Part shown: in pieces, positions 1 to 64,000 of the stretch
How positions within the stretch are numbered: position 1 is the stretch's first letter
How the letters are laid out: the number at the start of each line of letters is the position of its first letter
Assembly: GCA_003160635.1 (NCBI GenBank)
Contig: PMLV01000077.1
Location: 67,386-131,385 of the forward strand
From: Acidimicrobiaceae bacterium
Lineage (GTDB): Bacteria; Actinomycetota; Acidimicrobiia; Acidimicrobiales; RAAP-2
Reading direction: 5' to 3'
DNA length: 64,000 nt
The notes under the pieces: model-generated
What the model was told of the DNA's origin: nothing
What the model saw: the letters and a program-made list of their open reading frames with translations, nothing else
Databases searched by the model: none
Program-made: the position numbers and the translations under genes

Positions 1-576
1 CTCGGGCTGAGCAGCGATGACTACGACCAGGAGGAGTTGCTGGCGGACCGCATCGATGCCGTGGCCGGACTGTTCTCTCGAGAGGACCGGGGACGTCTGG
101 AAGAGCTTCGCCGCAACGGGCCGCCCGAAGGCAAGAGTGCAGCCGATGTCTTCAACGACATCCGGGTGAGTGCGCTCCGGGATCGCTACGACCTCGGCAG
201 CCTGACCGACGATCAGATTCTGCGCAACGGCACGATCCACGTCTTTCCCAATCTGATCGGCCCTCTCGTACACGGGAACGCCACGCTCTACCGGGCGCGA
301 CCCAATGGGCTCGACCCCGACAGCACCCTTCTCGACTACTGGGCCCTTGAGTGGGTGCCGACGGGAGGCGAGGCTCCTGCAATAGAGCACAAGTTCTACG
401 AGGACTGGTCGATCAAGGATTGGGGCCTCATCAACAATCAGGATTTTGGAAATATGGTGGAGATCACGAGAGGTATGAAGTCCCGGGGATATCGGCGAGG
501 CCTGCTCAATCCAGTCCAGGAGGCCAATATCGTCCACCACAATCAGATCCTCGACCGCTACCTTGCCGACGAGTAG
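1..576 (+). CDS. C-terminal part of an aromatic ring-hydroxylating dioxygenase alpha subunit (partial, open at the window edge)
   Basis: Frame open from base 1; C-terminal sequence (NGTIHVFPNLIGPLVHGNATLYRARPNGLDPDSTLLDYWALEWVP) resembles Rieske dioxygenase alpha subunit catalytic domains. Confidence 0.7.
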   Translation, partial: LGLSSDDYDQEELLADRIDAVAGLFSREDRGRLEELRRNGPPEGKSAADVFNDIRVSALRDRYDLGSLTDDQILRNGTIHVFPNLIGPLVHGNATLYRARPNGLDPDSTLLDYWALEWVPTGGEAPAIEHKFYEDWSIKDWGLINNQDFGNMVEITRGMKSRGYRRGLLNPVQEANIVHHNQILDRYLADE

Positions 577-3016
577 TCCGAGCGGGACCGATCACCCCCT
601 CGTACCGACGGGCGGGGGGCCGCTCGATGCGCTGCGTGACCTTCGTGTCGTTGACATCTCTGACGGCGTCGCCGGCGCCTACTGTGCCAAGTTGCTCGCC
701 GACGCAGGCGCGGACGTCCTCAAGCTCGAACCGCCGGGAGGTCATCCCCTCCGATCCTGGTCGGTGTCGGGATCCGTCGGACGTGACGGCGAGACGGACG
801 GCGTGCTCTTTCGTCACCTTGCGGCCGGACAGCGAAGTGAGGTCGTCGACCTTGAGAGTTCATCAGGGTGTGAACGGGCACTCGAACTCGTCGCTCAGAG
901 CGATGTCGTGATCGAGAGCTTCCCGCCCCACGTCCTCGAGAGCCGGCGCCTCGGGTTCGAACAGCTCCGAAGCGCCAATCCGACGATCACGATGGTGTCG
1001 ATCACGCCCTTCGGCCAGGAAGGGCCACGTCATACCGATCAGCGAAGCGAGTTCCTTCTTCAGGCGCTCGTCGGGTCCTTGCGACTGCATGGCGGCCTGG
1101 ACGATCCCCCGGTCGCTGTTGGTGGCCGCCTTGGCGAGTGGTCGGCCGGGGCCTATGCGGCCGCCGGAGCACTGGCCGCGCGGGCACGATCCGAGCGGAC
1201 GGGAATCGGCGAGCATGTCGATGTCTCGACGCTCGAATGTCTCGCCGTGACCTTCCTGGCCTATCCGGCCCTGTTGGCCGCCCTCCCGGGCGGCTCACGC
1301 GAGTTGACCATGACCATGGTCCCGGGCATCGAACGCTGCAAGGACGGTTATGCGGGCCTCGCCACGATCACCGTGCAACAGTGGCACGACGTGCTGGCCA
1401 TGATGGGCCGCCCCGACCTTGTCGAGCGCGTCGAGTGGAACGATCAACGAACCCGCCAGCGCCACCGGGCCGAAGTCTGCGCCGAGATGAATCCATGGCT
1501 CATGGAGCACACGGTCGAGGAGATACTCGAGTTGGCCGCGGCGTTTCGCGTGCCGGCCGCTCCCGTGGGCAACGGGGCCAATGTCACCGAGCTGCCGCAT
1601 CTAGTCCTCCGTGAACTCTTCCGTCCGAACCCAAGAGGCGGTTTCCCCGATCCACGACCGCCGTTTCGCACGACGCGGACCTCACCGCAGGCGCCACGAG
1701 CGGCGCCTGCTCTCGGAGAGCATGACGCTGCCGGTTTCGGCCCCCTCGCGGCCACGCCTCGCGGCCGTGGCGTACCTCGTGAGGGCAACCCACCACCGCT
1801 CGAGGGGATCCGTGTCGTCGACCTCACCTCCTTTTGGGCTGGTCCCTTCGCCACGCAGTACCTCGCCACCTTGGGCGCCGACGTCATCAAGGTGGAGTCC
1901 GCCCAACGGCCCGACCCGATGCGTTTCAACGTGAGCGTGCCGATGACGACCGACCAATGGTACGAGCGAGGCTCGCTGTATCTCTCTGTCAATCTGAACA
2001 AGCGGGGGCTCACGCTGGATCTCACACAGCCCCGCGGACGTGAACTGCTCCTCAGCCTGGTGGCGACGGCGGACGTGGTCATCGAGAACTTCACCCCCCG
2101 AGTGATGGACCAGTTCGGTCTGACCTATGACGCGCTGAGATCGGTCCGACCCGACCTCGTCTACGTACGAATGCCGGGATGGGGACTCGAGGGTCCCTGG
2201 CGGGACCGGCCGGCGTTCGCCTCCACCATGGAGCAGACATCGGGGATTGCGTGGATCACGGGTTGGCCCGACGGTCCACCGATGCTGGCCGGGATCTGCG
2301 ACGCCCTGGCCGGGGTCCATGGGGCCTTCGCCGTACTGGCCGCCCTCGAGCAACGACGTCATACCGGCGAGGGTCAGCAGATCGAGCTGGCGATGCTCGA
2401 CCTGTCAGTGAACATCGCAGTCGAGCAGATCCTCGAATACGCCGCCTACGGCCACCTGATGGCTCGCGGGGGCAACCGTGGCCCGACGGCCGCGCCCCAG
2501 GGTGTCTATCCCTGTGCACAACCCGATACCTGGCTTGCCCTCGCTGTCGGCACGCGCCAGGAGTGGCAGGAGCTGTGCAGGGCCATGGCCAATCCCCAAC
2601 TCGAGGCCGACGAAGGGTTGGCCAGCGTTGAGGGAAGGCGAGCAGCCCACGATCGGATAGACAAAGAGATCACCTCTTGGTGCGAGAGCCGCACCCTTGA
2701 TGAGGCCCTCGGCGCCCTGCGGGCTGCCGGGGTGCCGGCCGAGCCCGTGGCCTCCCCGTGCGATATCGACCACGAACCGCAGATGCTGGCCCGAGGGTTC
2801 TGGGAGGAGGTCGACCATCCCGTCGTCGGGCGTCAGCGCTATCCGGGCTGGCCGATGCGCTTGTCAGGAAACCAGGGGAAGTGGTACCGATCGGCGGCGC
2901 CACTCCTCGGCCAGCACAACGAGGAGATCCTGCGCCACGAGCTTGGGTTGACGGACGACGATCTCACGGCCCTGCGCGCGGCGAATGTCATCGGAGATCG
3001 CGTCCTTCGCAGATGA
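563..3016 (+). CDS. CaiB/BaiF (family III) CoA-transferase, tandem two-domain protein
   Basis: Two repeats of the family III start motif: LRDLRVVDISDGVAGAYCAKLLADAGADVLKLEPPGG and LEGIRVVDLTSFWAGPFATQYLATLGADVIKVES. Confidence 0.9.
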   Translation: MPTSSPSGTDHPLVPTGGGPLDALRDLRVVDISDGVAGAYCAKLLADAGADVLKLEPPGGHPLRSWSVSGSVGRDGETDGVLFRHLAAGQRSEVVDLESSSGCERALELVAQSDVVIESFPPHVLESRRLGFEQLRSANPTITMVSITPFGQEGPRHTDQRSEFLLQALVGSLRLHGGLDDPPVAVGGRLGEWSAGAYAAAGALAARARSERTGIGEHVDVSTLECLAVTFLAYPALLAALPGGSRELTMTMVPGIERCKDGYAGLATITVQQWHDVLAMMGRPDLVERVEWNDQRTRQRHRAEVCAEMNPWLMEHTVEEILELAAAFRVPAAPVGNGANVTELPHLVLRELFRPNPRGGFPDPRPPFRTTRTSPQAPRAAPALGEHDAAGFGPLAATPRGRGVPREGNPPPLEGIRVVDLTSFWAGPFATQYLATLGADVIKVESAQRPDPMRFNVSVPMTTDQWYERGSLYLSVNLNKRGLTLDLTQPRGRELLLSLVATADVVIENFTPRVMDQFGLTYDALRSVRPDLVYVRMPGWGLEGPWRDRPAFASTMEQTSGIAWITGWPDGPPMLAGICDALAGVHGAFAVLAALEQRRHTGEGQQIELAMLDLSVNIAVEQILEYAAYGHLMARGGNRGPTAAPQGVYPCAQPDTWLALAVGTRQEWQELCRAMANPQLEADEGLASVEGRRAAHDRIDKEITSWCESRTLDEALGALRAAGVPAEPVASPCDIDHEPQMLARGFWEEVDHPVVGRQRYPGWPMRLSGNQGKWYRSAAPLLGQHNEEILRHELGLTDDDLTALRAANVIGDRVLRR

Positions 3017-3068
3017 GGGAGTGTTGTCAGATCGAGCATGCAACGTGGACTCGAGAACAGTGCCCGAC

Positions 3069-3407
3069 ATGACCGAGGACCGAGTTTGCGTTGTCCGGGT
3101 GGAGCCCGCAAACATCACGATCCGGGTGAAGCCGAACGAGTCGCTCATGGCCGCCGCCGAGCGGCAGGGTTACCACTGGCCCACTATTTGCCACGGCCAG
3201 GCTGTCTGCACGGCCTGCTGCATCGTCCTTGAGGGCAACGCCGAGGCATTCGAGCCGCCGACCCCTCTCGAGAAGCAGGGCCTGCAATTGTTGGCCGGGC
3301 GGTCCTTCTACGAAGGAAAGGTGGTGCGATTGGCCTGTCAAGCGCACCCGATCACAGACACGAGTGTCACCAAGCGGGGCGTCCGGCCAGCCTCCTCGTC
3401 ATCCTGA
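3069..3407 (+). CDS. 2Fe-2S ferredoxin
   Basis: Plant-type cysteine pattern in ICHGQAVCTACCIVLEG...RLACQAHP; ATG at 3069 chosen inside the longer ORF. Confidence 0.8.
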   Translation: MTEDRVCVVRVEPANITIRVKPNESLMAAAERQGYHWPTICHGQAVCTACCIVLEGNAEAFEPPTPLEKQGLQLLAGRSFYEGKVVRLACQAHPITDTSVTKRGVRPASSSS

Positions 3408-3432
3408 TTGCGGTCAGTGATTTGGTGGAGCC

Positions 3433-3810
3433 CTACTTCGGACGGGGAATCTGAAAGATGCAGGTGCCCCGGGCGAGGAGCTTGCCTTCTTCGTTCAAGA
3501 TGCGGCCGTCGGCAATCGCCATGGCCCGGCCGATTCGTACGATCTCACCCACCGCGGTGTAGGTCCCGCCGATCGGGATTGCATGCAGATACTCGACGTT
3601 CAGGGAAACGGTCGGCGCCGTAGCGGATTCGATCGCCGACGTCACGGCCGCTCCTGTGACCTCATCGATGAGCGTGGCGATAATTCCTCCATGGACGCTC
3701 CCGAAAGGGTTCGCCATGTCGGGCGTGGGCGTCCAGGTCATTTCTGCTTGCCCATCCTGCATCAGGACGGTCTTCCATCGACCCGGACTGTCGGCATAGG
3801 GCGCTGCCAC
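3433..3810 (-). CDS. PaaI-like hotdog thioesterase, copy 1
   Basis: NPFGSVHGGIIATLIDEVTGAAV hotdog motif. Start placed at GTG 3810 by alignment with the second copy at 7959-8336. Confidence 0.8.
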   Translation of the reverse strand: MAAPYADSPGRWKTVLMQDGQAEMTWTPTPDMANPFGSVHGGIIATLIDEVTGAAVTSAIESATAPTVSLNVEYLHAIPIGGTYTAVGEIVRIGRAMAIADGRILNEEGKLLARGTCIFQIPRPK

Positions 3811-4226
3811 GTGTTCCGCTCCTTGATCGGTCAGAGATGACGGCCCACATACTGCCCGATCGACGCAGCATGATCGGCCGACCGTGGCTCGCACGGTACG
3901 CCAGAACGGTGATTTCCCGCTCCTCCTGGTTGTCGGCCAAGGAGGAATGGGCGAGTTCATCCGCCACTTCGGCGAACGTCAGGGTCGTTTTTCATCTGCA
4001 CGCATTCGGCACTTACCGTGTGGCGGCGGGTTTCGGGCGCCATTTCTCGCTCAGTTCATTTCCCTGTCAACCCCGCAGCAGGCCCCAGCGTAGAAGAGGG
4101 GTGGGAGCTGTCAGGGACTCAGGTCGGGGCGCTGAGAGCGTTGTGGGCGGGAACGCCACTGAGCGGTTCGAGGAGGAGTTTGCGGACGGCCCAAATCCGG
4201 GGCGCACCTCGAACCACACGTTGCGA

Positions 4227-5108
4227 ATGGCGCTCTCGGGCCTGCTCGTCTTGTTGGTCACGACCTCGGTCGTCGTGAGAGCGGTGCGTGCACCGACCAC
4301 CTTGTCTCCGCTGGCGCAGAGGGGACACCGCCAGGCCCCGGTGCAAACGACGACGCCGCATGCGGCTGGTCCAGCCTCGGCCAACGTGGTCAGGGAGTTC
4401 GGGGGCTGCGAGCTGTCGCTCAGCGCCGGTGCCCCGGTGTTGCCGGCCGGTTCTTGCACGGTCCTGGAGATCGGTGACTCGTTGGGAAACGATCTCGGGT
4501 GGGGTCTGGCCCGCGAGCTCCCGTCAGGCTCCAGCCTCAACGTGGTGCAGCTCGACAAATCGGCGACCGGGCTCGCGAACGCCGGGTACTACGACTGGCC
4601 GACTGAGCTGGAGACCGATCTGAATCTTTACCATCCGCAGCTCGTGCTCATCTGCCTCGGGGGCAACGATGAGCAGGGTATGGAGGTCGACGGCTCGGCG
4701 GTCCAGTTCCCCTCGCCCGCCTGGACGGGCGCTTATCTGACCCGGGTACGGCAACTGGTCAGCGAGGCCACAGCGAACGGCGCTCTGGTGATGTGGGTCG
4801 GGATGCCCGTGATGGAAGATCCCGACTACAGCCAGGGAATGGAGATCTTGAATTCGCTGTACCAGCAAGGAGCGCGCGCCGATCCCAATGCGACCTTCGT
4901 GTCCACCTGGCAGCTCTTCTCGGAACGAGGTGCCTACCAAGCGGTGGCGGACGTCAATGGCATCCCTGAGAACCTGCGAGAACCCGACGGCATCCACTAC
5001 TCGTTCACCGGGGAGGATGTGATCGGGACCTATTTGATCGATGAGATGGCTTCGATCTTCCACGTGCAGCTCGCACCCACGAACCCCGCGGTGATCACCG
5101 GCTGGTGA
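4227..5108 (+). CDS. SGNH/GDSL-family hydrolase with N-terminal membrane anchor
   Basis: Hydrophobic N-terminus, then LEIGDSLGNDLGWGL and LVLICLGGNDEQGM, and DGIHYS near the C-terminus (GDS / GND / DxxH blocks). Confidence 0.8.
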   Translation: MALSGLLVLLVTTSVVVRAVRAPTTLSPLAQRGHRQAPVQTTTPHAAGPASANVVREFGGCELSLSAGAPVLPAGSCTVLEIGDSLGNDLGWGLARELPSGSSLNVVQLDKSATGLANAGYYDWPTELETDLNLYHPQLVLICLGGNDEQGMEVDGSAVQFPSPAWTGAYLTRVRQLVSEATANGALVMWVGMPVMEDPDYSQGMEILNSLYQQGARADPNATFVSTWQLFSERGAYQAVADVNGIPENLREPDGIHYSFTGEDVIGTYLIDEMASIFHVQLAPTNPAVITGW

Positions 5109-6379
5109 CCGCCGACCCGGGGATCCCTCACATGGCCACTTCGCTCGGAGGCTCCAATATGGAAGCAGAGCATCTTTCCACCGTGCCCGAGCTCCCGAGA
5201 ACGCCAACCCAGGCCGACCCTGAGGCGGAACATCCGGCCGCATCTCATCAGAACGAGCGTCGCCGGGATATCCAAGGACTCCGCGCCTTGGCGGTGGTGT
5301 TGGTCATCGCCGACCATGCCGGGCTTCCAGGCTTCAACGGCGGTTTCGTCGGCGTCGACGTCTTCTTCGTCATTAGCGGGTACGTCATCACCCAGCTGTT
5401 GATGCGAGAGTCTCCCAAAGGTGTCCGTCGGGGGCTGGTGGACTTCTACTCCCGACGCATTCGCCGCATCGTACCGGCTGCTACCGCGACCCTCGTCGTC
5501 ACCATGGTGGCGGCCGAACTGTTGCTCGGCGCACGAATGAACCCGCTGTTGCCCGGGGACGTTCGTTGGGCGTCACTGTTCGCCGCCAACTTCCGCCTCA
5601 TCGGCACCGGGAGCAACTACTTCGTTCCTGGCATGCACCCCTCACTGGTGACACACTTCTGGTCACTGGCAGTAGAGGAGCAGTTCTACTTCGTCTGGCC
5701 GGTCGTCGTTTTTTCGATTGCCCAGCTCGTCGAACCGCGCCATTTGCGCCGGGCCCTGGCGGCCACGCTCATCGTGGGCGTTGTGGCTTCCGCCTGGTGG
5801 TCGATCCACCTGTCAGCCGGGGATCCCGTCGCCGCCTACTACTCGCCGTTCACCAGATTCTGGGAACTCGGTTTGGGTTGCCTACTCGCCATAGCGGCAA
5901 GCGGTCGGCCCATTCGATTCGTCTGGCTCGAGCGCCTGGCCGCGGGACTGGGCGTGGCGCTTCTGGTGGTGGCCTTGACCACGTTGAACTCGGCCAGTGT
6001 CTACCCGGGCTGGCGCGCCTGGCTTCCGTGTGTCGCGACAGCGGCACTCATTTGGGCGGGAGTCGGCGGTGGCCGCACCGTCGCGTCGTGGCTGCTATCG
6101 ACCCGTCCCCTCGGCTATGTGGGTGACATCTCGTTTTCGCTCTACCTATTTCATTTTCCGTTGCTCGAGCTGGCCAAGGAAGCCCCCTCTTGGTTGAGCA
6201 GCGTGGATTGGCGCCTGCTCGCAATCGGCAGCACCGTAGTGTGCGCCATCTGTTCGTATCACCGACTGGAGAACCCAATTCGTCGGTCACGGAAGCTCGA
6301 TGCCGACCGGGTCACGGTGGCACTCCTCCTCGCTGTCTGTGTCGCCGCTTCGTGGACTGCGACGATCGTCGTTGGCTGA
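5105..6379 (+). CDS. Acyltransferase 3 family membrane protein (OafA/YrhL type)
   Basis: RRDIQGLRALAVVLVIADHAG...GGFVGVDVFFVISGYVIT and HFWSLAVEEQFYFVWP; many TM segments. True start may be 5132 or 5159. Confidence 0.9.
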   Translation: MTADPGIPHMATSLGGSNMEAEHLSTVPELPRTPTQADPEAEHPAASHQNERRRDIQGLRALAVVLVIADHAGLPGFNGGFVGVDVFFVISGYVITQLLMRESPKGVRRGLVDFYSRRIRRIVPAATATLVVTMVAAELLLGARMNPLLPGDVRWASLFAANFRLIGTGSNYFVPGMHPSLVTHFWSLAVEEQFYFVWPVVVFSIAQLVEPRHLRRALAATLIVGVVASAWWSIHLSAGDPVAAYYSPFTRFWELGLGCLLAIAASGRPIRFVWLERLAAGLGVALLVVALTTLNSASVYPGWRAWLPCVATAALIWAGVGGGRTVASWLLSTRPLGYVGDISFSLYLFHFPLLELAKEAPSWLSSVDWRLLAIGSTVVCAICSYHRLENPIRRSRKLDADRVTVALLLAVCVAASWTATIVVG

Positions 6380-6399
6380 CGGAAGCGCCTGAACCACTA

Positions 6400-6441
6400 G
6401 AGCGGGCGACGAGAATCGAACTCGCGTTCTCAGCTTGGGAA
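6400..6441 (-). repeat. 3' fragment of tRNA-Gly(CCC): putative distal att core of the island
   Basis: 42 nt identical to 54851-54892 (gagcgggcgacgagaatcgaactcgcgttctcagcttgggaa), same orientation, without the 5' half of the tRNA. Confidence 0.85.
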
Positions 6442-6551
6442 TCCGTCCGAGGGAAATTTCGGTACCAGGAGAAACTTAGAAAAAGTCCAGCTAAAACGCG
6501 GATTTTGGGTACTTTGTACTATGCGTTGATACGCGCTGTTCTCCACTCCGT

Positions 6552-6596
6552 GTTGCACGAGACAGCCCAAAATTGGCCATTGCACGCTGTTGCACG
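6552..6596. repeat. Putative recombinase arm-type repeats, left att
   Basis: GTTGCACG at 6552, ATTGCACG at 6579, GTTGCACG at 6589; same motif near the other two att-like sites. Confidence 0.55.
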
Positions 6597-6705
6597 ACCG
6601 CGTGCCGGGCCAGATGAGCGTATCCAGCGGAACTCCACTCGTATCGAACGACCGGGTCATCATCGGAGATGTGCCCGGACCTCAATGCGAGCCGGCCCTA
6701 ACCTT

Positions 6706-7671
6706 TTACGACAAGGTCCGTTCGGCACGAAAACCTGAATCGTCACCAAGATGGAAATAGAGGTGCCCATGCAGAACTCTGTCGTTGTGGAGTTCTGCCC
6801 ACCCTCGACCGCTAACCTGGTCGCCTTCGTCCGTTCCTTCCCAACTGAACTCAACACCGGAACGGCCGGTTCCTGCCCTCCGCCAGTCGATCCAACCGGT
6901 AACGACGATGAACCCGAATTCGCCTGTTTGATCAGGGCTGAACTCGATGAACGCCGGAGCCACGAGGTCGAGGGCATCTCGGTCCCACAGATCCATCTCG
7001 AGGATCCTCCATCGGCCAGTGAAGTCTCCGTCGGCCCGATGAGTTTCCTTGGCCTGATCCGCCATCGCCACCACCGTTGTGAAGGTGTCTGCGGACTCCA
7101 CCGCCTCGAGCACTTTTGTCAGTATGTCGAAGGCGGCGTCGAAGCGCTTTTGTCGGCGACGGTTGGTCTCGTGGTTCGCGTTGGCGGCGATGAAGCCGAG
7201 CAGTTCATCGAGTTCTTCGGCGCTGGCGGTGAGGACGGCGCCCTCACTCGAGCTGTGCATCTGGAACACGAGGCGTTCGCACTCCATGTCGAGGAACATC
7301 AGCTCCCGCAACGTGGTGGCCACTTCGTCGGTCAAGAGCGTCTCATGCCTTGGCTCTTCGTCCGATGAGGAGCGAGGCTGCCTGAGGTCGTACAGTGAGT
7401 CTTCCCAACCGCTTATAACCCCCTCGTCACCGCAGGCTGTACATCGCCACTCGATCGGGACGGGAAGATCCGCACGAAATACTGCGATGTGCCCCGCACA
7501 GGGCCGATTGGCGGGTCGCCGCCGACAGGTCAAAGCGCTGACCCACGGCGCGCCCGCTTCGCGAGCAGTAGCGGCCCGAACGACGAATCCCAGTTGTTCG
7601 GCCATCTTCCGGGCCGGACCAGGGGCCTCGTCAGGGATGTCGAGAAAATGACGCAGATCGGCCACGAACAT
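6706..7671 (-). CDS. Hypothetical protein
   Basis: Long ORF with protein-like composition; CTACGDEG zinc-ribbon-like motif in the N-terminal third; C-terminal block GRWRILEMDLWDRDALDLVAPAFIEF...; no function recognised. Confidence 0.65.
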   Translation of the reverse strand: MFVADLRHFLDIPDEAPGPARKMAEQLGFVVRAATAREAGAPWVSALTCRRRPANRPCAGHIAVFRADLPVPIEWRCTACGDEGVISGWEDSLYDLRQPRSSSDEEPRHETLLTDEVATTLRELMFLDMECERLVFQMHSSSEGAVLTASAEELDELLGFIAANANHETNRRRQKRFDAAFDILTKVLEAVESADTFTTVVAMADQAKETHRADGDFTGRWRILEMDLWDRDALDLVAPAFIEFSPDQTGEFGFIVVTGWIDWRRAGTGRSGVEFSWEGTDEGDQVSGRGWAELHNDRVLHGHLYFHLGDDSGFRAERTLS

Positions 7672-7958
7672 CGACTAGCGACATTACAAGGGCTCCCGAG
7701 GCAGCGGCGACCGGCGCCGGCCTACTTGCCAGGAGTCGTATTCCCCGCCGAGGCACCATCCTGCCGGATGTCGTCGTCGCCGACGGCAGGTGCGCGTCTC
7801 AACAAGTTCAGTCTCGGTGGCAGGGTCGATGTAGAGGGTCTGGAAGTTCGGAGAGTCGCCTACATGTTCTCCGACGTCGTCGAGATCCCTGATAGCCCAC
7901 CGAGCTCCCTTGGGGTCGGGGCCAACGTTTTCTGCTTGCACCGTTGCTCTGCGAGGCC

Positions 7959-8336
7959 CTACTTGGGACGGGGAATCTGAAAGATGCAGGTGCCCCGGGC
8001 GAGCATCTTGCCCTCTTCGTTCAGGATGCGGGCGTCGGCAATCGCCATCGCCCGGCCCATTCGTACGATCTCACCCACCGCGGTGTAGGTCCCGCCGATC
8101 GGGATTGCATGCAGATACTCGACGTTCAGGGAAACGGTCGGTGCGGAACCGGCTTCGATCGACGACGTGACGGCCGCCCCGGTTACCTCATCGATGACCG
8201 TGGCGATGATTCCCCCATGGACGCTCCCGAAGGGGTTCGCCATATCGGGCGTGGGCGTCCAGGACATTTCCGCTTGACCGTCCTGCATCAGGACGGTCTT
8301 CCATCGACCCGGACTGTCGGCATAAGGCGCTGCCAC
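7959..8336 (-). CDS. PaaI-like hotdog thioesterase, copy 2
   Basis: Nearly the same 125-aa protein as copy 1 at 3433-3810 (about 9 differences by eye). Confidence 0.8.
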   Translation of the reverse strand: MAAPYADSPGRWKTVLMQDGQAEMSWTPTPDMANPFGSVHGGIIATVIDEVTGAAVTSSIEAGSAPTVSLNVEYLHAIPIGGTYTAVGEIVRMGRAMAIADARILNEEGKMLARGTCIFQIPRPK

Positions 8337-8410
8337 GTGTTCCCGCTCCTTGATCGGTCAGAGATGACGGCCCACATACTGCCCGCTCGACGCAGCGTGA
8401 TCGGCTGACC

Positions 8411-8773
8411 GTGGTCGAATGGGACCAGATTTGGTATCATGGTGAGGTGGACGCCGCCGTGTTGCTTCAGGAAGCCCGTCGGAGAAGCGGCCTCTCCCGG
8501 AGGCAGCTCGCCGAGCGGGGAGGAACGTCGGCCTCCACGTTGTCCGCCTATGAATCGGGAGCCTCCGTCCCCTCGGTCGTCACTCTGAGTCGGCTCCTCC
8601 GAGCCGCAGGTTTTGAGGCCGAAGCAAATTTGAGGCCAGTACCTTCGACGAACGAGCGGGAGCTGACCGAAAAGATCGAGGCCCTGTTCTCCTTCGTAGA
8701 CACCCTGCCACGACGCCGGCGGGGACCACTCAGGTATCCGGAATTTGGCGCTGCAGAGACGGTCCGCCAGTGA
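8411..8773 (+). CDS. XRE-family helix-turn-helix regulator (possible antitoxin partner); start uncertain, GTG at about 8450 possible
   Basis: LLQEARRRSGLSRRQLAERGGTSASTLSAYESGASVPSVVTLSRLLRAAGFE. Confidence 0.75.
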   Translation: MVEWDQIWYHGEVDAAVLLQEARRRSGLSRRQLAERGGTSASTLSAYESGASVPSVVTLSRLLRAAGFEAEANLRPVPSTNERELTEKIEALFSFVDTLPRRRRGPLRYPEFGAAETVRQ

Positions 8774-9330
8774 GGCCGATCCTCGATGCCATCGTCGAGT
8801 TGCATGACAGGTTGGATGCGGCGGGGATCCACCACGCCTTCGGGGGAGCATTCGCGTTGCTGTGGTGTACCGGCGAGCCGAGGACGACAGTCGATATCGA
8901 TCTGAACATCTTCGTTCCGCCGACCGAGACTCAGCGTGTCCTCGACGCGATGCCCGAAGAGATCGTGGCCACCGATGACGAGATGACACAATTGATGACC
9001 GCTGGCCAATGCCGGTTGATGTTCGATCGCATCCCCGTCGATGTCTTCTTGGACACGACCCCCTTCCACGACGATCTACGCCTCCATGTCAGTGAGCATC
9101 AGCTGGTCAACAGGAAGCTTCCTTTCCTCGGCTGTAATGACCTTGCCGTCTTCAAGATCTTTTTCAATCGCCGTAAGGACTGGGCGGACATTGAAGAGAT
9201 GCTGCGAGCGGGACGGCTTGACGTCCCATACGTAAGCGGAATTCTCAGTGAGTATCTCGGACCTGACGATGAACGGATTCGTGAGCTGCATGCCATCCGC
9301 GACGAGATACTCCGTTCGTCAGATCCTTGA
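8770..9330 (+). CDS. Nucleotidyltransferase-fold protein (AbiEii/MNT-like)
   Basis: GGAFALLWCTGEPRTTVDIDLNIFV (G-G...DxD-type block); 4-bp overlap with the XRE gene. Confidence 0.7.
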   Translation: MRPILDAIVELHDRLDAAGIHHAFGGAFALLWCTGEPRTTVDIDLNIFVPPTETQRVLDAMPEEIVATDDEMTQLMTAGQCRLMFDRIPVDVFLDTTPFHDDLRLHVSEHQLVNRKLPFLGCNDLAVFKIFFNRRKDWADIEEMLRAGRLDVPYVSGILSEYLGPDDERIRELHAIRDEILRSSDP

Positions 9331-9636
9331 GTTTGGCGGGCATCGAGCGGATCCGTTTCCGCGCCTTCGACATGTCGACCACCTATGACGCGGCGCACTC
9401 GGCCATCTTGCCCGGGCCTCCCAGGTGGTTGACCCCTTTCACCTCATCGCACTCGCCAATGATAAATGGATCGTTGTGTGGACGGGACGCTGGGGCCATC
9501 AAGAGCATGGTTGGGTAGTGATAACAAAGATCTCGAGATCGCCGCACGCCTGACCCTTTCTGACGCCACTGCGGCGCGTGCAAGACTTTTGGGCTCGTCA
9601 GCGCTTCCGACGGCGCCGTCGTAAAGGAGTGAACTC

Positions 9637-10218
9637 GTGGAGTTGTCAGTTCGATTCGATGCCGCATTGAAGCTCGCATCGGACCTCCATCGCACCCAGA
9701 TGCGCAAGAGCACCAACATCCCTTACCTGGCACATTTGCTGGCCGTGGCGGGTCTGGTGCTCGAGCACGGCGGCACCGAGGACGAAGCAATCGCCGGACT
9801 GCTGCACGATGCAGTGGAGGACCAGGGCGGGAAGCCCACACTGGAGCTCATCAGACAGGAATTCGGCGATGGCGTGGCCGACCTCGTCTTTGCCCTCAGC
9901 GACACCGATGTCACGCCCAAGCCACCCTGGCGTGCCCGCAAGGAGCAATACCTCAGCCACCTGGAGGAGGCGTCGACGGGGGTACTGCTAGTTTCCGCCG
10001 CGGACAAGCTGCACAACGCCCGCTCCATCGTGAGGGACTACCTCGATTTCGGCGAGGACCTGTGGAACCGTTTCAGTGCCCCGTCGAGCGATCAGATTTG
10101 GTACTACCGAGCACTATCCGACGTCTTTCGCCGGCGCCTGGGCGGACCACTCGCCTCGGATCTCTCCCGGACGGTGGCCGATCTCGAATGGCTCATGGTC
10201 TCGCCGCGGATTGAGTGA
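9637..10218 (+). CDS. HD-domain phosphohydrolase (RelA/SpoT HD-like)
   Basis: HRTQMRKSTNIPYLAHLLAVAGLVLEHGGTEDEAIAGLLHDAVEDQGG. Confidence 0.8.
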   Translation: MELSVRFDAALKLASDLHRTQMRKSTNIPYLAHLLAVAGLVLEHGGTEDEAIAGLLHDAVEDQGGKPTLELIRQEFGDGVADLVFALSDTDVTPKPPWRARKEQYLSHLEEASTGVLLVSAADKLHNARSIVRDYLDFGEDLWNRFSAPSSDQIWYYRALSDVFRRRLGGPLASDLSRTVADLEWLMVSPRIE

Positions 10219-10288
10219 AGGCGGGTTACCGGCCGCGACAGAGGTTTCGGGCCAGGGAGCAGTCTCCTCCTAGATATGCCATCGTTCG

Positions 10289-11869
10289 GTGATGGAGGGT
10301 CACCTGTTCATCATCGACGGGAATCTCACGAAGTTGTCCTGTGACGCATGGCTGTTACCTACAGATGGTGGTTTCTTCGTGGAGAGTTGGTGTGCAGAGC
10401 TCGTCGGATTGGTGCAGGAGGGGATTCTCGAAGCTCAACCATGGGCAGAGGGTGAGCGGTTCCGCCCGTTCACAGAGGAGCCTCCCGAGTCGAATCCGTG
10501 GGTATGGCTCGGAAACGTTGGGCGAGATGAGCGATGGTCTGCAGATTGGTTCGCGAGCCAGGCCGGTGAATTCGTGAAACAGGCATCGCACCGAATTGAG
10601 TCGCTCAAAGTCGCGAGGCCTCCTAAGAGTGGAGACCTTCCGCCTCTCTTGGCCGTGAATGCCCTTGGGTCTGGCAAGGGTGGAAAAGCTTCAGAAAAGG
10701 GGGCCCTGTTCGAGGCCCTCATTCCGAGACTCCGATCATCTGCTGAGCAATGTTGCGTTGACGTGGTTTTGGTCACAAAAGGAAGGGCGGCGTATTCAGC
10801 GGCGCAAAGAGTAAGGCGGAAGTTGGTCGATAGTGACGACGCAAAGTGGGCGATTGATGAGACCTGGAGGCTCGGACCCAATGCTCCAAACCTCCAACCG
10901 ATCGCCGAGGACTTAGCGCAATCGGTTCAACGAGACAATCTCGTGTTGTTCTTCGGGGCCGGAGTCAGCATTGACGCCGGCATCCCTCCATGGCAAGCCC
11001 TTCTCGACGAAATCGCGCGCGATGCGGGTCTAGGGGGTCAGTTGGATCAGCTCAGAAACCTGGATCTGAGAGACCAAGCTGCCATAGTGGGTCGTCTGCT
11101 CGAAGAGGACGGTAGATCACTCGGTCAACTTGTGGCAACGCACACATCAGCCACGAAATACTCATTGGCTCACGGCCTCCTTGCGTCGCTCGCTGTGCGT
11201 GAGGCCGTGACTACCAACTATGACAACCTCTTTGAGGCGGCGGTTGGCAACGGTGAAGGTGGACTGGCAGTACTCCCGGGAAACGCCGTCAAACCCTCAC
11301 AGCGATGGTTGTTGAAGTTACATGGAAGCATTGAGGACGAGAACAACATCGTCCTGACCCGGGACGATTACCTCGGTATTGCTACAAGACGCGGTGCTCT
11401 AATCGGGCTGGTGCAGGCAATGTTAATGACGAAGAAGATGCTCTTTGTAGGTTATTCGTTGACGGATGAGGATTTTCACTCGCTCATCAGCGACGTTCGC
11501 ATGGCCGTTCCTCCCGGACAGAATCTCGGAGTGGTAATCACACTTCTGCACAATGACTTCTTTGAAAAGCTTTGGAACAGAGACATCCGAGTGGCTCCGA
11601 TGTTGACGTCCAGCAGCGAGCCAAGCGAAGCAGACAATGCAGTGGCAGCGAGGCTAGTGCTGGTTTTTCTCGATCTCGTCGGATTTTTGGCGGCTGATTT
11701 GGATGCCTTCATGCTTAAGCCCGACTACGACAGCATGCTTACTGACGATGAAAAACTTCTAGCTGCAGCGCTCGAACAACTTTCACATTCCGTGTCATCC
11801 CTAGATGCTCCAGGACTGCGTAGGGTGCGCTCGCTTCTCAGCGACTTTGGTCTGGAACGCGGAGAATAG
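10289..11869 (+). CDS. SIR2-family protein with N-terminal macro-like domain
   Basis: C-terminal SIR2 motifs NLVLFFGAGVSIDAGIPPW, TTNYDNLFE, LLKLHGSIED. N-terminal HLFIIDGNLTKLSCDAWLLPTDGG and LLAVNALGSGKGG resemble macro-domain blocks (GDITxLxVDAIVN, PAxGTGxGG). Confidence 0.75.
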   Translation: MMEGHLFIIDGNLTKLSCDAWLLPTDGGFFVESWCAELVGLVQEGILEAQPWAEGERFRPFTEEPPESNPWVWLGNVGRDERWSADWFASQAGEFVKQASHRIESLKVARPPKSGDLPPLLAVNALGSGKGGKASEKGALFEALIPRLRSSAEQCCVDVVLVTKGRAAYSAAQRVRRKLVDSDDAKWAIDETWRLGPNAPNLQPIAEDLAQSVQRDNLVLFFGAGVSIDAGIPPWQALLDEIARDAGLGGQLDQLRNLDLRDQAAIVGRLLEEDGRSLGQLVATHTSATKYSLAHGLLASLAVREAVTTNYDNLFEAAVGNGEGGLAVLPGNAVKPSQRWLLKLHGSIEDENNIVLTRDDYLGIATRRGALIGLVQAMLMTKKMLFVGYSLTDEDFHSLISDVRMAVPPGQNLGVVITLLHNDFFEKLWNRDIRVAPMLTSSSEPSEADNAVAARLVLVFLDLVGFLAADLDAFMLKPDYDSMLTDDEKLLAAALEQLSHSVSSLDAPGLRRVRSLLSDFGLERGE

Positions 11870-11890
11870 GGGATCTCGAAAAAACTGTCC

Positions 11891-12775
11891 TTAACGCTCA
11901 GTCTCGTCGCAGAAGGCATCGATCGTGAGGTGGTGCAGGGCCACCAGATCTTCCATCGTGATGCCGCCTCCGGTGTAGCCACCGGCAAGTGCATACACGA
12001 CTCGTTGTCCTCGCTCTGCGGCCCACTCAGCGACCATCTGCTCACGTACGTTGAGATCGGCCTTACTGACGCCGCTGTTGGCGGGGTCCATCCCCGCGTT
12101 GTACAGCACTAGATCGAAGGTGCCAGCCCGGCCGGCGTGTTGCAGCGCCGTTGCTATGTCGTCGATGTAGCTGCCCGGACCCGAGTACGTGAGGGAGTCC
12201 TGTGCGGCGCTCGGCTCCCAGCTGTCGAACTTCACCGTGGATACGTCGATCTGAACAACCTCATTGGACGATGTCATGGATCGGGTGCCGCCCCCGCAAT
12301 GGGCATCGAAGTCCAGGACGAGGATTCGCTCGGCGCCCCGGTCGAGCGCGTCGGTTGCTGCTACGGCTAGCCCATTGAACGTGCAATAGCCCGCGCCGCG
12401 ATCCCGTCTCGCATGGTGGAGTCCCGACGAGAGAGAGCCCGCCACACGACTGGTGGAGGTCAGGACCTCCGACACGGCAGCGACGAGTCCGGTCGAATGG
12501 GCCGTCGCCATGGTCGGAAGCTTCGGGTCCCACTCGAACCCTTGCGACTCCGCCAGAGCCGAGGGCGTGCCTGTGCGCACGGCCAGTACGTACTCGGGAC
12601 CATGGAGTCGGTCGATGATTTCACTGGTCCGTTCCGTGAAGTGTCCCGGATCGACGACAGTTGCCGAACTGTCGTCTCCGAGAGCCGCGGCCAAGGCTCC
12701 AGATTTGCGGGTGGTGTCGAAGGCGAAGTCGGACGAGACGAACTCAGAGTTGTAGAAGACATTGTGTCGCGTCAT
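11891..12775 (-). CDS. Histone deacetylase / acetylpolyamine amidohydrolase superfamily protein
   Basis: SGLHHARRDRGAGYCTFNGLAVAA, ILVLDFDAHCGGGT, LVLYNAGMDP, ALAGGY: HDAC-fold active-site blocks in order. Confidence 0.85.
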   Translation of the reverse strand: MTRHNVFYNSEFVSSDFAFDTTRKSGALAAALGDDSSATVVDPGHFTERTSEIIDRLHGPEYVLAVRTGTPSALAESQGFEWDPKLPTMATAHSTGLVAAVSEVLTSTSRVAGSLSSGLHHARRDRGAGYCTFNGLAVAATDALDRGAERILVLDFDAHCGGGTRSMTSSNEVVQIDVSTVKFDSWEPSAAQDSLTYSGPGSYIDDIATALQHAGRAGTFDLVLYNAGMDPANSGVSKADLNVREQMVAEWAAERGQRVVYALAGGYTGGGITMEDLVALHHLTIDAFCDETER

Positions 12776-13686
12776 CCGGCTTCGACCAGCTCGTCAGGGA
12801 TGGGGAACGCAGCGAGATGCACGAGGGAGCTTTCATAGACGAGGCCGATTCCGGCCACCGCCCCACGGAGCAGGACCTCTTCACCCAATCCCACTCCCCG
12901 GCCAGTGTCGCGGGCCGTCCCGTCAATTTGGGCGAGGAAATGTTCGATCGCCCGGATCGGGTCGGCATTCGAGGGTCGTGAAGGGGCATCGAGCGCGTGT
13001 CCCGCGACGATGCTCCGCAGATAGCGCTCCAACGTTGCGGACTTGTCGAACAGATCCAGACCGACCACCTGCTCACCAATGGTGCAGATCACGCCGATCT
13101 GGCCAGGCACCGTTCGGATCTTTTCGAGCTCGGGAGCAATGCGCTCCTCGATCTCCTCCTGGACATCGTCGAGAGCGGAGGTCTCAGAGAAGACATCGTG
13201 CGCCAGCGACTGCCGCTCGACCTCATTCCATATGAGCCCCTGGTCGGAACGACGACTGGAGACATCATCGGACCTTGGTTCCAACTTCGCCGTCTTGGCC
13301 GCCCGAAGCGATCCGGGAGCATGCTTGCGCGAAGCGGAGACCATTCGTCTCTTTCCCCAGCGTCCCGCCTCGACGCACGAGACCGGCACAACCGTCCGCA
13401 CCTGAGGCGGACAGAGCACGGTCACGTTCATGGTCCGGTTCTGGTCACCGCCGACAAGCATCTCGCCCTCCACAAGGAGAATCGGAATCAGAGCGAGATT
13501 GAAGATCGCCAGTGACGGCACTTCGGGCGGGTCGAGCTCGCTCACCTGAATCATCCCCGCTTCGAACGCTTCGGGCCCGGACAGGTAGGCCGGCCCGGTC
13601 CTTTGCGCTCCCATGAGCGGAAAGACGCTGAGTCCACCGATCGCCAATGCGTCACCCAGCTCCACTTCTACTTCGAACATCTTCAT
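12772..13686 (-). CDS. ARPP-1-like domain protein (uncharacterised)
   Basis: GDALAIGGLSVFPLMG... resembles the ARPP-1 family from memory. Start set at 13686 because of the upstream GGAGGG; 4-bp overlap with the HDAC-like gene. Confidence 0.55.
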   Translation of the reverse strand: MKMFEVEVELGDALAIGGLSVFPLMGAQRTGPAYLSGPEAFEAGMIQVSELDPPEVPSLAIFNLALIPILLVEGEMLVGGDQNRTMNVTVLCPPQVRTVVPVSCVEAGRWGKRRMVSASRKHAPGSLRAAKTAKLEPRSDDVSSRRSDQGLIWNEVERQSLAHDVFSETSALDDVQEEIEERIAPELEKIRTVPGQIGVICTIGEQVVGLDLFDKSATLERYLRSIVAGHALDAPSRPSNADPIRAIEHFLAQIDGTARDTGRGVGLGEEVLLRGAVAGIGLVYESSLVHLAAFPIPDELVEAG

Positions 13687-13815
13687 TTCCTGATTCCCTC
13701 CGTATGTGTTTTGGAACCAGTATGAAAGGGGGATGTGACAATAACATTGATGTGATTTGGGATTCCGCGCCATAAGTCCAGCTCATAACGGCGATAATAC
13801 GCTGATACATTGCGT

Positions 13816-15066
13816 CTAAACCTCCCACCACTCGCCGTCCCCGTGCACTTCGACGTCGGCGAAATACTCGTCGAACCGATCGCCTGCCTCGGTGTGGATG
13901 GGCACCACTCGGCCGGGCAGCAAAGCGGCCGCAAGAAGCTGGAGGTCGGCCACCGACGCGTGTCCGGACGCGTGGTCGAGGACGAAGGGCACGCCGGCCT
14001 CCTCGAGGGTCCGTCGCATCCGCGCCCCGCTGGGTTCTCTGAGGTAGCCCGGCCACAATGACCAAATCACCGCGCCGTCGTGGAGCACATGTGCCCTTAG
14101 AAGCTCCGGCACCGTCGATGACGGCATGAGGAGTGTCACCTTGTTGCGGTTGGTCAGGAGCCACTCGGGAAACACCCGACAATCCCGTATGAACTCAAGT
14201 CGATTGAACTCGCCACTCTGCTTCACGAGCACTCGTTGGCGATTAGGGATGTACACCTTGTAGTCGGGGAAGCCGGGCTGCGGGATGGTGGGACGAGCGA
14301 TTTCGTGGGCGAGGGTCGCGGTATAGAGATCCGTGACAAGGGTTCGTCCGGTCCGCTTGCTCGCGCGGTAGACCGTCACCAGGCGATCGATGTTCTGGGC
14401 CGAAGAGATGACACAGGCCGCTCCCGTCGTCTCGCTCATGGTCTTCGCAAGGGACAGCTCGACGTCGAGCTCACTACGGGGCTCTTCGTCCCTTGCTTGC
14501 TCACGCCGGATGTGCGTTCCCTCGCAGAGGAGGACATCGATCGGAAGGGGAGGCTGGTCGAGCAGTCGCTTGAAGAGGCTTGCTTTGCGACCGTGTCCGC
14601 GGAAGTCCCCCGAGTAGAACAAGCGCCTCCCCTCTGCCTCGATGAGCAGTGAGTACGAGTCGAATCCACTGTGATCGACGAGGAACGGGGTGACGGTGAA
14701 GGCGCCGATCTGCAGCGGCACACGATCGGACAAGTAGCCGGCCGGGTGAAGTTCGATCCCGGCAGATGAGAAGAGTTCAGCCGCCTTGAGGAGGACGGCC
14801 GCCTCCTTGCCGATGAAAAGCCGCACCCGGGCATCGACCTGGTCGATCAGCCCGTAGTGGTCCATGTGGGGATGTGAGATCAATAATCCGGCCAGGGAGG
14901 GATCGGATCCGTCGGCCAGTCCTGCCACACGGGGTAACGGAACCTGCTCGTTCCACTCCGCCCACAGAGGTTTTCCCACATCGAGGACGATTCGGCTGCC
15001 GTGGGATTCCACCTCGACGCAACTCCCCCCGATCTCGTGGGCCCCACGATGGATCTTGATCTGCAC
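13816..15066 (-). CDS. Metallo-beta-lactamase fold hydrolase (RNase J / beta-CASP-like)
   Basis: HRGAHEIGGSCVEVESHGSRIVLDVG, LLISHPHMDHYGLI, RLFYSGDFRGHG, VVPIHTEAGDRF. Confidence 0.85.
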   Translation of the reverse strand: MQIKIHRGAHEIGGSCVEVESHGSRIVLDVGKPLWAEWNEQVPLPRVAGLADGSDPSLAGLLISHPHMDHYGLIDQVDARVRLFIGKEAAVLLKAAELFSSAGIELHPAGYLSDRVPLQIGAFTVTPFLVDHSGFDSYSLLIEAEGRRLFYSGDFRGHGRKASLFKRLLDQPPLPIDVLLCEGTHIRREQARDEEPRSELDVELSLAKTMSETTGAACVISSAQNIDRLVTVYRASKRTGRTLVTDLYTATLAHEIARPTIPQPGFPDYKVYIPNRQRVLVKQSGEFNRLEFIRDCRVFPEWLLTNRNKVTLLMPSSTVPELLRAHVLHDGAVIWSLWPGYLREPSGARMRRTLEEAGVPFVLDHASGHASVADLQLLAAALLPGRVVPIHTEAGDRFDEYFADVEVHGDGEWWEV

Positions 15067-15212
15067 GACAGAAGGCTGTCACGTGGGTGTATCGAGTGGA
15101 GGGGTTGCCCACCTCAAGGCCGGTGAAATGTCTGCAAGTGCTTAGGCGGAGTACCAGGTTCCGTTTTGTCCGCGCCGCTCGCGCATTATGGCAGCAATGG
15201 CAGTCGCCTTCC

Positions 15213-16664
15213 TTATGGCTGTCGTGCGAAGAATGGAGAGGGCATCGGAATTGATGCGAACGGAACTTCAGGCATCTGCCGAGTTCTGAACGTGATGACT
15301 GAGAGGCTCGTTCTCCAGTCCTTGACGACATGGAACCGCCATTCCACCTCATCATCGAGCGATTCGACTTGGTGCCGGGTGTAAGGGCCGATCGCCGTCG
15401 TCGTCTTGTGTGCACCGACAACGAAGTCGATGACCGGCGTACCACTAACCTGCTCACTCAGTGACGCCGCGACCAACTCGGGATTGGCTTTCGCCCACAT
15501 CCAGTAGTCGAGACCCTGCAGAGTGAGCATCAAATAGTTGTCGAGTTTCGTCTCCACAATGTGCGGCGGCCCTGGCGGCGCGGCGCCGAGGAAATCAATC
15601 AAGCCGGGTTGATGACCCGGACGCCAGGAAGGAAACTCCGCGGTCAGCAGAGTAAGATCGAATAATCGCCCCGTCAATTCGAATTCATCTTGAATTGTGT
15701 GTTGTAGGCGGTGTTCCTCGTGGCCGCCATCACTCCCACCGGGCTGTCTGTTGGTGATGGCCGTTTCGATCGTAGCTTTCAGAGCCCCGCACTGTTCGTC
15801 GGTTAATTCGGATAGCAGATCAAGCGGCGGCGGTGGCTTCTGCTGGTCAGAGCGAGGTTTGGAATAACGGGTACCCGCCAAGATGCGCAGTCCTCCCCGA
15901 TGACGAGAGATTCGGAGCACCTGACGACCCATCGATTTCCATATGAGATCGTGGCCTCGGTGCCGGGGTGCAAGATCATGATGATGAGTATTCACCCACC
16001 CGACCAGGCTCTCAACCCACGCTGCCTTTTCGTGGAAAAGCGTCCTACTTAGAGTCTCGTCATCAACGCGTTCAAGGCTGTATCCGGCACCCCGTGGACC
16101 CCAATCGTGGATCTGGCCCAGCACCTCATGCTTTGAGGGTATCGCAGCCGAAACCACGCCTGCCGGATCGGTCGGATTGTAAGCCCAAACTTCGACATCG
16201 GTTTTGATCCACGGGAGTCGTTGGAGAGTCGCGCTGGCGCGCTCTTCTGGGAGGACGAGAACTACATGACGATCAGTGCCCAACGACATTCCCCATGCAA
16301 GGGCTTCGTTGTTGGCCTCCCCTGCTCCGGGCCAGCCGATTATCGCCACGATGTCGTCATTGCCATAAAACTTGAACTGCTCCGACAACCTGCTACCCGG
16401 CCAGAGCTGGGATTGAGGTATCGCGGTTTTGATTAGGTCAAGAGCGTGTTGTCCGAAAAATTCGCTCTTCCTCTGGTTCTTTGGATGCTGACTCCGCTCC
16501 ACTACTGCGAACCTTAGGTCAGGACATCGACAGAGGGGGTGGGAGAAGGCGACCTGGAACCCGTGCCCGGAGCCCCTCGCCGGGTCATCAGGTGTCGGTC
16601 GGGTTAATACCGTCAACCCCGGCTGCACTCTTGCGCCGGCGGAATGCTTGAGCCGAGGCGGCAT
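15213..16664 (-). CDS. Uncharacterised protein with possible PD-(D/E)XK-like C-terminal region; start uncertain
   Basis: Long ORF; GLIDFLGAAPPGPPHIVETKLDNYLMLTLQGLDYWMW has a D...ExK arrangement. Confidence 0.5.
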   Translation of the reverse strand: MPPRLKHSAGARVQPGLTVLTRPTPDDPARGSGHGFQVAFSHPLCRCPDLRFAVVERSQHPKNQRKSEFFGQHALDLIKTAIPQSQLWPGSRLSEQFKFYGNDDIVAIIGWPGAGEANNEALAWGMSLGTDRHVVLVLPEERASATLQRLPWIKTDVEVWAYNPTDPAGVVSAAIPSKHEVLGQIHDWGPRGAGYSLERVDDETLSRTLFHEKAAWVESLVGWVNTHHHDLAPRHRGHDLIWKSMGRQVLRISRHRGGLRILAGTRYSKPRSDQQKPPPPLDLLSELTDEQCGALKATIETAITNRQPGGSDGGHEEHRLQHTIQDEFELTGRLFDLTLLTAEFPSWRPGHQPGLIDFLGAAPPGPPHIVETKLDNYLMLTLQGLDYWMWAKANPELVAASLSEQVSGTPVIDFVVGAHKTTTAIGPYTRHQVESLDDEVEWRFHVVKDWRTSLSVITFRTRQMPEVPFASIPMPSPFFARQP

Positions 16665-16800
16665 TGGCGCAGCTGGAGCTGCAGTATTTCACCCCGCTCA
16701 GTTTGTATTGGTTGTGCTTTGCCCGCTCGGATTGACGTACAAAGAGGCGGCCGCACTTTTCGCACAACTTCGGGGATAGGCCCGCGGCAACGCGACTCAA
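16588..16800 (-). CDS. Small CGNR-like zinc-ribbon protein
   Basis: CEKCGRLFVRQSERAKHNQYKLSGVKYCSSSCANAASAQAFRRRK. Confidence 0.4.
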   Translation of the reverse strand: MSRVAAGLSPKLCEKCGRLFVRQSERAKHNQYKLSGVKYCSSSCANAASAQAFRRRKSAAGVDGINPTDT

Positions 16801-17069
16801 GGCTCAGGGAGATGCTCAACTTTCGGCGTAGAGACGAATAAGCCGAACGGTGTCTGCAAACCTGGGTTCTGCTGAGCCTGCCGGGCTACGACCAGTGCAT
16901 CGGGAACGTATGGGCGAACCTTGTCGACCGTCCCAAAGTCTCATCGGGGATCTGGTGAGAACAACACCGAGCTGGCGTTCTCATGGGAATGGGGTGTGGT
17001 CCCCGATAAATTTGGAAAATCCAGTACCCGGGGCTCCCCAATTCGTTCCACAGGCCGTAGGTTCGGGGT

Positions 17070-20000
17070 GTGCTGCACATCCACAGGTCCGAGCGGGCGG
17101 ACGCCCTGGTCGACGGGTTGGGTGAGCTGCTGCGAGAACCGCTCGCCGACGTGATGCAAGCCGAGATCGTCGCTGTCCCGTCACGAGGCGTCGAGCGCTG
17201 GCTGTCCCAACGGGTATCGGCACACCTGGGGATCACGCCGGGAAGGGCCGATGGCGTCTGTGCGAACGTCGACTTCCCCTTCCCGGGAACCTTGGTCGGT
17301 GGCGCCCTGTCATCGGCGTCGGGCATCGAGCCCGCAACCGATCCATGGCGGCCGGAACGGGCGGTATGGCCGCTGCTCGAAGTGGTAGACGCCAACCTCG
17401 ACGAATCCTGGCTCGCCGCACTGGCCGGCCACCTCCGGAATGCTGGCCCTGACGGAGCGCTGCGCCGGTTCGCCACCGTGCGCCACATAGCCGACCTCTT
17501 CGACCGTTACGGGGTACACCGTCCGGAGATGCTCCGGTCGTGGGCCGCCGGTGGCGCCGAGGCGATCACACCCGAAGAACGCTGGCAGGCGGATCTGTGG
17601 CGCCGGCTTCGAGAGCAGATCGGCCTACGCAGCCCAGCCGAACGGCTGATCGATGCCTGCAGTGCTCTGCGCGACGACGCAGCGCTCGCCGACCTTCCCC
17701 AACGGGTATCCCTGTTCGGGCTGACCCGTCTGCCCGCCAGCTATCTCGATGTGTTGATGGCACTGGCCCATCGACGGGACGTCCACCTTTTCCTGCTGCA
17801 CCCGTCGCCCGTCCTTTGGGAGAAACTGGCCGACTACCGGCCACCGAGAGGCCTGCGGCGGGCGGATGATCCCAGCACCAAAATGACAACGAACCCGTTG
17901 CTGGCTTCGTGGGGCGGCGACGCCCGGGAGATGCAGTTGGTGCTCGCCGCCGCCGGTGGTGAGGTGCTCGATGACCATCGCCCCGTCGCTCAGGGTGGAA
18001 CCACCGTGTTGCGAAGGATCCAACATGACATCCGGAGCGACCGGTCGCCATCTGGTCCGGCCCGTCATTCGCAAGACGACGCTCGTGCCATCCTCGCTTC
18101 GGACGACCGCAGTATTCAGGTCCACGGGTGCCACGGTCGAGCCCGGCAGGTTGAAGTCCTCCGTGACGCGGTACTGCACCTGCTCGAGGACGACCCCGAT
18201 CTCGAGCCCCGCGACATCCTGGTCATGTGTCCCGACATCGAAACCTACGCACCTTTCATCGACGCCACCTTCGGCGTCGCAGAACCTTCTAACGCGGGGG
18301 AGGGCGTTCCGAATCTTCCCGACCTGCGGGTGCGGCTCGCCGATCGTTCGCTGCGTCAGACCAACCCCACCCTCAGCGTCATCGCCCGGCTGCTCGAACT
18401 GGTGACCGAGCGGGTGACCGCCTCTCAGGTCCTCGATCTGGCGGGCCGCGACCCGGTCCGTTGTCGGTTCGGCCTCGACGACGACGACCTGGCACGCCTC
18501 GGAGAGTGGGTGGTTGAGTCGGGCGTGCGGTGGGGCTTTGATGCGGAGCGCCGCGCGCCCTACAAACTCGAGAGCTTGGAAGCCAATACCTGGCGGACGG
18601 GATTGGACCGTGCCCTCGTCGGTGTGACGATGGCGGACGAGCGCCAGCGCCTGGTTGGAGGCGTGCTCCCTCTTGACGACGTCGACAGCGGGGACATCGA
18701 GCTGGTGGGGCGCTTCGCCGAACTGGTTGACCGCCTCGACGAGGCGCTCACCGCCCTGGGCGAGCCCAAGTCCGTCGACGCCTGGGCCGCGTCCATCGCC
18801 CAGGCCGCCGACTCGCTCACCTCGACGTCGGAGAGCGACGCCTGGCAGCGGGAGGAGCTCCAGCGCCTTCTCGATGACCTGATCGGCGAAGCAACCACCT
18901 ACGACGCTCTCGCTCGTGTGACGCTCGAACCGAGCGACGTCGTGTCGCTCCTGTCGGATCGACTCAAGGGACGGCCTACCAGAGCCAACTTCCGCACAGG
19001 GCACCTCACTGCCTGCACCCTCGTTCCTATGCGCTCCGTGCCCCACCGGGTGGTGTGCCTGCTCGGCCTCGACGACGGAGCCTTCCCCCGGGTGAGCGAA
19101 CGTGACGGCGACGACCTCACCCTCGCCGACTCCCACGTCGGCGATCGCGATCCGCGCGGCGAGGACCGCCAGCTTCTGCTCGATGCGCTCCTGGCCGCCA
19201 CCGACACGCTGTTGATCACCTATTCGGGGCGGGACGAACGGACCAACGTCGAACGGCCCCCGGCGGTGCCGGTCGGCGAGCTGCTCGATGTCGTCGACCG
19301 GACCGTTCGAACCAGCGACGGCGCGCCCGCCCGGGCGCACATCGTCGTGCAGCACCCGCTCCAACCCTTCGACGCCCGCAATTACACAGTTGGCGAACTT
19401 GTCCCGGGACGCGTATGGAGTTTTGACCCTGTGAACCTCGAGGGAGCGAAAGCGTCAGTGAGCCGGCGCGAGCCACTGCGCCCATTTCTGCCCGGCCCTC
19501 TCCCCGATATCGACACCGCCGTGGTCGAGCTGGACGACCTCGACCGCTTCCTCCGCCATCCGGTCCGTGCCTTCCTCCGCCAGCGCCTCGGCATCAGGCT
19601 GGGCCTGGACGAGGCCGATATCGAAGATGCCTTGCCGGTCGAATTGGATGGCCTGGAGCGATGGACCCTCGGAGACCGTCTGTTGACAGCCCGCCTGGCG
19701 GGCGCCCCACTCGAGGCCTGCCTGGCCGCCGAACGGGCGCGTGGCCTCATGCCCCCGGGCGCACTGGCCGATCAGATCTTCGACCGGGTGGTTCCCGAGG
19801 TGCAGGCAGTCGTCGCCGTGGCGGTGCAGGACGAAGGGGAAGAACCGACCTCGTTGGACATCAACATCACCCTTGGTGACGGGTCGCGCATCGTGGGCAC
19901 CGTGCCACAGGTCCGGGGCGATGTCCTCCACGCGGTGAGCTTCTCGAGGCTCGGTCCCCACCAACGCCTGCAGACATGGCTGCGCTTGCTGGCCCTGACG

Positions 20001-20483
20001 CTCGGCTATCCCGATCGCTCCTTCACGGCAATGACGGTGGGTCGCATTCGAGAAGGCGGCCCTCCCAGAACCGACGTCAGCGTGGCGCGTTTCGAGGTCC
20101 TGGGCGCCGACGCGGCAGCGCGGCAGCGTACGGCGGCCCGCCACCTCGAGGAGCTCGTCGACCTGTATCGCCGGGGAATGCGCGAGCCGGTGCCGATCTA
20201 CTGCAAGACGACCGCCGCCTGGGCCAAAGGGTCGGTGGTCAAGCGTGGGGGACTCGCCGCCAAGCAGTGGACCTCTGAGTGGAATTTCCCCAGGGAGGAC
20301 GCCGACCCTGAGCACAAGGAGGTGCTCGGTGGCGTCGTTCCCTTCGAACGGCTGCTCGAGGAGGTTCCCCGGCCGGACGAGCAGGGCGAGGGATGGGACG
20401 CAGGTGAGGAGACCCGGTTCGGGCGCTACGCCCGTCGCCTGTGGGCGGGGCTGCTCTCGTACGAGAAGGTGACCGATCAATGA
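17070..20483 (+). CDS. recC: Exodeoxyribonuclease V subunit gamma (RecC)
   Basis: MLHIHRSERADALVDGLGELL, MQAEIVAVPSRGVERWLSQ, CTLVPMRSVPHRVVCLLGLDDGAFPR; followed by recB and recD. Confidence 0.92.
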   Translation: MLHIHRSERADALVDGLGELLREPLADVMQAEIVAVPSRGVERWLSQRVSAHLGITPGRADGVCANVDFPFPGTLVGGALSSASGIEPATDPWRPERAVWPLLEVVDANLDESWLAALAGHLRNAGPDGALRRFATVRHIADLFDRYGVHRPEMLRSWAAGGAEAITPEERWQADLWRRLREQIGLRSPAERLIDACSALRDDAALADLPQRVSLFGLTRLPASYLDVLMALAHRRDVHLFLLHPSPVLWEKLADYRPPRGLRRADDPSTKMTTNPLLASWGGDAREMQLVLAAAGGEVLDDHRPVAQGGTTVLRRIQHDIRSDRSPSGPARHSQDDARAILASDDRSIQVHGCHGRARQVEVLRDAVLHLLEDDPDLEPRDILVMCPDIETYAPFIDATFGVAEPSNAGEGVPNLPDLRVRLADRSLRQTNPTLSVIARLLELVTERVTASQVLDLAGRDPVRCRFGLDDDDLARLGEWVVESGVRWGFDAERRAPYKLESLEANTWRTGLDRALVGVTMADERQRLVGGVLPLDDVDSGDIELVGRFAELVDRLDEALTALGEPKSVDAWAASIAQAADSLTSTSESDAWQREELQRLLDDLIGEATTYDALARVTLEPSDVVSLLSDRLKGRPTRANFRTGHLTACTLVPMRSVPHRVVCLLGLDDGAFPRVSERDGDDLTLADSHVGDRDPRGEDRQLLLDALLAATDTLLITYSGRDERTNVERPPAVPVGELLDVVDRTVRTSDGAPARAHIVVQHPLQPFDARNYTVGELVPGRVWSFDPVNLEGAKASVSRREPLRPFLPGPLPDIDTAVVELDDLDRFLRHPVRAFLRQRLGIRLGLDEADIEDALPVELDGLERWTLGDRLLTARLAGAPLEACLAAERARGLMPPGALADQIFDRVVPEVQAVVAVAVQDEGEEPTSLDINITLGDGSRIVGTVPQVRGDVLHAVSFSRLGPHQRLQTWLRLLALTLGYPDRSFTAMTVGRIREGGPPRTDVSVARFEVLGADAAARQRTAARHLEELVDLYRRGMREPVPIYCKTTAAWAKGSVVKRGGLAAKQWTSEWNFPREDADPEHKEVLGGVVPFERLLEEVPRPDEQGEGWDAGEETRFGRYARRLWAGLLSYEKVTDQ

Positions 20484-20493
20484 CGGCCGATCA

Positions 20494-23400
20494 ATGACGG
20501 CGACGCGGGAACCGGGCGCGGGCGGAGCACCGGTGCAAGGTCCGGCCGACTTCGTGCCGTTCGATCTGGCCGGCCCCCTCCCGAGCGGAGTGACGCTCCT
20601 CGAAGCCAGCGCCGGCACGGGAAAGACGTTCGCCATCGCCGCCCTCGTTGCCCGCTACGTTGCCGAGGGGACGCCGCTCGATCGCCTGCTGGTCATCACC
20701 TTCACCCGCATGGCCACGGGGGAGCTGCGAGAGCGGGTCCGGGACCGTCTCGTCAGTGCCGCCGACTGCCTGTCGGACGTTCTCGGCGGAGTTCCGGTCG
20801 ACCCCGCCGACGACGTCCTGCGTATGCTGGCCGACGCCCCCCGAGACGAGATCGAACGACGCCGCGACCGGCTGGCGAAGGCGGTCACCGACTTCGATGC
20901 CGCCACCATCGAGACGACGCACGGCTTCTGCCTCCACGTGCTGGTGGGGCTCGGCGTGGCCGGGGACGTCGAGCGCGACGTCACCTTCGTGGACGATGTC
21001 CGGGATCTGCTCGACGAGGTCATCGACGATCTCTACGTCCGGCGGTTCTGGTCCCGCGACGAGCCGCCCCCGTTCAACCGGGCGGCGGCCGCCGAGATCG
21101 GCCGGGCCGTGTTGGCCAACCCCTCAGCTGCGATCCTCCCTCTGTTGAGCCACGAGACCAGCACCGAAGCGATGCGGGGGCGCCTGGCCCGGGCCATCCG
21201 CGACGAAATCGAGAGACGGACCCGTGACGCCGGGCTGATGACCTTCGACGACCTGCTCACGAGGCTCGATCACGCGCTGGCGGACCGCGTGCGGGGCCAA
21301 GCCGTTGCCCGGTGGCTACGGGCTCGTTTCGATATCGCCCTGGTCGACGAGTTTCAAGATACGGACCTGGTCCAGTGGGACATCATGCGCCGGGCCTTCG
21401 GATCCGATGGCTCGACCCTGGTACTCATCGGTGACCCGAAACAGGCGATCTACGCCTTCCGTGGGGCCGATGTCTTCTCCTACCTCGGCGCCGCGGGCGA
21501 AGCGTCGACCAGGGCCACACTGGGCACCAACTGGCGTAGCGACCAGGGGCTTATCGACGCCTATGACGCGCTGTTCTCGGGTGCCCAGCTCGGCCATTCG
21601 GGGATCGGCTACCGCAAGGTCGTCGCGGCCCCACCCAACGCAGAGGCCCGGCTGATCGGCGCACCCGGGGCGCCGTTGCGCGTGCGGGTGGTAGAGCGCG
21701 ACGACGTCGGGTTGACATCGAAGGGCTATGCGCAGCTCAATCCCACGCGGGACTTGGTGGACCGGGATCTCGCCGCCGAAGTCGTGACGCTCCTCGACTC
21801 AGGCGCAGAGGTGCGCCAGCCCGGCGGATCCTCCGAGACGGTCGGTCCGGGTGACGTGGCCGTACTGGTGCGCACCAACGGCCAGGCGCTGAGAGTCTGC
21901 GAAGCCCTACGGACCGCCGGCGTCCCGGCGGTGACCAACGGCTCGGGCAGCGTGTTCGGCACGGCGCCTGCCGCCGAGTGGCTGCGCCTGCTCGACGCGC
22001 TCGAGCGACCGACGGCGCGGGACAGGGCGGCATCGGCGGCCCTGACCGCCTTCATCGGCTGGAGTCCCGAGGAGATCGCAACAACCGGTGCCGCCGAGTG
22101 GGAGGACCTGCACTGGTTGCTACACCGATGGTCGGGCGTCCTCCGGCGCCGCGGGGTCGCCGCTCTCTTGGAGCATGTGAGCGCCACCCGGCAGCTCCCG
22201 GCCCGCGTGCTCAGCGGAGCCTCGGGGGAGCGCTTCCTGACCGACCTGCATCACGTGGGCCAACTCCTCCATGCCGAGGCGAAGGCGGAGGGCCTCGGGG
22301 CAACGGCACTGACGGCGTGGCTGCGCCGCCGCATCAACGAGGCGGGCGATGACGGGGACGACGAGGACCGCAGTCGCCGCCTCGAGTCTGACGCCGAGGC
22401 CGTCCAGGTGCTCACCATCCATCGGAGCAAGGGGCTGGAGTTCCCGATCGTCTTCTGCCCCTTTCTGTGGGACGTGTACAGCCCCATGCCGCGGATCCCG
22501 GTCTTCCACGACCCCGACAACCACAACGTCCGGACCATCGACGTGGGCGGACCCGGGAGCCCGGCATTTGGCACCCACTGCGACCTGGATCAGCACGAAC
22601 AGCGGGGTGAGGACATCAGGCTCCTCTACGTCGCCCTCACCCGGGCGCGCCACCAGGCGGTGGTGTGGTGGGCCGGGACGTGGCAGGGAAAAGATTCCCC
22701 GCTGTCGCGCCTGCTGTTCGATCGGGACGAGGAGGGGGTGGTGGCCGCGGCGGGCTCGCCCCCACCATCTGACGCAGAGGCGATGGCACGATTCGAAGAG
22801 GTCGCCGCCGCCTCGAACGGTCAGGTCAGTCTCGAGCGCGTCTCGCCCGGAGTCGGGACCGTATGGAACGGCCCCGCTCGTGACACCCCGGTGCTGGCGG
22901 TGGAGCCATTCGAGCGGACCCTCGATGAACAGTGGCGGCGCACTTCGTACAGCGGTATCACCGCCGGCGCCCACATCGCCCGGGTCGGCAGCGAGCCCGA
23001 GGAGGACGTGCTCGATGACGAAGCCGTTGTCGGCGCCGGGCTTGTGACCGAAGCCGGAACCGGGGAGGAGGAAACGTTGCGCGACGTCCCGCTGCCGCTG
23101 GCCAACCTGCCCGGCGGCATGCACATCGGCACGTTCATCCACCGGGTGCTCGAAACCACCGACTTCGCCGCCGTGTCGCTGGAGAAAGAACTCCGCATCC
23201 GGATCGAATCCGAACTGGCCTGGCGTCGGATCGACCTGGGTGACGTTGACACCTGGGTCGCCGGGTTGGCGACGATGATCGAGACCCCGCTCGGCCCGCT
23301 GGTCGACGACTTGGCGCTCAGGGAGTTCGGCCCGGGTGATCGGCTTGACGAGATCGGCTTCGAGTTGCCACTTGTGGGTGGCGACACGCCGTCGGGCGAC

Positions 23401-23910
23401 CTGTCCGTGCCCGACGTCGCCGATGTGCTCCGGGACCATCTGGGTGCCGACGACGTCCTCGCCTCCTATGCCGACCGCCTGACCGACCCCTCGCTCGACA
23501 GGACCCTGCGGGGCTATCTCACGGGCAGCCTCGACCTCGTGTTGCGGCTCCCGGGTGATCGCTTCGCCGTCGTCGACTACAAGACCAACTGGCTCGGCGG
23601 CTCCTCGGGGACGGTGGCCAATGCCTGGAACTACCGCCCTTCCGCGTTGACCGCCGAGATGTACCAGGCCCACTACCCGCTCCAGGCCCTCCTGTACTCG
23701 GTCGCGCTCCACCGCTACCTGCGGTGGCGACTCCCGGCCTATGACGCAACGCGCCAGTTTGCCGGCGTCCTCTACCTGTTCGTGCGGGGCATGAGCAGCC
23801 CCCAGTTCCCGAAGGTCGGAAACCAGCCGTGCGGAGTCTGGGGATGGCGCCCGCCGGCAGGGCTGATCGAATCGCTCAGCGATCTCTTCGAGCAGGGCCC
23901 GGACCCATGA
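20494..23910 (+). CDS. recB: Exodeoxyribonuclease V subunit beta (RecB)
   Basis: LLEASAGTGKTFAIAALVARYVAEG, LVDEFQDTDLVQWDIMR, VLTIHRSKGLEFPIVFCPF, nuclease block AVVDYKTNWLG. Confidence 0.95.
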   Translation: MTATREPGAGGAPVQGPADFVPFDLAGPLPSGVTLLEASAGTGKTFAIAALVARYVAEGTPLDRLLVITFTRMATGELRERVRDRLVSAADCLSDVLGGVPVDPADDVLRMLADAPRDEIERRRDRLAKAVTDFDAATIETTHGFCLHVLVGLGVAGDVERDVTFVDDVRDLLDEVIDDLYVRRFWSRDEPPPFNRAAAAEIGRAVLANPSAAILPLLSHETSTEAMRGRLARAIRDEIERRTRDAGLMTFDDLLTRLDHALADRVRGQAVARWLRARFDIALVDEFQDTDLVQWDIMRRAFGSDGSTLVLIGDPKQAIYAFRGADVFSYLGAAGEASTRATLGTNWRSDQGLIDAYDALFSGAQLGHSGIGYRKVVAAPPNAEARLIGAPGAPLRVRVVERDDVGLTSKGYAQLNPTRDLVDRDLAAEVVTLLDSGAEVRQPGGSSETVGPGDVAVLVRTNGQALRVCEALRTAGVPAVTNGSGSVFGTAPAAEWLRLLDALERPTARDRAASAALTAFIGWSPEEIATTGAAEWEDLHWLLHRWSGVLRRRGVAALLEHVSATRQLPARVLSGASGERFLTDLHHVGQLLHAEAKAEGLGATALTAWLRRRINEAGDDGDDEDRSRRLESDAEAVQVLTIHRSKGLEFPIVFCPFLWDVYSPMPRIPVFHDPDNHNVRTIDVGGPGSPAFGTHCDLDQHEQRGEDIRLLYVALTRARHQAVVWWAGTWQGKDSPLSRLLFDRDEEGVVAAAGSPPPSDAEAMARFEEVAAASNGQVSLERVSPGVGTVWNGPARDTPVLAVEPFERTLDEQWRRTSYSGITAGAHIARVGSEPEEDVLDDEAVVGAGLVTEAGTGEEETLRDVPLPLANLPGGMHIGTFIHRVLETTDFAAVSLEKELRIRIESELAWRRIDLGDVDTWVAGLATMIETPLGPLVDDLALREFGPGDRLDEIGFELPLVGGDTPSGDLSVPDVADVLRDHLGADDVLASYADRLTDPSLDRTLRGYLTGSLDLVLRLPGDRFAVVDYKTNWLGGSSGTVANAWNYRPSALTAEMYQAHYPLQALLYSVALHRYLRWRLPAYDATRQFAGVLYLFVRGMSSPQFPKVGNQPCGVWGWRPPAGLIESLSDLFEQGPDP

Positions 23911-25805
23911 CCATGCTCCCGGTGTTCGATCCCTACGACGTCGCGCTGGTCCATCGAGCGGGTGGTGTACTGCGGACGTTCAATGAAGCGGGTGTGCTCC
24001 GCGCCGCGGACGTGCATGTCGCGCTCCGCCTCGGAGCCCTCACGGGCACCGATGACGACACGGTGCTGCTCGCCGCCGCCCTGGCTGTGCGTTGTCCACG
24101 GCTGGGGCACGTCTGCGTGGACCTCACCACGGTCCGCGCAACCGCCAGTACCGAGACCGAAGATCAGGTGGACCTCGATGCCCTGCCCTGGCCCGACGCG
24201 GAGGAGTGGCCCCACCGGCTGCGCGCCAGTCCGCTCGTGGGCGAGGACTGTCCGTTGCGACTCGAGGGTACCCGGCTCTACCTGGACCGCTACTGGTCGG
24301 CCGAGTGCCAGGTGGCGGCCGATCTGCTTGCCCGGGCGCAGAGGCCGGTCGGCGGCGTGGATCCCATCGTCTTGCGGCGCGGCCTCGACGCCCTGTTCGG
24401 CGCGGACGAGGACCCGGATCTCCAGCGCCTCGCGGCGGCGTCCGCCGTCCTGCGGGGCGTGTCGGTCATCGCGGGTGGCCCCGGAACCGGCAAGACGACG
24501 ACGGTCGCCCGCGTCCTGGTGCTCCTGGAGGAGCAGGCGTCCGCCGCCGGTCGGCGCCCGCCCCTGATCGCCCTGGCCGCGCCTACCGGGAAGGCGGCGG
24601 CCCGGCTCGACGAGGCGGTCAAAGAAGAGGGGGCACGCCTCCCGATCCCGCCGGACCAACGGGCGCGGCTCTTCGAACTCCGCGGCCAGACGCTGCACCG
24701 ATTGCTGGGCTGGAGCCCGAACCACACCCGGTTCCGCCACCACCGGCTCAATCGGCTCGCCCACGACGTGGTCATCGTCGATGAGACCTCCATGGTGTCG
24801 CTCTCGCTCATGGCCAGCCTCGTAGAGGCCGTGCGCCCAGACGGCCGCCTGATACTCGTCGGTGATCCCGAGCAGTTGGCATCGGTCGAGGCTGGTGCGG
24901 TCCTCGGCGATCTCGTCGGGCCGGCCACCCAGGGCCTGCTCATGCGGGGATCGGCGCAGCGGACACTCGCCGAAGTCACCGGGCAGAAGGTTCAGGCGAG
25001 CGAGCCCCCGGGTGAGACCCCGATCGGCGACGGGATCGTCGTCCTCCGTCGGGTCCATCGATTCGGCGGTGCGATCGCCTTGTTAGCTGAGGCGATCCGG
25101 CAGGGCGACGCCGATGCCACCATGCGGCTGCTCGAAGAAGATCGGGCCGACGTGCGTTGGCTCCCCGTCGCCATAGCTGCGACGCCTGACTCTCTCGGCG
25201 AGGTGCGAACGGCCGCGGTGACGGCGGCCCGTCGTGTCGTAGAAGCAGGACGCGCCGGTGAGGCGAGGGAGGCCCTCACAGCCTTGTCGTCTTTTCGGGT
25301 GTTGTGTGCCCATCGCCGAGGGCCCGAAGGTGCGACGACCTGGATGGCGAATGTCGAGGGTTGGCTGAAATCGGAGATCGATGGCTTCGGCGCCGAGGGG
25401 AAGTGGTACGTCGGCCGACCACTTCTCGTCACGGCGAACGACTACAGCCTCCGGCTCTACAACGGCGATACGGGAGTGGTGGTTTCGGGTCCTGAGCTTC
25501 GTCCCATCGCCGCATTTGAGCGCGATGGCGAAATCCTGGAGATCAGCCTCTCTCGACTTGCCGCGGTTGACACCGTGTACGCCATGACCATCCACAAGGC
25601 TCAAGGTTCCCAGTTCGACACGGTGGCCGTCCTACTCCCCGGCCCGGGCTCACGGGCTCTCACAAGGGAACTGCTCTATACGGCCGTATCGCGTGGCCAA
25701 AAGCAGGTGATCCTGGCCGGCACCGAGGCCGCCATCCGGGCGGCAGTCTCCAGGCCGATTTCTCGATCCTCGGGTCTACGTCAACGGTTGTGGGATTTGG
25801 AGTGA
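23907..25805 (+). CDS. recD: Exodeoxyribonuclease V subunit alpha (RecD)
   Basis: VIAGGPGTGKTTTVARVLVLL, VIVDETSMVSLSLM, AMTIHKAQGSQFDTV; ATGA overlap with recB. Confidence 0.95.
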   Translation: MTMLPVFDPYDVALVHRAGGVLRTFNEAGVLRAADVHVALRLGALTGTDDDTVLLAAALAVRCPRLGHVCVDLTTVRATASTETEDQVDLDALPWPDAEEWPHRLRASPLVGEDCPLRLEGTRLYLDRYWSAECQVAADLLARAQRPVGGVDPIVLRRGLDALFGADEDPDLQRLAAASAVLRGVSVIAGGPGTGKTTTVARVLVLLEEQASAAGRRPPLIALAAPTGKAAARLDEAVKEEGARLPIPPDQRARLFELRGQTLHRLLGWSPNHTRFRHHRLNRLAHDVVIVDETSMVSLSLMASLVEAVRPDGRLILVGDPEQLASVEAGAVLGDLVGPATQGLLMRGSAQRTLAEVTGQKVQASEPPGETPIGDGIVVLRRVHRFGGAIALLAEAIRQGDADATMRLLEEDRADVRWLPVAIAATPDSLGEVRTAAVTAARRVVEAGRAGEAREALTALSSFRVLCAHRRGPEGATTWMANVEGWLKSEIDGFGAEGKWYVGRPLLVTANDYSLRLYNGDTGVVVSGPELRPIAAFERDGEILEISLSRLAAVDTVYAMTIHKAQGSQFDTVAVLLPGPGSRALTRELLYTAVSRGQKQVILAGTEAAIRAAVSRPISRSSGLRQRLWDLE

Positions 25806-25962
25806 ATCAGGGGAACCGTGGACCGAGTAGTCGTCATTAGCCGACAGCTCAGAACGTCGGGCCCGTGTTGCAGGCTGTTGGATGTCGGCATTTTCGGGAC
25901 CTCAGATGGACTCACTGTTGTCGTTATTAACCGACCTTGACGTGGGATTCTTTGCGAAAAGG

Positions 25963-26000
25963 GAGCGGGCGAATCGAACTCGCGTCTCCTAGCTTGGGAA
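25963..26000 (-). repeat. Degraded tRNA-Gly 3' fragment: internal att-like scar
   Basis: gagcgggcgaatcgaactcgcgtctcctagcttgggaa aligns with the 42-nt core; the downstream 170 bp also resemble 6442-6611. Confidence 0.75.
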
Positions 26001-26108
26001 TCGGTCCGAGGGCGATTTCAGCACCAGGAGAAATTTAGAAAAGTCCAGTTAGACGTGGATTTTGAGTGCTTCGTACTATGCGTTGGTGCGCGCTGTTTTC
26101 CGCTCGGT

Positions 26109-26153
26109 GTTGCACGAGACAGCCCAGAATTGGGCATTGCACGCCGTTGCACG
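26109..26153. repeat. Putative recombinase arm-type repeats, internal att
   Basis: GTTGCACG 26109, ATTGCACG 26136, GTTGCACG 26146; same order and spacing as 6552-6596. Confidence 0.55.
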
Positions 26154-26308
26154 ACGGCGAGCCGGGCCAGATGTCAGCCGTCACGGAATTCCCTATTTGA
26201 GGCGCATGTCCGTCAAGTAATTCCCTAACCCACCGTCACGGAATTCCCTCGACTGCCGTCACGGAATTCCCTGGTGGGAAGGGATCCCTCGCTCCGGCCA
26301 CGTATCCG

Positions 26309-27913
26309 TTGAGCATCCCCTCGTCGCCGAGACGAGGAGGACGAGTGGCAAGGAGAGCGATCAGAGTGATCGACGTAGTCGAACTTTTCCAGCACTGGCA
26401 TGCGGGGCGCCGGATCGGCGAGCTGAGCTCGTCGCTCGGGATGGACCCCAAGACCGTGCGCAAGTACATCAAGCCGGCGCTCGACGCCGGCCTCGTCCCG
26501 GGCGGGCCGCCGCTGGGTGCCGCGCAGTGGGCCCAGCTCGCCGAGGGCTGGTTTCCAGAAGTGGTGGACCGATCCCGGCGCCAGAGCACATGGCCCGAGA
26601 TCGCCCCGCACCACGACCGCATCAAGGACTGGATCGGGGTGGTGACCATCGCCACGATCCACCAGCGCCTGCGCGACGACCATGGTCTCGGTGCGTCGGA
26701 GTCCTCGGTGCGTCGCTACATCTGGGCCAACTTCGAAGAGGACGTGGCCCGGGCCGCCGTGCGGGTGCTGCGCGACACGCCGCCGCCGGGCGAGGAAGCA
26801 CAAGTGGACTACGGGTTGCTCGGGCGCTGGTTCGACCCGGTGGCGCAACGCTGGCGCAGGGTGCAGGGCTTCATCATGGTGCTGGCCTTCAGCCGCCTCA
26901 TGTTCTTGCGACCGGTGCTCTCGATGGACGAGCAGTCGTGGGTGGAGAGCCACGTGCTCGCCTTCTCCTTCTTCGGCGGCGCCGTGGCGCGGGTGGTGCC
27001 CGACAACCTCAAGACCGGAGTGATCAAGGCCGACCTCTATGACCCGCTCATCAACAAGTCCTTCGGTGAGTTCGCCGCTCATTACGACACGTTGGTGGAC
27101 CCGGCGCGTTTGCGAAAGCCCCGGGACAAGGCTCGGGTCGAACGCCCGGTGCCCTATTGCCGCGACTCGTTCTTCGCCGGACGAGAGAGCGAGTTCAAGG
27201 ACCTCGCGCACATGCAGGCCGAGGCGCTGCGGTGGTGCGGGCGCGTGGCCAACCAGCGCCAGCACCGCGGCATCGAGCGCGTCGCCCCCCAGGAGCTCTT
27301 CGAGGCCGAGGAGAAGGCGTTCCTCCTCCCGCTGCCGCGCGCACCTTTCGAACTGGCCAAGTGGTCGAGGCCCAAGGTCCCACCCGATATCCATGTCAAG
27401 GTGGGACGGACGCTTTATAGCGTGCCGTGGATCCACATCGGCAAAGTGGTCGACGCCCGCCAGAGTGCGCGCACCGTCGAGATCTACCTCGAGGGGACCC
27501 TCGTCGCCACCCATGTGCGCGCCGAGCGCGGCAAGGTGACCAACTACGACCACTACCCGCCCGAGAAGATCGCCTTCATGATGCGCACCCCCGCCTGGTG
27601 CCGCCGGCGAGCGGCTGAACTGGGCGACGCCGTGGCCGAGGTGGTGGCCGCCATCATGGAGGTCAACGCCCTGTATCGCCTGCGCCAAGCCCAGGGCGTG
27701 GTAGCCCTGGTCGACAAGTACGACGCCTCCCGGCTCGACGCCGCGTGCAAAAAGGCCCTCTTGGCCGGGGACCCGTCTTATAAGACGGTCAAGGGCATCT
27801 TGGTCGCCGGCGTCGAGCTCGACGACGAACACGAGGCCCAGGCCCCGCCGGCTGCGCCGGCCCACCTGCACGGCCCCGCGCGCCTCTTCGACATCGAGGA
27901 GGCGGCCCGATGA
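26309..27913 (+). CDS. istA: IS21-family transposase IstA; start may be GTG 26345
   Basis: RRGGRVARRAIRVIDVVELFQHWHAGRRIGELSSSLGMDPKTVRKYI HTH; EAQVDYG and downstream DDE-type integrase core. Confidence 0.92.
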   Translation: MSIPSSPRRGGRVARRAIRVIDVVELFQHWHAGRRIGELSSSLGMDPKTVRKYIKPALDAGLVPGGPPLGAAQWAQLAEGWFPEVVDRSRRQSTWPEIAPHHDRIKDWIGVVTIATIHQRLRDDHGLGASESSVRRYIWANFEEDVARAAVRVLRDTPPPGEEAQVDYGLLGRWFDPVAQRWRRVQGFIMVLAFSRLMFLRPVLSMDEQSWVESHVLAFSFFGGAVARVVPDNLKTGVIKADLYDPLINKSFGEFAAHYDTLVDPARLRKPRDKARVERPVPYCRDSFFAGRESEFKDLAHMQAEALRWCGRVANQRQHRGIERVAPQELFEAEEKAFLLPLPRAPFELAKWSRPKVPPDIHVKVGRTLYSVPWIHIGKVVDARQSARTVEIYLEGTLVATHVRAERGKVTNYDHYPPEKIAFMMRTPAWCRRRAAELGDAVAEVVAAIMEVNALYRLRQAQGVVALVDKYDASRLDAACKKALLAGDPSYKTVKGILVAGVELDDEHEAQAPPAAPAHLHGPARLFDIEEAAR

Positions 27914-28665
27914 AGCCGCACCACTTGGAAGAGACGTTGTCGAAGTTGAAGCTCTTCGGCATGCTCGACACCCTCGAGATCCGACTGGCCCAGGCGAGCG
28001 CCGGCGACCTCGGCCACGTCGAGCTGCTCCAGAGCCTGTGCGAGGACGAGGCCGCTCGGCGTGACGCGGCGGGGATCGAGCGCCGAGTGAAGGCGGCGCG
28101 CTTCGAGCAGACCGCGACGGTCGAGGACTACGACTTCTCGTTCAACCCAAAGATTCCGGCCGCCCAGATCCGTGACCTCGCCACGTTGCGCTTTGTCGAG
28201 GCCGCAGAATCGGTCATCTTGCACGGGCCGGTCGGCGTCGGAAAGTCGATGATCGCCCAGGCGCTCGGACATGCGGCCTGTCGACGCGGGTACACGGTTG
28301 TCTTCACCAAGACCTCTCGGCTGCTGGCCGACTTGGCCGGCGGGCACGCCGACCGCAGCTTCGAACAGCGCCTTGTCCGTTGGAGCCGGCCACAGATCAT
28401 CGTCTTCGATGATTTCGCGATGAGAGACTTCACCTTGGCCCAGGCCGACGACCTCTACGAGCTGGTGACAGCCCGGGTGCAAAAGACCTCGATCTTCACG
28501 GCCAACCGGCAGGCCTCGGACTGGTACACGCTGTTCCCCAACCCCGTCGTCGCCGAGTCGATCCTCGATCGCATCGTGAACTCGGCCCACCACGTGCACA
28601 TGGACGGCAAGTCGTATCGGCCCAACAAGCGGCCGGGACAGACACCCAAGGGAGCGGGCAAGTGA
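27910..28665 (+). CDS. istB: IS21-family helper ATPase IstB
   Basis: ESVILHGPVGVGKSMIAQALGHAACRRGYTVVF, IIVFDDFAMRDF; ATGA overlap with istA. Confidence 0.95.
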   Translation: MKPHHLEETLSKLKLFGMLDTLEIRLAQASAGDLGHVELLQSLCEDEAARRDAAGIERRVKAARFEQTATVEDYDFSFNPKIPAAQIRDLATLRFVEAAESVILHGPVGVGKSMIAQALGHAACRRGYTVVFTKTSRLLADLAGGHADRSFEQRLVRWSRPQIIVFDDFAMRDFTLAQADDLYELVTARVQKTSIFTANRQASDWYTLFPNPVVAESILDRIVNSAHHVHMDGKSYRPNKRPGQTPKGAGK

Positions 28666-28973
28666 GCGCGCGGATCTGCGCCCGCGAGGGCTGCGACAGA
28701 CTCCTGGCGCGTCGGCGTCCGGGTCAGGTGGGTCGCCCGCCCATCTACTGCTCTCCGGGCTGTCGCCCCTCGTGGGTCCGACCGCCGGTGCTCGTCGAGG
28801 TCGCCCGCTGCGAGGACAACGACGGCTTCATCACGGGCGAGTGGATAGTCCGCCTCCGCCATGGCCACCGGGTCGTGGTCGTCGGCTGTGGGTTGGGCCG
28901 CTTCAGCGCCGACATGCTCGCCAACGAGCTACGTGCGTTCCTCGACGGTCGCTCGATCGGAATGGCGTCATGA
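28662..28973 (+). CDS. Small zinc-ribbon-like protein encoded within the IS
   Basis: CAREGCDRLLARRRPGQVGRPPIYCSPGC; ATGA-type overlap with istB; lies inside the IS ends. Confidence 0.6.
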   Translation: MSARICAREGCDRLLARRRPGQVGRPPIYCSPGCRPSWVRPPVLVEVARCEDNDGFITGEWIVRLRHGHRVVVVGCGLGRFSADMLANELRAFLDGRSIGMAS

Positions 28974-29806
28974 CCGTCTCCATCATCCGATGCCTTCGAC
29001 CCTTGAACTGCGAGCGTGAAGGAGGTGCCATCGACTAAACATGAACTACACACGCCGGACGAGGGAATTACTTGACGGCAGCGCCAGGGAATTCCGTGAC
29101 GGTCGACAGCCAGATGAGCGTATCCACCGGAACCATGTCGACGAGTATGTCGAGATGCCCGGCATCAGTTTCCCATGTTGAAATTCGCGACCGGCTCAGA
29201 GTCAGGCCGTCCAACTGGACCGGCAGAGCGGCCGACTCTTTGTCGCTCAGGGCCTTCGACTCGGAGCCGGGCGCGAGCTCTCGCATGGGGGCCGCCAAGC
29301 GGTCGAAGTTCTCAGCCACCGGCCGGGACCTCGTAGGTGGGATGCTTAGTGAGGGTTGGAGACGAGAGAATCGGTACTCCACGTCGATGGCACTCGTCGG
29401 CTACCTCGCCCAAAACCCCGCGAATCCAGTACCACATGAGTTGACCCGTGCGGATGCCGGTAAGCGAATCTCGGTGCATGGAGACCGACTCTGACGACGG
29501 ATCCAACGATGAGACTACTTATCGCGAGTGGTCTACGGTTATGGGCAGACACGTGCAGCGTCTCGGGGTTGAAGGGAATCTCGGAAGGTCAGAGATCGCT
29601 AGACCATCGGGCCCGTCGATCCTGGCACGGGTTCTCGCGTTAGATCGAACGTGCTCCGAAGCATCCGGAACCCAGAACCCAGTTCTGGTGCATTCAACCA
29701 TCCTCAGACGGGAGGTCTTAATTTCGGTTCTATGATTGGCCGATCCTGCTCGCCGCGGGGTTGTGCGGATGTCCCCCACTCCACGCATTACTAACGGGTG
29801 ATGGTC

Positions 29807-30781
29807 TCAATTCGGTTTTCTGTGTTCTGCCCAGTGCTTTTCGAGCCACTTCAGATGCCGCTTCGATAGCACTACCTTGAGCTCCGTGCCCTCCAGATCC
29901 TGGTAGTGCGCATAGTCAGCCAGCTCTTCGGAGATAGATATCTCCTTGCTGGCAGGATTAACGGCGATCATGCCCAGGTCAAACATTGTATGCAGATCTC
30001 TACGAATCAGAAGACCTCCGTCATCATGATGGGCTGCGTCTTTTGCATAGCTGTAGAGATGGCACGCCTCAAGGGCCTCGCGTGGAGCCTTACCGGTAAA
30101 AGCACAGACGGAACCGAACTGGTCTAAGAGCTTTTGTCGAAACTGACCCTGTCCAACGCGAACTCGGACGAGGCGGTTTTTGTGGCCACCCTTGATAAGG
30201 CTTTCGGTCTTCACAAGCATATCGATTTCGACGCGATACCCCTTGTCGTTCAGAGCTTTGATGAATGCTGGCCAGACAAGCGGCCGAAAACTATGTTGAT
30301 CGTCCGAGCTCCGACAAAGGGACCTCAGTTGTGGACCCAGAAGAACACCTTTCAGGTCGATCCACCCAGCGGCATAATGTGACTCGTATTGAAGTACTTG
30401 GACTTTCTTCACGAAGGGTTTGTTGAACTCCCAGCCGCACTTGTAACACTTGTACAGGGGCTGCTTGCTAGTTCGTGCCTTGATTCCCGCAAGATTGCAT
30501 TTAGGACACTTCTTGAGCAGCTTCGTAGCTTCTTGGGTAGCTATCGAATCAATCACGGACATCCCAAGGACTGACAGTTTATTCCAAATTACGATCCGGT
30601 GTCCCACATGGACAGAACCATGATTAGGTACCGTGCTATCCCATCTATAGGACGCCTCTGGGACGTCGGAGTATCCGTCATTTCCACCATGTTGGGTGCG
30701 ACCAGAAACCGCCAGAGCCAACCACGAATTCACTCCGGCCACATCTTCCCCGCTCACAGGCGTGTCCCCCCCGTCACTCAA
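29807..30781 (-). CDS. HNH endonuclease with zinc ribbon
   Basis: CPKCNLAGIKARTSKQPLYKCYKCGWEF ribbon; RQKLLDQFGSVCAFTGKAPREALEACHLYSYAKDAAHHDDGGLLIRRDLHTMFDLGMI HNH block. Confidence 0.85.
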   Translation of the reverse strand: MSDGGDTPVSGEDVAGVNSWLALAVSGRTQHGGNDGYSDVPEASYRWDSTVPNHGSVHVGHRIVIWNKLSVLGMSVIDSIATQEATKLLKKCPKCNLAGIKARTSKQPLYKCYKCGWEFNKPFVKKVQVLQYESHYAAGWIDLKGVLLGPQLRSLCRSSDDQHSFRPLVWPAFIKALNDKGYRVEIDMLVKTESLIKGGHKNRLVRVRVGQGQFRQKLLDQFGSVCAFTGKAPREALEACHLYSYAKDAAHHDDGGLLIRRDLHTMFDLGMIAVNPASKEISISEELADYAHYQDLEGTELKVVLSKRHLKWLEKHWAEHRKPN

Positions 30782-31553
30782 ACGAAATGGGTGAACCCGA
30801 GAGCGCGCTGTTCGAGTCCACAGCCAATTGGTTCAATACATCGGCAAATTCGGAATCTGTCATCGCATCGAGTGCTGTGTGGGACTTGATTGCGCGAAGA
30901 CGTCTAGTTATTTCACGAACGAATTCCGAGCGCGCCACCGAGAGGCCAGCGCTCTCCGCCCGCCATACCGTATCCCTGATGGCTCTGGCCGTACGCTGGT
31001 TCCCACCAAGCGACGGACGTTCCATGATTTGTACGAACTCGTCCTCGCCGAGTGGGCGACATCCCTCGGGCGCCACATCTAGGTCACCGCCGAATGCCCA
31101 GGCGCGCCACCACGTCCTCCGCAGGACGTTACGCGGTTTGCCCATCAGACGATGCTCGGCCCGATCTGGGAACCGCCAGGGTCCTATCTCGGGCACCAAG
31201 ATAAGAGTCAAAAACGACCACACTCCTTCTTCTGCTGCGTCGGCAGTCACGATTGCCATCTCACGGAAGAGACGAGTACCGCAGGGTCGATCAAAGCTTT
31301 GGCCACCAAGCTTTGCTATCGGCGTTGGGTAACCCGCTTCTTTGGCGACAGCTCTAATTTCGAGCTGAATGGATTCAAGAGCAGACTCATCGGCCGGATG
31401 GCCACCGGTGGCAGCTGGCGCCGCGTCCGGATGACTCGTCGCTGCGAGCGCCGCAAGCTCGTCCAAGGGAAGCTCAGCACGTTCACGTACAATTCGCCCA
31501 GCGACACCCTCGGCCAGTCTCGGGTAAAGGAGGTTCGGCATAGCTTGCGTCAT
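30774..31553 (-). CDS. Uncharacterised protein of the defence operon (possibly DUF6339-like, from memory)
   Basis: MPNLLYPRLAEGVAGRIVRERAELP...; overlaps both neighbours by a few bp. Confidence 0.6.
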   Translation of the reverse strand: MTQAMPNLLYPRLAEGVAGRIVRERAELPLDELAALAATSHPDAAPAATGGHPADESALESIQLEIRAVAKEAGYPTPIAKLGGQSFDRPCGTRLFREMAIVTADAAEEGVWSFLTLILVPEIGPWRFPDRAEHRLMGKPRNVLRRTWWRAWAFGGDLDVAPEGCRPLGEDEFVQIMERPSLGGNQRTARAIRDTVWRAESAGLSVARSEFVREITRRLRAIKSHTALDAMTDSEFADVLNQLAVDSNSALSGSPISFE

Positions 31554-32440
31554 GGCAGTATGCGGCAGTAGTTCTGGATCGCCGCCTCAACCCTCACAGG
31601 ATCTGTTTGAAGCCACCCGCGGACCGTAATTGGGTCTTCGTGTGGCCATATGGTTGCAAGCAGGTTACGAAGCACGCCTGAAACGCTCTTCGCCTCTGGG
31701 TCAACAGGTGCGTCAACGACGTCACCGTGAGCCAGCCCCATTCCCACCATCTGACGCGTCACATCCCACCGCAGAGTACGCCATAACTGTGCTGTTCCCT
31801 CGTCGGGAGCACTCTCAAGGAGTTTGCCAACTGCGGGGTGACCCGAATTTACATTTAGACGCGCTGCTGCCATGAAAAGGGCATCCACGTCACTCATATC
31901 TATGTCGAGCACCCAAGCCGCCGCCGAATAAAGGGGATATGTCTTGGAGAAGTCGGAGGCTTCAGTCGGAAACTGAGCTCGGACCCCTTCCAATTCGGTG
32001 CGAGTTCTCGACCGCCAAAGAATGCTGCCGGGGTGTGTCGGGGCTAGTTTGCCCAGCGGATCGGCGTGGGAAACGACAAGGTAGGTGTCAAGTGTAAGGC
32101 GCCCCCCAAGCTCACCCCCGGGTAGGTTGAACTGAATTCTAAGATCAAAGGCGTCCTGAGGTGGTATCGCTTCGAACGCCACAGAACGTTCGGTCCGAGT
32201 GTGATCAGAGTGAGCCATCACCAGAACTGATAATCGGCTCGCTTCGCCGAGCTCACATGCTTTCAACACCTCATTTCTATTTACGGAGACCGACGCAGCC
32301 ATCTCCAGAACCGTTTGATAGTCCCAATGAGGCAGTTCGGAAGGCAATGGCGTGTCACCGGCAGGGGTGCGGAATTGCCAACCCCCGTGGATGATCAACT
32401 CCTCGGGTGGGATAAGAAAGGGGACAACCGCGGTCTTCAC
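31550..32440 (-). CDS. Uncharacterised protein of the defence operon
   Basis: ORF with 4-bp overlaps at both ends; no family recognised. Confidence 0.65.
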   Translation of the reverse strand: MKTAVVPFLIPPEELIIHGGWQFRTPAGDTPLPSELPHWDYQTVLEMAASVSVNRNEVLKACELGEASRLSVLVMAHSDHTRTERSVAFEAIPPQDAFDLRIQFNLPGGELGGRLTLDTYLVVSHADPLGKLAPTHPGSILWRSRTRTELEGVRAQFPTEASDFSKTYPLYSAAAWVLDIDMSDVDALFMAAARLNVNSGHPAVGKLLESAPDEGTAQLWRTLRWDVTRQMVGMGLAHGDVVDAPVDPEAKSVSGVLRNLLATIWPHEDPITVRGWLQTDPVRVEAAIQNYCRILP

Positions 32441-34299
32441 GCAGCTGACATCGCTTCCGGATGTATATCCAGCAGTACGGTGGTATCCCGACTTCTCGAA
32501 ACAAAGAGTTCGATCTCAACTGGTTCCTCGCTCATCACGCTGAGTTCTGCGTTTGTGCCGTTGAGCAGCGTCGTTTGATCGAGAAAACGAGCCTCAACGA
32601 GTTGCAGTACAGGGTCAAGATCCATATCGACCGTCGTCCCATCCAATGCCGCACCGCAGGCAATACTCAGATGCGTTCCCGGGGAGCCATCCCTGTGAGT
32701 CACCCGGAACTTCACGCGAGTCATGACCACTCCGTCTTTTACGACAGGACCAGAGTGAACAACTTCAATCCGCGCCTTTGGTTCGCGCAGATTTGGCGTT
32801 CCAGTTCCACGCGGAGGCCGGCCCGAGCCCCGCGCTTCTGTCGTACGAACCAAGCCGGCCAACTCTGCGGCTATGGCCGCCGTACTCGTTGTATCGGTGT
32901 CACGAATCGTGGGACGCGGAGCCCACCTGTTGTCAAGCACGTTTCGGATCTCCCTCAGACCCACATTGACAATCGTCCTGTCACGCCGACTTGGGAGTAA
33001 CTCAGTCCTCCAGGAGTCATGTGTTGGAGGTTCCGCTGCCGCAAAGCTCGCATCATGCTCTGGTCTGCATCGAAACACGCCGGCCCACTCCATGCCTCCT
33101 TCGAGAGGAACCGGCCCGAGCAAATAATCGACGACTAACTCGGGGGTCCTCAGTAGAGCCACATGATGGGCGGGACCGGATATGACTGCCGCCGGTCTTG
33201 GACTGTCCTCCTCGTGGGGGTCATGACCATCGTCTACGATCGCCCGTTCGCGCACTACCAGGGGTACCGTTACAAGGTCTCCAATCGCTGTCTTCGGTTT
33301 CATGCAGCGAATGACGTCGTGCCTCGTACCTGCAGGCTGATTATCGGTGTCGCTTCCGTCAAGCATGGCACGGAATGCTTGAGCAAACCCGTAAAGCGGT
33401 GGACGTTCAGAAGGACTTGGAATCTGTATGCCGTTTCCGTTCCAAGTTACAACGATAGTCATGGGGACCTTTGAACTCCGCTCCATCATCTTGGGCCAGA
33501 GGTACCATGCGGCAGATTCCGCGATGAACGTCATTGCCTGTTCTCCGGTGCGTTCAGCAAAGTCAGGATCAACGACCATGATCGTCGTCCCAGTCTCGCC
33601 CTCTTCGAACGGTGGCATTCCAATTGATGCTGCGATCCGGTCTGCGGCACCTCCGGTCACCGGATGCGGCATACCATCGACCGAGCGACCCCACCAGTGA
33701 CGCCCAGTGCACAGGTAACCGCCCCGCTTAAATTCGTCCCCGATTGCACATGCGATCAGGCGAGACTGAATTTTACCGTTTCTCCTCGACTTGGAATGGA
33801 TCACCACCGAATTCACCTTTGATACGACGAACGCGATCGTCTTCCCAAACCCATAAGTGCCGCCGGTGTGCCTCGCCGTATTCGCCTTTCCAACATTCAG
33901 TACAAAGTCAACCCAGTCATACGTATCTTCTGAGTCGACCTTGTCGGCCTGGACTGGACCGCCCAAACCCTTTGTATTGCGGTCCCATATGTAGAAAGCG
34001 GTCAACGACCCGCGCGCCAGCGCACCATTGAGCCCAGTTCCCACAGCCTTCTCCGCACTGGGAAAGACGAGCTCTCTTAGACTCAGAATCTCATCCGGTT
34101 CTAGATCCCAGCCCTCCACGGAAAACACAACGGATAGATCGTCGCTAAGTCGTGCATCCCAACTGTTCTGTGCCGTTTCGCGTAACAATACCGTGAGGGG
34201 ATCTAGGCGAGGTCGTCCCAACAGCTTGGAGAACCCAGCGGCAGCGAGTCCGCCGCTCCGCGGGTACGCCTCTGGGATCCAATCGGCGGGCTCGATCAC
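32437..34299 (-). CDS. GHKL-fold (Bergerat) ATPase, long form
   Basis: LLRETAQNSWDAR N-box and HTGGTYGFGKTIAFVVSK ATP-lid-like glycine block. Confidence 0.7.
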   Translation of the reverse strand: MIEPADWIPEAYPRSGGLAAAGFSKLLGRPRLDPLTVLLRETAQNSWDARLSDDLSVVFSVEGWDLEPDEILSLRELVFPSAEKAVGTGLNGALARGSLTAFYIWDRNTKGLGGPVQADKVDSEDTYDWVDFVLNVGKANTARHTGGTYGFGKTIAFVVSKVNSVVIHSKSRRNGKIQSRLIACAIGDEFKRGGYLCTGRHWWGRSVDGMPHPVTGGAADRIAASIGMPPFEEGETGTTIMVVDPDFAERTGEQAMTFIAESAAWYLWPKMMERSSKVPMTIVVTWNGNGIQIPSPSERPPLYGFAQAFRAMLDGSDTDNQPAGTRHDVIRCMKPKTAIGDLVTVPLVVRERAIVDDGHDPHEEDSPRPAAVISGPAHHVALLRTPELVVDYLLGPVPLEGGMEWAGVFRCRPEHDASFAAAEPPTHDSWRTELLPSRRDRTIVNVGLREIRNVLDNRWAPRPTIRDTDTTSTAAIAAELAGLVRTTEARGSGRPPRGTGTPNLREPKARIEVVHSGPVVKDGVVMTRVKFRVTHRDGSPGTHLSIACGAALDGTTVDMDLDPVLQLVEARFLDQTTLLNGTNAELSVMSEEPVEIELFVSRSRDTTVLLDIHPEAMSAA

Positions 34300-35288
34300 T
34301 GGCTCATTTCAGCAAGAAGCAAACTGATCTCAACTGGGCTCAAGGGCGTCGGGGGATCGTTGGTGAGGTCTATTGAATAAGACAGGCGCAACGTTCCGGA
34401 AGGCACCTCTCCATGGAGGAATGAAAGAGGCGTGATCCGTGGGAAAGCGGCTCCCTCGACGTCGTAGACCCTATTGTCGGCTATACGGTACATATAGCTC
34501 GAATACCTATCGCGGTTCATTTCGACGTATCCAACTCGGCGAAGTAAGGCTAGAAACCCCGTTCGTTCCACTCCGAGCTCCAAGATCCCATCCACCAAAG
34601 AAGGAATACTCACGCCTGTCGAATCAGCCTCAAACCGATAATGGAAAAGATGAAGTCTGCCGTTGGGGGGTGGCAATAGTTGATCAACGCTGCTGATAGG
34701 TACGAACCGTCCCTCTCTCACCAAAGTGGCCTTAACCTCGATTGCCTCGTCGCCGGACCGAAAATCATGCTGGCTGCCAGAGGGACCTGTCCATACCGAG
34801 AGATTTCGGTCAGGATCTCGCTTTAGGAGCTCTTCGAATACAATCAGTTCAGCCATCAACCCGGTCCGAGCCTGCTCGCTCAGGAGGCCAGCACTCTCGG
34901 CGTCAGAAAATAGCCGCTTCCATCGGTCCAGAACCTCAAGGGTCGCATGAGCCGGCGAGTGTGCCTCAACAACTTCTGGGAGTAGCTCGCTGACAAAGCG
35001 CGCGAACTCCTCGTTGAGATCAGCTTGAATGCAGATCGCACAAAGGTAGGCAGTCTCCTGATAAGTGACCCTAATCAGATGGACGGCCCTGCCAGTTCGG
35101 TCTTCGCCAAAGGCCTCGCCAAGCCGCAATGGGATCAGCAGAAGCCTTCTGCCGAGGTTGTCGACACCGAGCAAGACCATGCCGGCCGAGACTTCAACGC
35201 CGGACTCAACTACGTCCATCCCGGAATCTGGTCCCTCGGCCACGGTCTGCAAGACAGCCCAGATCGCCCGAAGATCGGGGTCAGGCAT
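34296..35288 (-). CDS. PD-(D/E)XK motif protein (PF14390/DUF4420-like)
   Basis: LTGLMAELIVFEELL-like block, QHDFRSGDEAIEVKATL catalytic pattern; next to Z1 gene. Confidence 0.75.
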   Translation of the reverse strand: MPDPDLRAIWAVLQTVAEGPDSGMDVVESGVEVSAGMVLLGVDNLGRRLLLIPLRLGEAFGEDRTGRAVHLIRVTYQETAYLCAICIQADLNEEFARFVSELLPEVVEAHSPAHATLEVLDRWKRLFSDAESAGLLSEQARTGLMAELIVFEELLKRDPDRNLSVWTGPSGSQHDFRSGDEAIEVKATLVREGRFVPISSVDQLLPPPNGRLHLFHYRFEADSTGVSIPSLVDGILELGVERTGFLALLRRVGYVEMNRDRYSSYMYRIADNRVYDVEGAAFPRITPLSFLHGEVPSGTLRLSYSIDLTNDPPTPLSPVEISLLLAEMSQ

Positions 35289-37944
35289 CGCTCAGATCCA
35301 CATCGTCTCGATCGCCTTCGTCGTCGACATATACATCTTCGGGTTCTGCTTCTTCGGTGGGTTCGGCACGTGGCATGTCAACCTGGATCAGATTCTTCGG
35401 CCTTGATTCGGGTGCGGCACGTGGGAATGAGAAGGCAGCACCCATGAGATGATCTATAGCATCGAGTGGAATCCGATAGCCCTCCTTGTGGGGCTTCGGT
35501 TCGGAGTCCTTATCAATTGGATAGAGCAGAATTAACCCGCGTCTGCTCTCCGTCCTTGCGTCCAAAAGCTGGTTCTCGTCCATGCTGGTGGCCGCTGCGG
35601 AATTAATCAGATCCGCTACACGGTCAGGTTTCGACATCAGCGTTCCGATGTTCGCCGTGGTTGCGTTACTCGATCGCTCCAGTTTCGAACGCGTCAACAG
35701 GTTGACTTGGCCACAGCCAAGATCGATCTGTTTTGCGGGTGGTCGACGAGTGATGACTGCGAGATTCCAATATTCAAGCCATTCGTACCTCTGCTGTTCG
35801 GATATATATCTCTCCAAGAGGCCCGAGCGAAGCTCGGTGTCGGGATGGAAGGTGAAATCTCGGACAAATGTGAGCACCGATTCGGCGGCGATATCGAAAA
35901 AGATCAGCCGGCTCTCTTGCCGATCTTGCCGCGAGCCGGAGTCGAGCGCTGTTGAAATCAGACGCTTGGCGGCTCCTCGATTGGAGGCAATTTCGGCAGG
36001 ATCCCGATGATGAAAGTATGTGGTCTGAGGGCGCTGACCGCTGTACGACGCCTCACCCGGTACTGCAAAGTGCATTTTGTTTCTGGCTGTTACCTGCATC
36101 CGCGGATGGAGCCTGAGTCGGACGGGAAGTTGTAGCGGCGTTGCATCCTCGGCTTGAATTCTCCAGACTTCCAGTCGGAGATCTCGTTCAACGTCGGCGA
36201 GGAACCTGAAATCCTCAGCAAGATCCGCAGAGGTCCAGATCCGAGGTAGATCTTCATACCCAGGCCGATACCCGAACCATCGACCCATCTGCAGCAGGGA
36301 GTCGTAGGTTTGGGCGGTCCGTAGGAAAAAAGAGGATACTAGGCCTTCGAGAGTGAGTCCTCTTGAGAGGGTGTTACCGCCAACAGCGATCACAGTGGCT
36401 GGTTCCTTGGTGTATATCAGACGATCCGTCGATCGGCTGTTGTCGGCAACCACCTTGACATCGGACAGAACTTCAGGGATCGCATCCTTCAGGTCAATAA
36501 ATGGAATGGCGCTACGACCAAATCGACTGGGCGGTTCCCGCTCCTGCTCGACGGTCCATTGATCCTTCCAGTCAGCTTCCGTGGTGCCAGACAACCAGTC
36601 ATTCCGGAGTGCCTTAATGAAGTCTCGGATCACATCGAGTTGCTGCAGCTGAGGATCGATTCTCATTGTCGTATGGATGAGCATGCTTGAGTGTTTCCGC
36701 TCTCCCGACCTCACTCGGCGGGCGGCGGTTGCCAGCAAGAACCAGCGGATTGCGTCGCCCAGCGCCGGCGTGACGACGGGCGAAAACGTCCCTTTAGTTG
36801 GAACTCTGTAGTGATGGACCTCGTCATGGGGAACGATCCGAATCATGTCGTGAGGCTGGGAGTCGGTGTCCTCATCATCCTCAACCACGGCCTTTCCGAA
36901 GAGTTCCTCGGAGCCAAAATAGGGTGGAGGCTTCGGCAGCGAATAAATGAAATTGCGCGGGTAGAGGTCCTCCGCGTCAGCAGGATTTATGAGAACATTC
37001 GCAAAAGGAGTGGCCGTGTAACCAATGTACGCGACTCTGGGTAACTTCAAAAGATCCACGATCAATCGGTTAATGTTGGTCCTGTCCAGCTCCGGATCCT
37101 TTGCTGCGTTCGGGCTAGCTTGGTCTGACTCGTCGTCAATGATCAACACTGGACATGCGTCTAGCCCGCGCTCTGCGTCCGCAAGGCGAAGCCAATCACG
37201 AAGGCGGGTCAGTCGTGAGACATTCTTCTTCACCACTGCCAGCAGACGGAGTTCGGTGCCCGCAACCAGAGCGAGAGCCTTCAGGGGACGGCCAAAATCC
37301 TCATCCTCTCCGGTCAATTGTGACCATTTTGTCTTGTGGAGTTCGTAGAGCTGTTCGTCAAGTCTCAGTTGTGTCTGCCGCCGGAGTGCATTGTGAACGC
37401 CTGACAAGACGATGAAAAGCCGATATCCAGCGTCCGCAGCCTTGGCGATCGTCGCCGTGAAATTGGCGGTCTTTCCCGACTGTACATATCCGAGAACCAG
37501 TCCTCTAGTTGAAATGGTGGGACTGTGCGGGTCTGCGAGAAGGCTGACGACATTCGTCGAGGCCTCGTCCAACGACTCGACCGCGTCCTTCCAATCGGGA
37601 TCAGATTCGAGTGATTTTTTGAGTCCAGGCCAAAAGAGGTCGTCAGCACTCGGTCCTGTGTACCAAGGTACGAATTCCTCGAGGTCGACCAACGCGCCGT
37701 GGGTTGCAATATGCCGCCGCTGTTCGGCTATCCGCAAGTGCTCTGCAACCATGCGGTCGACCAGATCGTCGTTCCCCAGCATTACCTTCAGCTTGGCCGT
37801 CGCGTTCGGGAGATCGTTGCCCTGCCGGAGCAGCAGCTCGAGTCCCTCGAGTACGCCTTGCTCCTGTGCCGTGAGTGCCATTGGTCCCTCAGCTTCTGCC
37901 GTGGTGTCTGGTGTGGCAATGTAGTCGCTATCGATTCGAATCAC
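35281..37944 (-). CDS. Z1-domain protein (SF2-like ATPase)
   Basis: GLVLGYVQSGKTANFTATIAKAADAGYRLFIVLSGVHNALRRQTQLRLDEQL, VLIIDDESDQAS, VGGNTLSRGLTLEGL, LLQMGRWFGYRPGYEDLPRI. Confidence 0.9.
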   Translation of the reverse strand: MIRIDSDYIATPDTTAEAEGPMALTAQEQGVLEGLELLLRQGNDLPNATAKLKVMLGNDDLVDRMVAEHLRIAEQRRHIATHGALVDLEEFVPWYTGPSADDLFWPGLKKSLESDPDWKDAVESLDEASTNVVSLLADPHSPTISTRGLVLGYVQSGKTANFTATIAKAADAGYRLFIVLSGVHNALRRQTQLRLDEQLYELHKTKWSQLTGEDEDFGRPLKALALVAGTELRLLAVVKKNVSRLTRLRDWLRLADAERGLDACPVLIIDDESDQASPNAAKDPELDRTNINRLIVDLLKLPRVAYIGYTATPFANVLINPADAEDLYPRNFIYSLPKPPPYFGSEELFGKAVVEDDEDTDSQPHDMIRIVPHDEVHHYRVPTKGTFSPVVTPALGDAIRWFLLATAARRVRSGERKHSSMLIHTTMRIDPQLQQLDVIRDFIKALRNDWLSGTTEADWKDQWTVEQEREPPSRFGRSAIPFIDLKDAIPEVLSDVKVVADNSRSTDRLIYTKEPATVIAVGGNTLSRGLTLEGLVSSFFLRTAQTYDSLLQMGRWFGYRPGYEDLPRIWTSADLAEDFRFLADVERDLRLEVWRIQAEDATPLQLPVRLRLHPRMQVTARNKMHFAVPGEASYSGQRPQTTYFHHRDPAEIASNRGAAKRLISTALDSGSRQDRQESRLIFFDIAAESVLTFVRDFTFHPDTELRSGLLERYISEQQRYEWLEYWNLAVITRRPPAKQIDLGCGQVNLLTRSKLERSSNATTANIGTLMSKPDRVADLINSAAATSMDENQLLDARTESRRGLILLYPIDKDSEPKPHKEGYRIPLDAIDHLMGAAFSFPRAAPESRPKNLIQVDMPRAEPTEEAEPEDVYVDDEGDRDDVDLSDA

Positions 37945-38022
37945 CCGGAATTAGGCAGATCCTCGAGCTAAGAGGCTGAGTTTTGGATTGGGTGAAAAGC
38001 GCAGACACAGGGGAGGCACGAT

Positions 38023-38463
38023 TTGGCTATGGGGAAGCAGAAGAGTGGTCCTCGGCTGCGACCCCCAACGCCTCAGGTCTCCCAGCAGATGGCCAGGATG
38101 CCCACGGTGGGATCTGGGCCCGAGATGGCCATCCGAAGGGAGCTGCACTCGAGGGGACTCCGGTTCCGAGTCGCCCCTTGTCATCTGCCAGGCCGTCCGG
38201 ACCTCGCCTTCACGCGTGCACGTCTCGCAGTGTTCGTTGATGGCTGCTTCTGGCATGCCTGCCCATTGCACTGCTCCGTACCGAAATCAAACCGGGAATG
38301 GTGGATCGCAAAGTTCACCATGACTCGGGAAAGAGACGAGCGAAAGGATGCCGGTTTGGCATCGCTAGGGTGGTCAGCAATCCATATATGGGAGCACGAT
38401 CCAGTCCAAACTTCCTGTGATTGGATCGAGGAGGAGTGGCGAAGAAGGCTTGCCGAGAGATGA
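38023..38463 (+). CDS. vsr: Very short patch repair (Vsr) endonuclease
   Basis: LHSRGLRFRVAPCHLPGRPDLAFTRARLAVFVDGCFWHACPLHCSVPKSNREWW. Confidence 0.95.
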   Translation: MAMGKQKSGPRLRPPTPQVSQQMARMPTVGSGPEMAIRRELHSRGLRFRVAPCHLPGRPDLAFTRARLAVFVDGCFWHACPLHCSVPKSNREWWIAKFTMTRERDERKDAGLASLGWSAIHIWEHDPVQTSCDWIEEEWRRRLAER

Positions 38464-38466
38464 TGC

Positions 38467-39819
38467 GTGCGAATGGATGCGCGACGTGGCATCTTGGTGG
38501 CGAACCTAGATCGGGGAAATGAGGTGCCCAAAACGAGCAGTGCCATGGACGTAACGCCCTCTGCGAGCCGTTTGACGAATTCGCTACGTGACATTGGTTA
38601 CGACTTTGCCTCGGCGGTCGCAGATCTGGTTGATAACAGTATTTCCGCAGGATCACGGCAGATTGACATCGAACTTGTATATGAGGGCGAGAGTTCCTAC
38701 ATCCTAATTGCTGACGATGGCTGGGGAATGGGCGATGATGATCTCACCGAAGCGCTGAGGTTCGGTTCTCGTCGCGACTATCTGAACGATGAGCTAGGCA
38801 GGTACGGACTAGGTCTGAAGACCGCGTCACTGTCCCAATGCCGAAGGGTGACCGTAATGTCGAGGAGGACTCCGATTCAACGGAGGATATCGGCTCGCAC
38901 CTTGGATCTGGATCATATTATGGATACGGATCGCTGGGAACTGGTGGAGGTTCCGGAGGACACGTGGGCGTTCCGGGCGCTGGAATGGCTCGATTCATCC
39001 CCTGGCACCGTCGTGTGTTGGGAGAAACTCGATCGCGTTCTCCCCAAGGGACGTTCAGTTGGGGGAGGGCGGCGGCGAATCGAATCCTTATCAAATCGTC
39101 TTTCAGATCATCTGGGCATGATTTTCCACCGTTTTCTTGAGGGTTCTGCGCTGGATTGCCACCGCCTCGCCATTACTGTTAATGGACAGAAGGTACGGCC
39201 GTGGAACCCATTTGCACCTAAGGAGGAAGCTCGTATCGAGTTACCTCGTCGGCAGTTCGAAATCGTCGCAGGTGATGAAGTTGGTTTCGTATCCTTCACT
39301 CCCATCGTGCTGCCCGCTCGTAATCTATTTTCCGGAATTAACGAGTTTGAACGGATGAGCGGTCCTGCCAAATGGAACCGTCAGCAGGGGATATACGTTT
39401 ATCGCGCGGATCGTCTCGTTCAAAGCGGCGGATGGTGCGGGCTGCGAGCAATCGACGAACACACAAAGCTAGCTCGAGCGGCCATCGATTTTATGCCCGA
39501 GCTGGATGAGCTCTTTCGCATCAATGTGGCAAAGATGCGGGTTTCACTCCCGGTCGAAGTACGACCACTGATTGAACCTCACGTGACAGATCTATGTCAC
39601 CGAGCACAAGAGATGTACCGTCGCGACCTGCGAGAGGGTGTTAACCAAGAACCCCTCGGCACTGTTCGAGATGAGGTGACATCCTCTATTGACGCACAGG
39701 AGATTGGTGCGGCGATCCTGTCCGCGTCACTCGCAACAAAGACCACGGCCCAGTTGCAATCGATCGTTGACCACTTACGGCGGACTAACCCAAACGTAGT
39801 CAAACGGCTAGGTTGGTGA
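38467..39819 (+). CDS. GHKL ATPase, MORC/MutL/HSP90-like
   Basis: DFASAVADLVDNSISAGSRQIDIEL, ILIADDGWGMGDDDLTEALRFGSRR, GRYGLGLKTASLSQCRRVTV. Confidence 0.88.
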   Translation: MRMDARRGILVANLDRGNEVPKTSSAMDVTPSASRLTNSLRDIGYDFASAVADLVDNSISAGSRQIDIELVYEGESSYILIADDGWGMGDDDLTEALRFGSRRDYLNDELGRYGLGLKTASLSQCRRVTVMSRRTPIQRRISARTLDLDHIMDTDRWELVEVPEDTWAFRALEWLDSSPGTVVCWEKLDRVLPKGRSVGGGRRRIESLSNRLSDHLGMIFHRFLEGSALDCHRLAITVNGQKVRPWNPFAPKEEARIELPRRQFEIVAGDEVGFVSFTPIVLPARNLFSGINEFERMSGPAKWNRQQGIYVYRADRLVQSGGWCGLRAIDEHTKLARAAIDFMPELDELFRINVAKMRVSLPVEVRPLIEPHVTDLCHRAQEMYRRDLREGVNQEPLGTVRDEVTSSIDAQEIGAAILSASLATKTTAQLQSIVDHLRRTNPNVVKRLGW

Positions 39820-41785
39820 TCTCAAGAACCTCTTGGTAGCAGTTTTCAGCTGCGAACTTACATCCATCCAGGAGGGGACAGTGTCCGCAGTCTGGCGACC
39901 GACCCGCCGTGCATGTCGATGCCGCCAGTTCCATCAGTGCCAAGTGGGCATCTTGTGCACGGTCCTCGCCTCCGATCAATCGTGCAACAGCAAGACGTCC
40001 ATCGCTGTAACGGTTTTTATGCTCAACATTTTCGCCAAGAAATCGGGCGGCAACTCGCAGAACGCCATTGATAACTAACACAGGCTCATCACGATCTTCC
40101 GAATAGCTTGGGCAGACAAGCACAGCTAAATCCGCCACCGTCGAATTCACACCAGGAGCGGCAGCCAACTCTGGGGCTTCTGCATTCCTACCAATCGCAG
40201 CTGGGTGCGCGACAAACCATTTGGCCGCCGACTTGACTAGCTCTAATCGGTCAGAGCGTCCCCTGATCTTGGCATACAGCTCGAGTGCCTTCAGATTCGA
40301 GGGCTCAAGCGAGTCAGCCGGCGTCACAAGTTGACGGGTAGCGGCCCACGCTTCCTGAACGTGGTCGCGAGCTAACCGCGACCACATGGTCTCAGCTTGG
40401 ATTACTTGCCAGCGTGATTCAGCTTTGAGCCATGGAGTCGTAAGTCTCTTTCGACGACGAAACCAGGTGGCGAGAGTCTTTGATATATCACGCGTAGACC
40501 AAGGTTCAGCGTGTGAGTAGTGCAGCGAGTCGAGCACAGCTCGCCCAAGGTGATTTGCCAACATGGGGGGAACGGCGTTTCCTATCTGGCGAAAAGCAGC
40601 GGAAGGGGGTCCCGCAAAGCGGACATGGTCTGGAAAGGTCTGTATGCGTGCCGCCTCCCGAACGGTGATGGTTCGATCCTGCTCGGGATGGATGAATCCG
40701 TACCCGTCCTTCGCAATGTGAGCTGTAATCGTTCGACTTAGCCCGTTCCAGTCAAGGCGCTTGTACTTATCGTCGAAAATATCGGATCGATACCTCTTCA
40801 GGTGTTCATCAATGTCCGCATATCGCGTCGTCGAATCCATCTGCGCAAATGCGAGTGCATCATCCTCTCGGACTGGCCGCGTTATGTGGTCATATAGCCG
40901 ATGCGTAAGACGACCAGTAAGGCCCTTCCGCATTTCGCGCTGGAACTCCGTTTGTGGCACCAATGGATAGTTCGCCCAGCCTGATGCGACAGGATCCGAA
41001 GGATCGTCCCCGTTATCAGGCCGCCAACCCCCTCCCACTTCGGGCAAATCACCGATGGCGTTTCGAAGGTTGATCTCGGTGGCGGCCGGCACTGGCCAAT
41101 CAAACCGGACTCCATGCGCTAGTCCGATGAGAATTAGGCGGCTCCGAGTCTGTGGAACACCGTATTCCCAGGCGGGAACAACCCGTTCCTCAACTGAGTA
41201 CCCCATCAGCTCGAGTTCATCGACCATTGAGCGCAAAATCCACATATCTCTGTCCAACGCCATGTCAGGCACATTTTCCATGAGAACGGCTGTGGGTCTA
41301 GCTATCGAAACGATCCAAAGGAAAGCCTGCCATAGATCCTTTCGCATGTCGTGTTCAGGTCTAACGCCTTGGCGAACAAGATTCCGAAGACCGGAACGCC
41401 CGACGCGCGAAAACGCTTGGCAAGGTGGCCCACCAGCGATAAGGGTTACGCCTAATGTGCGAATGAAGTTGGCGACTTCTTCGACAACGGCGTCATTCCC
41501 GAGATCCCAGTTCGCGCTGAGGCCGGGGTGATAGGCGCGGTGGGTTTCGAGAGCGAACTCGTCGTTATCAACACCGAGGATTACATCGAAACCAGCCTCC
41601 GCGAGGCCTAAGCTCAAACCGCCGGCGCCACAGAACAGATCGACCGCCAACGGGCGCTTCAGCCGCGCCAAGAGATCGACGAGTTCGTCTTTGTTCGAGA
41701 CGGCTAGAGGATGTGGTTTCAACTTGACGTACGGACCACGCACCATCTTGACGGCGTACGGGTCCCTTACTTTGATTGTCGCCAC
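39800..41785 (-). CDS. DNA cytosine-5 methyltransferase with C-terminal HhH-GPD/Fe-S-like region
   Basis: AVDLFCGAGGLSLGLAEAGFDVILGVDND, GGPPCQAFSRVGR, MENVPDM; C-terminal LAAAPGVNSTVADLAVLV and CTAGRSPDCGHCPLLDGC (C-x7-C-x2-C-x5-C). Confidence 0.92.
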   Translation of the reverse strand: MATIKVRDPYAVKMVRGPYVKLKPHPLAVSNKDELVDLLARLKRPLAVDLFCGAGGLSLGLAEAGFDVILGVDNDEFALETHRAYHPGLSANWDLGNDAVVEEVANFIRTLGVTLIAGGPPCQAFSRVGRSGLRNLVRQGVRPEHDMRKDLWQAFLWIVSIARPTAVLMENVPDMALDRDMWILRSMVDELELMGYSVEERVVPAWEYGVPQTRSRLILIGLAHGVRFDWPVPAATEINLRNAIGDLPEVGGGWRPDNGDDPSDPVASGWANYPLVPQTEFQREMRKGLTGRLTHRLYDHITRPVREDDALAFAQMDSTTRYADIDEHLKRYRSDIFDDKYKRLDWNGLSRTITAHIAKDGYGFIHPEQDRTITVREAARIQTFPDHVRFAGPPSAAFRQIGNAVPPMLANHLGRAVLDSLHYSHAEPWSTRDISKTLATWFRRRKRLTTPWLKAESRWQVIQAETMWSRLARDHVQEAWAATRQLVTPADSLEPSNLKALELYAKIRGRSDRLELVKSAAKWFVAHPAAIGRNAEAPELAAAPGVNSTVADLAVLVCPSYSEDRDEPVLVINGVLRVAARFLGENVEHKNRYSDGRLAVARLIGGEDRAQDAHLALMELAASTCTAGRSPDCGHCPLLDGCKFAAENCYQEVLEITNLAV

Positions 41786-41907
41786 CTCTATTTACCGGGT
41801 TCCATTCTCCGCCTCTCGGCGTCTCTGTACACTCTCTAGTCAGAGGGAGCCTAGACGAGCGCTGTATCGACCTGTTGGAGGCGAAGGGTTGAAGGAGGCT
41901 TGGCTTC

Positions 41908-42216
41908 CTAACCGCCGAGTTCACCAACCGGGTTTGAAATCGCACCGAAGGCTGCCGTCCGCTCCGCAATGATCCGGATGACTTCCGATTGCGGAAGCCC
42001 AACCTCCAGTGCACCCGACGAGGCGAGGATTTCGGCCTTGATGATCGCACCAGTGGCGCCGACCGCGGGAACTGTCAGCTCGATCATCCAGCCTTCGGCG
42101 TCTATAGAACCCAGTGCTCCATACATCTCCAGACGGTGGAGCAGGGTTGAAAACGGACCATTTGGAGCGGGTTCGCCACCGAATACCACAAATCTAACTT
42201 CTACGCGCCATTCCAC
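41908..42216 (-). CDS. Hypothetical protein upstream of the methyltransferase
   Basis: 102-aa ORF, same strand as the methyltransferase; no family recognised. Confidence 0.5.
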   Translation of the reverse strand: MEWRVEVRFVVFGGEPAPNGPFSTLLHRLEMYGALGSIDAEGWMIELTVPAVGATGAIIKAEILASSGALEVGLPQSEVIRIIAERTAAFGAISNPVGELGG

Positions 42217-42316
42217 GATACCTCCCGAGTACTCCAGATCGCTTCTCCATTGAACGGTCTCGCTTCATACAGGATTTGGAACATCGACTCGAACTGCCTC
42301 GAGGCTCCCTCCGTAA

Positions 42317-42364
42317 CGGGGCCGAAAGGCCCCGACCGCCTGCCGAGGCGGCGGCGCAGCCGCC
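42317..42364. other. Cluster of three strong GC hairpins (CGGGGCC-GAAA-GGCCCCG; CCGCCT-GCCG-AGGCGG; CGGCGGC-GCA-GCCGCCG)
   Basis: Perfect inverted repeats read directly from the sequence. Confidence 0.7.
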
Positions 42365-42713
42365 GGCCGACGGCGGGGCGGCTTGAAGCAGTAGAGAAAA
42401 CTCCTGAATTACGGGGTCAGTGTTGCGGGGATCTCATCTAACTCTCCTTCTTCTCATTTCCTTCTTTCTGCTCTTTCCCTCTCCATCCTCGTTCTTGTTC
42501 GTTGGTCTTCTTTGTGAGTCGTTGGATCTTTGTCTCTTGTCATTTCCAGACTCATCCTCAACCTCCTTTCGGTGTTTCGTGATGGACCTCTCAGTCTGTT
42601 GCAGTGACGAATTCAGCAATGTCGTGACCTGGTGTTTGTTCGGTTCGGTCTCGCGAATTGGCCATTCATAGGTAGGGAAGGAATTCGCCTTCCCCCTTTG
42701 AAGGGGAGCACCA

Positions 42714-43030
42714 TGCGACTACCCGTAGACACCAGTGCCGTGAACTTCGTCTCGGCCGGACCACCCGAGCCGGCGATCGATTTCGGCACCAAGGCGCAGA
42801 AGACCGACGACAAGGGTCTCGGCATCAACCAGGTCCACCTCTTCGTCGTCGGCGGCGGTACCCGTGAAGTGATCACGGTCAAGGTGGCCGGAGAGCTCAA
42901 GGGCATCGGCGAGTTCACCCCGGTCAAGGTGACCGAGCTGGTGGCCACGACCTGGAACATGGAGGACCGCTCCGGTGTCTCGTTCCGGGCGCTCAAGGTC
43001 GAGGTCCTCACTCAGCGGACTAGCGCCTGA
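42714..43030 (+). CDS. SCO3933-family-like regulatory protein of an AICE
   Basis: MRLPVDTSAVNFVSAGPPEPAIDFGTKAQKTDDKGLGINQVHLFVVGGG..., upstream of FtsK and Rep genes. Confidence 0.65.
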
Positions 43031-43173
43031 TGGAACGGTTCTTCGGGATCGTGCTGACCATGATGGTGGTGCTGATGCTGCTCGGATTCGTCCTGGCGCA
43101 TCTGGCCATCGCCATCTTCTTGTTGCTGGCCGCCGGTCTCATCGGGCGTCAGCTGCGCCGGCACGGTGCCTGA
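43030..43173 (+). CDS. Small membrane protein
   Basis: ATGGAACGGTTC... MERFFGIVLTMMVVLMLLGFVLAHLAIAIFLLLAAGLIGRQLRRHGA; ATGA-like overlap with the previous gene. Confidence 0.6.
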   Translation: MERFFGIVLTMMVVLMLLGFVLAHLAIAIFLLLAAGLIGRQLRRHGA

Positions 43174-44464
43174 GCGCCGCATCCGGACCCTCGGCTCCTA
43201 CTCCCGGATGGCGTTGGCTGTCCGGGGGTGGGGGTTCGAGGTGATCCTGACCATGTCCATCCTGGTGCTCTGGCACGTGGGGACCTTCATCGACGGAGAC
43301 GGGATGGGCGTGCTCTTCGTCGGTGCGGCCGGCATTGCGCTCTGGAGGATTCCCGGTCTCGCCACCCGCCTGGCCAAGAAGTTACGCGACCAATCCTGTC
43401 GGCGTTGGTTCTGCGACGTCCTCATCAGCTGCGGGGTGATCAGCCGGCACGGCCAGATCCCCAAGGTCGAAGCGTTCGAGAAGACTCCGGCCGGCGAGCG
43501 GGTCCGCTTGCGCATACCCGCCGGGTTCTCGAGCGAAGAAATCGAAGCAGTCGGCCCGTCTCTGGCCGCCACCATCGGGGCCCGCGAGGTCAGGGTGCTC
43601 CGTGATCCGGGCAACGCCGCCCTGGCCCAGTTCTCCATCATCTGGCGCGACGCGCTTTCGGCACCTGCACCCCCGTGGCCCGTCCCGACGGGGTCGTTGT
43701 GGGAGCCCATCTCACTCGGCATCGACGAAGACGGCAACCCGGTCCGCATCGGCCTGCCGGAGAGGAACCTGTTGCTGGGTGGCGAGCCCGGTGCGGGCAA
43801 GTCCGCTGCCCTCTCCCTTCTGATCGCAGCCGCCGCGCTCGATCCCTCCGTCCACCTCACACTGCTCGACGGCAAGCAGGTCGAGCTCGCCCCGTGGGCC
43901 GGCTCGGCTGAGCACTTCGTCGGCCCCGACATGGAAGGGGCGATCGGGGTCCTCAAAGGACTGTGCACCGAGATGGACCGGCGCTACGCCACCTTGTTGG
44001 CCGCCGGCCTGCGCAAGATCAAGCCGGGGGGTGAGTTCGGACTCCATGTGGTCGCCATCGACGAGTTGGCCTTCTACATGCGCGGTGGCAAGCGGGACGA
44101 GCGCAACGAGCTGACCGAGACGCTGCGGGACCTGATCTCTCGGGGACGGGCCGCCGGCATCATCGTCATCGCCGCCACCCAGAAGCCGAGCAGCGAGATC
44201 ATCCCCACCTTCGTGCGGGACCTCTTCTCCTTCCGCATGGCGTTGCGCTGCACCACGCCCGAGGCTTCCGACACCGTGCTCGGACAGGGCTGGGCCTCCC
44301 AGGGCTACTCGGCCTCCACCTTGGACCCGACCGCCCGAGGAGTCGGATTCCTGCTGGCCGAAGGTGCCGTGCCGGTCAAGATCCGCACGCACTATCTCGA
44401 TGACGCCACCATTGCCGCCCTCACCAACCGGGCCGAGCGAGCCCGGGGTGGTGGCAGCCAATGA
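43166..44464 (+). CDS. FtsK/SpoIIIE-like DNA translocase (TraSA-type transfer protein)
   Basis: NLLLGGEPGAGKSAALSLLIAAAALDPSVHLTLLDGKQVEL, IIVIAATQKPSSEIIPTFVRDLFSFRMALR. Confidence 0.9.
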   Translation: MPERRIRTLGSYSRMALAVRGWGFEVILTMSILVLWHVGTFIDGDGMGVLFVGAAGIALWRIPGLATRLAKKLRDQSCRRWFCDVLISCGVISRHGQIPKVEAFEKTPAGERVRLRIPAGFSSEEIEAVGPSLAATIGAREVRVLRDPGNAALAQFSIIWRDALSAPAPPWPVPTGSLWEPISLGIDEDGNPVRIGLPERNLLLGGEPGAGKSAALSLLIAAAALDPSVHLTLLDGKQVELAPWAGSAEHFVGPDMEGAIGVLKGLCTEMDRRYATLLAAGLRKIKPGGEFGLHVVAIDELAFYMRGGKRDERNELTETLRDLISRGRAAGIIVIAATQKPSSEIIPTFVRDLFSFRMALRCTTPEASDTVLGQGWASQGYSASTLDPTARGVGFLLAEGAVPVKIRTHYLDDATIAALTNRAERARGGGSQ

Positions 44465-45762
44465 AGTCGGCCGCCGAGTGGCGCGAGATCCTGATCGAGG
44501 TCAATCAGGCCGGCGGCTGTGCCCATCCCATCCGGCTGCAGGGCAACCGCCTCGAGCGGGTCAACGGCGAGTTGGTCGACACCGGCATCGTCGTCCCCTG
44601 CAAGGACCGTCGGGCCGCCGTCTGCCCGTCATGCTCCCGTCTGTATCAAGCCGACGCCTGGCAACTGGTGGCGGCCGGGATCCGGGGCGGCAAGGGGGTC
44701 AGTCCCGACGTCATCGACCATCCCCAGCTCTTCGTCACCCTCACCGCCCCGTCCTTCGGTCCCGTCCACAGTCGGTCCCGATCGGGGACGGTCGGCCGAC
44801 CGTGCCGGCCACGGCGTGGCGCTCCGTCGTGTCCACACGGAGTGTCCATGGCCTGCAACGAGCGACACCCCGACGGCGACCCTGCCCTCGGTGAACCGCT
44901 CTGCGCCGACTGTTTCGACTACCGGGGCGTCGTGCTGTGGAACGCCCACGTCCCGGCCTTGTGGGAACGGACCTCTTCGGAGCTCTACCGGGCCGTGGCC
45001 AAGGCCGGACACCTGAGCACCAAAGACGTGCGCTCGATGGTCCGGCTCTCCTACATGAAGGTGGTCGAGTTCCAACGCCGCGGATTGGTCCACCTCCACG
45101 TGGTGATCCGGGCCGACGGCCGGGACGGTCCTTCCGAGCAAGCCCCAACCTGGCTCGGCCTCGAGTTGCTCATCGCGGCCGTCAACGACGCCGTGGGCCG
45201 AGCCACCGTGGCCGTGCCCGCAGTCGGCGGCACTCCTCTTTCCCGGGCGTCGTGGGGTGCCGAGCGCGACGTGCGGGTACTGGTCCCGAGCCAGTCCGGC
45301 GACAGCACGGCCATCGCCGCCTACGTGGCCAAGTACGCCACCAAGACGGCCGACGGGACCCCATGGCTGGCCCATCCGATCCGCTCGAGGGCGCAACTGG
45401 AACGACTCGTGCTCCGGCCGCACATTGTCCGCCTGGTGCGTGAAGCCTGGACGCTCGGTCAGCACAAGGAACTGCACTCGCTTCGCCTCCAGGCCCATGC
45501 CCACACGTTGGGCTACACCGGCCAGTTCTCGTCGAAGAGCTTGCGTTTCTCCACCACCTTCGGGGCGCTCCGCCAGGCCCGCGTACTCCACGTCAAAGGC
45601 GTCCGGGACGACGCTCTCGACTTCGACGGAGAGTGGCGCTACGCCGGTCGGGGCTACGTCCATCCCGAGTCGAATCAGGTGGCCGCAACGCTCCTCGAGG
45701 CCACCGCAGGGGGCCTGCAGGAGTTCCACACGACTTCCACAAACAGTTCCACAACGCCATGA
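44461..45762 (+). CDS. RepSA-like replication initiator
   Basis: VVPCKDRRAAVCPSCSRLYQADAWQLV, HPQLFVTLTAPSFGPVHSR, VHLHVVIRADG; overlaps ftsK-like gene. Confidence 0.85.
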   Translation: MKSAAEWREILIEVNQAGGCAHPIRLQGNRLERVNGELVDTGIVVPCKDRRAAVCPSCSRLYQADAWQLVAAGIRGGKGVSPDVIDHPQLFVTLTAPSFGPVHSRSRSGTVGRPCRPRRGAPSCPHGVSMACNERHPDGDPALGEPLCADCFDYRGVVLWNAHVPALWERTSSELYRAVAKAGHLSTKDVRSMVRLSYMKVVEFQRRGLVHLHVVIRADGRDGPSEQAPTWLGLELLIAAVNDAVGRATVAVPAVGGTPLSRASWGAERDVRVLVPSQSGDSTAIAAYVAKYATKTADGTPWLAHPIRSRAQLERLVLRPHIVRLVREAWTLGQHKELHSLRLQAHAHTLGYTGQFSSKSLRFSTTFGALRQARVLHVKGVRDDALDFDGEWRYAGRGYVHPESNQVAATLLEATAGGLQEFHTTSTNSSTTP

Positions 45763-45812
45763 CCTGGAAGAACGTCCAAAAGTTTTTTCTCGTGTGGAAC
45801 GTTTTGTGGAAC
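45722..45812. repeat. Iteron-like cluster of GTTCCACA/TGTGGAAC
   Basis: gttccaca 45723, cttccaca about 45734, gttccaca 45746, then tgtggaac 45793 and 45805 in inverse orientation. Confidence 0.6.
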
Positions 45813-45857
45813 GGTTTGAGGAGAGGTTTGTCGTACCTCATTTGTCGCAATGGGTGC

Positions 45858-46592
45858 ATGACATCAACCCGCAGTCCTCTCACCCTCCTGGGCGACCACG
45901 TGGTGCACCTCATGCGAACCGGAGCCGGAGACCGGGCCATGACCCGATTCTCCGAGGCCGGGCTTGGCGTAGATTCCGCCCGGCACCTCACCGTCTGGTT
46001 GCGCCAAGGGGAGCGTGTTGCCCGGCGGCCCGGCCGGATTCGCATCGTCGAGTTTCTGGCCATCCTGGCGCCCGACGACGAGGTCGCCGCCCTGTGTCTC
46101 GTGGTTCTGCTGCGCCCCGAACTGACGTGGATGACCCGAATCGCCACCCGTGATCTCGTAGGACCCGAGGAGGCGGAGGCCGATGCGGTGGCCGTAGCCT
46201 GGGAGGTGGTCACCAAGGGGCACAGCGACTCCGGACCGATCCGCCACCCCGCCTTGGTGAATGCGATCTGGACTCAGGTCCGCCGCTCGTCGGGGTTGCG
46301 GCGACAGGGTCATCTCGACACCGTCCCCCTGACCGAGGACCTCGACCAGCCGGCTCCGCTGGACGATCATCTGGAGCGTTGGCCTGGGCTGCTCGCTGCC
46401 GCCGTTGCAAGGGGGGTATTGACGCCCCGCCAGGTCGTGGTCATCGCCCAGACCCGCATGGAGGGGCGCCCGCTGATCGAGGTCGCCACCACCCTTGGCC
46501 GGACCTACGACTCGCTGCGCATGGAGCGGGCTCGGGCTGAAGCCGCCCTGCGCCAGTTCGCCCTCCCCTACGTCGAATCGGAGGAGGAGTGA
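45858..46592 (+). CDS. Sigma-70-like regulatory protein
   Basis: RGVLTPRQVVVIAQTRMEGRPLIEVATTLGRTYDSLRMERARAEAALR region-4-like HTH; start uncertain. Confidence 0.55.
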   Translation: MTSTRSPLTLLGDHVVHLMRTGAGDRAMTRFSEAGLGVDSARHLTVWLRQGERVARRPGRIRIVEFLAILAPDDEVAALCLVVLLRPELTWMTRIATRDLVGPEEAEADAVAVAWEVVTKGHSDSGPIRHPALVNAIWTQVRRSSGLRRQGHLDTVPLTEDLDQPAPLDDHLERWPGLLAAAVARGVLTPRQVVVIAQTRMEGRPLIEVATTLGRTYDSLRMERARAEAALRQFALPYVESEEE

Positions 46593-46603
46593 GCGCCCCG
46601 ACC

Positions 46604-48796
46604 TCAGCCGGGTGGAGTGGACTCCTTCGCTGCCCCCGGCTCTTCGGGCTCTTCAGGACCGGCCTCGTCGCCGATGGCACGGCCCGGATGCACCAACCCC
46701 TCGTTGCGGGAGGCGACGGCCAGGCTGCGCACTCGCTGGAGATCGGGATCCCGCGGCGCCCCTCGAAGTCCGGCCGTCGCCGCCTCTTCGGCTTCTTTGT
46801 AGCGGCCGAGCGCCATGAGGTCATTGGCGAGGCGCAGAGCACAGGTGATCACGGCGTTGGCCATGTGGGTGTGGAGGTCCTCGGAGAAGACCCACTCGTA
46901 CTGGCCCTGAACCACCCCTTGGAAGGGGGCTCCCCGGACCAGGGCCAGCGCCTGCTTGCGCAGCTCGATGGATCGTGGGCCGTCCGCGGTGTCGGCCTCG
47001 TCGCACAGACGAGTGAAGACGAACCAGTCGCAGTCGATCCCGCTGATGCGGTAGCCGGCCGCGCCCGTGGCATCGGGCAGGTGCTCGGCCCCGATGCACT
47101 GGCGCAGTCCCGAGAGGTAGGAGTGGAAGGTCTTGCGGGTCACTTCGGACCGGGAGCTCTCGGTTGGTCGCAGCGCCAGCTGGATCTCATCGGCGTTGTG
47201 CGAGTGCGCACTGTGCAAGACCAGCCAGCTGAGCAGTTCTTCGATGACGCGCCTGTCGGGAGTCTGGCGGTAGGAGTCGAAGGTGACCGGGCCGAGGACG
47301 CCGAGCATGGGGGCGGATGGAGCCGGCGCAGAGGGTATCGGCGGAACGGTTGCCGACGAAACCTGCTCCTCGGCCTGGAGGGTGAGGACGGCGGCGTCTC
47401 CCGGAGCTGGAGTGACATTCATCGGCACCACGACTGGACCGGAATTGGAGACGAGGCGTCGCCGGGCGAACAGACGCTGAGCGACGACGGCGCCAGCGCC
47501 GAGGATCACCAGCAAGAGGATGGCGAGCCAGATTGGGAAGCCCTTGCCCGGAGAGGTCGTCAACGGATTGCCGGCCGCAGAAGAACTCGATGGGGTGGCC
47601 GTCGGGGGCAGGGCAGCACCGATCCACGGCGGCTTTGTTTGGTGCGCCACGGCCGGGAGAGCGGGGAATGCGATCACCACCGAGGTCGGCGCCGTGAGGT
47701 TGATCGTCGTGTTTCCGTCCTCGGCGGTGTACAGAGTGAACTCGGTCCCCGTGAAGGAGCCCGGGCCGATGGTGAGGGTACCGGTGGTCAGCGACGCGGG
47801 CACCACGAACGAATAGAGGGCATCGAAGAGACCGTCGTCGTCGGCCTGACCGGTCGTGTAGCCCGATTCGTTCAGTGTCGGCGTGACGGCCGCCCCACCG
47901 GCCGGGGTGAAGGTGAGCAGATTCCCCGGCAGCGGAGACTGCGAACCGAGATAGTGGCCAGTGACGGTGGCATCGTTGACGTCAACCGGGTACTTCCCGG
48001 TGATGATGAGGTTCAGCATCGCTTGGTTCGGGAAGATCACGGGCCCGCCACCGCCCGGAGCGGAGAAATACGTCAACGTTGCGCTCTGCACGTCGACCTG
48101 GGCGGTGCTCGAGAATCCGTCGGACGGATTGGTCATGGTCAGCGTGGTGGACGCCGGGGCCGAACTGCTCAAGGTGGGTCGACTGGCATCCCGGAAGAGA
48201 ACCGCCGGGGCAATCGAGTCCCTCCGCAACGTCCACAGGTTGAAACTCTGGGACCACGAGCCCTGGTGGACAACCAGATCCACCGTGTGGAGCCGGTTCG
48301 GTACGGAGACAGCGAACTGCGCCGACCCGGAGGCCCACGTCGATGTGAGTGCCTGGTTTGCGATCTCGGCACCGATCGTCGTGAGAGGGAGGGAATAGGA
48401 GCCTTGCGACCACTGCACCGCTACCGTCACGGCTGGATCGTTTCCGTCGGGCGCCACGGCCGACGCATCCTCGGCGAGCTGCAGATTGAAAGCAACGAAC
48501 CGGTGGCCGGGAGTGGCCTCAACGGTTCGGCCGTCGATGGTCGCCCGGTCGGGCCACGCCACTCCGGTCACGGTGGCCGCAAAGTCCTGGCCTCGGAGGC
48601 GTCCATCCGTCGGAGTGGTGAAGGTCGTGCCGGGAGTGGGAGCGGCGATGGCCGACTCCACGGAGAAGCCCGATCGGAGTGCGGCCCCAGCAGGGTCGGC
48701 CAGGACCGGGGCGAGCAGAAACACCACGGCAGCCAGGCCGAGGAACGCCGATGACCACTTCACGGAGACCGACAAAGAACAACCCCTCTCGCCCAC
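46604..48796 (-). CDS. Membrane-anchored protein: signal peptide, extracellular region, TM segment, cytoplasmic SARP/BTAD domain
   Basis: Signal-like VKWSSAFLGLAAVVFLLAPVLADPAGA; TM FPIWLAILLLVILGAGAVVAQRLFARRR; C-terminal BTAD-like WFVFTRLCDEA...YEWVFSEDLHTHMANAVITCALRLANDLMALGRYKEAEEAATAGLRGAP. Confidence 0.8.
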   Translation of the reverse strand: MGERGCSLSVSVKWSSAFLGLAAVVFLLAPVLADPAGAALRSGFSVESAIAAPTPGTTFTTPTDGRLRGQDFAATVTGVAWPDRATIDGRTVEATPGHRFVAFNLQLAEDASAVAPDGNDPAVTVAVQWSQGSYSLPLTTIGAEIANQALTSTWASGSAQFAVSVPNRLHTVDLVVHQGSWSQSFNLWTLRRDSIAPAVLFRDASRPTLSSSAPASTTLTMTNPSDGFSSTAQVDVQSATLTYFSAPGGGGPVIFPNQAMLNLIITGKYPVDVNDATVTGHYLGSQSPLPGNLLTFTPAGGAAVTPTLNESGYTTGQADDDGLFDALYSFVVPASLTTGTLTIGPGSFTGTEFTLYTAEDGNTTINLTAPTSVVIAFPALPAVAHQTKPPWIGAALPPTATPSSSSAAGNPLTTSPGKGFPIWLAILLLVILGAGAVVAQRLFARRRLVSNSGPVVVPMNVTPAPGDAAVLTLQAEEQVSSATVPPIPSAPAPSAPMLGVLGPVTFDSYRQTPDRRVIEELLSWLVLHSAHSHNADEIQLALRPTESSRSEVTRKTFHSYLSGLRQCIGAEHLPDATGAAGYRISGIDCDWFVFTRLCDEADTADGPRSIELRKQALALVRGAPFQGVVQGQYEWVFSEDLHTHMANAVITCALRLANDLMALGRYKEAEEAATAGLRGAPRDPDLQRVRSLAVASRNEGLVHPGRAIGDEAGPEEPEEPGAAKESTPPG

Positions 48797-48816
48797 TGTC
48801 TACCGCAGCCCAAGGC

Positions 48817-49035
48817 ATGGGCCGCACGCGCACCGAATTGATCGACATCGGGGCCCTGGCGGCCTGGTTGGGCGTCGAGGTCGTCTTCGTTCGCCGCCTG
48901 GTGGCCGAGCGCCGGATCCCCTTCCTCAAGATCGGCAAGTTCGTCCGCTTCGACCCGGCCGAAGTGGCGAGATGGATCGACGACCAGCGTGTGGGCGTCT
49001 ACAAGGAACGGTCGGCTCACCGTGGCCACTTGTAA
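48817..49035 (+). CDS. xis: Excisionase-like MerR-type HTH protein
   Basis: LIDIGALAAWLGVEVVFVRRLVAERRIPFLKIGKFVRFDPAEVARWIDDQR; directly upstream of integrase. Confidence 0.85.
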   Translation: MGRTRTELIDIGALAAWLGVEVVFVRRLVAERRIPFLKIGKFVRFDPAEVARWIDDQRVGVYKERSAHRGHL

Positions 49036-49190
49036 ACTGAGGGGGTTCGCCCGACCGGTGTGTTCGTATCGTTCGGAGCAGCCCCCGCAGATCCCGCCTC
49101 ACGTGGCTGTCGCACCGAGGGGTCTCGCGTGTAGGTGCCTCCTACAAGCGTCGGCGTCGGCGTGCGCCGCGATCCACAAGGGCACGTACC

Positions 49191-50315
49191 GTGACAAAGC
49201 GTAATTTTGGTGCCGTCCGTCAATTGCCGTCGGGACGCTGGCAGGCGAAATACCGGCACCCCCGGAGCAATCAATTCATCGTGGCGCCAAGCACCTTCTC
49301 CACGAAGAGGGATGCCGACCGGTGGCTGGCGAATACCCAGGTGGATATCGACCGGGGCAACTGGATCGATCCGGCCTGGGGATCCGTCAGCCTGGATGAG
49401 TACGCCCACTCATGGTTGTCGCAACGACTACTGGCCCCAAGGACCGTCGAGCTGTACCGGGGGCTGCTCAAGCATCACATCGTTCCGGTTCTCGGAAAGA
49501 TCGACCTGAACGACCTGTCTCCCCGGGATGTCCGGGCCTGGCACTCCAAGCTGTCCAAGGCGACCGAACCGGGTCCCGTCACGGTGGCCAAGGCCTACCG
49601 ATTGCTCCGCACCGTGTGCGAGACGGCGGTAAGCGACGAGATGATCGGCCGCAATCCGTGCAAACTGAAGGGTGCGTCGGTCGAGCACTCTCCCGAACGA
49701 CCGGTGGCCACGGTGGCTCAGGTGGGTGAGATCTTCGAGGCGATCGAAGACCGCTATGGGGCGATGGTGCTACTGGCGGCCTGGTGCAGCTTGCGCCTGG
49801 GTGAGGCGTTGGCGCTGACGAGAGGGGACATCGACCTCGAACGGGGGACGGTGCGCGTCGACAAATCCGCCGCCGAATTGCAACACGGGGAAAGGATCAT
49901 CGGTCCGCCCAAGACCAGAGCCGGCGTGCGCACGGTGGCGATCCCACCGCACGTGGTCCCGCTGATCGAGGAGCACCTCACCGCGTTCACTGGACCCAAT
50001 GACGCGGATCTCGTGTTCGTCGGGACCCTCGGACAGCCCGTTCGACGCGCGTCGTTCTACACCGCATGGTTACGGGCGACGGCGACGCGCGGTCCGAGCG
50101 GTTTGAGATATCACGATTTGCGACATACCGGAGCAACCCTTGCCGCCGCCACAGGGGCAAGTACGAAAGAGCTCATGGCACGGCTGGGGCACGCCTCGGC
50201 TGACGCTGCGTTGCGGTACCAGCACGCCACGGCGGATCGTGATCAGGCCATCGCCAGAGCGCTCAGCGGGCTCGTCGCTCCCATAGATAACGGAGAAAGC
50301 GTGAGGGATTCGTGA
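49191..50315 (+). CDS. int: Tyrosine recombinase / integrase
   Basis: LAAWCSLRLGEALALTRGDID, LRYHDLRHTGATLAAATGASTKELMARLGHASADAALRYQHA. Confidence 0.95.
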   Translation: MTKRNFGAVRQLPSGRWQAKYRHPRSNQFIVAPSTFSTKRDADRWLANTQVDIDRGNWIDPAWGSVSLDEYAHSWLSQRLLAPRTVELYRGLLKHHIVPVLGKIDLNDLSPRDVRAWHSKLSKATEPGPVTVAKAYRLLRTVCETAVSDEMIGRNPCKLKGASVEHSPERPVATVAQVGEIFEAIEDRYGAMVLLAAWCSLRLGEALALTRGDIDLERGTVRVDKSAAELQHGERIIGPPKTRAGVRTVAIPPHVVPLIEEHLTAFTGPNDADLVFVGTLGQPVRRASFYTAWLRATATRGPSGLRYHDLRHTGATLAAATGASTKELMARLGHASADAALRYQHATADRDQAIARALSGLVAPIDNGESVRDS

Positions 50316-50405
50316 CCACTCTCCGGAGCTACCCGCCCGGGACCCCAAATTTGGCTGCAACTCCCTCGGATGAAGTAGCTCCCGTCACGGTTGAACTGCC
50401 AGGTG

Positions 50406-50473
50406 GGTCAAGGGACGGCCATAGGCCGAGCGAGGACACGAAGCGAAGCGGAGTCCCGCAGCGGCCCTTGACG
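50406..50473. other. Long stem-loop-forming segment downstream of int
   Basis: gtcaaggg (50407) pairs with cccttgac (50465) with internal pairings ggccataggcc and ggac...gtcc. Confidence 0.4.
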
Positions 50474-50503
50474 AACCGGACGAGAGTTTAGGAGATGATG
50501 GAA

Positions 50504-50528
50504 TAGGCCGGACCCTTGGGCCGGCCTA
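50504..50528. terminator. Hairpin, possible terminator between int and the XRE gene
   Basis: taggccgg-acccttggg-ccggccta, 8-bp perfect stem. Confidence 0.45.
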
Positions 50529-50571
50529 CATGCGCAGTTCCCCTACCTCGCGGGAGGCACAATTGACTCGA

Positions 50572-51030
50572 TCATTCGGGAGCCTCTTTGTCCCATAGAA
50601 GTCCCGTCATTCGGGCAACTCGTTCTGCTAGATCCATATATAACTCGCCGGTTACAAATCCGTTGTTCAATCCCGCGATCATGCCCTCGACCGCCTGGCT
50701 GCGAAGGTGAGTGACCGATTGGATCTCGTTCGAGCCAGAGGTGCGACCTCCGATGGGGATTAATTCGGCCCCCACGTCATCGCTATCCTTATCATTGGTC
50801 CTCAGATAGCGGAGAATGGCTTCGTCCCTGATCTGGAGGACCCTGATCAGTCTTCGGGCCGCCTTTTTCTGGGGGAGATCTCCATGGCACTCCCAGCGCC
50901 TGACAGTGCTCACGCCGACCCCGACGGCCTTAGCAAGTTGCGTCTGGGTCATATCCGCAGCTCGTCGAAGGCCGCGGATTAGTTCCCCGAAGTCCTGGCG
51001 AGTTAGAGCTGAGGCTGCGGCTGTTGACAT
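50572..51030 (-). CDS. XRE-family HTH regulator
   Basis: DFGELIRGLRRAADMTQTQLAKAVGVGVSTVRRWECHGDLPQKKAARRLIRVL. Confidence 0.85.
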   Translation of the reverse strand: MSTAAASALTRQDFGELIRGLRRAADMTQTQLAKAVGVGVSTVRRWECHGDLPQKKAARRLIRVLQIRDEAILRYLRTNDKDSDDVGAELIPIGGRTSGSNEIQSVTHLRSQAVEGMIAGLNNGFVTGELYMDLAERVARMTGLLWDKEAPE

Positions 51031-51393
51031 GAGGAACTCCTCGGCAGCTCGGAATTTACCCTAGAATGAACAAATCGCCCAAGGTAAGCGCCCATAATGC
51101 TCAAATGTGCCTTATTTCAACCCATGAGACCCATATGGTGTACCTGTCATTCTTGAATTTTGAGCGGTTATAGCCTAGAGTTACATCACTGTGGTTTGTC
51201 CTTCCCCCCATACTCTGGGCATGCGGGCGAGATTGTCGCCGGGGAGATTCGTCCCCGAAGGGCGACAGCTTGGGAGCTTGATTGAGATTTACAGTTGCAT
51301 GCCCCGGTCGAACCGTGGGAAGGTCACGCCTTCCGGCGGGCGCCCATGAGAGCGGTCGGATGCTCTCATGGCCACGAAGATGAAGAGTACGAA

Positions 51394-51570
51394 ATGACTT
51401 ATGACGAGCAAACAGTGAATGATGAAGAGCCGCTGGGCATGAGTCGGTTGGGGACCCTTGTTGATGTGGTAGGCCGTGAAGAGGCCGCCAACGTACTTAA
51501 GCGGATCGAGCAATTCGAACTGGATCGAGCCCGGGCCGTGAGGACCCTGGGTCGATCGAGTTACCGCTAG
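51394..51570 (+). CDS. Small acidic hypothetical protein
   Basis: 58-aa ORF MTYDEQTVNDEEPLGMSRLGTLVDVVGREEAANVLKRIEQFELDRARAVRTLGRSSYR, just upstream of the protease-like gene. Confidence 0.4.
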   Translation: MTYDEQTVNDEEPLGMSRLGTLVDVVGREEAANVLKRIEQFELDRARAVRTLGRSSYR

Positions 51571-51610
51571 TCACAAGCGATCGCTAGCCCTCGTTGCCGA
51601 CGATCAGTCG

Positions 51611-53350
51611 GTGATCGATTCCTGGCAGTACCGGTACAGCGATAAGAAGGTCATTCTTTCGGCCTTCGTTGCGCAAGACCTTGAGGACCTCAAGCATGCA
51701 ATCTTGGCTTACGTCTTTGTCCTGCGGGTCGACCCGGGTCGGTTTAGCGACGTAAATGACCCGGAAGTTGCTCGCTTAACCGAAAGCGCCCTCGAAGGTC
51801 CGGTTAGCCGTTCACTCATCGCATGTATCGAGGCCGCTGATTCGGCGCGGACAGCTGTCGTAGAACACGGATACTTCGACATCGACAGCAGATCGGAGTA
51901 CGCCATCACGATCCAACGTCAGTATCGGTTTGCTCCTCCGGCTAACGATCGTGTGCACTACTTTGATCGCCGTATTTCTCTCGCACAGTTCACTCGGGCA
52001 CTAACTGACAGAAGATACGCTCGAGAAATACGAGGTTCTTATCTCGGGTACATGATTTTGCGAAGTGACAACGATCAACACATGGTCGGGCGGGCACTTC
52101 TATCGCCGCCACGGCATCGAGATCGAGTACTGGATCCACCCCGCTTTGCTCAACGAGTGCGCACTCTCGCCAGAGAGCACGTGACATTGGCAGGCATACG
52201 TCTGGCAGTTGATGGCGTCCCATTTATGGAACAAGAGGGTGCAATAACCACGTGCGCAAGTGCCGCTGCCTGGATGGCGCACTACACGGCCGTGCTTCGC
52301 GGATTGACGCCCAGGGTTCCCGTCGCCGAACTTCATGGATCTCCAAATGAGAAGGACAGGAGTCGTGGACGGCGATACCCCTCTCCGGGACTGACGGACG
52401 AGCAGCTCGATCAAGCTCTGTGGCGCGGCGGTTTACCACCAGAAGTCATTCCGAATCGACTGCTGTTTGAGGCACGTCCAGTCGCATGGCACGACAGAGA
52501 GGAAATTCATTCGAACCCAGAGATACATGAGTGGCATCTGGAGAATTTCTGTGCAGTCATCGCCAGGTATCTCAATTCAGGACTACCAGTGCTGCTCACC
52601 TTAGGAAACCACGTGATCTTGGTTTGTGGCTACCTACGAGCGTCACAGATGTACTCCGAGTCCCCTAGCCAAGATGCAGGACAAATCCGAGCACTGATAG
52701 TTCATGATGACAGCGAAGGCCCTTACCGAGTCATAGATACGGCATGGATCCTTTCCGAAATGGCACCCGACGACTGGGTCATGGCACCGGTCCCACTAGG
52801 TGTCCTGTTAGAAGGAAAATTCGCGGAGGAGCTCGCATCTAAGGTTACAGAGGCCGTCGCAACTTCTGTTGCGAATCAGCTAGAGGAATACGGCGCCACA
52901 ACCGAGGCCAATTCCTTGCGCAAATTCGACGAAATGCTCAAAAGGCACAAGCTGAGTGTCCGAACGTATGCATGCGACAGTAGTGAGTTCAAGCATTCGT
53001 TTATGAGACGGTGTGCGGACAAACGGGCGCAACGAACGATGCAGGCGGCTCGATTGCCCAAATATGTCTGGATTACCGAGATCATCGAGCGGACACGTCG
53101 CGAAGATGGCCAACCTCCGGTCGTCGGAGAGGTAATCATTGACGCCACCGCTCCGTCCTCGTCAGCTGCACAAATTTTGGTGATCCATTTGCCAGGCTAC
53201 ATAAACGCTTACGACCGGTTGAATGACGAGACGTACGACTTCGCATGTGAATCCGGCTACTACAACAGCGGTCGTTGGGGTCAACGATCCCCGGGATTTG
53301 GATGGTACGGACTACCGCTCAATCGTTTTAAATCAGCCGGGCTGCCTTAG
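51611..53350 (+). CDS. Uncharacterised protein with papain/C39-like cysteine peptidase region
   Basis: GAITTCASAAAWMAHYTAVL (candidate catalytic C), LTLGNHVILVCGYLRAS (candidate H), RALIVHDDSEGPYRVID (candidate D). Confidence 0.65.
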   Translation: MIDSWQYRYSDKKVILSAFVAQDLEDLKHAILAYVFVLRVDPGRFSDVNDPEVARLTESALEGPVSRSLIACIEAADSARTAVVEHGYFDIDSRSEYAITIQRQYRFAPPANDRVHYFDRRISLAQFTRALTDRRYAREIRGSYLGYMILRSDNDQHMVGRALLSPPRHRDRVLDPPRFAQRVRTLAREHVTLAGIRLAVDGVPFMEQEGAITTCASAAAWMAHYTAVLRGLTPRVPVAELHGSPNEKDRSRGRRYPSPGLTDEQLDQALWRGGLPPEVIPNRLLFEARPVAWHDREEIHSNPEIHEWHLENFCAVIARYLNSGLPVLLTLGNHVILVCGYLRASQMYSESPSQDAGQIRALIVHDDSEGPYRVIDTAWILSEMAPDDWVMAPVPLGVLLEGKFAEELASKVTEAVATSVANQLEEYGATTEANSLRKFDEMLKRHKLSVRTYACDSSEFKHSFMRRCADKRAQRTMQAARLPKYVWITEIIERTRREDGQPPVVGEVIIDATAPSSSAAQILVIHLPGYINAYDRLNDETYDFACESGYYNSGRWGQRSPGFGWYGLPLNRFKSAGLP

Positions 53351-53586
53351 TTTCCGAGACTCCCCCTGACCCGCTTGACTATTCTCTCGACTACTTCCTT
53401 AGAGCCTCGAGCGGTATTGAGGGCGGCATTGGCACATCGAGCGATAGTCTCCCTTAGGTCGATATTTAGTGGCCATCCGGGATCTTCGTCGTCATTCGTT
53501 TCGTCGCTTAGCTCATCGTTTTCAGAATCCACACCCACGCCCCGATCGAAAAAACAAGGCTGACAATCAGAGGAATCATCGCCCAC
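53347..53586 (-). CDS. Small acidic hypothetical protein
   Basis: 79-aa ORF following the membrane-protein gene on the same strand; weak support. Confidence 0.3.
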   Translation of the reverse strand: MGDDSSDCQPCFFDRGVGVDSENDELSDETNDDEDPGWPLNIDLRETIARCANAALNTARGSKEVVERIVKRVRGSLGN

Positions 53587-53975
53587 TGTGCGTGGCCAAA
53601 TCTAGCCTTAACCCTCACAAGCTCGCCGTTCATTTCCGTGATCAACATGCGCTTGTAGTCAGCCAGCGATCCCTCAGCAGATCGTCCCGCCGTAAATCCG
53701 TCTGGCCATCCCAAGGTGTCTTTAGCGGACCAAAGTATTACCGCCCCAATGAGCAACAAGAGCACAAAGATGCCTGATGCGATTAGCACCTTTCCGCTAG
53801 AGGGAATAGGAGTATGAGTAAGAGCACCTGCGGCAAGAACGCCGTCAATTGTCGCTGCGATTGTGATTGACGTCGTTACGGTCGATCGCAATGACTGAAA
53901 GTTTGCGGCGTACAGTTCCATCTCGCGTAATTGAAGGTCCAGCGCAAAGTCAAGTCTGTTTTCTGCTTCCGGCAT
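53508..53975 (-). CDS. Small membrane protein with three predicted TM segments
   Basis: TM-like stretches TVTTSITIAATIDGVLAAGAL, GKVLIASGIFVLLLLIGAVILW, WAMIPLIVSLVFSIGAWVWIL, with a N-terminal amphipathic helix LDFALDLQLREMELYAANFQ. Confidence 0.6.
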   Translation of the reverse strand: MPEAENRLDFALDLQLREMELYAANFQSLRSTVTTSITIAATIDGVLAAGALTHTPIPSSGKVLIASGIFVLLLLIGAVILWSAKDTLGWPDGFTAGRSAEGSLADYKRMLITEMNGELVRVKARFGHAQWAMIPLIVSLVFSIGAWVWILKTMS

Positions 53976-54748
53976 TGTGAGTCCAATCGGGATGCTTGTT
54001 CAAGAGAGTACCGATGGGTTCGCTGAGGATCGTGGATGTTGATGGGCTTCGCATATGTCGAGTGGCTCAACCGATCGGAGTGGTTGTCCCTGAAGTACGA
54101 ATGGCTAAGAGTCGCGACGCCGAACTCAAGTCGATGCTCTTGCACATGCTCGAATGGGACCACCGCACCGGCTACGAAGCTGATTACGAGACCTGGTATC
54201 TCGGCACACACTGGTGGGACTGGATGGACCCCGACATACAGGTAGCGCTAAATGAGTGTTGGGGCGGCGCAGATGCCCAGAGTTCCGCCACCGCCCTGAA
54301 GCACACGATTGATCTCTTCGTCCGGGTCTCGGACCGTACGGCGGCAGTGCGCAACCAGCCCACGTTTGCCCATCAGAAGATCGGTGAGGAAGTGCAACGC
54401 CTCTTGGCGATGGTCACTCCGTAGTGCGAGGCGGAGACCTGACGGTGCGCTCGTTGTCGATGAAGCCAGCAGGTCTTTACCCCGCTCCAGGTCCGCTGGC
54501 CCGTCCAAGCAGCCGACTACCGCGATCGTCAGCCGATGACAGCTCAACGCGAGCCAGGCGCAGAACAGGTTGGTCGGTCGTCTCTCGATTCGTGATCCTT
54601 CGCCTGAGCCCATGGGGCCCATATGCCTGGCTCGAGGACCTAAGGGGTGAGAGATCCGGTGGGGACGCGTCAGCACGCCGTAAGCGCTCGCTTGACAAGC
54701 AAGGCCGCTCCGCTCTCTGGTCAGATAGCTGAGAACGGAGGGCCTCGT

Positions 54749-54777
54749 GTTGCACGGTGTTGCACGTTTGTTGCACG
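54749..54777. repeat. Putative recombinase arm-type repeats, right att
   Basis: GTTGCACG at 54749, 54759 and 54770 (10-11 bp spacing), 75-100 bp from the tRNA 3' end. Confidence 0.6.
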
Positions 54778-54848
54778 ACGCCATTTTGGGGGTGTTTGGA
54801 GGGCTTGCCACCGGCGCCAAAAACCATCGGTGACCTGGAGGTTCAGCT

Positions 54849-54922
54849 TGGAGCGGGCGACGAGAATCGAACTCGCGTTCTCAGCTTGGGAAGCTGATGT
54901 TCTGCCTCTGAACTACGCCCGC
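54849..54922 (-). tRNA. tRNA-Gly(CCC), CCA encoded
   Basis: Reverse complement gcgggcgtagttcagaggcagaacatcagcttcccaagctgagaacgcgagttcgattctcgtcgcccgcTCCA; 7-bp acceptor stem gcgggcg/cgcccgc, anticodon loop TTCCCAA, GTTCGATTC T-loop. Confidence 0.95.
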
Positions 54923-55028
54923 GTAGGTCCAGCACACTATCCTCTCCGAGGCATCTGAATCCCAGGCGGCGCTCGCATACTCCGTCGCCGGGTCCGATCG
55001 ACTGAGTGAATGTAGGCGAGGAGCATCT

Positions 55029-57056
55029 GTGCTGGTCAGGATCATTTTGGGGTTGGCGGTCACCGTCGTCGGGTTTGGGATCGCCGGGAGGCGGTTTCAT
55101 TGGCTGTCCAAGCTGATCCGCTCAGGGCAGCCGGCACCCGAGCGGACCCGGGGGAGCATCCTTCCGAAGGCGGAGGCCGAGGTCACAGAAGTGGCCGGGC
55201 AGCGCAAGCTCCTGCAGTGGACCATTCCGGGGTTGGCCCACTTCTTCACGATGTGGGGCTTCACTATCTTGTTGCTGACCATCGTGGAGGCCTACGGGGC
55301 CCTCTTCCAGAAGACCTTCCATTTCCCGGGCATCGGCCAGTGGGATTGGGTCGGCTTCGTGGAGGACTTCTTCGCTGTCATGGTCCTAGTTGCCCTGGTC
55401 GTGTTCTCCATCATCCGCATCAAGAACGCCCCGGCCAAGAAGGAGCGCCAGTCCCGCTTCTACGGATCGCACACCGGTGCCGCGTGGCTCGTGTTGCTGA
55501 TGATCGCCGGCGTCATCATCACCCTGCTTCTGTACCGGGCCGCCCAGGTGAACACCGTCGACCCGCACCAATTCCCCTATGGCTGGGGGGCCTTCGCCTC
55601 GCACGCCATCGCCAAGCTTCTCCACCCCGCCGGCCCCGGCATCAACAGCGACCTGGCCACCGTCTTCCTCATCCTGAACGTGGCCGTGATCTCCGGCTTC
55701 CTGGTCTTCGTCTCCTATTCCAAGCACCTGCACATCTTCATGGCCCCCATCAATGTGGCCTTCTCCCGCCGGCCGCGGGCGTTGGGGGCCCTGAACAAGA
55801 CGCCCGACATGGACATGGAGAACGTCACCGAGGAAACCGTGTTCGGGGTGGGCGAGGTCGGCCACTTCTCCTGGAAGCAGATGCTCGACTTCGCCACCTG
55901 CACCGAGTGCGGGCGCTGCCAGTCGGCCTGCCCGGCCTGGAACACCGAGAAGCCCCTGTCACCCAAGCTCTTGATCATGGGGTTGCGGGACAACATGTTC
56001 GCCTCCGCCACACCTCTCATGAGCGGCGAGGGCGAGATGACCGCCCTGGTGCCCAACGTCATCGACCCCGACGTGCTGTGGGCCTGCACCACCTGCGGGG
56101 CCTGCGTCGAGGAGTGCCCGGTCGACATCGAGCACATCGACGCCATCATCGACATGCGGCGCTACCAGGTGCTCATGGAGTCCGAGTTCCCCTCCGAGGC
56201 CGGTCTGATGCTGCGCAACGTGGAGAACCAGGGCGACCCCTGGGGCCTGGGCCAGGCCAAGCGCACCGATTGGACCAAGACCCTGGACTTCGAGATCCCG
56301 GTCATCACCGGGACGATCCCCGACGACATCGAGTACCTCTACTGGGTCGGCTGCGCCGGCGCGCTCGACGAGCGGGCCCGCAAGGGCGTCCAGGCCACCG
56401 CCCGCATGCTGCACCGGGCCGGGGTCACCTTCGGGATCCTCGGGCCCAAGGAGTCCTGCACGGGGGACCCGGTGCGACGGCTGGGCAACGAGTACCTGTA
56501 CCAGGAGCAGGCCCGGCTGAACATCGCCACGCTCGATGAGGCCGGGGCCAAGAAGATCATCGCCAGCTGCCCGCACTGCTTCAACACCATCAAGAACGAG
56601 TACCCGTCACTGGGCGGGAACTACGAGGTCATCCACCACGCCGAGCTGCTCGAGCACCTGGTGAGAACCGGGAAGCTGACGCCGGGCACGGGCTATAAGG
56701 GCAAGGTGACCTACCACGACCCCTGCTACCTGGGCCGGCACAACCGCATCATCGAGGAGCCGCGCTCGGTGCTGAGCGCCATCCCCGGGGTGGAGCAGAT
56801 CGAGATGCGCCGCTGCAAGGAGCGGGGCTTCTGCTGTGGCGCCGGTGGGGCCCGCATGTGGCTCGAGGAGAACATCGGCAAGCGGATCAACATGGAGCGC
56901 ATGGACGAGGCGCTCGGCACCGGGGCCGACGTCGTCTCGACCGCCTGCCCCTACTGCATGATCATGCTGGACGACGCCGTGCGGGCCAACGCCAAGGAAG
57001 ACGACGTGCGGGTGCTCGACCTCTCGCAGCTGGTCGAGGAGTCCCTCGGTCTTTAG
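55029..57056 (+). CDS. Membrane-bound Fe-S oxidoreductase (CCG-domain, heterodisulfide-reductase-like)
   Basis: CTECGRCQSACPAWN, CTTCGACVEECPVDIEHI ferredoxin motifs; two CCG-type blocks (ASCPHCFNTIKNEYP, KERGFCCGAGGARMW); N-terminal TMs. Confidence 0.92.
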   Translation: MLVRIILGLAVTVVGFGIAGRRFHWLSKLIRSGQPAPERTRGSILPKAEAEVTEVAGQRKLLQWTIPGLAHFFTMWGFTILLLTIVEAYGALFQKTFHFPGIGQWDWVGFVEDFFAVMVLVALVVFSIIRIKNAPAKKERQSRFYGSHTGAAWLVLLMIAGVIITLLLYRAAQVNTVDPHQFPYGWGAFASHAIAKLLHPAGPGINSDLATVFLILNVAVISGFLVFVSYSKHLHIFMAPINVAFSRRPRALGALNKTPDMDMENVTEETVFGVGEVGHFSWKQMLDFATCTECGRCQSACPAWNTEKPLSPKLLIMGLRDNMFASATPLMSGEGEMTALVPNVIDPDVLWACTTCGACVEECPVDIEHIDAIIDMRRYQVLMESEFPSEAGLMLRNVENQGDPWGLGQAKRTDWTKTLDFEIPVITGTIPDDIEYLYWVGCAGALDERARKGVQATARMLHRAGVTFGILGPKESCTGDPVRRLGNEYLYQEQARLNIATLDEAGAKKIIASCPHCFNTIKNEYPSLGGNYEVIHHAELLEHLVRTGKLTPGTGYKGKVTYHDPCYLGRHNRIIEEPRSVLSAIPGVEQIEMRRCKERGFCCGAGGARMWLEENIGKRINMERMDEALGTGADVVSTACPYCMIMLDDAVRANAKEDDVRVLDLSQLVEESLGL

Positions 57057-57475
57057 GTGGCCACCATGCCGTAGGCCCGTTCGGGGTGCACGGCACAGAT
57101 CAAGCGGCCGTCGGCCACCATGGTCGCCCGGTAGTCGTCCCAGTCGGGGTGCTCCCCGTTTCCGGCGCGGTAGTAGGCGATGAGCTGTTCGACCGTGTCG
57201 TCGTGGGGGTCGGTCGCCACGGGGGAGAGCTGGGCCGTGCCCTCGAGGACGACGTACTGGAAGAAATTGTCGCCCGGCACATAGAGCGAGATGCGGGGGT
57301 CGCGGCGCATGTTCACGGTCTTGGCCCGGGAGTCCGTGATCGAGATACGGAAGGTGTCCCCGTCGCCGGGCACATAGAGGATGTTGGACAGTTGGGGCCG
57401 GCCGTTGGCCCGGATGGTGGTCAGGACGCCGTGGTTGCGGGCTCGGACGAAGCCGAGACCTTCGTTGAGTTCCAT
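57053..57475 (-). CDS. PPOX-class FMN/F420-dependent oxidoreductase
   Basis: LGFVRARNHGVLTTIRANGRPQLSNILYVPGDGDTFRISITDSRAKTVNMRRDPRISLYV. Confidence 0.88.
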   Translation of the reverse strand: MELNEGLGFVRARNHGVLTTIRANGRPQLSNILYVPGDGDTFRISITDSRAKTVNMRRDPRISLYVPGDNFFQYVVLEGTAQLSPVATDPHDDTVEQLIAYYRAGNGEHPDWDDYRATMVADGRLICAVHPERAYGMVAT

Positions 57476-57493
57476 GTACCCGACGGTAGCGGG

Positions 57494-58234
57494 CTATGCC
57501 GTCGAAGGCTCCGCTACGACGATGTCCGCCCGACCGGCGATCAAGAGGTGCACGGCGGCGGCAATGACGGCGCCGACCAGGGGGGCCAGAATGAACAGCC
57601 AGACCTGGCTGAGGGCGGTGCCGCCCACGATCAGGGCTGGGCCGAGACTCCGGGCCGGATTGACCGACGTGCCGGTCAGGGGGATGCCGATCAGGTGCAC
57701 CACGACCAGCGCCATGCCGATGGCCAGGCCTGCCGCGCCCTGGATGGCCGCTTTGTGGGTGGCAAAGAGGATCACGGTCACGAACACGAAGGTGAGCGCC
57801 ACCTCGGTGACGAAGGCGCCCGTCTGGTTCAGATGGACGAGGGAAGACGCCCCGTAGCCGTCCGTGCCGAGCCCGATCACCCTGCGGCTGTAGCCGGGGA
57901 CATCGGCGAAGATCCGCCACAGCACGAGGGCGCCCACGATGGCCCCGGCCACCTGGGCCACCATGTAGCTGATGGCCTCGGTGAGCTTCATCCGGCCGGC
58001 GGCCAGGAAGCCCATGGTCACGGCCGGGTTCACGTGGGCACCCGAAATGGGCCCGATGGCGTAGGCGAGCGCCAGCAGGACGAGACCGAAGGCGAAGGCT
58101 GTCGTCACCACCCCCGCCGCCACGCTGCCTCCGAAGAGTCTGAAGCCGAAGTTCTCGGTGGCTACCCCGACGGCGATGAGCACCAGAATGAAGGTGCCGA
58201 CGAATTCAGCCGCCAACTTCTTGGCATCGGGCAT
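57494..58234 (-). CDS. aqpZ: Aquaporin / MIP family channel
   Basis: SGAHVNPAVTMGFL and GTSVNPARSLGPAL NPA motifs. Confidence 0.93.
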   Translation of the reverse strand: MPDAKKLAAEFVGTFILVLIAVGVATENFGFRLFGGSVAAGVVTTAFAFGLVLLALAYAIGPISGAHVNPAVTMGFLAAGRMKLTEAISYMVAQVAGAIVGALVLWRIFADVPGYSRRVIGLGTDGYGASSLVHLNQTGAFVTEVALTFVFVTVILFATHKAAIQGAAGLAIGMALVVVHLIGIPLTGTSVNPARSLGPALIVGGTALSQVWLFILAPLVGAVIAAAVHLLIAGRADIVVAEPSTA

Positions 58235-58334
58235 GGCGAAACTCCTTGGTCCAGGCGAGGTACAGCGGACACGCAGAGTTTCGCAGCGCGAAGAAGTCGG
58301 CACGCGGACCCTTGGGGGCCCGTTCCGCCGTGGA

Positions 58335-58757
58335 TCAGTGGTAGGCCTTGTCGTCTGAATCGCGCAGCCGGGTCGCCATGGCGGCCAACAACTTGCGCGA
58401 CAGGGCGGGCACGGTGTCGAGCACGCCATTGAACTCACGCTGGCCCAGGACGAGGAGCGTCATCTCGGTGTCCGATACGACGCTGGCCGAGCGGGGCCGG
58501 CGGTCCAGCAGAGCCAGTTCCCCGAAGTACTGGCCCGGTCCGAGCGTGGCCACCTTGCGGTTGTTGCGCCTCACCGAGGCCTGACCGGCGACGATCAGGA
58601 AGAACTCCCGGCCGATGGTGCCTTGCTCGCACAGCATGCGGCCCGCAGGCACGGTCACCTCTTCGAGGGCCTTGCGGATCGTGCGCAGCTCCTTGCCCGA
58701 TGAGGTTGAAAACAACCAGATCTTCGAGAGGTCGAGCGAATTACCACCTAGGGGCAT
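58335..58757 (-). CDS. Cyclic nucleotide-binding domain protein
   Basis: EEVTVPAGRMLCEQGTIGREFFLIVAGQASV...LGPGQYFGELALLDRRPRSASVVSDTEMTLLVL. Confidence 0.9.
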   Translation of the reverse strand: MPLGGNSLDLSKIWLFSTSSGKELRTIRKALEEVTVPAGRMLCEQGTIGREFFLIVAGQASVRRNNRKVATLGPGQYFGELALLDRRPRSASVVSDTEMTLLVLGQREFNGVLDTVPALSRKLLAAMATRLRDSDDKAYH

Positions 58758-58884
58758 GCCAAACAGGCTATCGGGCGAGCCTGTTCATCTGCTGGAAACA
58801 CTCACGTAGCCGACACGAAATCCCCCCTATTCATACTGACTGCGGCACAACGATGTCCGGTGGCTTCCCGCTACTCGCCTGGCG

Positions 58885-60357
58885 GTGTGGGAGGAATTAC
58901 CGGCTGACACCGTGAAAGGGGCACCGAGAGTGCTAGCAGCCGTAACATCAATTCCATATCCCAGTTGGCTGAATTCCGGGGATAATACGTGGCAGCTGAC
59001 CGCTGCCACGTTCGTCGGCCTGATGAGCCTGCCGGCACTGGCCGTCCTCTACGGAGGTCTGGTCCAGCGCAAGTGGGTCGTCAACACAATGCTCATGATC
59101 TTCTCCGGCTTTTCAGCCGTACTGGTCGTGTGGGTGCTGTGGGGCTACAACTTGGGGTTCGGCCCACCGGTCCATCTCTTCAATGCCGGTGGCACCGGAT
59201 GGTTCGCCAATATGTGGGGCGCCTTCCATCCGATAACCAGTCACTTCGGGGAACAGAACCAGGCGGTTTCGGGGGCGAACACCCTCATTCCGTTCCATTT
59301 CCCCACGGCGACACTGGCGTACTTCCAATTCGTCTTCGCGGCGATCACCCCGCTCCTCTTCTGCGGCAGCATCCTCGGCCGCATGAAGTTCAAGGCGTGG
59401 TTGCTCTTCGTGCCGCTGTGGACGACGTTCGTGTACACCATCAACGCCAAGCTCCTCTGGGGCGGTGGCTTCCTGGCCATGCACGGCGCGGTCGACTACT
59501 CCGGTGGGTACGTCATCCACATGTCGGCGGGAGTCTCGGGCTTCGTGGCCGCCGCCATCGTCGGGCCCCGCTTGCTGCGGGACCGCCGCCACGGCGTTCC
59601 GAACAACCTGTTGCTGGTCGCGGTCGGTGCCGGAATCCTCTGGCTCGGCTGGAACGGCTTCAACGGTGGTGACCCGTATTACGCCGGGGTCGATGCGGCT
59701 TCAGCCGTTCTCAACACCAACGTGGCTACCGCCGTGGGTCTGTTGACCTGGATGATGATGGACTGGTGGTTCACCAAGCAGAAGAAGCCCACGTTCCTGG
59801 GGGCTATCAACGGCATGATCTGCGGTCTGGTCGGCATCACGCCGTCGGCCGGCTGGGTCGATGGGTACGGGGCCATTCTCGTCGGCCTCATCTGCTCCAC
59901 CGTGGTGTGGTTCGCCTGGAACTACCTCTCCAAGGTCCGGCCGTTCTCCAAGGTCGACGACGCGTTGGGTGTCATCTACACCCACGGCATCGCCGGATTC
60001 CTCGGCGGAATGCTGGTCGGCCTGTTGGCCGACCCGGGCATGATCCAGTACGGCGTCAGCGGCAAGAACTTCAACGCCATCGCCGGCCTCAACGGGTTCG
60101 CCGTCGGGGGTTGGTTCTACACCGGCAGCATGCACCAACTCTGGGAACAGTTCCTGGCCGCGGTGTGGGTGATCTGTTGGTCGGCGGCGCTCACGGCGCT
60201 CATCCTCATGGTGGTCAAGTTGGTCTGCCGAGGGTTGCGTGAGCCCGACGAGGTGCTCGAGATCGGTGACGTGGCCATCCACGACGAGGAGGTCTACCCA
60301 CAGGAGACCTTCGCCGAGCGGGTATCGGCAATGGCGTCGGCCGGGAGCGATGAATGA
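58885..60357 (+). CDS. amtB: Ammonium transporter (start may be downstream, about 58930)
   Basis: DYSGGYVIHMSAGVSGFVAAAIVGPR, TWMMMDWWFTKQKKPTFLGAINGMICGLVGITPSAGWV. Confidence 0.95.
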   Translation: MWEELPADTVKGAPRVLAAVTSIPYPSWLNSGDNTWQLTAATFVGLMSLPALAVLYGGLVQRKWVVNTMLMIFSGFSAVLVVWVLWGYNLGFGPPVHLFNAGGTGWFANMWGAFHPITSHFGEQNQAVSGANTLIPFHFPTATLAYFQFVFAAITPLLFCGSILGRMKFKAWLLFVPLWTTFVYTINAKLLWGGGFLAMHGAVDYSGGYVIHMSAGVSGFVAAAIVGPRLLRDRRHGVPNNLLLVAVGAGILWLGWNGFNGGDPYYAGVDAASAVLNTNVATAVGLLTWMMMDWWFTKQKKPTFLGAINGMICGLVGITPSAGWVDGYGAILVGLICSTVVWFAWNYLSKVRPFSKVDDALGVIYTHGIAGFLGGMLVGLLADPGMIQYGVSGKNFNAIAGLNGFAVGGWFYTGSMHQLWEQFLAAVWVICWSAALTALILMVVKLVCRGLREPDEVLEIGDVAIHDEEVYPQETFAERVSAMASAGSDE

Positions 60358-60382
60358 GGACGCCCGCTCACCGTTACCGTAG

Positions 60383-60775
<393 letters not shown>

Positions 60776-61207
60776 GGCGGCCTTGCGCAGGTGGTCGGGT
60801 TGGGTCGGGGTGCGGCGAGGCGCCCCGACCCCCGGCCACATTCGTCGGCTCCCGGCCCGTCGTAGGGCCGAGCTGCCGTCGGTGGCTTCATAACCCAACC
60901 CACTTCGTTCCGGTCTTGGGGTCCGCGGCTCTCGCAGTAGGCCCGGCCCCGGGACGGGGACGTTCGGGCCGCGTCACGGGAACAAGGACGCGACGCCGCA
61001 CGCGCCGACAACCCTGCCCACTGTGCCTGATGTGCGATCGACGGTGCCCGGCACCTCGCATGCGACACCGGTCGCCGGAACCTTTGGCCGCACCGCTCCC
61101 GGTACGTCGAGTGTCGCCAACCACGACGCCCATGGCAGTGGCCACGGTGATGGTGGCGGAGCCTCCTCAGGCGGAGGAACCGGTTCGCAAGGTCGCGGAG
61201 GACGCGG

Positions 61208-61963
61208 CTAACCGGCCTGGCGGCCCACGGCGGCAGCAGCAGCTTGTGCTGCCGCCGGGTCGCCCAGGTATTCCGAGGAATGCACCGTGAGGTCGGCGTC
61301 GAGGAGGAGGCGGAAGGGAATCCCCGTCGGTATCTCGAGTCCGGTGATCTCGTCGTCGGGGATTGCCTCGAGGTGTTTGCGCATGGCCCGGATGCTGTTG
61401 CCGTGCGCGACCACCAGCACCGCGCCATCACGTTCCGCTGTCTGGCGAAGATCCGGGACGATGTCCGATTCCCAATAGGGAAGGACGCGCCGGACGACAT
61501 CAGCCAGACATTCCGTCGTCGGGATCTGCGCCGGGTCGACGTCGCGATAGCGGGGATCATGCGCCGTCGACGTGGGGTTGTCCGCACTGAGCGGCGGAGG
61601 CTGGGTGTCGTAGCTGCGGCGCCACAGCAAGAGTTGCTCCTGCCCGAACTTCTCGGCGGTCTCGACCTTGTTCTTGCCTTGCAGATCTCCGTAGTGGCGT
61701 TCGTTGAGGCGCCAGTCCCGGCGCACCGGCAGCCAACTGCGACCGGCCACGGCGAGCGCGAGTTCGGCCGTGTGGATGGCCCGGGTCAGTACCGACGTAT
61801 GGAGGACACGTAAGTCCAGTCCGGGCTCCTCGGCCAACAGCGTGCCCGCCGCTCGTGCTTCGGCCTCCCCGACCTCGGTGAGGCCGACATCGACCCATCC
61901 GGTGAAGAGATTCTCCGCGTTCCAGGTTGACTGCCCGTGGCGGAGGAGGACGAGATCGAGCAC
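61208..61963 (-). CDS. gpmA: 2,3-bisphosphoglycerate-dependent phosphoglycerate mutase
   Basis: [59 protein letters not shown]. Confidence 0.95.
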
Positions 61964-61976
61964 ACGAACGATGGTA

Positions 61977-63068
61977 TTAGATGGAAGAGGTCACTCCATC
62001 ACGACGTGCCGATGGTGCAGGCGATCGCAGAGCCCGCACCCCGGCGGATCGGAGATCCAGGTCCTTGTCCATGGGTCGGAACGGCGCCACGAGTTGCGCC
62101 GCGAAGACAGAGAAATGATGAGGGCGCACCCCCGCCTGTTCGACGACGAGCGGGCGACCGGGCAACCCGGTGTCGGTCCGGATCGTCTCGGGTGTCGGGA
62201 ACACCGCCCGGTGAAAGAGCTGATCCCAGATCGTCAGCGCGAACCCGAGGTTGACGTCCTGCGGCCCGTCCAGCTTGTGGTGCTGGCGGTGGTAGTTCGG
62301 GCTGACGAAGATCCGCCCGAGAGGGCCGAACCCCAGGTTGGTGTTCGAGTGCGCGAACGCGACCACGCCTCCATAGATCACGAGGAGCGTGATCGGAAGG
62401 GCACCGTTGGCCAGCAGCACGATCCCCGGGATCAGCGCGACGAGATACGAAACGTGAATGAACGGGTGCGTACGGAAGACGGTGAGCACGTTCATGTCCT
62501 CTTGTGAGTGGTGGAGCTCATGAAAGCGCCAGAGCATCTTCACGCGGTGGTTCGCCATATGGGCGAACCAGTTGCACGCATCCATGGCCACGAAGATGAC
62601 GGCGATGGCCCCCCATCGCGGCACGGTTCCGATCCTCGGCAGGACGAGCCAGGGAAAGGCACGCTGGGCCACGTCCGAAAACGAGAGGGTCAGGGCGGTG
62701 ACGAGCGGCACGACCAGCGTGGCGTTGAACACCGTGAAGAGGAGGTCCTGACGGTAGCCACGGGCGAAGATCGGCCGCCGTTGTGCCGGGCGCAGCCGTT
62801 CGGCAATGAGGAAGACGCCGATGATGGCCAGGGTCAGTGGACCGACGACGACGACACGAAGACTTGTCATCGAGGCGGCGAAGTCGTTCCCTCCCCAGTG
62901 ATTGGCCCAACCGAGCGCGACCAGGCCAGCCGCCACGGCGGCGATCGAGCAGGCGGGCAGGTAAATGCGCGAGCGGAGCGTGCGCCGCTGGGCCTCGGCG
63001 CCAGCATGTCCCTGCGCCCGCGCCGCGGTTTTTGCAGTTAGAGCCGGCGGCTGTAGTGCGATCACCAT
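61977..63068 (-). CDS. Sterol desaturase / fatty acid hydroxylase family protein
   Basis: [40 protein letters not shown] histidine boxes; [10 protein letters not shown]. Confidence 0.9.
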
Positions 63069-63096
63069 GTCGATAGCTTGGTCGAAAGCCCGGCCG

Positions 63097-63627
63097 CTAG
63101 AACGCGGTTCCCCCGCTGCCGGCCGTCGAGGTGGTGCCGCCGGCCGAATTCGCCTTGGCCGTCACGACCGCAGTCCAGGTGCCCCAGGTGTCGGTGATGT
63201 TGCCGCGAACCTGTCCCGGCCTGGTGTCTTTGGCGAACCAGTAGAGGGGCTTGCCACCGAAGGTGACCTGGCGGACACCGTGGGCCCGCGTCACCGTGCC
63301 GAGCTTGGAGCTGCTCACACCCGAGCCGGCCGTCGCCTTCGTCACGCCCTTGGGCAGCACGAACTCGGGCCAAATCTTCAGGCACGCGGCGGTACAGGGG
63401 GTAGAGCTGGGTTTGAGGGTGTACAGCGTCTTTCCGCTGGCGAGCACCGTGCCGACGCTGGCCACGCTGACGGTCTTCACGACCACGCTCTTGGCCACTC
63501 GGCCGGTTGCCGCACCGGCAGGGGCGACGGCGCCGGCCGAGAGGGACAGCCCACCGAGGGCCAGGGCCGTGGCGGCCATGCCGCCGATGCGGAGCCCGTG
63601 TGCTGCCTGTCGGGGTTGCCTGTTCAT
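63097..63627 (-). CDS. Secreted protein of the COG4315-like lipoprotein family
   Basis: Signal peptide; LASGKTLYTLKPSSTPCTAACLKIWPEFVLPKG and GKPLYWFAKDTRPGQVRG repeats. Confidence 0.8.
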   Translation of the reverse strand: MNRQPRQAAHGLRIGGMAATALALGGLSLSAGAVAPAGAATGRVAKSVVVKTVSVASVGTVLASGKTLYTLKPSSTPCTAACLKIWPEFVLPKGVTKATAGSGVSSSKLGTVTRAHGVRQVTFGGKPLYWFAKDTRPGQVRGNITDTWGTWTAVVTAKANSAGGTTSTAGSGGTAF

Positions 63628-63838
63628 GTCGATCGTCTCCTCAATGCCGTGGGGTGCTCCTGGTATAAGGACTACGGGCCACCCCGGTCAAGGGATTGTC
63701 CGGCGATGGTGCGTGCATCGGCCGGTGCCCGCCCTCTCCGGGGTGCACCTCCGGCCTGTCGGAACGAGGTGGCTGAACAGGATATATCGTACATCCAAGG
63801 GGCCTGACCAGGGAACACTTCCATTGCCAACAGAAAAG

Positions 63839-63869
63839 TTGACACATGCGCACTCAGGTTTGCTACACT
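63839..63869 (+). promoter_or_regulatory. Candidate dnaK promoter
   Basis: TTGACA (63839-63844) and TACACT (63864-63869) with a longish 19-nt spacer, upstream of dnaK ATG at 63921. Confidence 0.35.
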
Positions 63870-63920
63870 TGTGGCAAGCGAAAAGCGCAGTAACGAGCAC
63901 GAAGAATGGAAGGACTGCAG

Positions 63921-64000
63921 ATGGCTAAGGCCGTGGGAATCGACTTGGGGACCACCAACTCGGTGGTCAGCGTGATGGAGGCGGGCGAGCCCGTCGTCAT
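63921..64000 (+). CDS. dnaK: Molecular chaperone DnaK (N-terminus, truncated by window)
   Basis: [26 protein letters not shown]. Confidence 0.97.

What the first reader, a model, noticed from the sequence alone, without database searches (positions are those of the whole stretch)
39800..41785. C5 methyltransferase fused to an EndoIII/MutY-like HhH + Fe-S region with apparently lost catalytic Asp
After the methylase domain, the C-terminus has LAAAPGVNSTVADLAVLV (helix-hairpin-helix-like LPGVGxxTA), VLVINGVLRVAARFLG (aligned with VLDGNVxRVLxRLFG) and CTAGRSPDCGHCPLLDGC (Fe-S cluster pattern, C-x7-C-x2-C-x5-C rather than C-x6-C-x2-C-x5-C). The Asp of the glycosylase motif aligns to Ile and the EndoIII Lys is absent. 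It may be a dead glycosylase used to read DNA, or an altered enzyme. A mismatch-scanning module on a methylase beside vsr is attractive.
Basis: partly seen in the sequence, partly recalled or inferred. Interest (0 to 1): 0.7.

Follow-up and report, generated by a model that had tools for sequence, protein, structure and literature searches.

The report
Methyltransferase carrying a retired repair enzyme
In many bacterial anti-virus systems the enzyme that marks the cell's own DNA carries, at its tail, a DNA-repair enzyme that has kept its shape and iron-sulfur site but lost the residues that do the chemistry, so it has probably been reused as a non-cutting part of the marking enzyme.

Summary
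Window ORF 39800-41785(-), 661 aa, is a C5-cytosine methyltransferase (MTase) with a C-terminal MutY/EndoIII-type (HhH-GPD) domain. AlphaFold2 models it confidently (domain pLDDT 93; whole protein pTM 0.91), and Foldseek matches MutY, the Mig thymine-DNA glycosylase 1kea and EndoIII. In 80 aligned fused homologues none has Asp or Glu at the catalytic-Asp column (MutY and Mig-like: always Asp), while 78-79 of 80 keep each [4Fe-4S]-motif cysteine. The domain is under purifying selection (dN/dS 0.04-0.27). So this is a conserved, apparently catalytically retired glycosylase domain, not decay. Neighbours are a MORC/MutL-type ATPase, Vsr, Z1 and PD-(D/E)XK proteins: a known putative defence system. 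The domain follows the MTase rather than one partner: it is kept where no Vsr was found, and in two DISARM loci. One locus (L098) has both the dead fused domain and a separate Asp-intact glycosylase. Most likely it is a fixed, non-excising accessory domain of the protective MTase, with T:G repair left to Vsr or a stand-alone glycosylase. DNA reading is possible but not shown: the DNA-binding hairpin is eroded and the domain is on average slightly acidic.

The parts
39800..41785 (-). C5-cytosine methyltransferase fused to a C-terminal MutY/Mig-type HhH-GPD domain (661 aa)
40526..41647 (-). MTase domain (residues 47-420): PPCQ C122, ENV 170-172, QxRxR 212-216 intact
   Evidence: PF00145 E 2.7e-50; invariant in 61 aligned sequences
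39842..40498 (-). Pseudo-glycosylase (HhH-GPD) domain, residues 430-648
   Evidence: TIGR01084 E 7.6e-8; Foldseek MutY/Mig/EndoIII; profile hit to PDB MutY E 1e-20
40124..40168 (-). Eroded helix-hairpin-helix LAAAPGVNSTVADLA (residues 540-554); EndoIII Lys120 position is T549
   Evidence: column counts
40070..40072 (-). Codon of I572, the catalytic-Asp (MutY D138) position
   Evidence: 0 of 80 fused homologues have D/E in this column; 15 of 15 Mig-like/MutY have D
40055..40057 (-). Codon of R577 (MUTYH Arg241 equivalent by alignment, Fe-S-contacting Arg), kept
   Evidence: 79 of 80; role of Arg241 in PMC12000561
39971..40015 (-). Family-specific motif NRYSDGRLAVARLIG (residues 591-605)
   Evidence: R597 in 76/80, D595 in 63/80; not conserved in MutY/Mig-like
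39860..39913 (-). [4Fe-4S] motif C625-x7-C633-x2-C636-x5-C642
   Evidence: each Cys present in 78-79 of 80 homologues; x6 in nearly all others
38467..39819 (+). MORC/MutL-type GHKL ATPase (MzaB-like), convergent with the MTase
   Evidence: NF041932 MzaB E 1e-72, below its cut-off; GHKL/MORC-type gene within 10 kb in 77 of 80 loci
38023..38463 (+). Vsr T:G mismatch endonuclease
   Evidence: TIGR00632 above cut-off; within 10 kb in 60 of 80 loci
35281..37944 (-). Z1-domain protein (MzaC-like)
   Evidence: PF10593 E 8.8e-62; NF041933
34296..35288 (-). PD-(D/E)XK nuclease-fold protein, DUF4420 (MzaD-like)
   Evidence: PF14390 E 1.6e-48
32437..34299 (-). Second GHKL-like protein (PADLOC PDC-M33A-like)
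   Evidence: recurs in 36 of 80 loci
31550..32440 (-). Uncharacterised 296-aa protein (U296)
   Evidence: recurs in 34 of 80 loci
30774..31553 (-). DUF6339 protein
   Evidence: PF19866 at cut-off; recurs in 33 of 80 loci
29807..30781 (-). HNH endonuclease-like protein (optional member)
   Evidence: PF13391; in 9 of 80 loci

Best explanation
The gene is the protective C5-cytosine methyltransferase of a MORC/Z1-type defence (restriction-like) locus. Its C-terminal 220 residues descend from a MutY/Mig-type DNA glycosylase that has lost base-excision chemistry but kept the fold, the [4Fe-4S] motif and the Arg that contacts the cluster in MutY. I infer that it now works as a rigidly docked, non-excising accessory domain of the methyltransferase. 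It would help the enzyme engage or hold its DNA target, or stabilise or regulate the enzyme, whatever restriction machinery it is paired with. Repair of T:G mismatches from deaminated 5mC is left to a separate enzyme: Vsr here, a stand-alone Asp-intact glycosylase in some relatives. Shown by computation: fold, loss of catalytic residues, cysteine-motif retention, purifying selection, partner swapping. Inferred: inactivity as an enzyme, cluster occupancy, docking, and the exact role.
For: Fold. Catalytic columns: 0/80 D or E at the Asp position, no Lys or Tyr among the residues listed at the Lys120/Tyr position, the Asn140 position now G/A in 72/80, while the R143/R147 equivalents and the Fe-S Cys are kept in 77-79/80. 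Purifying selection: dN/dS 0.04-0.27 in the domain in 22 independent pairs, 0.04-0.16 in the MTase part (some dS values are near saturation). Docking: full-length pTM 0.91 suggests a defined domain arrangement. Intrinsic to the MTase: kept beside MORC+Z1, DISARM (DrmD/A/B/C, L078 and L085) and two-ATPase HATPase_c_3 proteins. Repair done elsewhere: L098 has the fused dead domain followed by a separate Asp-intact glycosylase; L114 and L034 have unfused MTase plus Asp-intact glycosylase; no Vsr was detected in these three. Two IMG/VR members also lack the Asp.
Against: Loss of the Asp alone does not prove death: Sis-HhH-GPD has Ser there and still excises alkylated bases using a Glu (PMC11754123). 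The MutY Glu37 equivalent (E465) is kept in 52/80. No biochemistry exists. The docking claim rests on pTM; no PAE or coordinates were available. The specific role (DNA hold, regulation, stability) is not distinguished. L113 has an Asp one column away from the catalytic position (DGQGVLRV).
Confidence: 0.6

Rival explanations
1. Dead reader: the domain binds T:G, 5mC:G or the unmodified target without excision and recruits or gates Vsr/MORC at that site.
For: HhH-GPD ancestry; Vsr within 10 kb in 60/80 and a GHKL/MORC-type ATPase in 77/80; MUTYH variants in the Fe-S-to-Asp network bind DNA tightly while inactive (PMC12000561); a Mig-like Arg is kept at the MutY Gln42 position in 58/80.
Against: Kept where no Vsr is found (20/80) and in DISARM loci; hairpin second Gly present in only 9/80; median domain charge -2.6 against about +4.
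Confidence: 0.2
2. Protein docking platform: the domain is mainly a protein-interaction module that ties the methyltransferase to the GHKL/MORC ATPase.
For: GHKL/MORC-type ATPase within 10 kb in 77/80 loci, starting within 300 nt of the MTase 3' end in 59 and convergent in 55 of these; slightly acidic domain with a new conserved motif NxxSDGRLAVAR.
Against: The two DISARM loci have no MORC hit; the ATPases beside L105-L107, L110 and L112-L114 are of a different type. A fixed partner surface would be expected to go with one partner family.
Confidence: 0.2
3. Altered enzyme: the domain still excises some base with a relocated catalytic residue (for example E465 or D595).
For: Sis-HhH-GPD precedent without Asp; E465 kept in 52/80, D595 in 63/80.
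Against: No Glu among the residues listed at the Lys120 position, where I place the Sis catalytic Glu (one Asp there); E465 is not universal; the Asn of the MUTYH cluster-to-Asp bridge is replaced; L098 keeps a separate active-looking glycosylase next door.
Confidence: 0.1
4. Vestige: an inactive leftover being lost.
For: Eroded catalytic and hairpin residues; the L112 tail lacks the cysteines.
Against: dN/dS 0.04-0.27; Fe-S cysteines kept in 78-79/80; W441 in 80/80, R577 in 79/80.
Confidence: 0.05

Closest known systems
MutY / MUTYH adenine glycosylase, N-terminal HhH-GPD + [4Fe-4S] domain
   Same: Fold (TM 0.60-0.69 by query length), Fe-S motif, cluster-contacting Arg, Glu37 position in most members
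   Different: No catalytic Asp, no network Asn, no Lys/Tyr, degenerate hairpin, no C-terminal 8-oxoG domain; fused to an MTase
Mig-type thymine-DNA glycosylase (1kea)
   Same: Fold; association with C5 methyltransferase loci (the pairing of Mig with a methyltransferase on an archaeal plasmid is from general knowledge)
   Different: Mig-type enzymes are stand-alone and keep the Asp; this domain is fused and has none
MORC / Z1 / Vsr / cytosine-methylase operons (Iyer 2008, PMC2292703)
   Same: Same kind of gene content: MORC ATPase, SFII helicase, RE-fold nuclease, Vsr, cytosine methylase
   Different: That paper's main text has no mention of HhH, glycosylase or Fe-S
Miller 2022 putative defence system Type I (PMC9523054)
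   Same: Z1 + PD-(D/E)XK + cytosine MTase + three further genes, associated with DNA repair endonucleases
   Different: The paper's three further genes were not compared with ours here; the section describing the system does not mention the MTase tail
DISARM DrmMII methyltransferase
   Same: MTase domain matches DrmMII models (275.7 bits); the same fusion occurs in two DISARM loci
   Different: DrmMII models are 422-491 positions long and match only up to about residue 424; no DrmA/B/C among the window proteins tested
Sis-HhH-GPD of Saccharolobus (PMC11754123)
   Same: HhH-GPD protein without the catalytic Asp, Fe-S cysteines kept
   Different: Active through a Glu that this family lacks; stand-alone

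Membership tests
HhH-GPD superfamily (fold) | All-alpha EndoIII/MutY fold | tested here: met
   AF2 domain pLDDT 93.3; Foldseek MutY E 3.5e-6, 1kea TMt 0.71, EndoIII 2abk TMt 0.71
HhH-GPD superfamily (enzyme) | Catalytic Asp after the hairpin | tested here: not met
   I572; 0/80 D or E in the family
HhH-GPD superfamily (enzyme) | Gly-Val-Gly hairpin | tested here: not met
   Window APGVNST; second Gly in 9/80
EndoIII (bifunctional lyase) | Lys120 | tested here: not met
   T549; no Lys among the residues listed for the family
MutY / Fe-S glycosylases | Four-Cys [4Fe-4S] motif | tested here: met
   Cys in 78-79/80; spacing x7 in the window, x6 in nearly all others. Cluster occupancy itself is not testable here
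MutY (full) | C-terminal NUDIX-like 8-oxoG recognition domain | tested here: not met
   Protein ends at residue 661, 19 residues after the Fe-S motif; TIGR01084 matched only to position 213 of 277
C5-cytosine MTase | PCQ, ENV and QxRxR motifs | tested here: met
   C122, E170-N171-V172, Q212/R214/R216 invariant
Mza system (Gao 2020) | MzaB, MzaC, MzaD above curated cut-offs; MzaA and MzaE present | tested here: not met
   B, C, D hits below cut-offs (245/850, 366.6/1500, 71.1/420 bits); no MzaA/E hit in the nine proteins tested
Miller 2022 Type I system | Z1 + PD-(D/E)XK + cytosine MTase + three genes | tested here: inconclusive
   Three core genes present and three further recurrent genes; identity of the paper's three genes not checked
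DISARM | DrmA, DrmB, DrmC next to the MTase | tested here: not met
   None among the nine window proteins tested; met in L078 and L085

The most novel reading that the evidence does not exclude
A conserved pseudo-glycosylase with an intact Fe-S site acts as a sensor or gate of DNA state inside a self-marking methyltransferase (for example reading deaminated or hemimethylated target sites, or redox state through the cluster), coupling methylation status to the restriction machinery in several unrelated defence systems.
Probability: 0.15. Interest if true: 0.8.

Novelty: new variant of a known kind. Interest (0 to 1): 0.6.

Why it matters
The methyltransferase of a widespread defence locus carries a conserved, apparently catalytically retired DNA glycosylase with its Fe-S site intact. 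I found no mention of it in the papers I read on these systems, and the literature searches turned up none. It gives a natural separation-of-function case for the long-debated role of the [4Fe-4S] cluster in MutY/EndoIII: here the cluster site and its Arg are kept while the catalytic end of the network is gone. It also makes testable how defence methyltransferases gain accessory domains and swap restriction partners (MORC/Z1, DISARM).

Tried and rejected
Pfam HhH-GPD on the protein: no hit; MutY and family profiles were needed. First tree used a mis-built window sequence (several proteins concatenated); redone, where the fused domains form one clade (UFboot 100) apart from Mig-like ones (95). 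The tree has no EndoIII outgroup, so it does not say whether the parent was MutY or Mig; the Mig-like profile (52.5 bits) and MutY profile (32.2 bits) are not calibrated alike. I dropped 'Tyr means thymine glycosylase': actinobacterial MutY proteins also have Tyr there. The window charge printed is an artefact of the same file error; corrected value -0.5. Foldseek of the full model lists only methyltransferases among the rows shown. Literature searches for an MTase fused to an HhH-GPD domain found nothing relevant; most subscription papers are not in the library. Phage records gave no full-length match. Surface mapping was not possible because model coordinates are not exported.

Full report
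What is there. Window 39800-41785(-) encodes 661 aa. Residues 47-420 are a C5-cytosine methyltransferase with intact PCQ, ENV and QxRxR motifs (PF00145 E 2.7e-50; invariant across 61 aligned sequences). Residues about 430-648 are a MutY/EndoIII-type domain. Pfam misses it, but TIGR01084 MutY matches 435-649 at 7.6e-8, PDB MutY and the Mig enzyme 1kea match at 8e-6 and 8.7e-5, and a profile of the family finds PDB MutY at 1e-20 and EndoIII at 7e-13. AlphaFold2 gives pLDDT 91.4 and pTM 0.91 for the whole protein and pLDDT 93.3 for the domain alone. Foldseek returns MutY (E 3.5e-6), 1kea and EndoIII.

It is a family. A genome scan gave 80 loci, mostly Actinobacteria, with a few from Spirochaetales, Cyanobacteria, Anaerolineales and other MAGs. 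Nearly all are single proteins of about 630-690 aa with the same tail. L114 is the exception, an unfused MTase followed by a separate glycosylase gene. Two IMG/VR contigs and a Synechococcus plasmid carry the fusion too.

Catalytic state. I aligned 80 fused domains with 9 stand-alone glycosylases (from L034, L098, L114-L120) and 6 actinobacterial MutY. The Asp column is D in 15/15 of the enzymes and never D or E in the fused set (T 31, N 16, G 13, S 9, A 5; Ile in the window). The Lys120/Tyr column is A, S, T, V or G in nearly all. The Asn of the MUTYH cluster-to-Asp bridge is G or A in 72/80. In contrast, the Arg equivalent to MUTYH Arg241, which bridges the Fe-S cluster towards the active site (PMC12000561), is kept in 79/80, and the four cysteines in 78-79/80. 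The hairpin second Gly survives in 9/80. A new motif, N-x-x-[ST]-D-G-R, appears (R597 in 76/80). L113 has an Asp one column away from the catalytic position.

Is it decaying? No. In 22 independent pairs dN/dS in the tail is 0.04-0.27, against 0.04-0.16 in the MTase part. The tail evolves somewhat faster but under clear purifying selection. Some dS values exceed 1, so single ratios are rough.

Caution on 'dead'. Sis-HhH-GPD has Ser in place of the Asp yet excises bases with a Glu (PMC11754123). By spacing I place that Glu at the Lys120 column, where this family has no Glu among the residues listed and one Asp. The MutY Glu37 equivalent is kept in 52/80. So canonical chemistry is very unlikely; an unusual activity is not excluded.

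Neighbourhood. Within 10 kb of the 80 MTases: GHKL/MORC-type ATPase 77, Z1 61, Vsr 60, PD-(D/E)XK 59, GHKL M33A-like 36, U296 34, DUF6339 33, HNH 9. Some contigs are short, so these are lower bounds. The ATPase gene starts within 300 nt of the MTase end in 59 loci, convergent in 55. This matches the MORC/Vsr/cytosine-methylase operons of Iyer et al. 2008 (PMC2292703) and resembles the Type I system of Miller et al. 2022 (PMC9523054). Window proteins fall below the curated Mza cut-offs, so I do not call it Mza.

Partner swapping. In L078 and L085 the same fused MTase follows DrmD, DrmA, DrmB and DrmC, that is, a DISARM locus. In L105 it is followed by a HATPase_c_3 + HATPase_c protein, like the HEF_HK genes of PMC8011034. 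L098 (Stenomitos) has the fused inactive domain and, right after it, a separate glycosylase with an intact Asp (LIDTNTVR); L114 and Thermus L034 have unfused MTase plus Asp-intact glycosylase. No Vsr was detected in these three. The Thermus protein is closest to 1kea. Of six plasmid hits to the L098 enzyme that I opened, five have a cytosine MTase gene within about 550 nt (L116-L120) and L115 has none in view. So Asp-intact glycosylases recur near C5 MTases as separate genes, while the fused copy lacks the Asp throughout this sample.

Interpretation. The tail goes with the MTase, not with Vsr or one restriction partner. It is confidently placed in the model, keeps fold and Fe-S motif, and has lost excision residues and most hairpin features; its median net charge is -2.6 against about +4 for Mig-like and MutY domains (window -0.5). 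The simplest reading is a retired glycosylase turned accessory domain of the methyltransferase. Whether it grips DNA, senses DNA state or docks the ATPase is open.

Novelty. The locus type, the MTase and the HhH-GPD fold are known. I found no report of this conserved pseudo-glycosylase tail, within the limits of an open-licence library.

Noticed in passing
L078:3-11059 and L085:3-11041: DISARM loci (DrmD, DrmA, DrmB, DrmC) whose cytosine methyltransferase carries the pseudo-glycosylase tail.
   Followed up: yes
L098:9143-11872: Fused MTase with inactive glycosylase domain directly followed by a separate Asp-intact MutY/Mig-like glycosylase, with no Vsr detected: a natural side-by-side pair.
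   Followed up: yes
L059, L060, L062, L064, L066: Loci with two different fused MTases; in four of them the second copy ends its Fe-S motif with C-x6-C instead of C-x5-C.
   Followed up: partly
window 43166-45762: FtsK/SpoIIIE-type protein and pSAM2-like RepSA initiator next to the defence genes: an actinomycete integrative element may border the locus.
   Followed up: partly
window 26309-28665: IS21-type transposase and IstB ATPase on the other side of the locus.
   Followed up: partly
window genome G000: The fused gene is the only PF00145 match found in the window's assembly, so it may be the sole source of 5mC there.
   Followed up: partly
L117, L118 (haloarchaeal plasmids): Asp-intact glycosylase gene near a cytosine MTase and an ATP-binding protein of about 660-680 aa: a recurrent gene set.
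   Followed up: no
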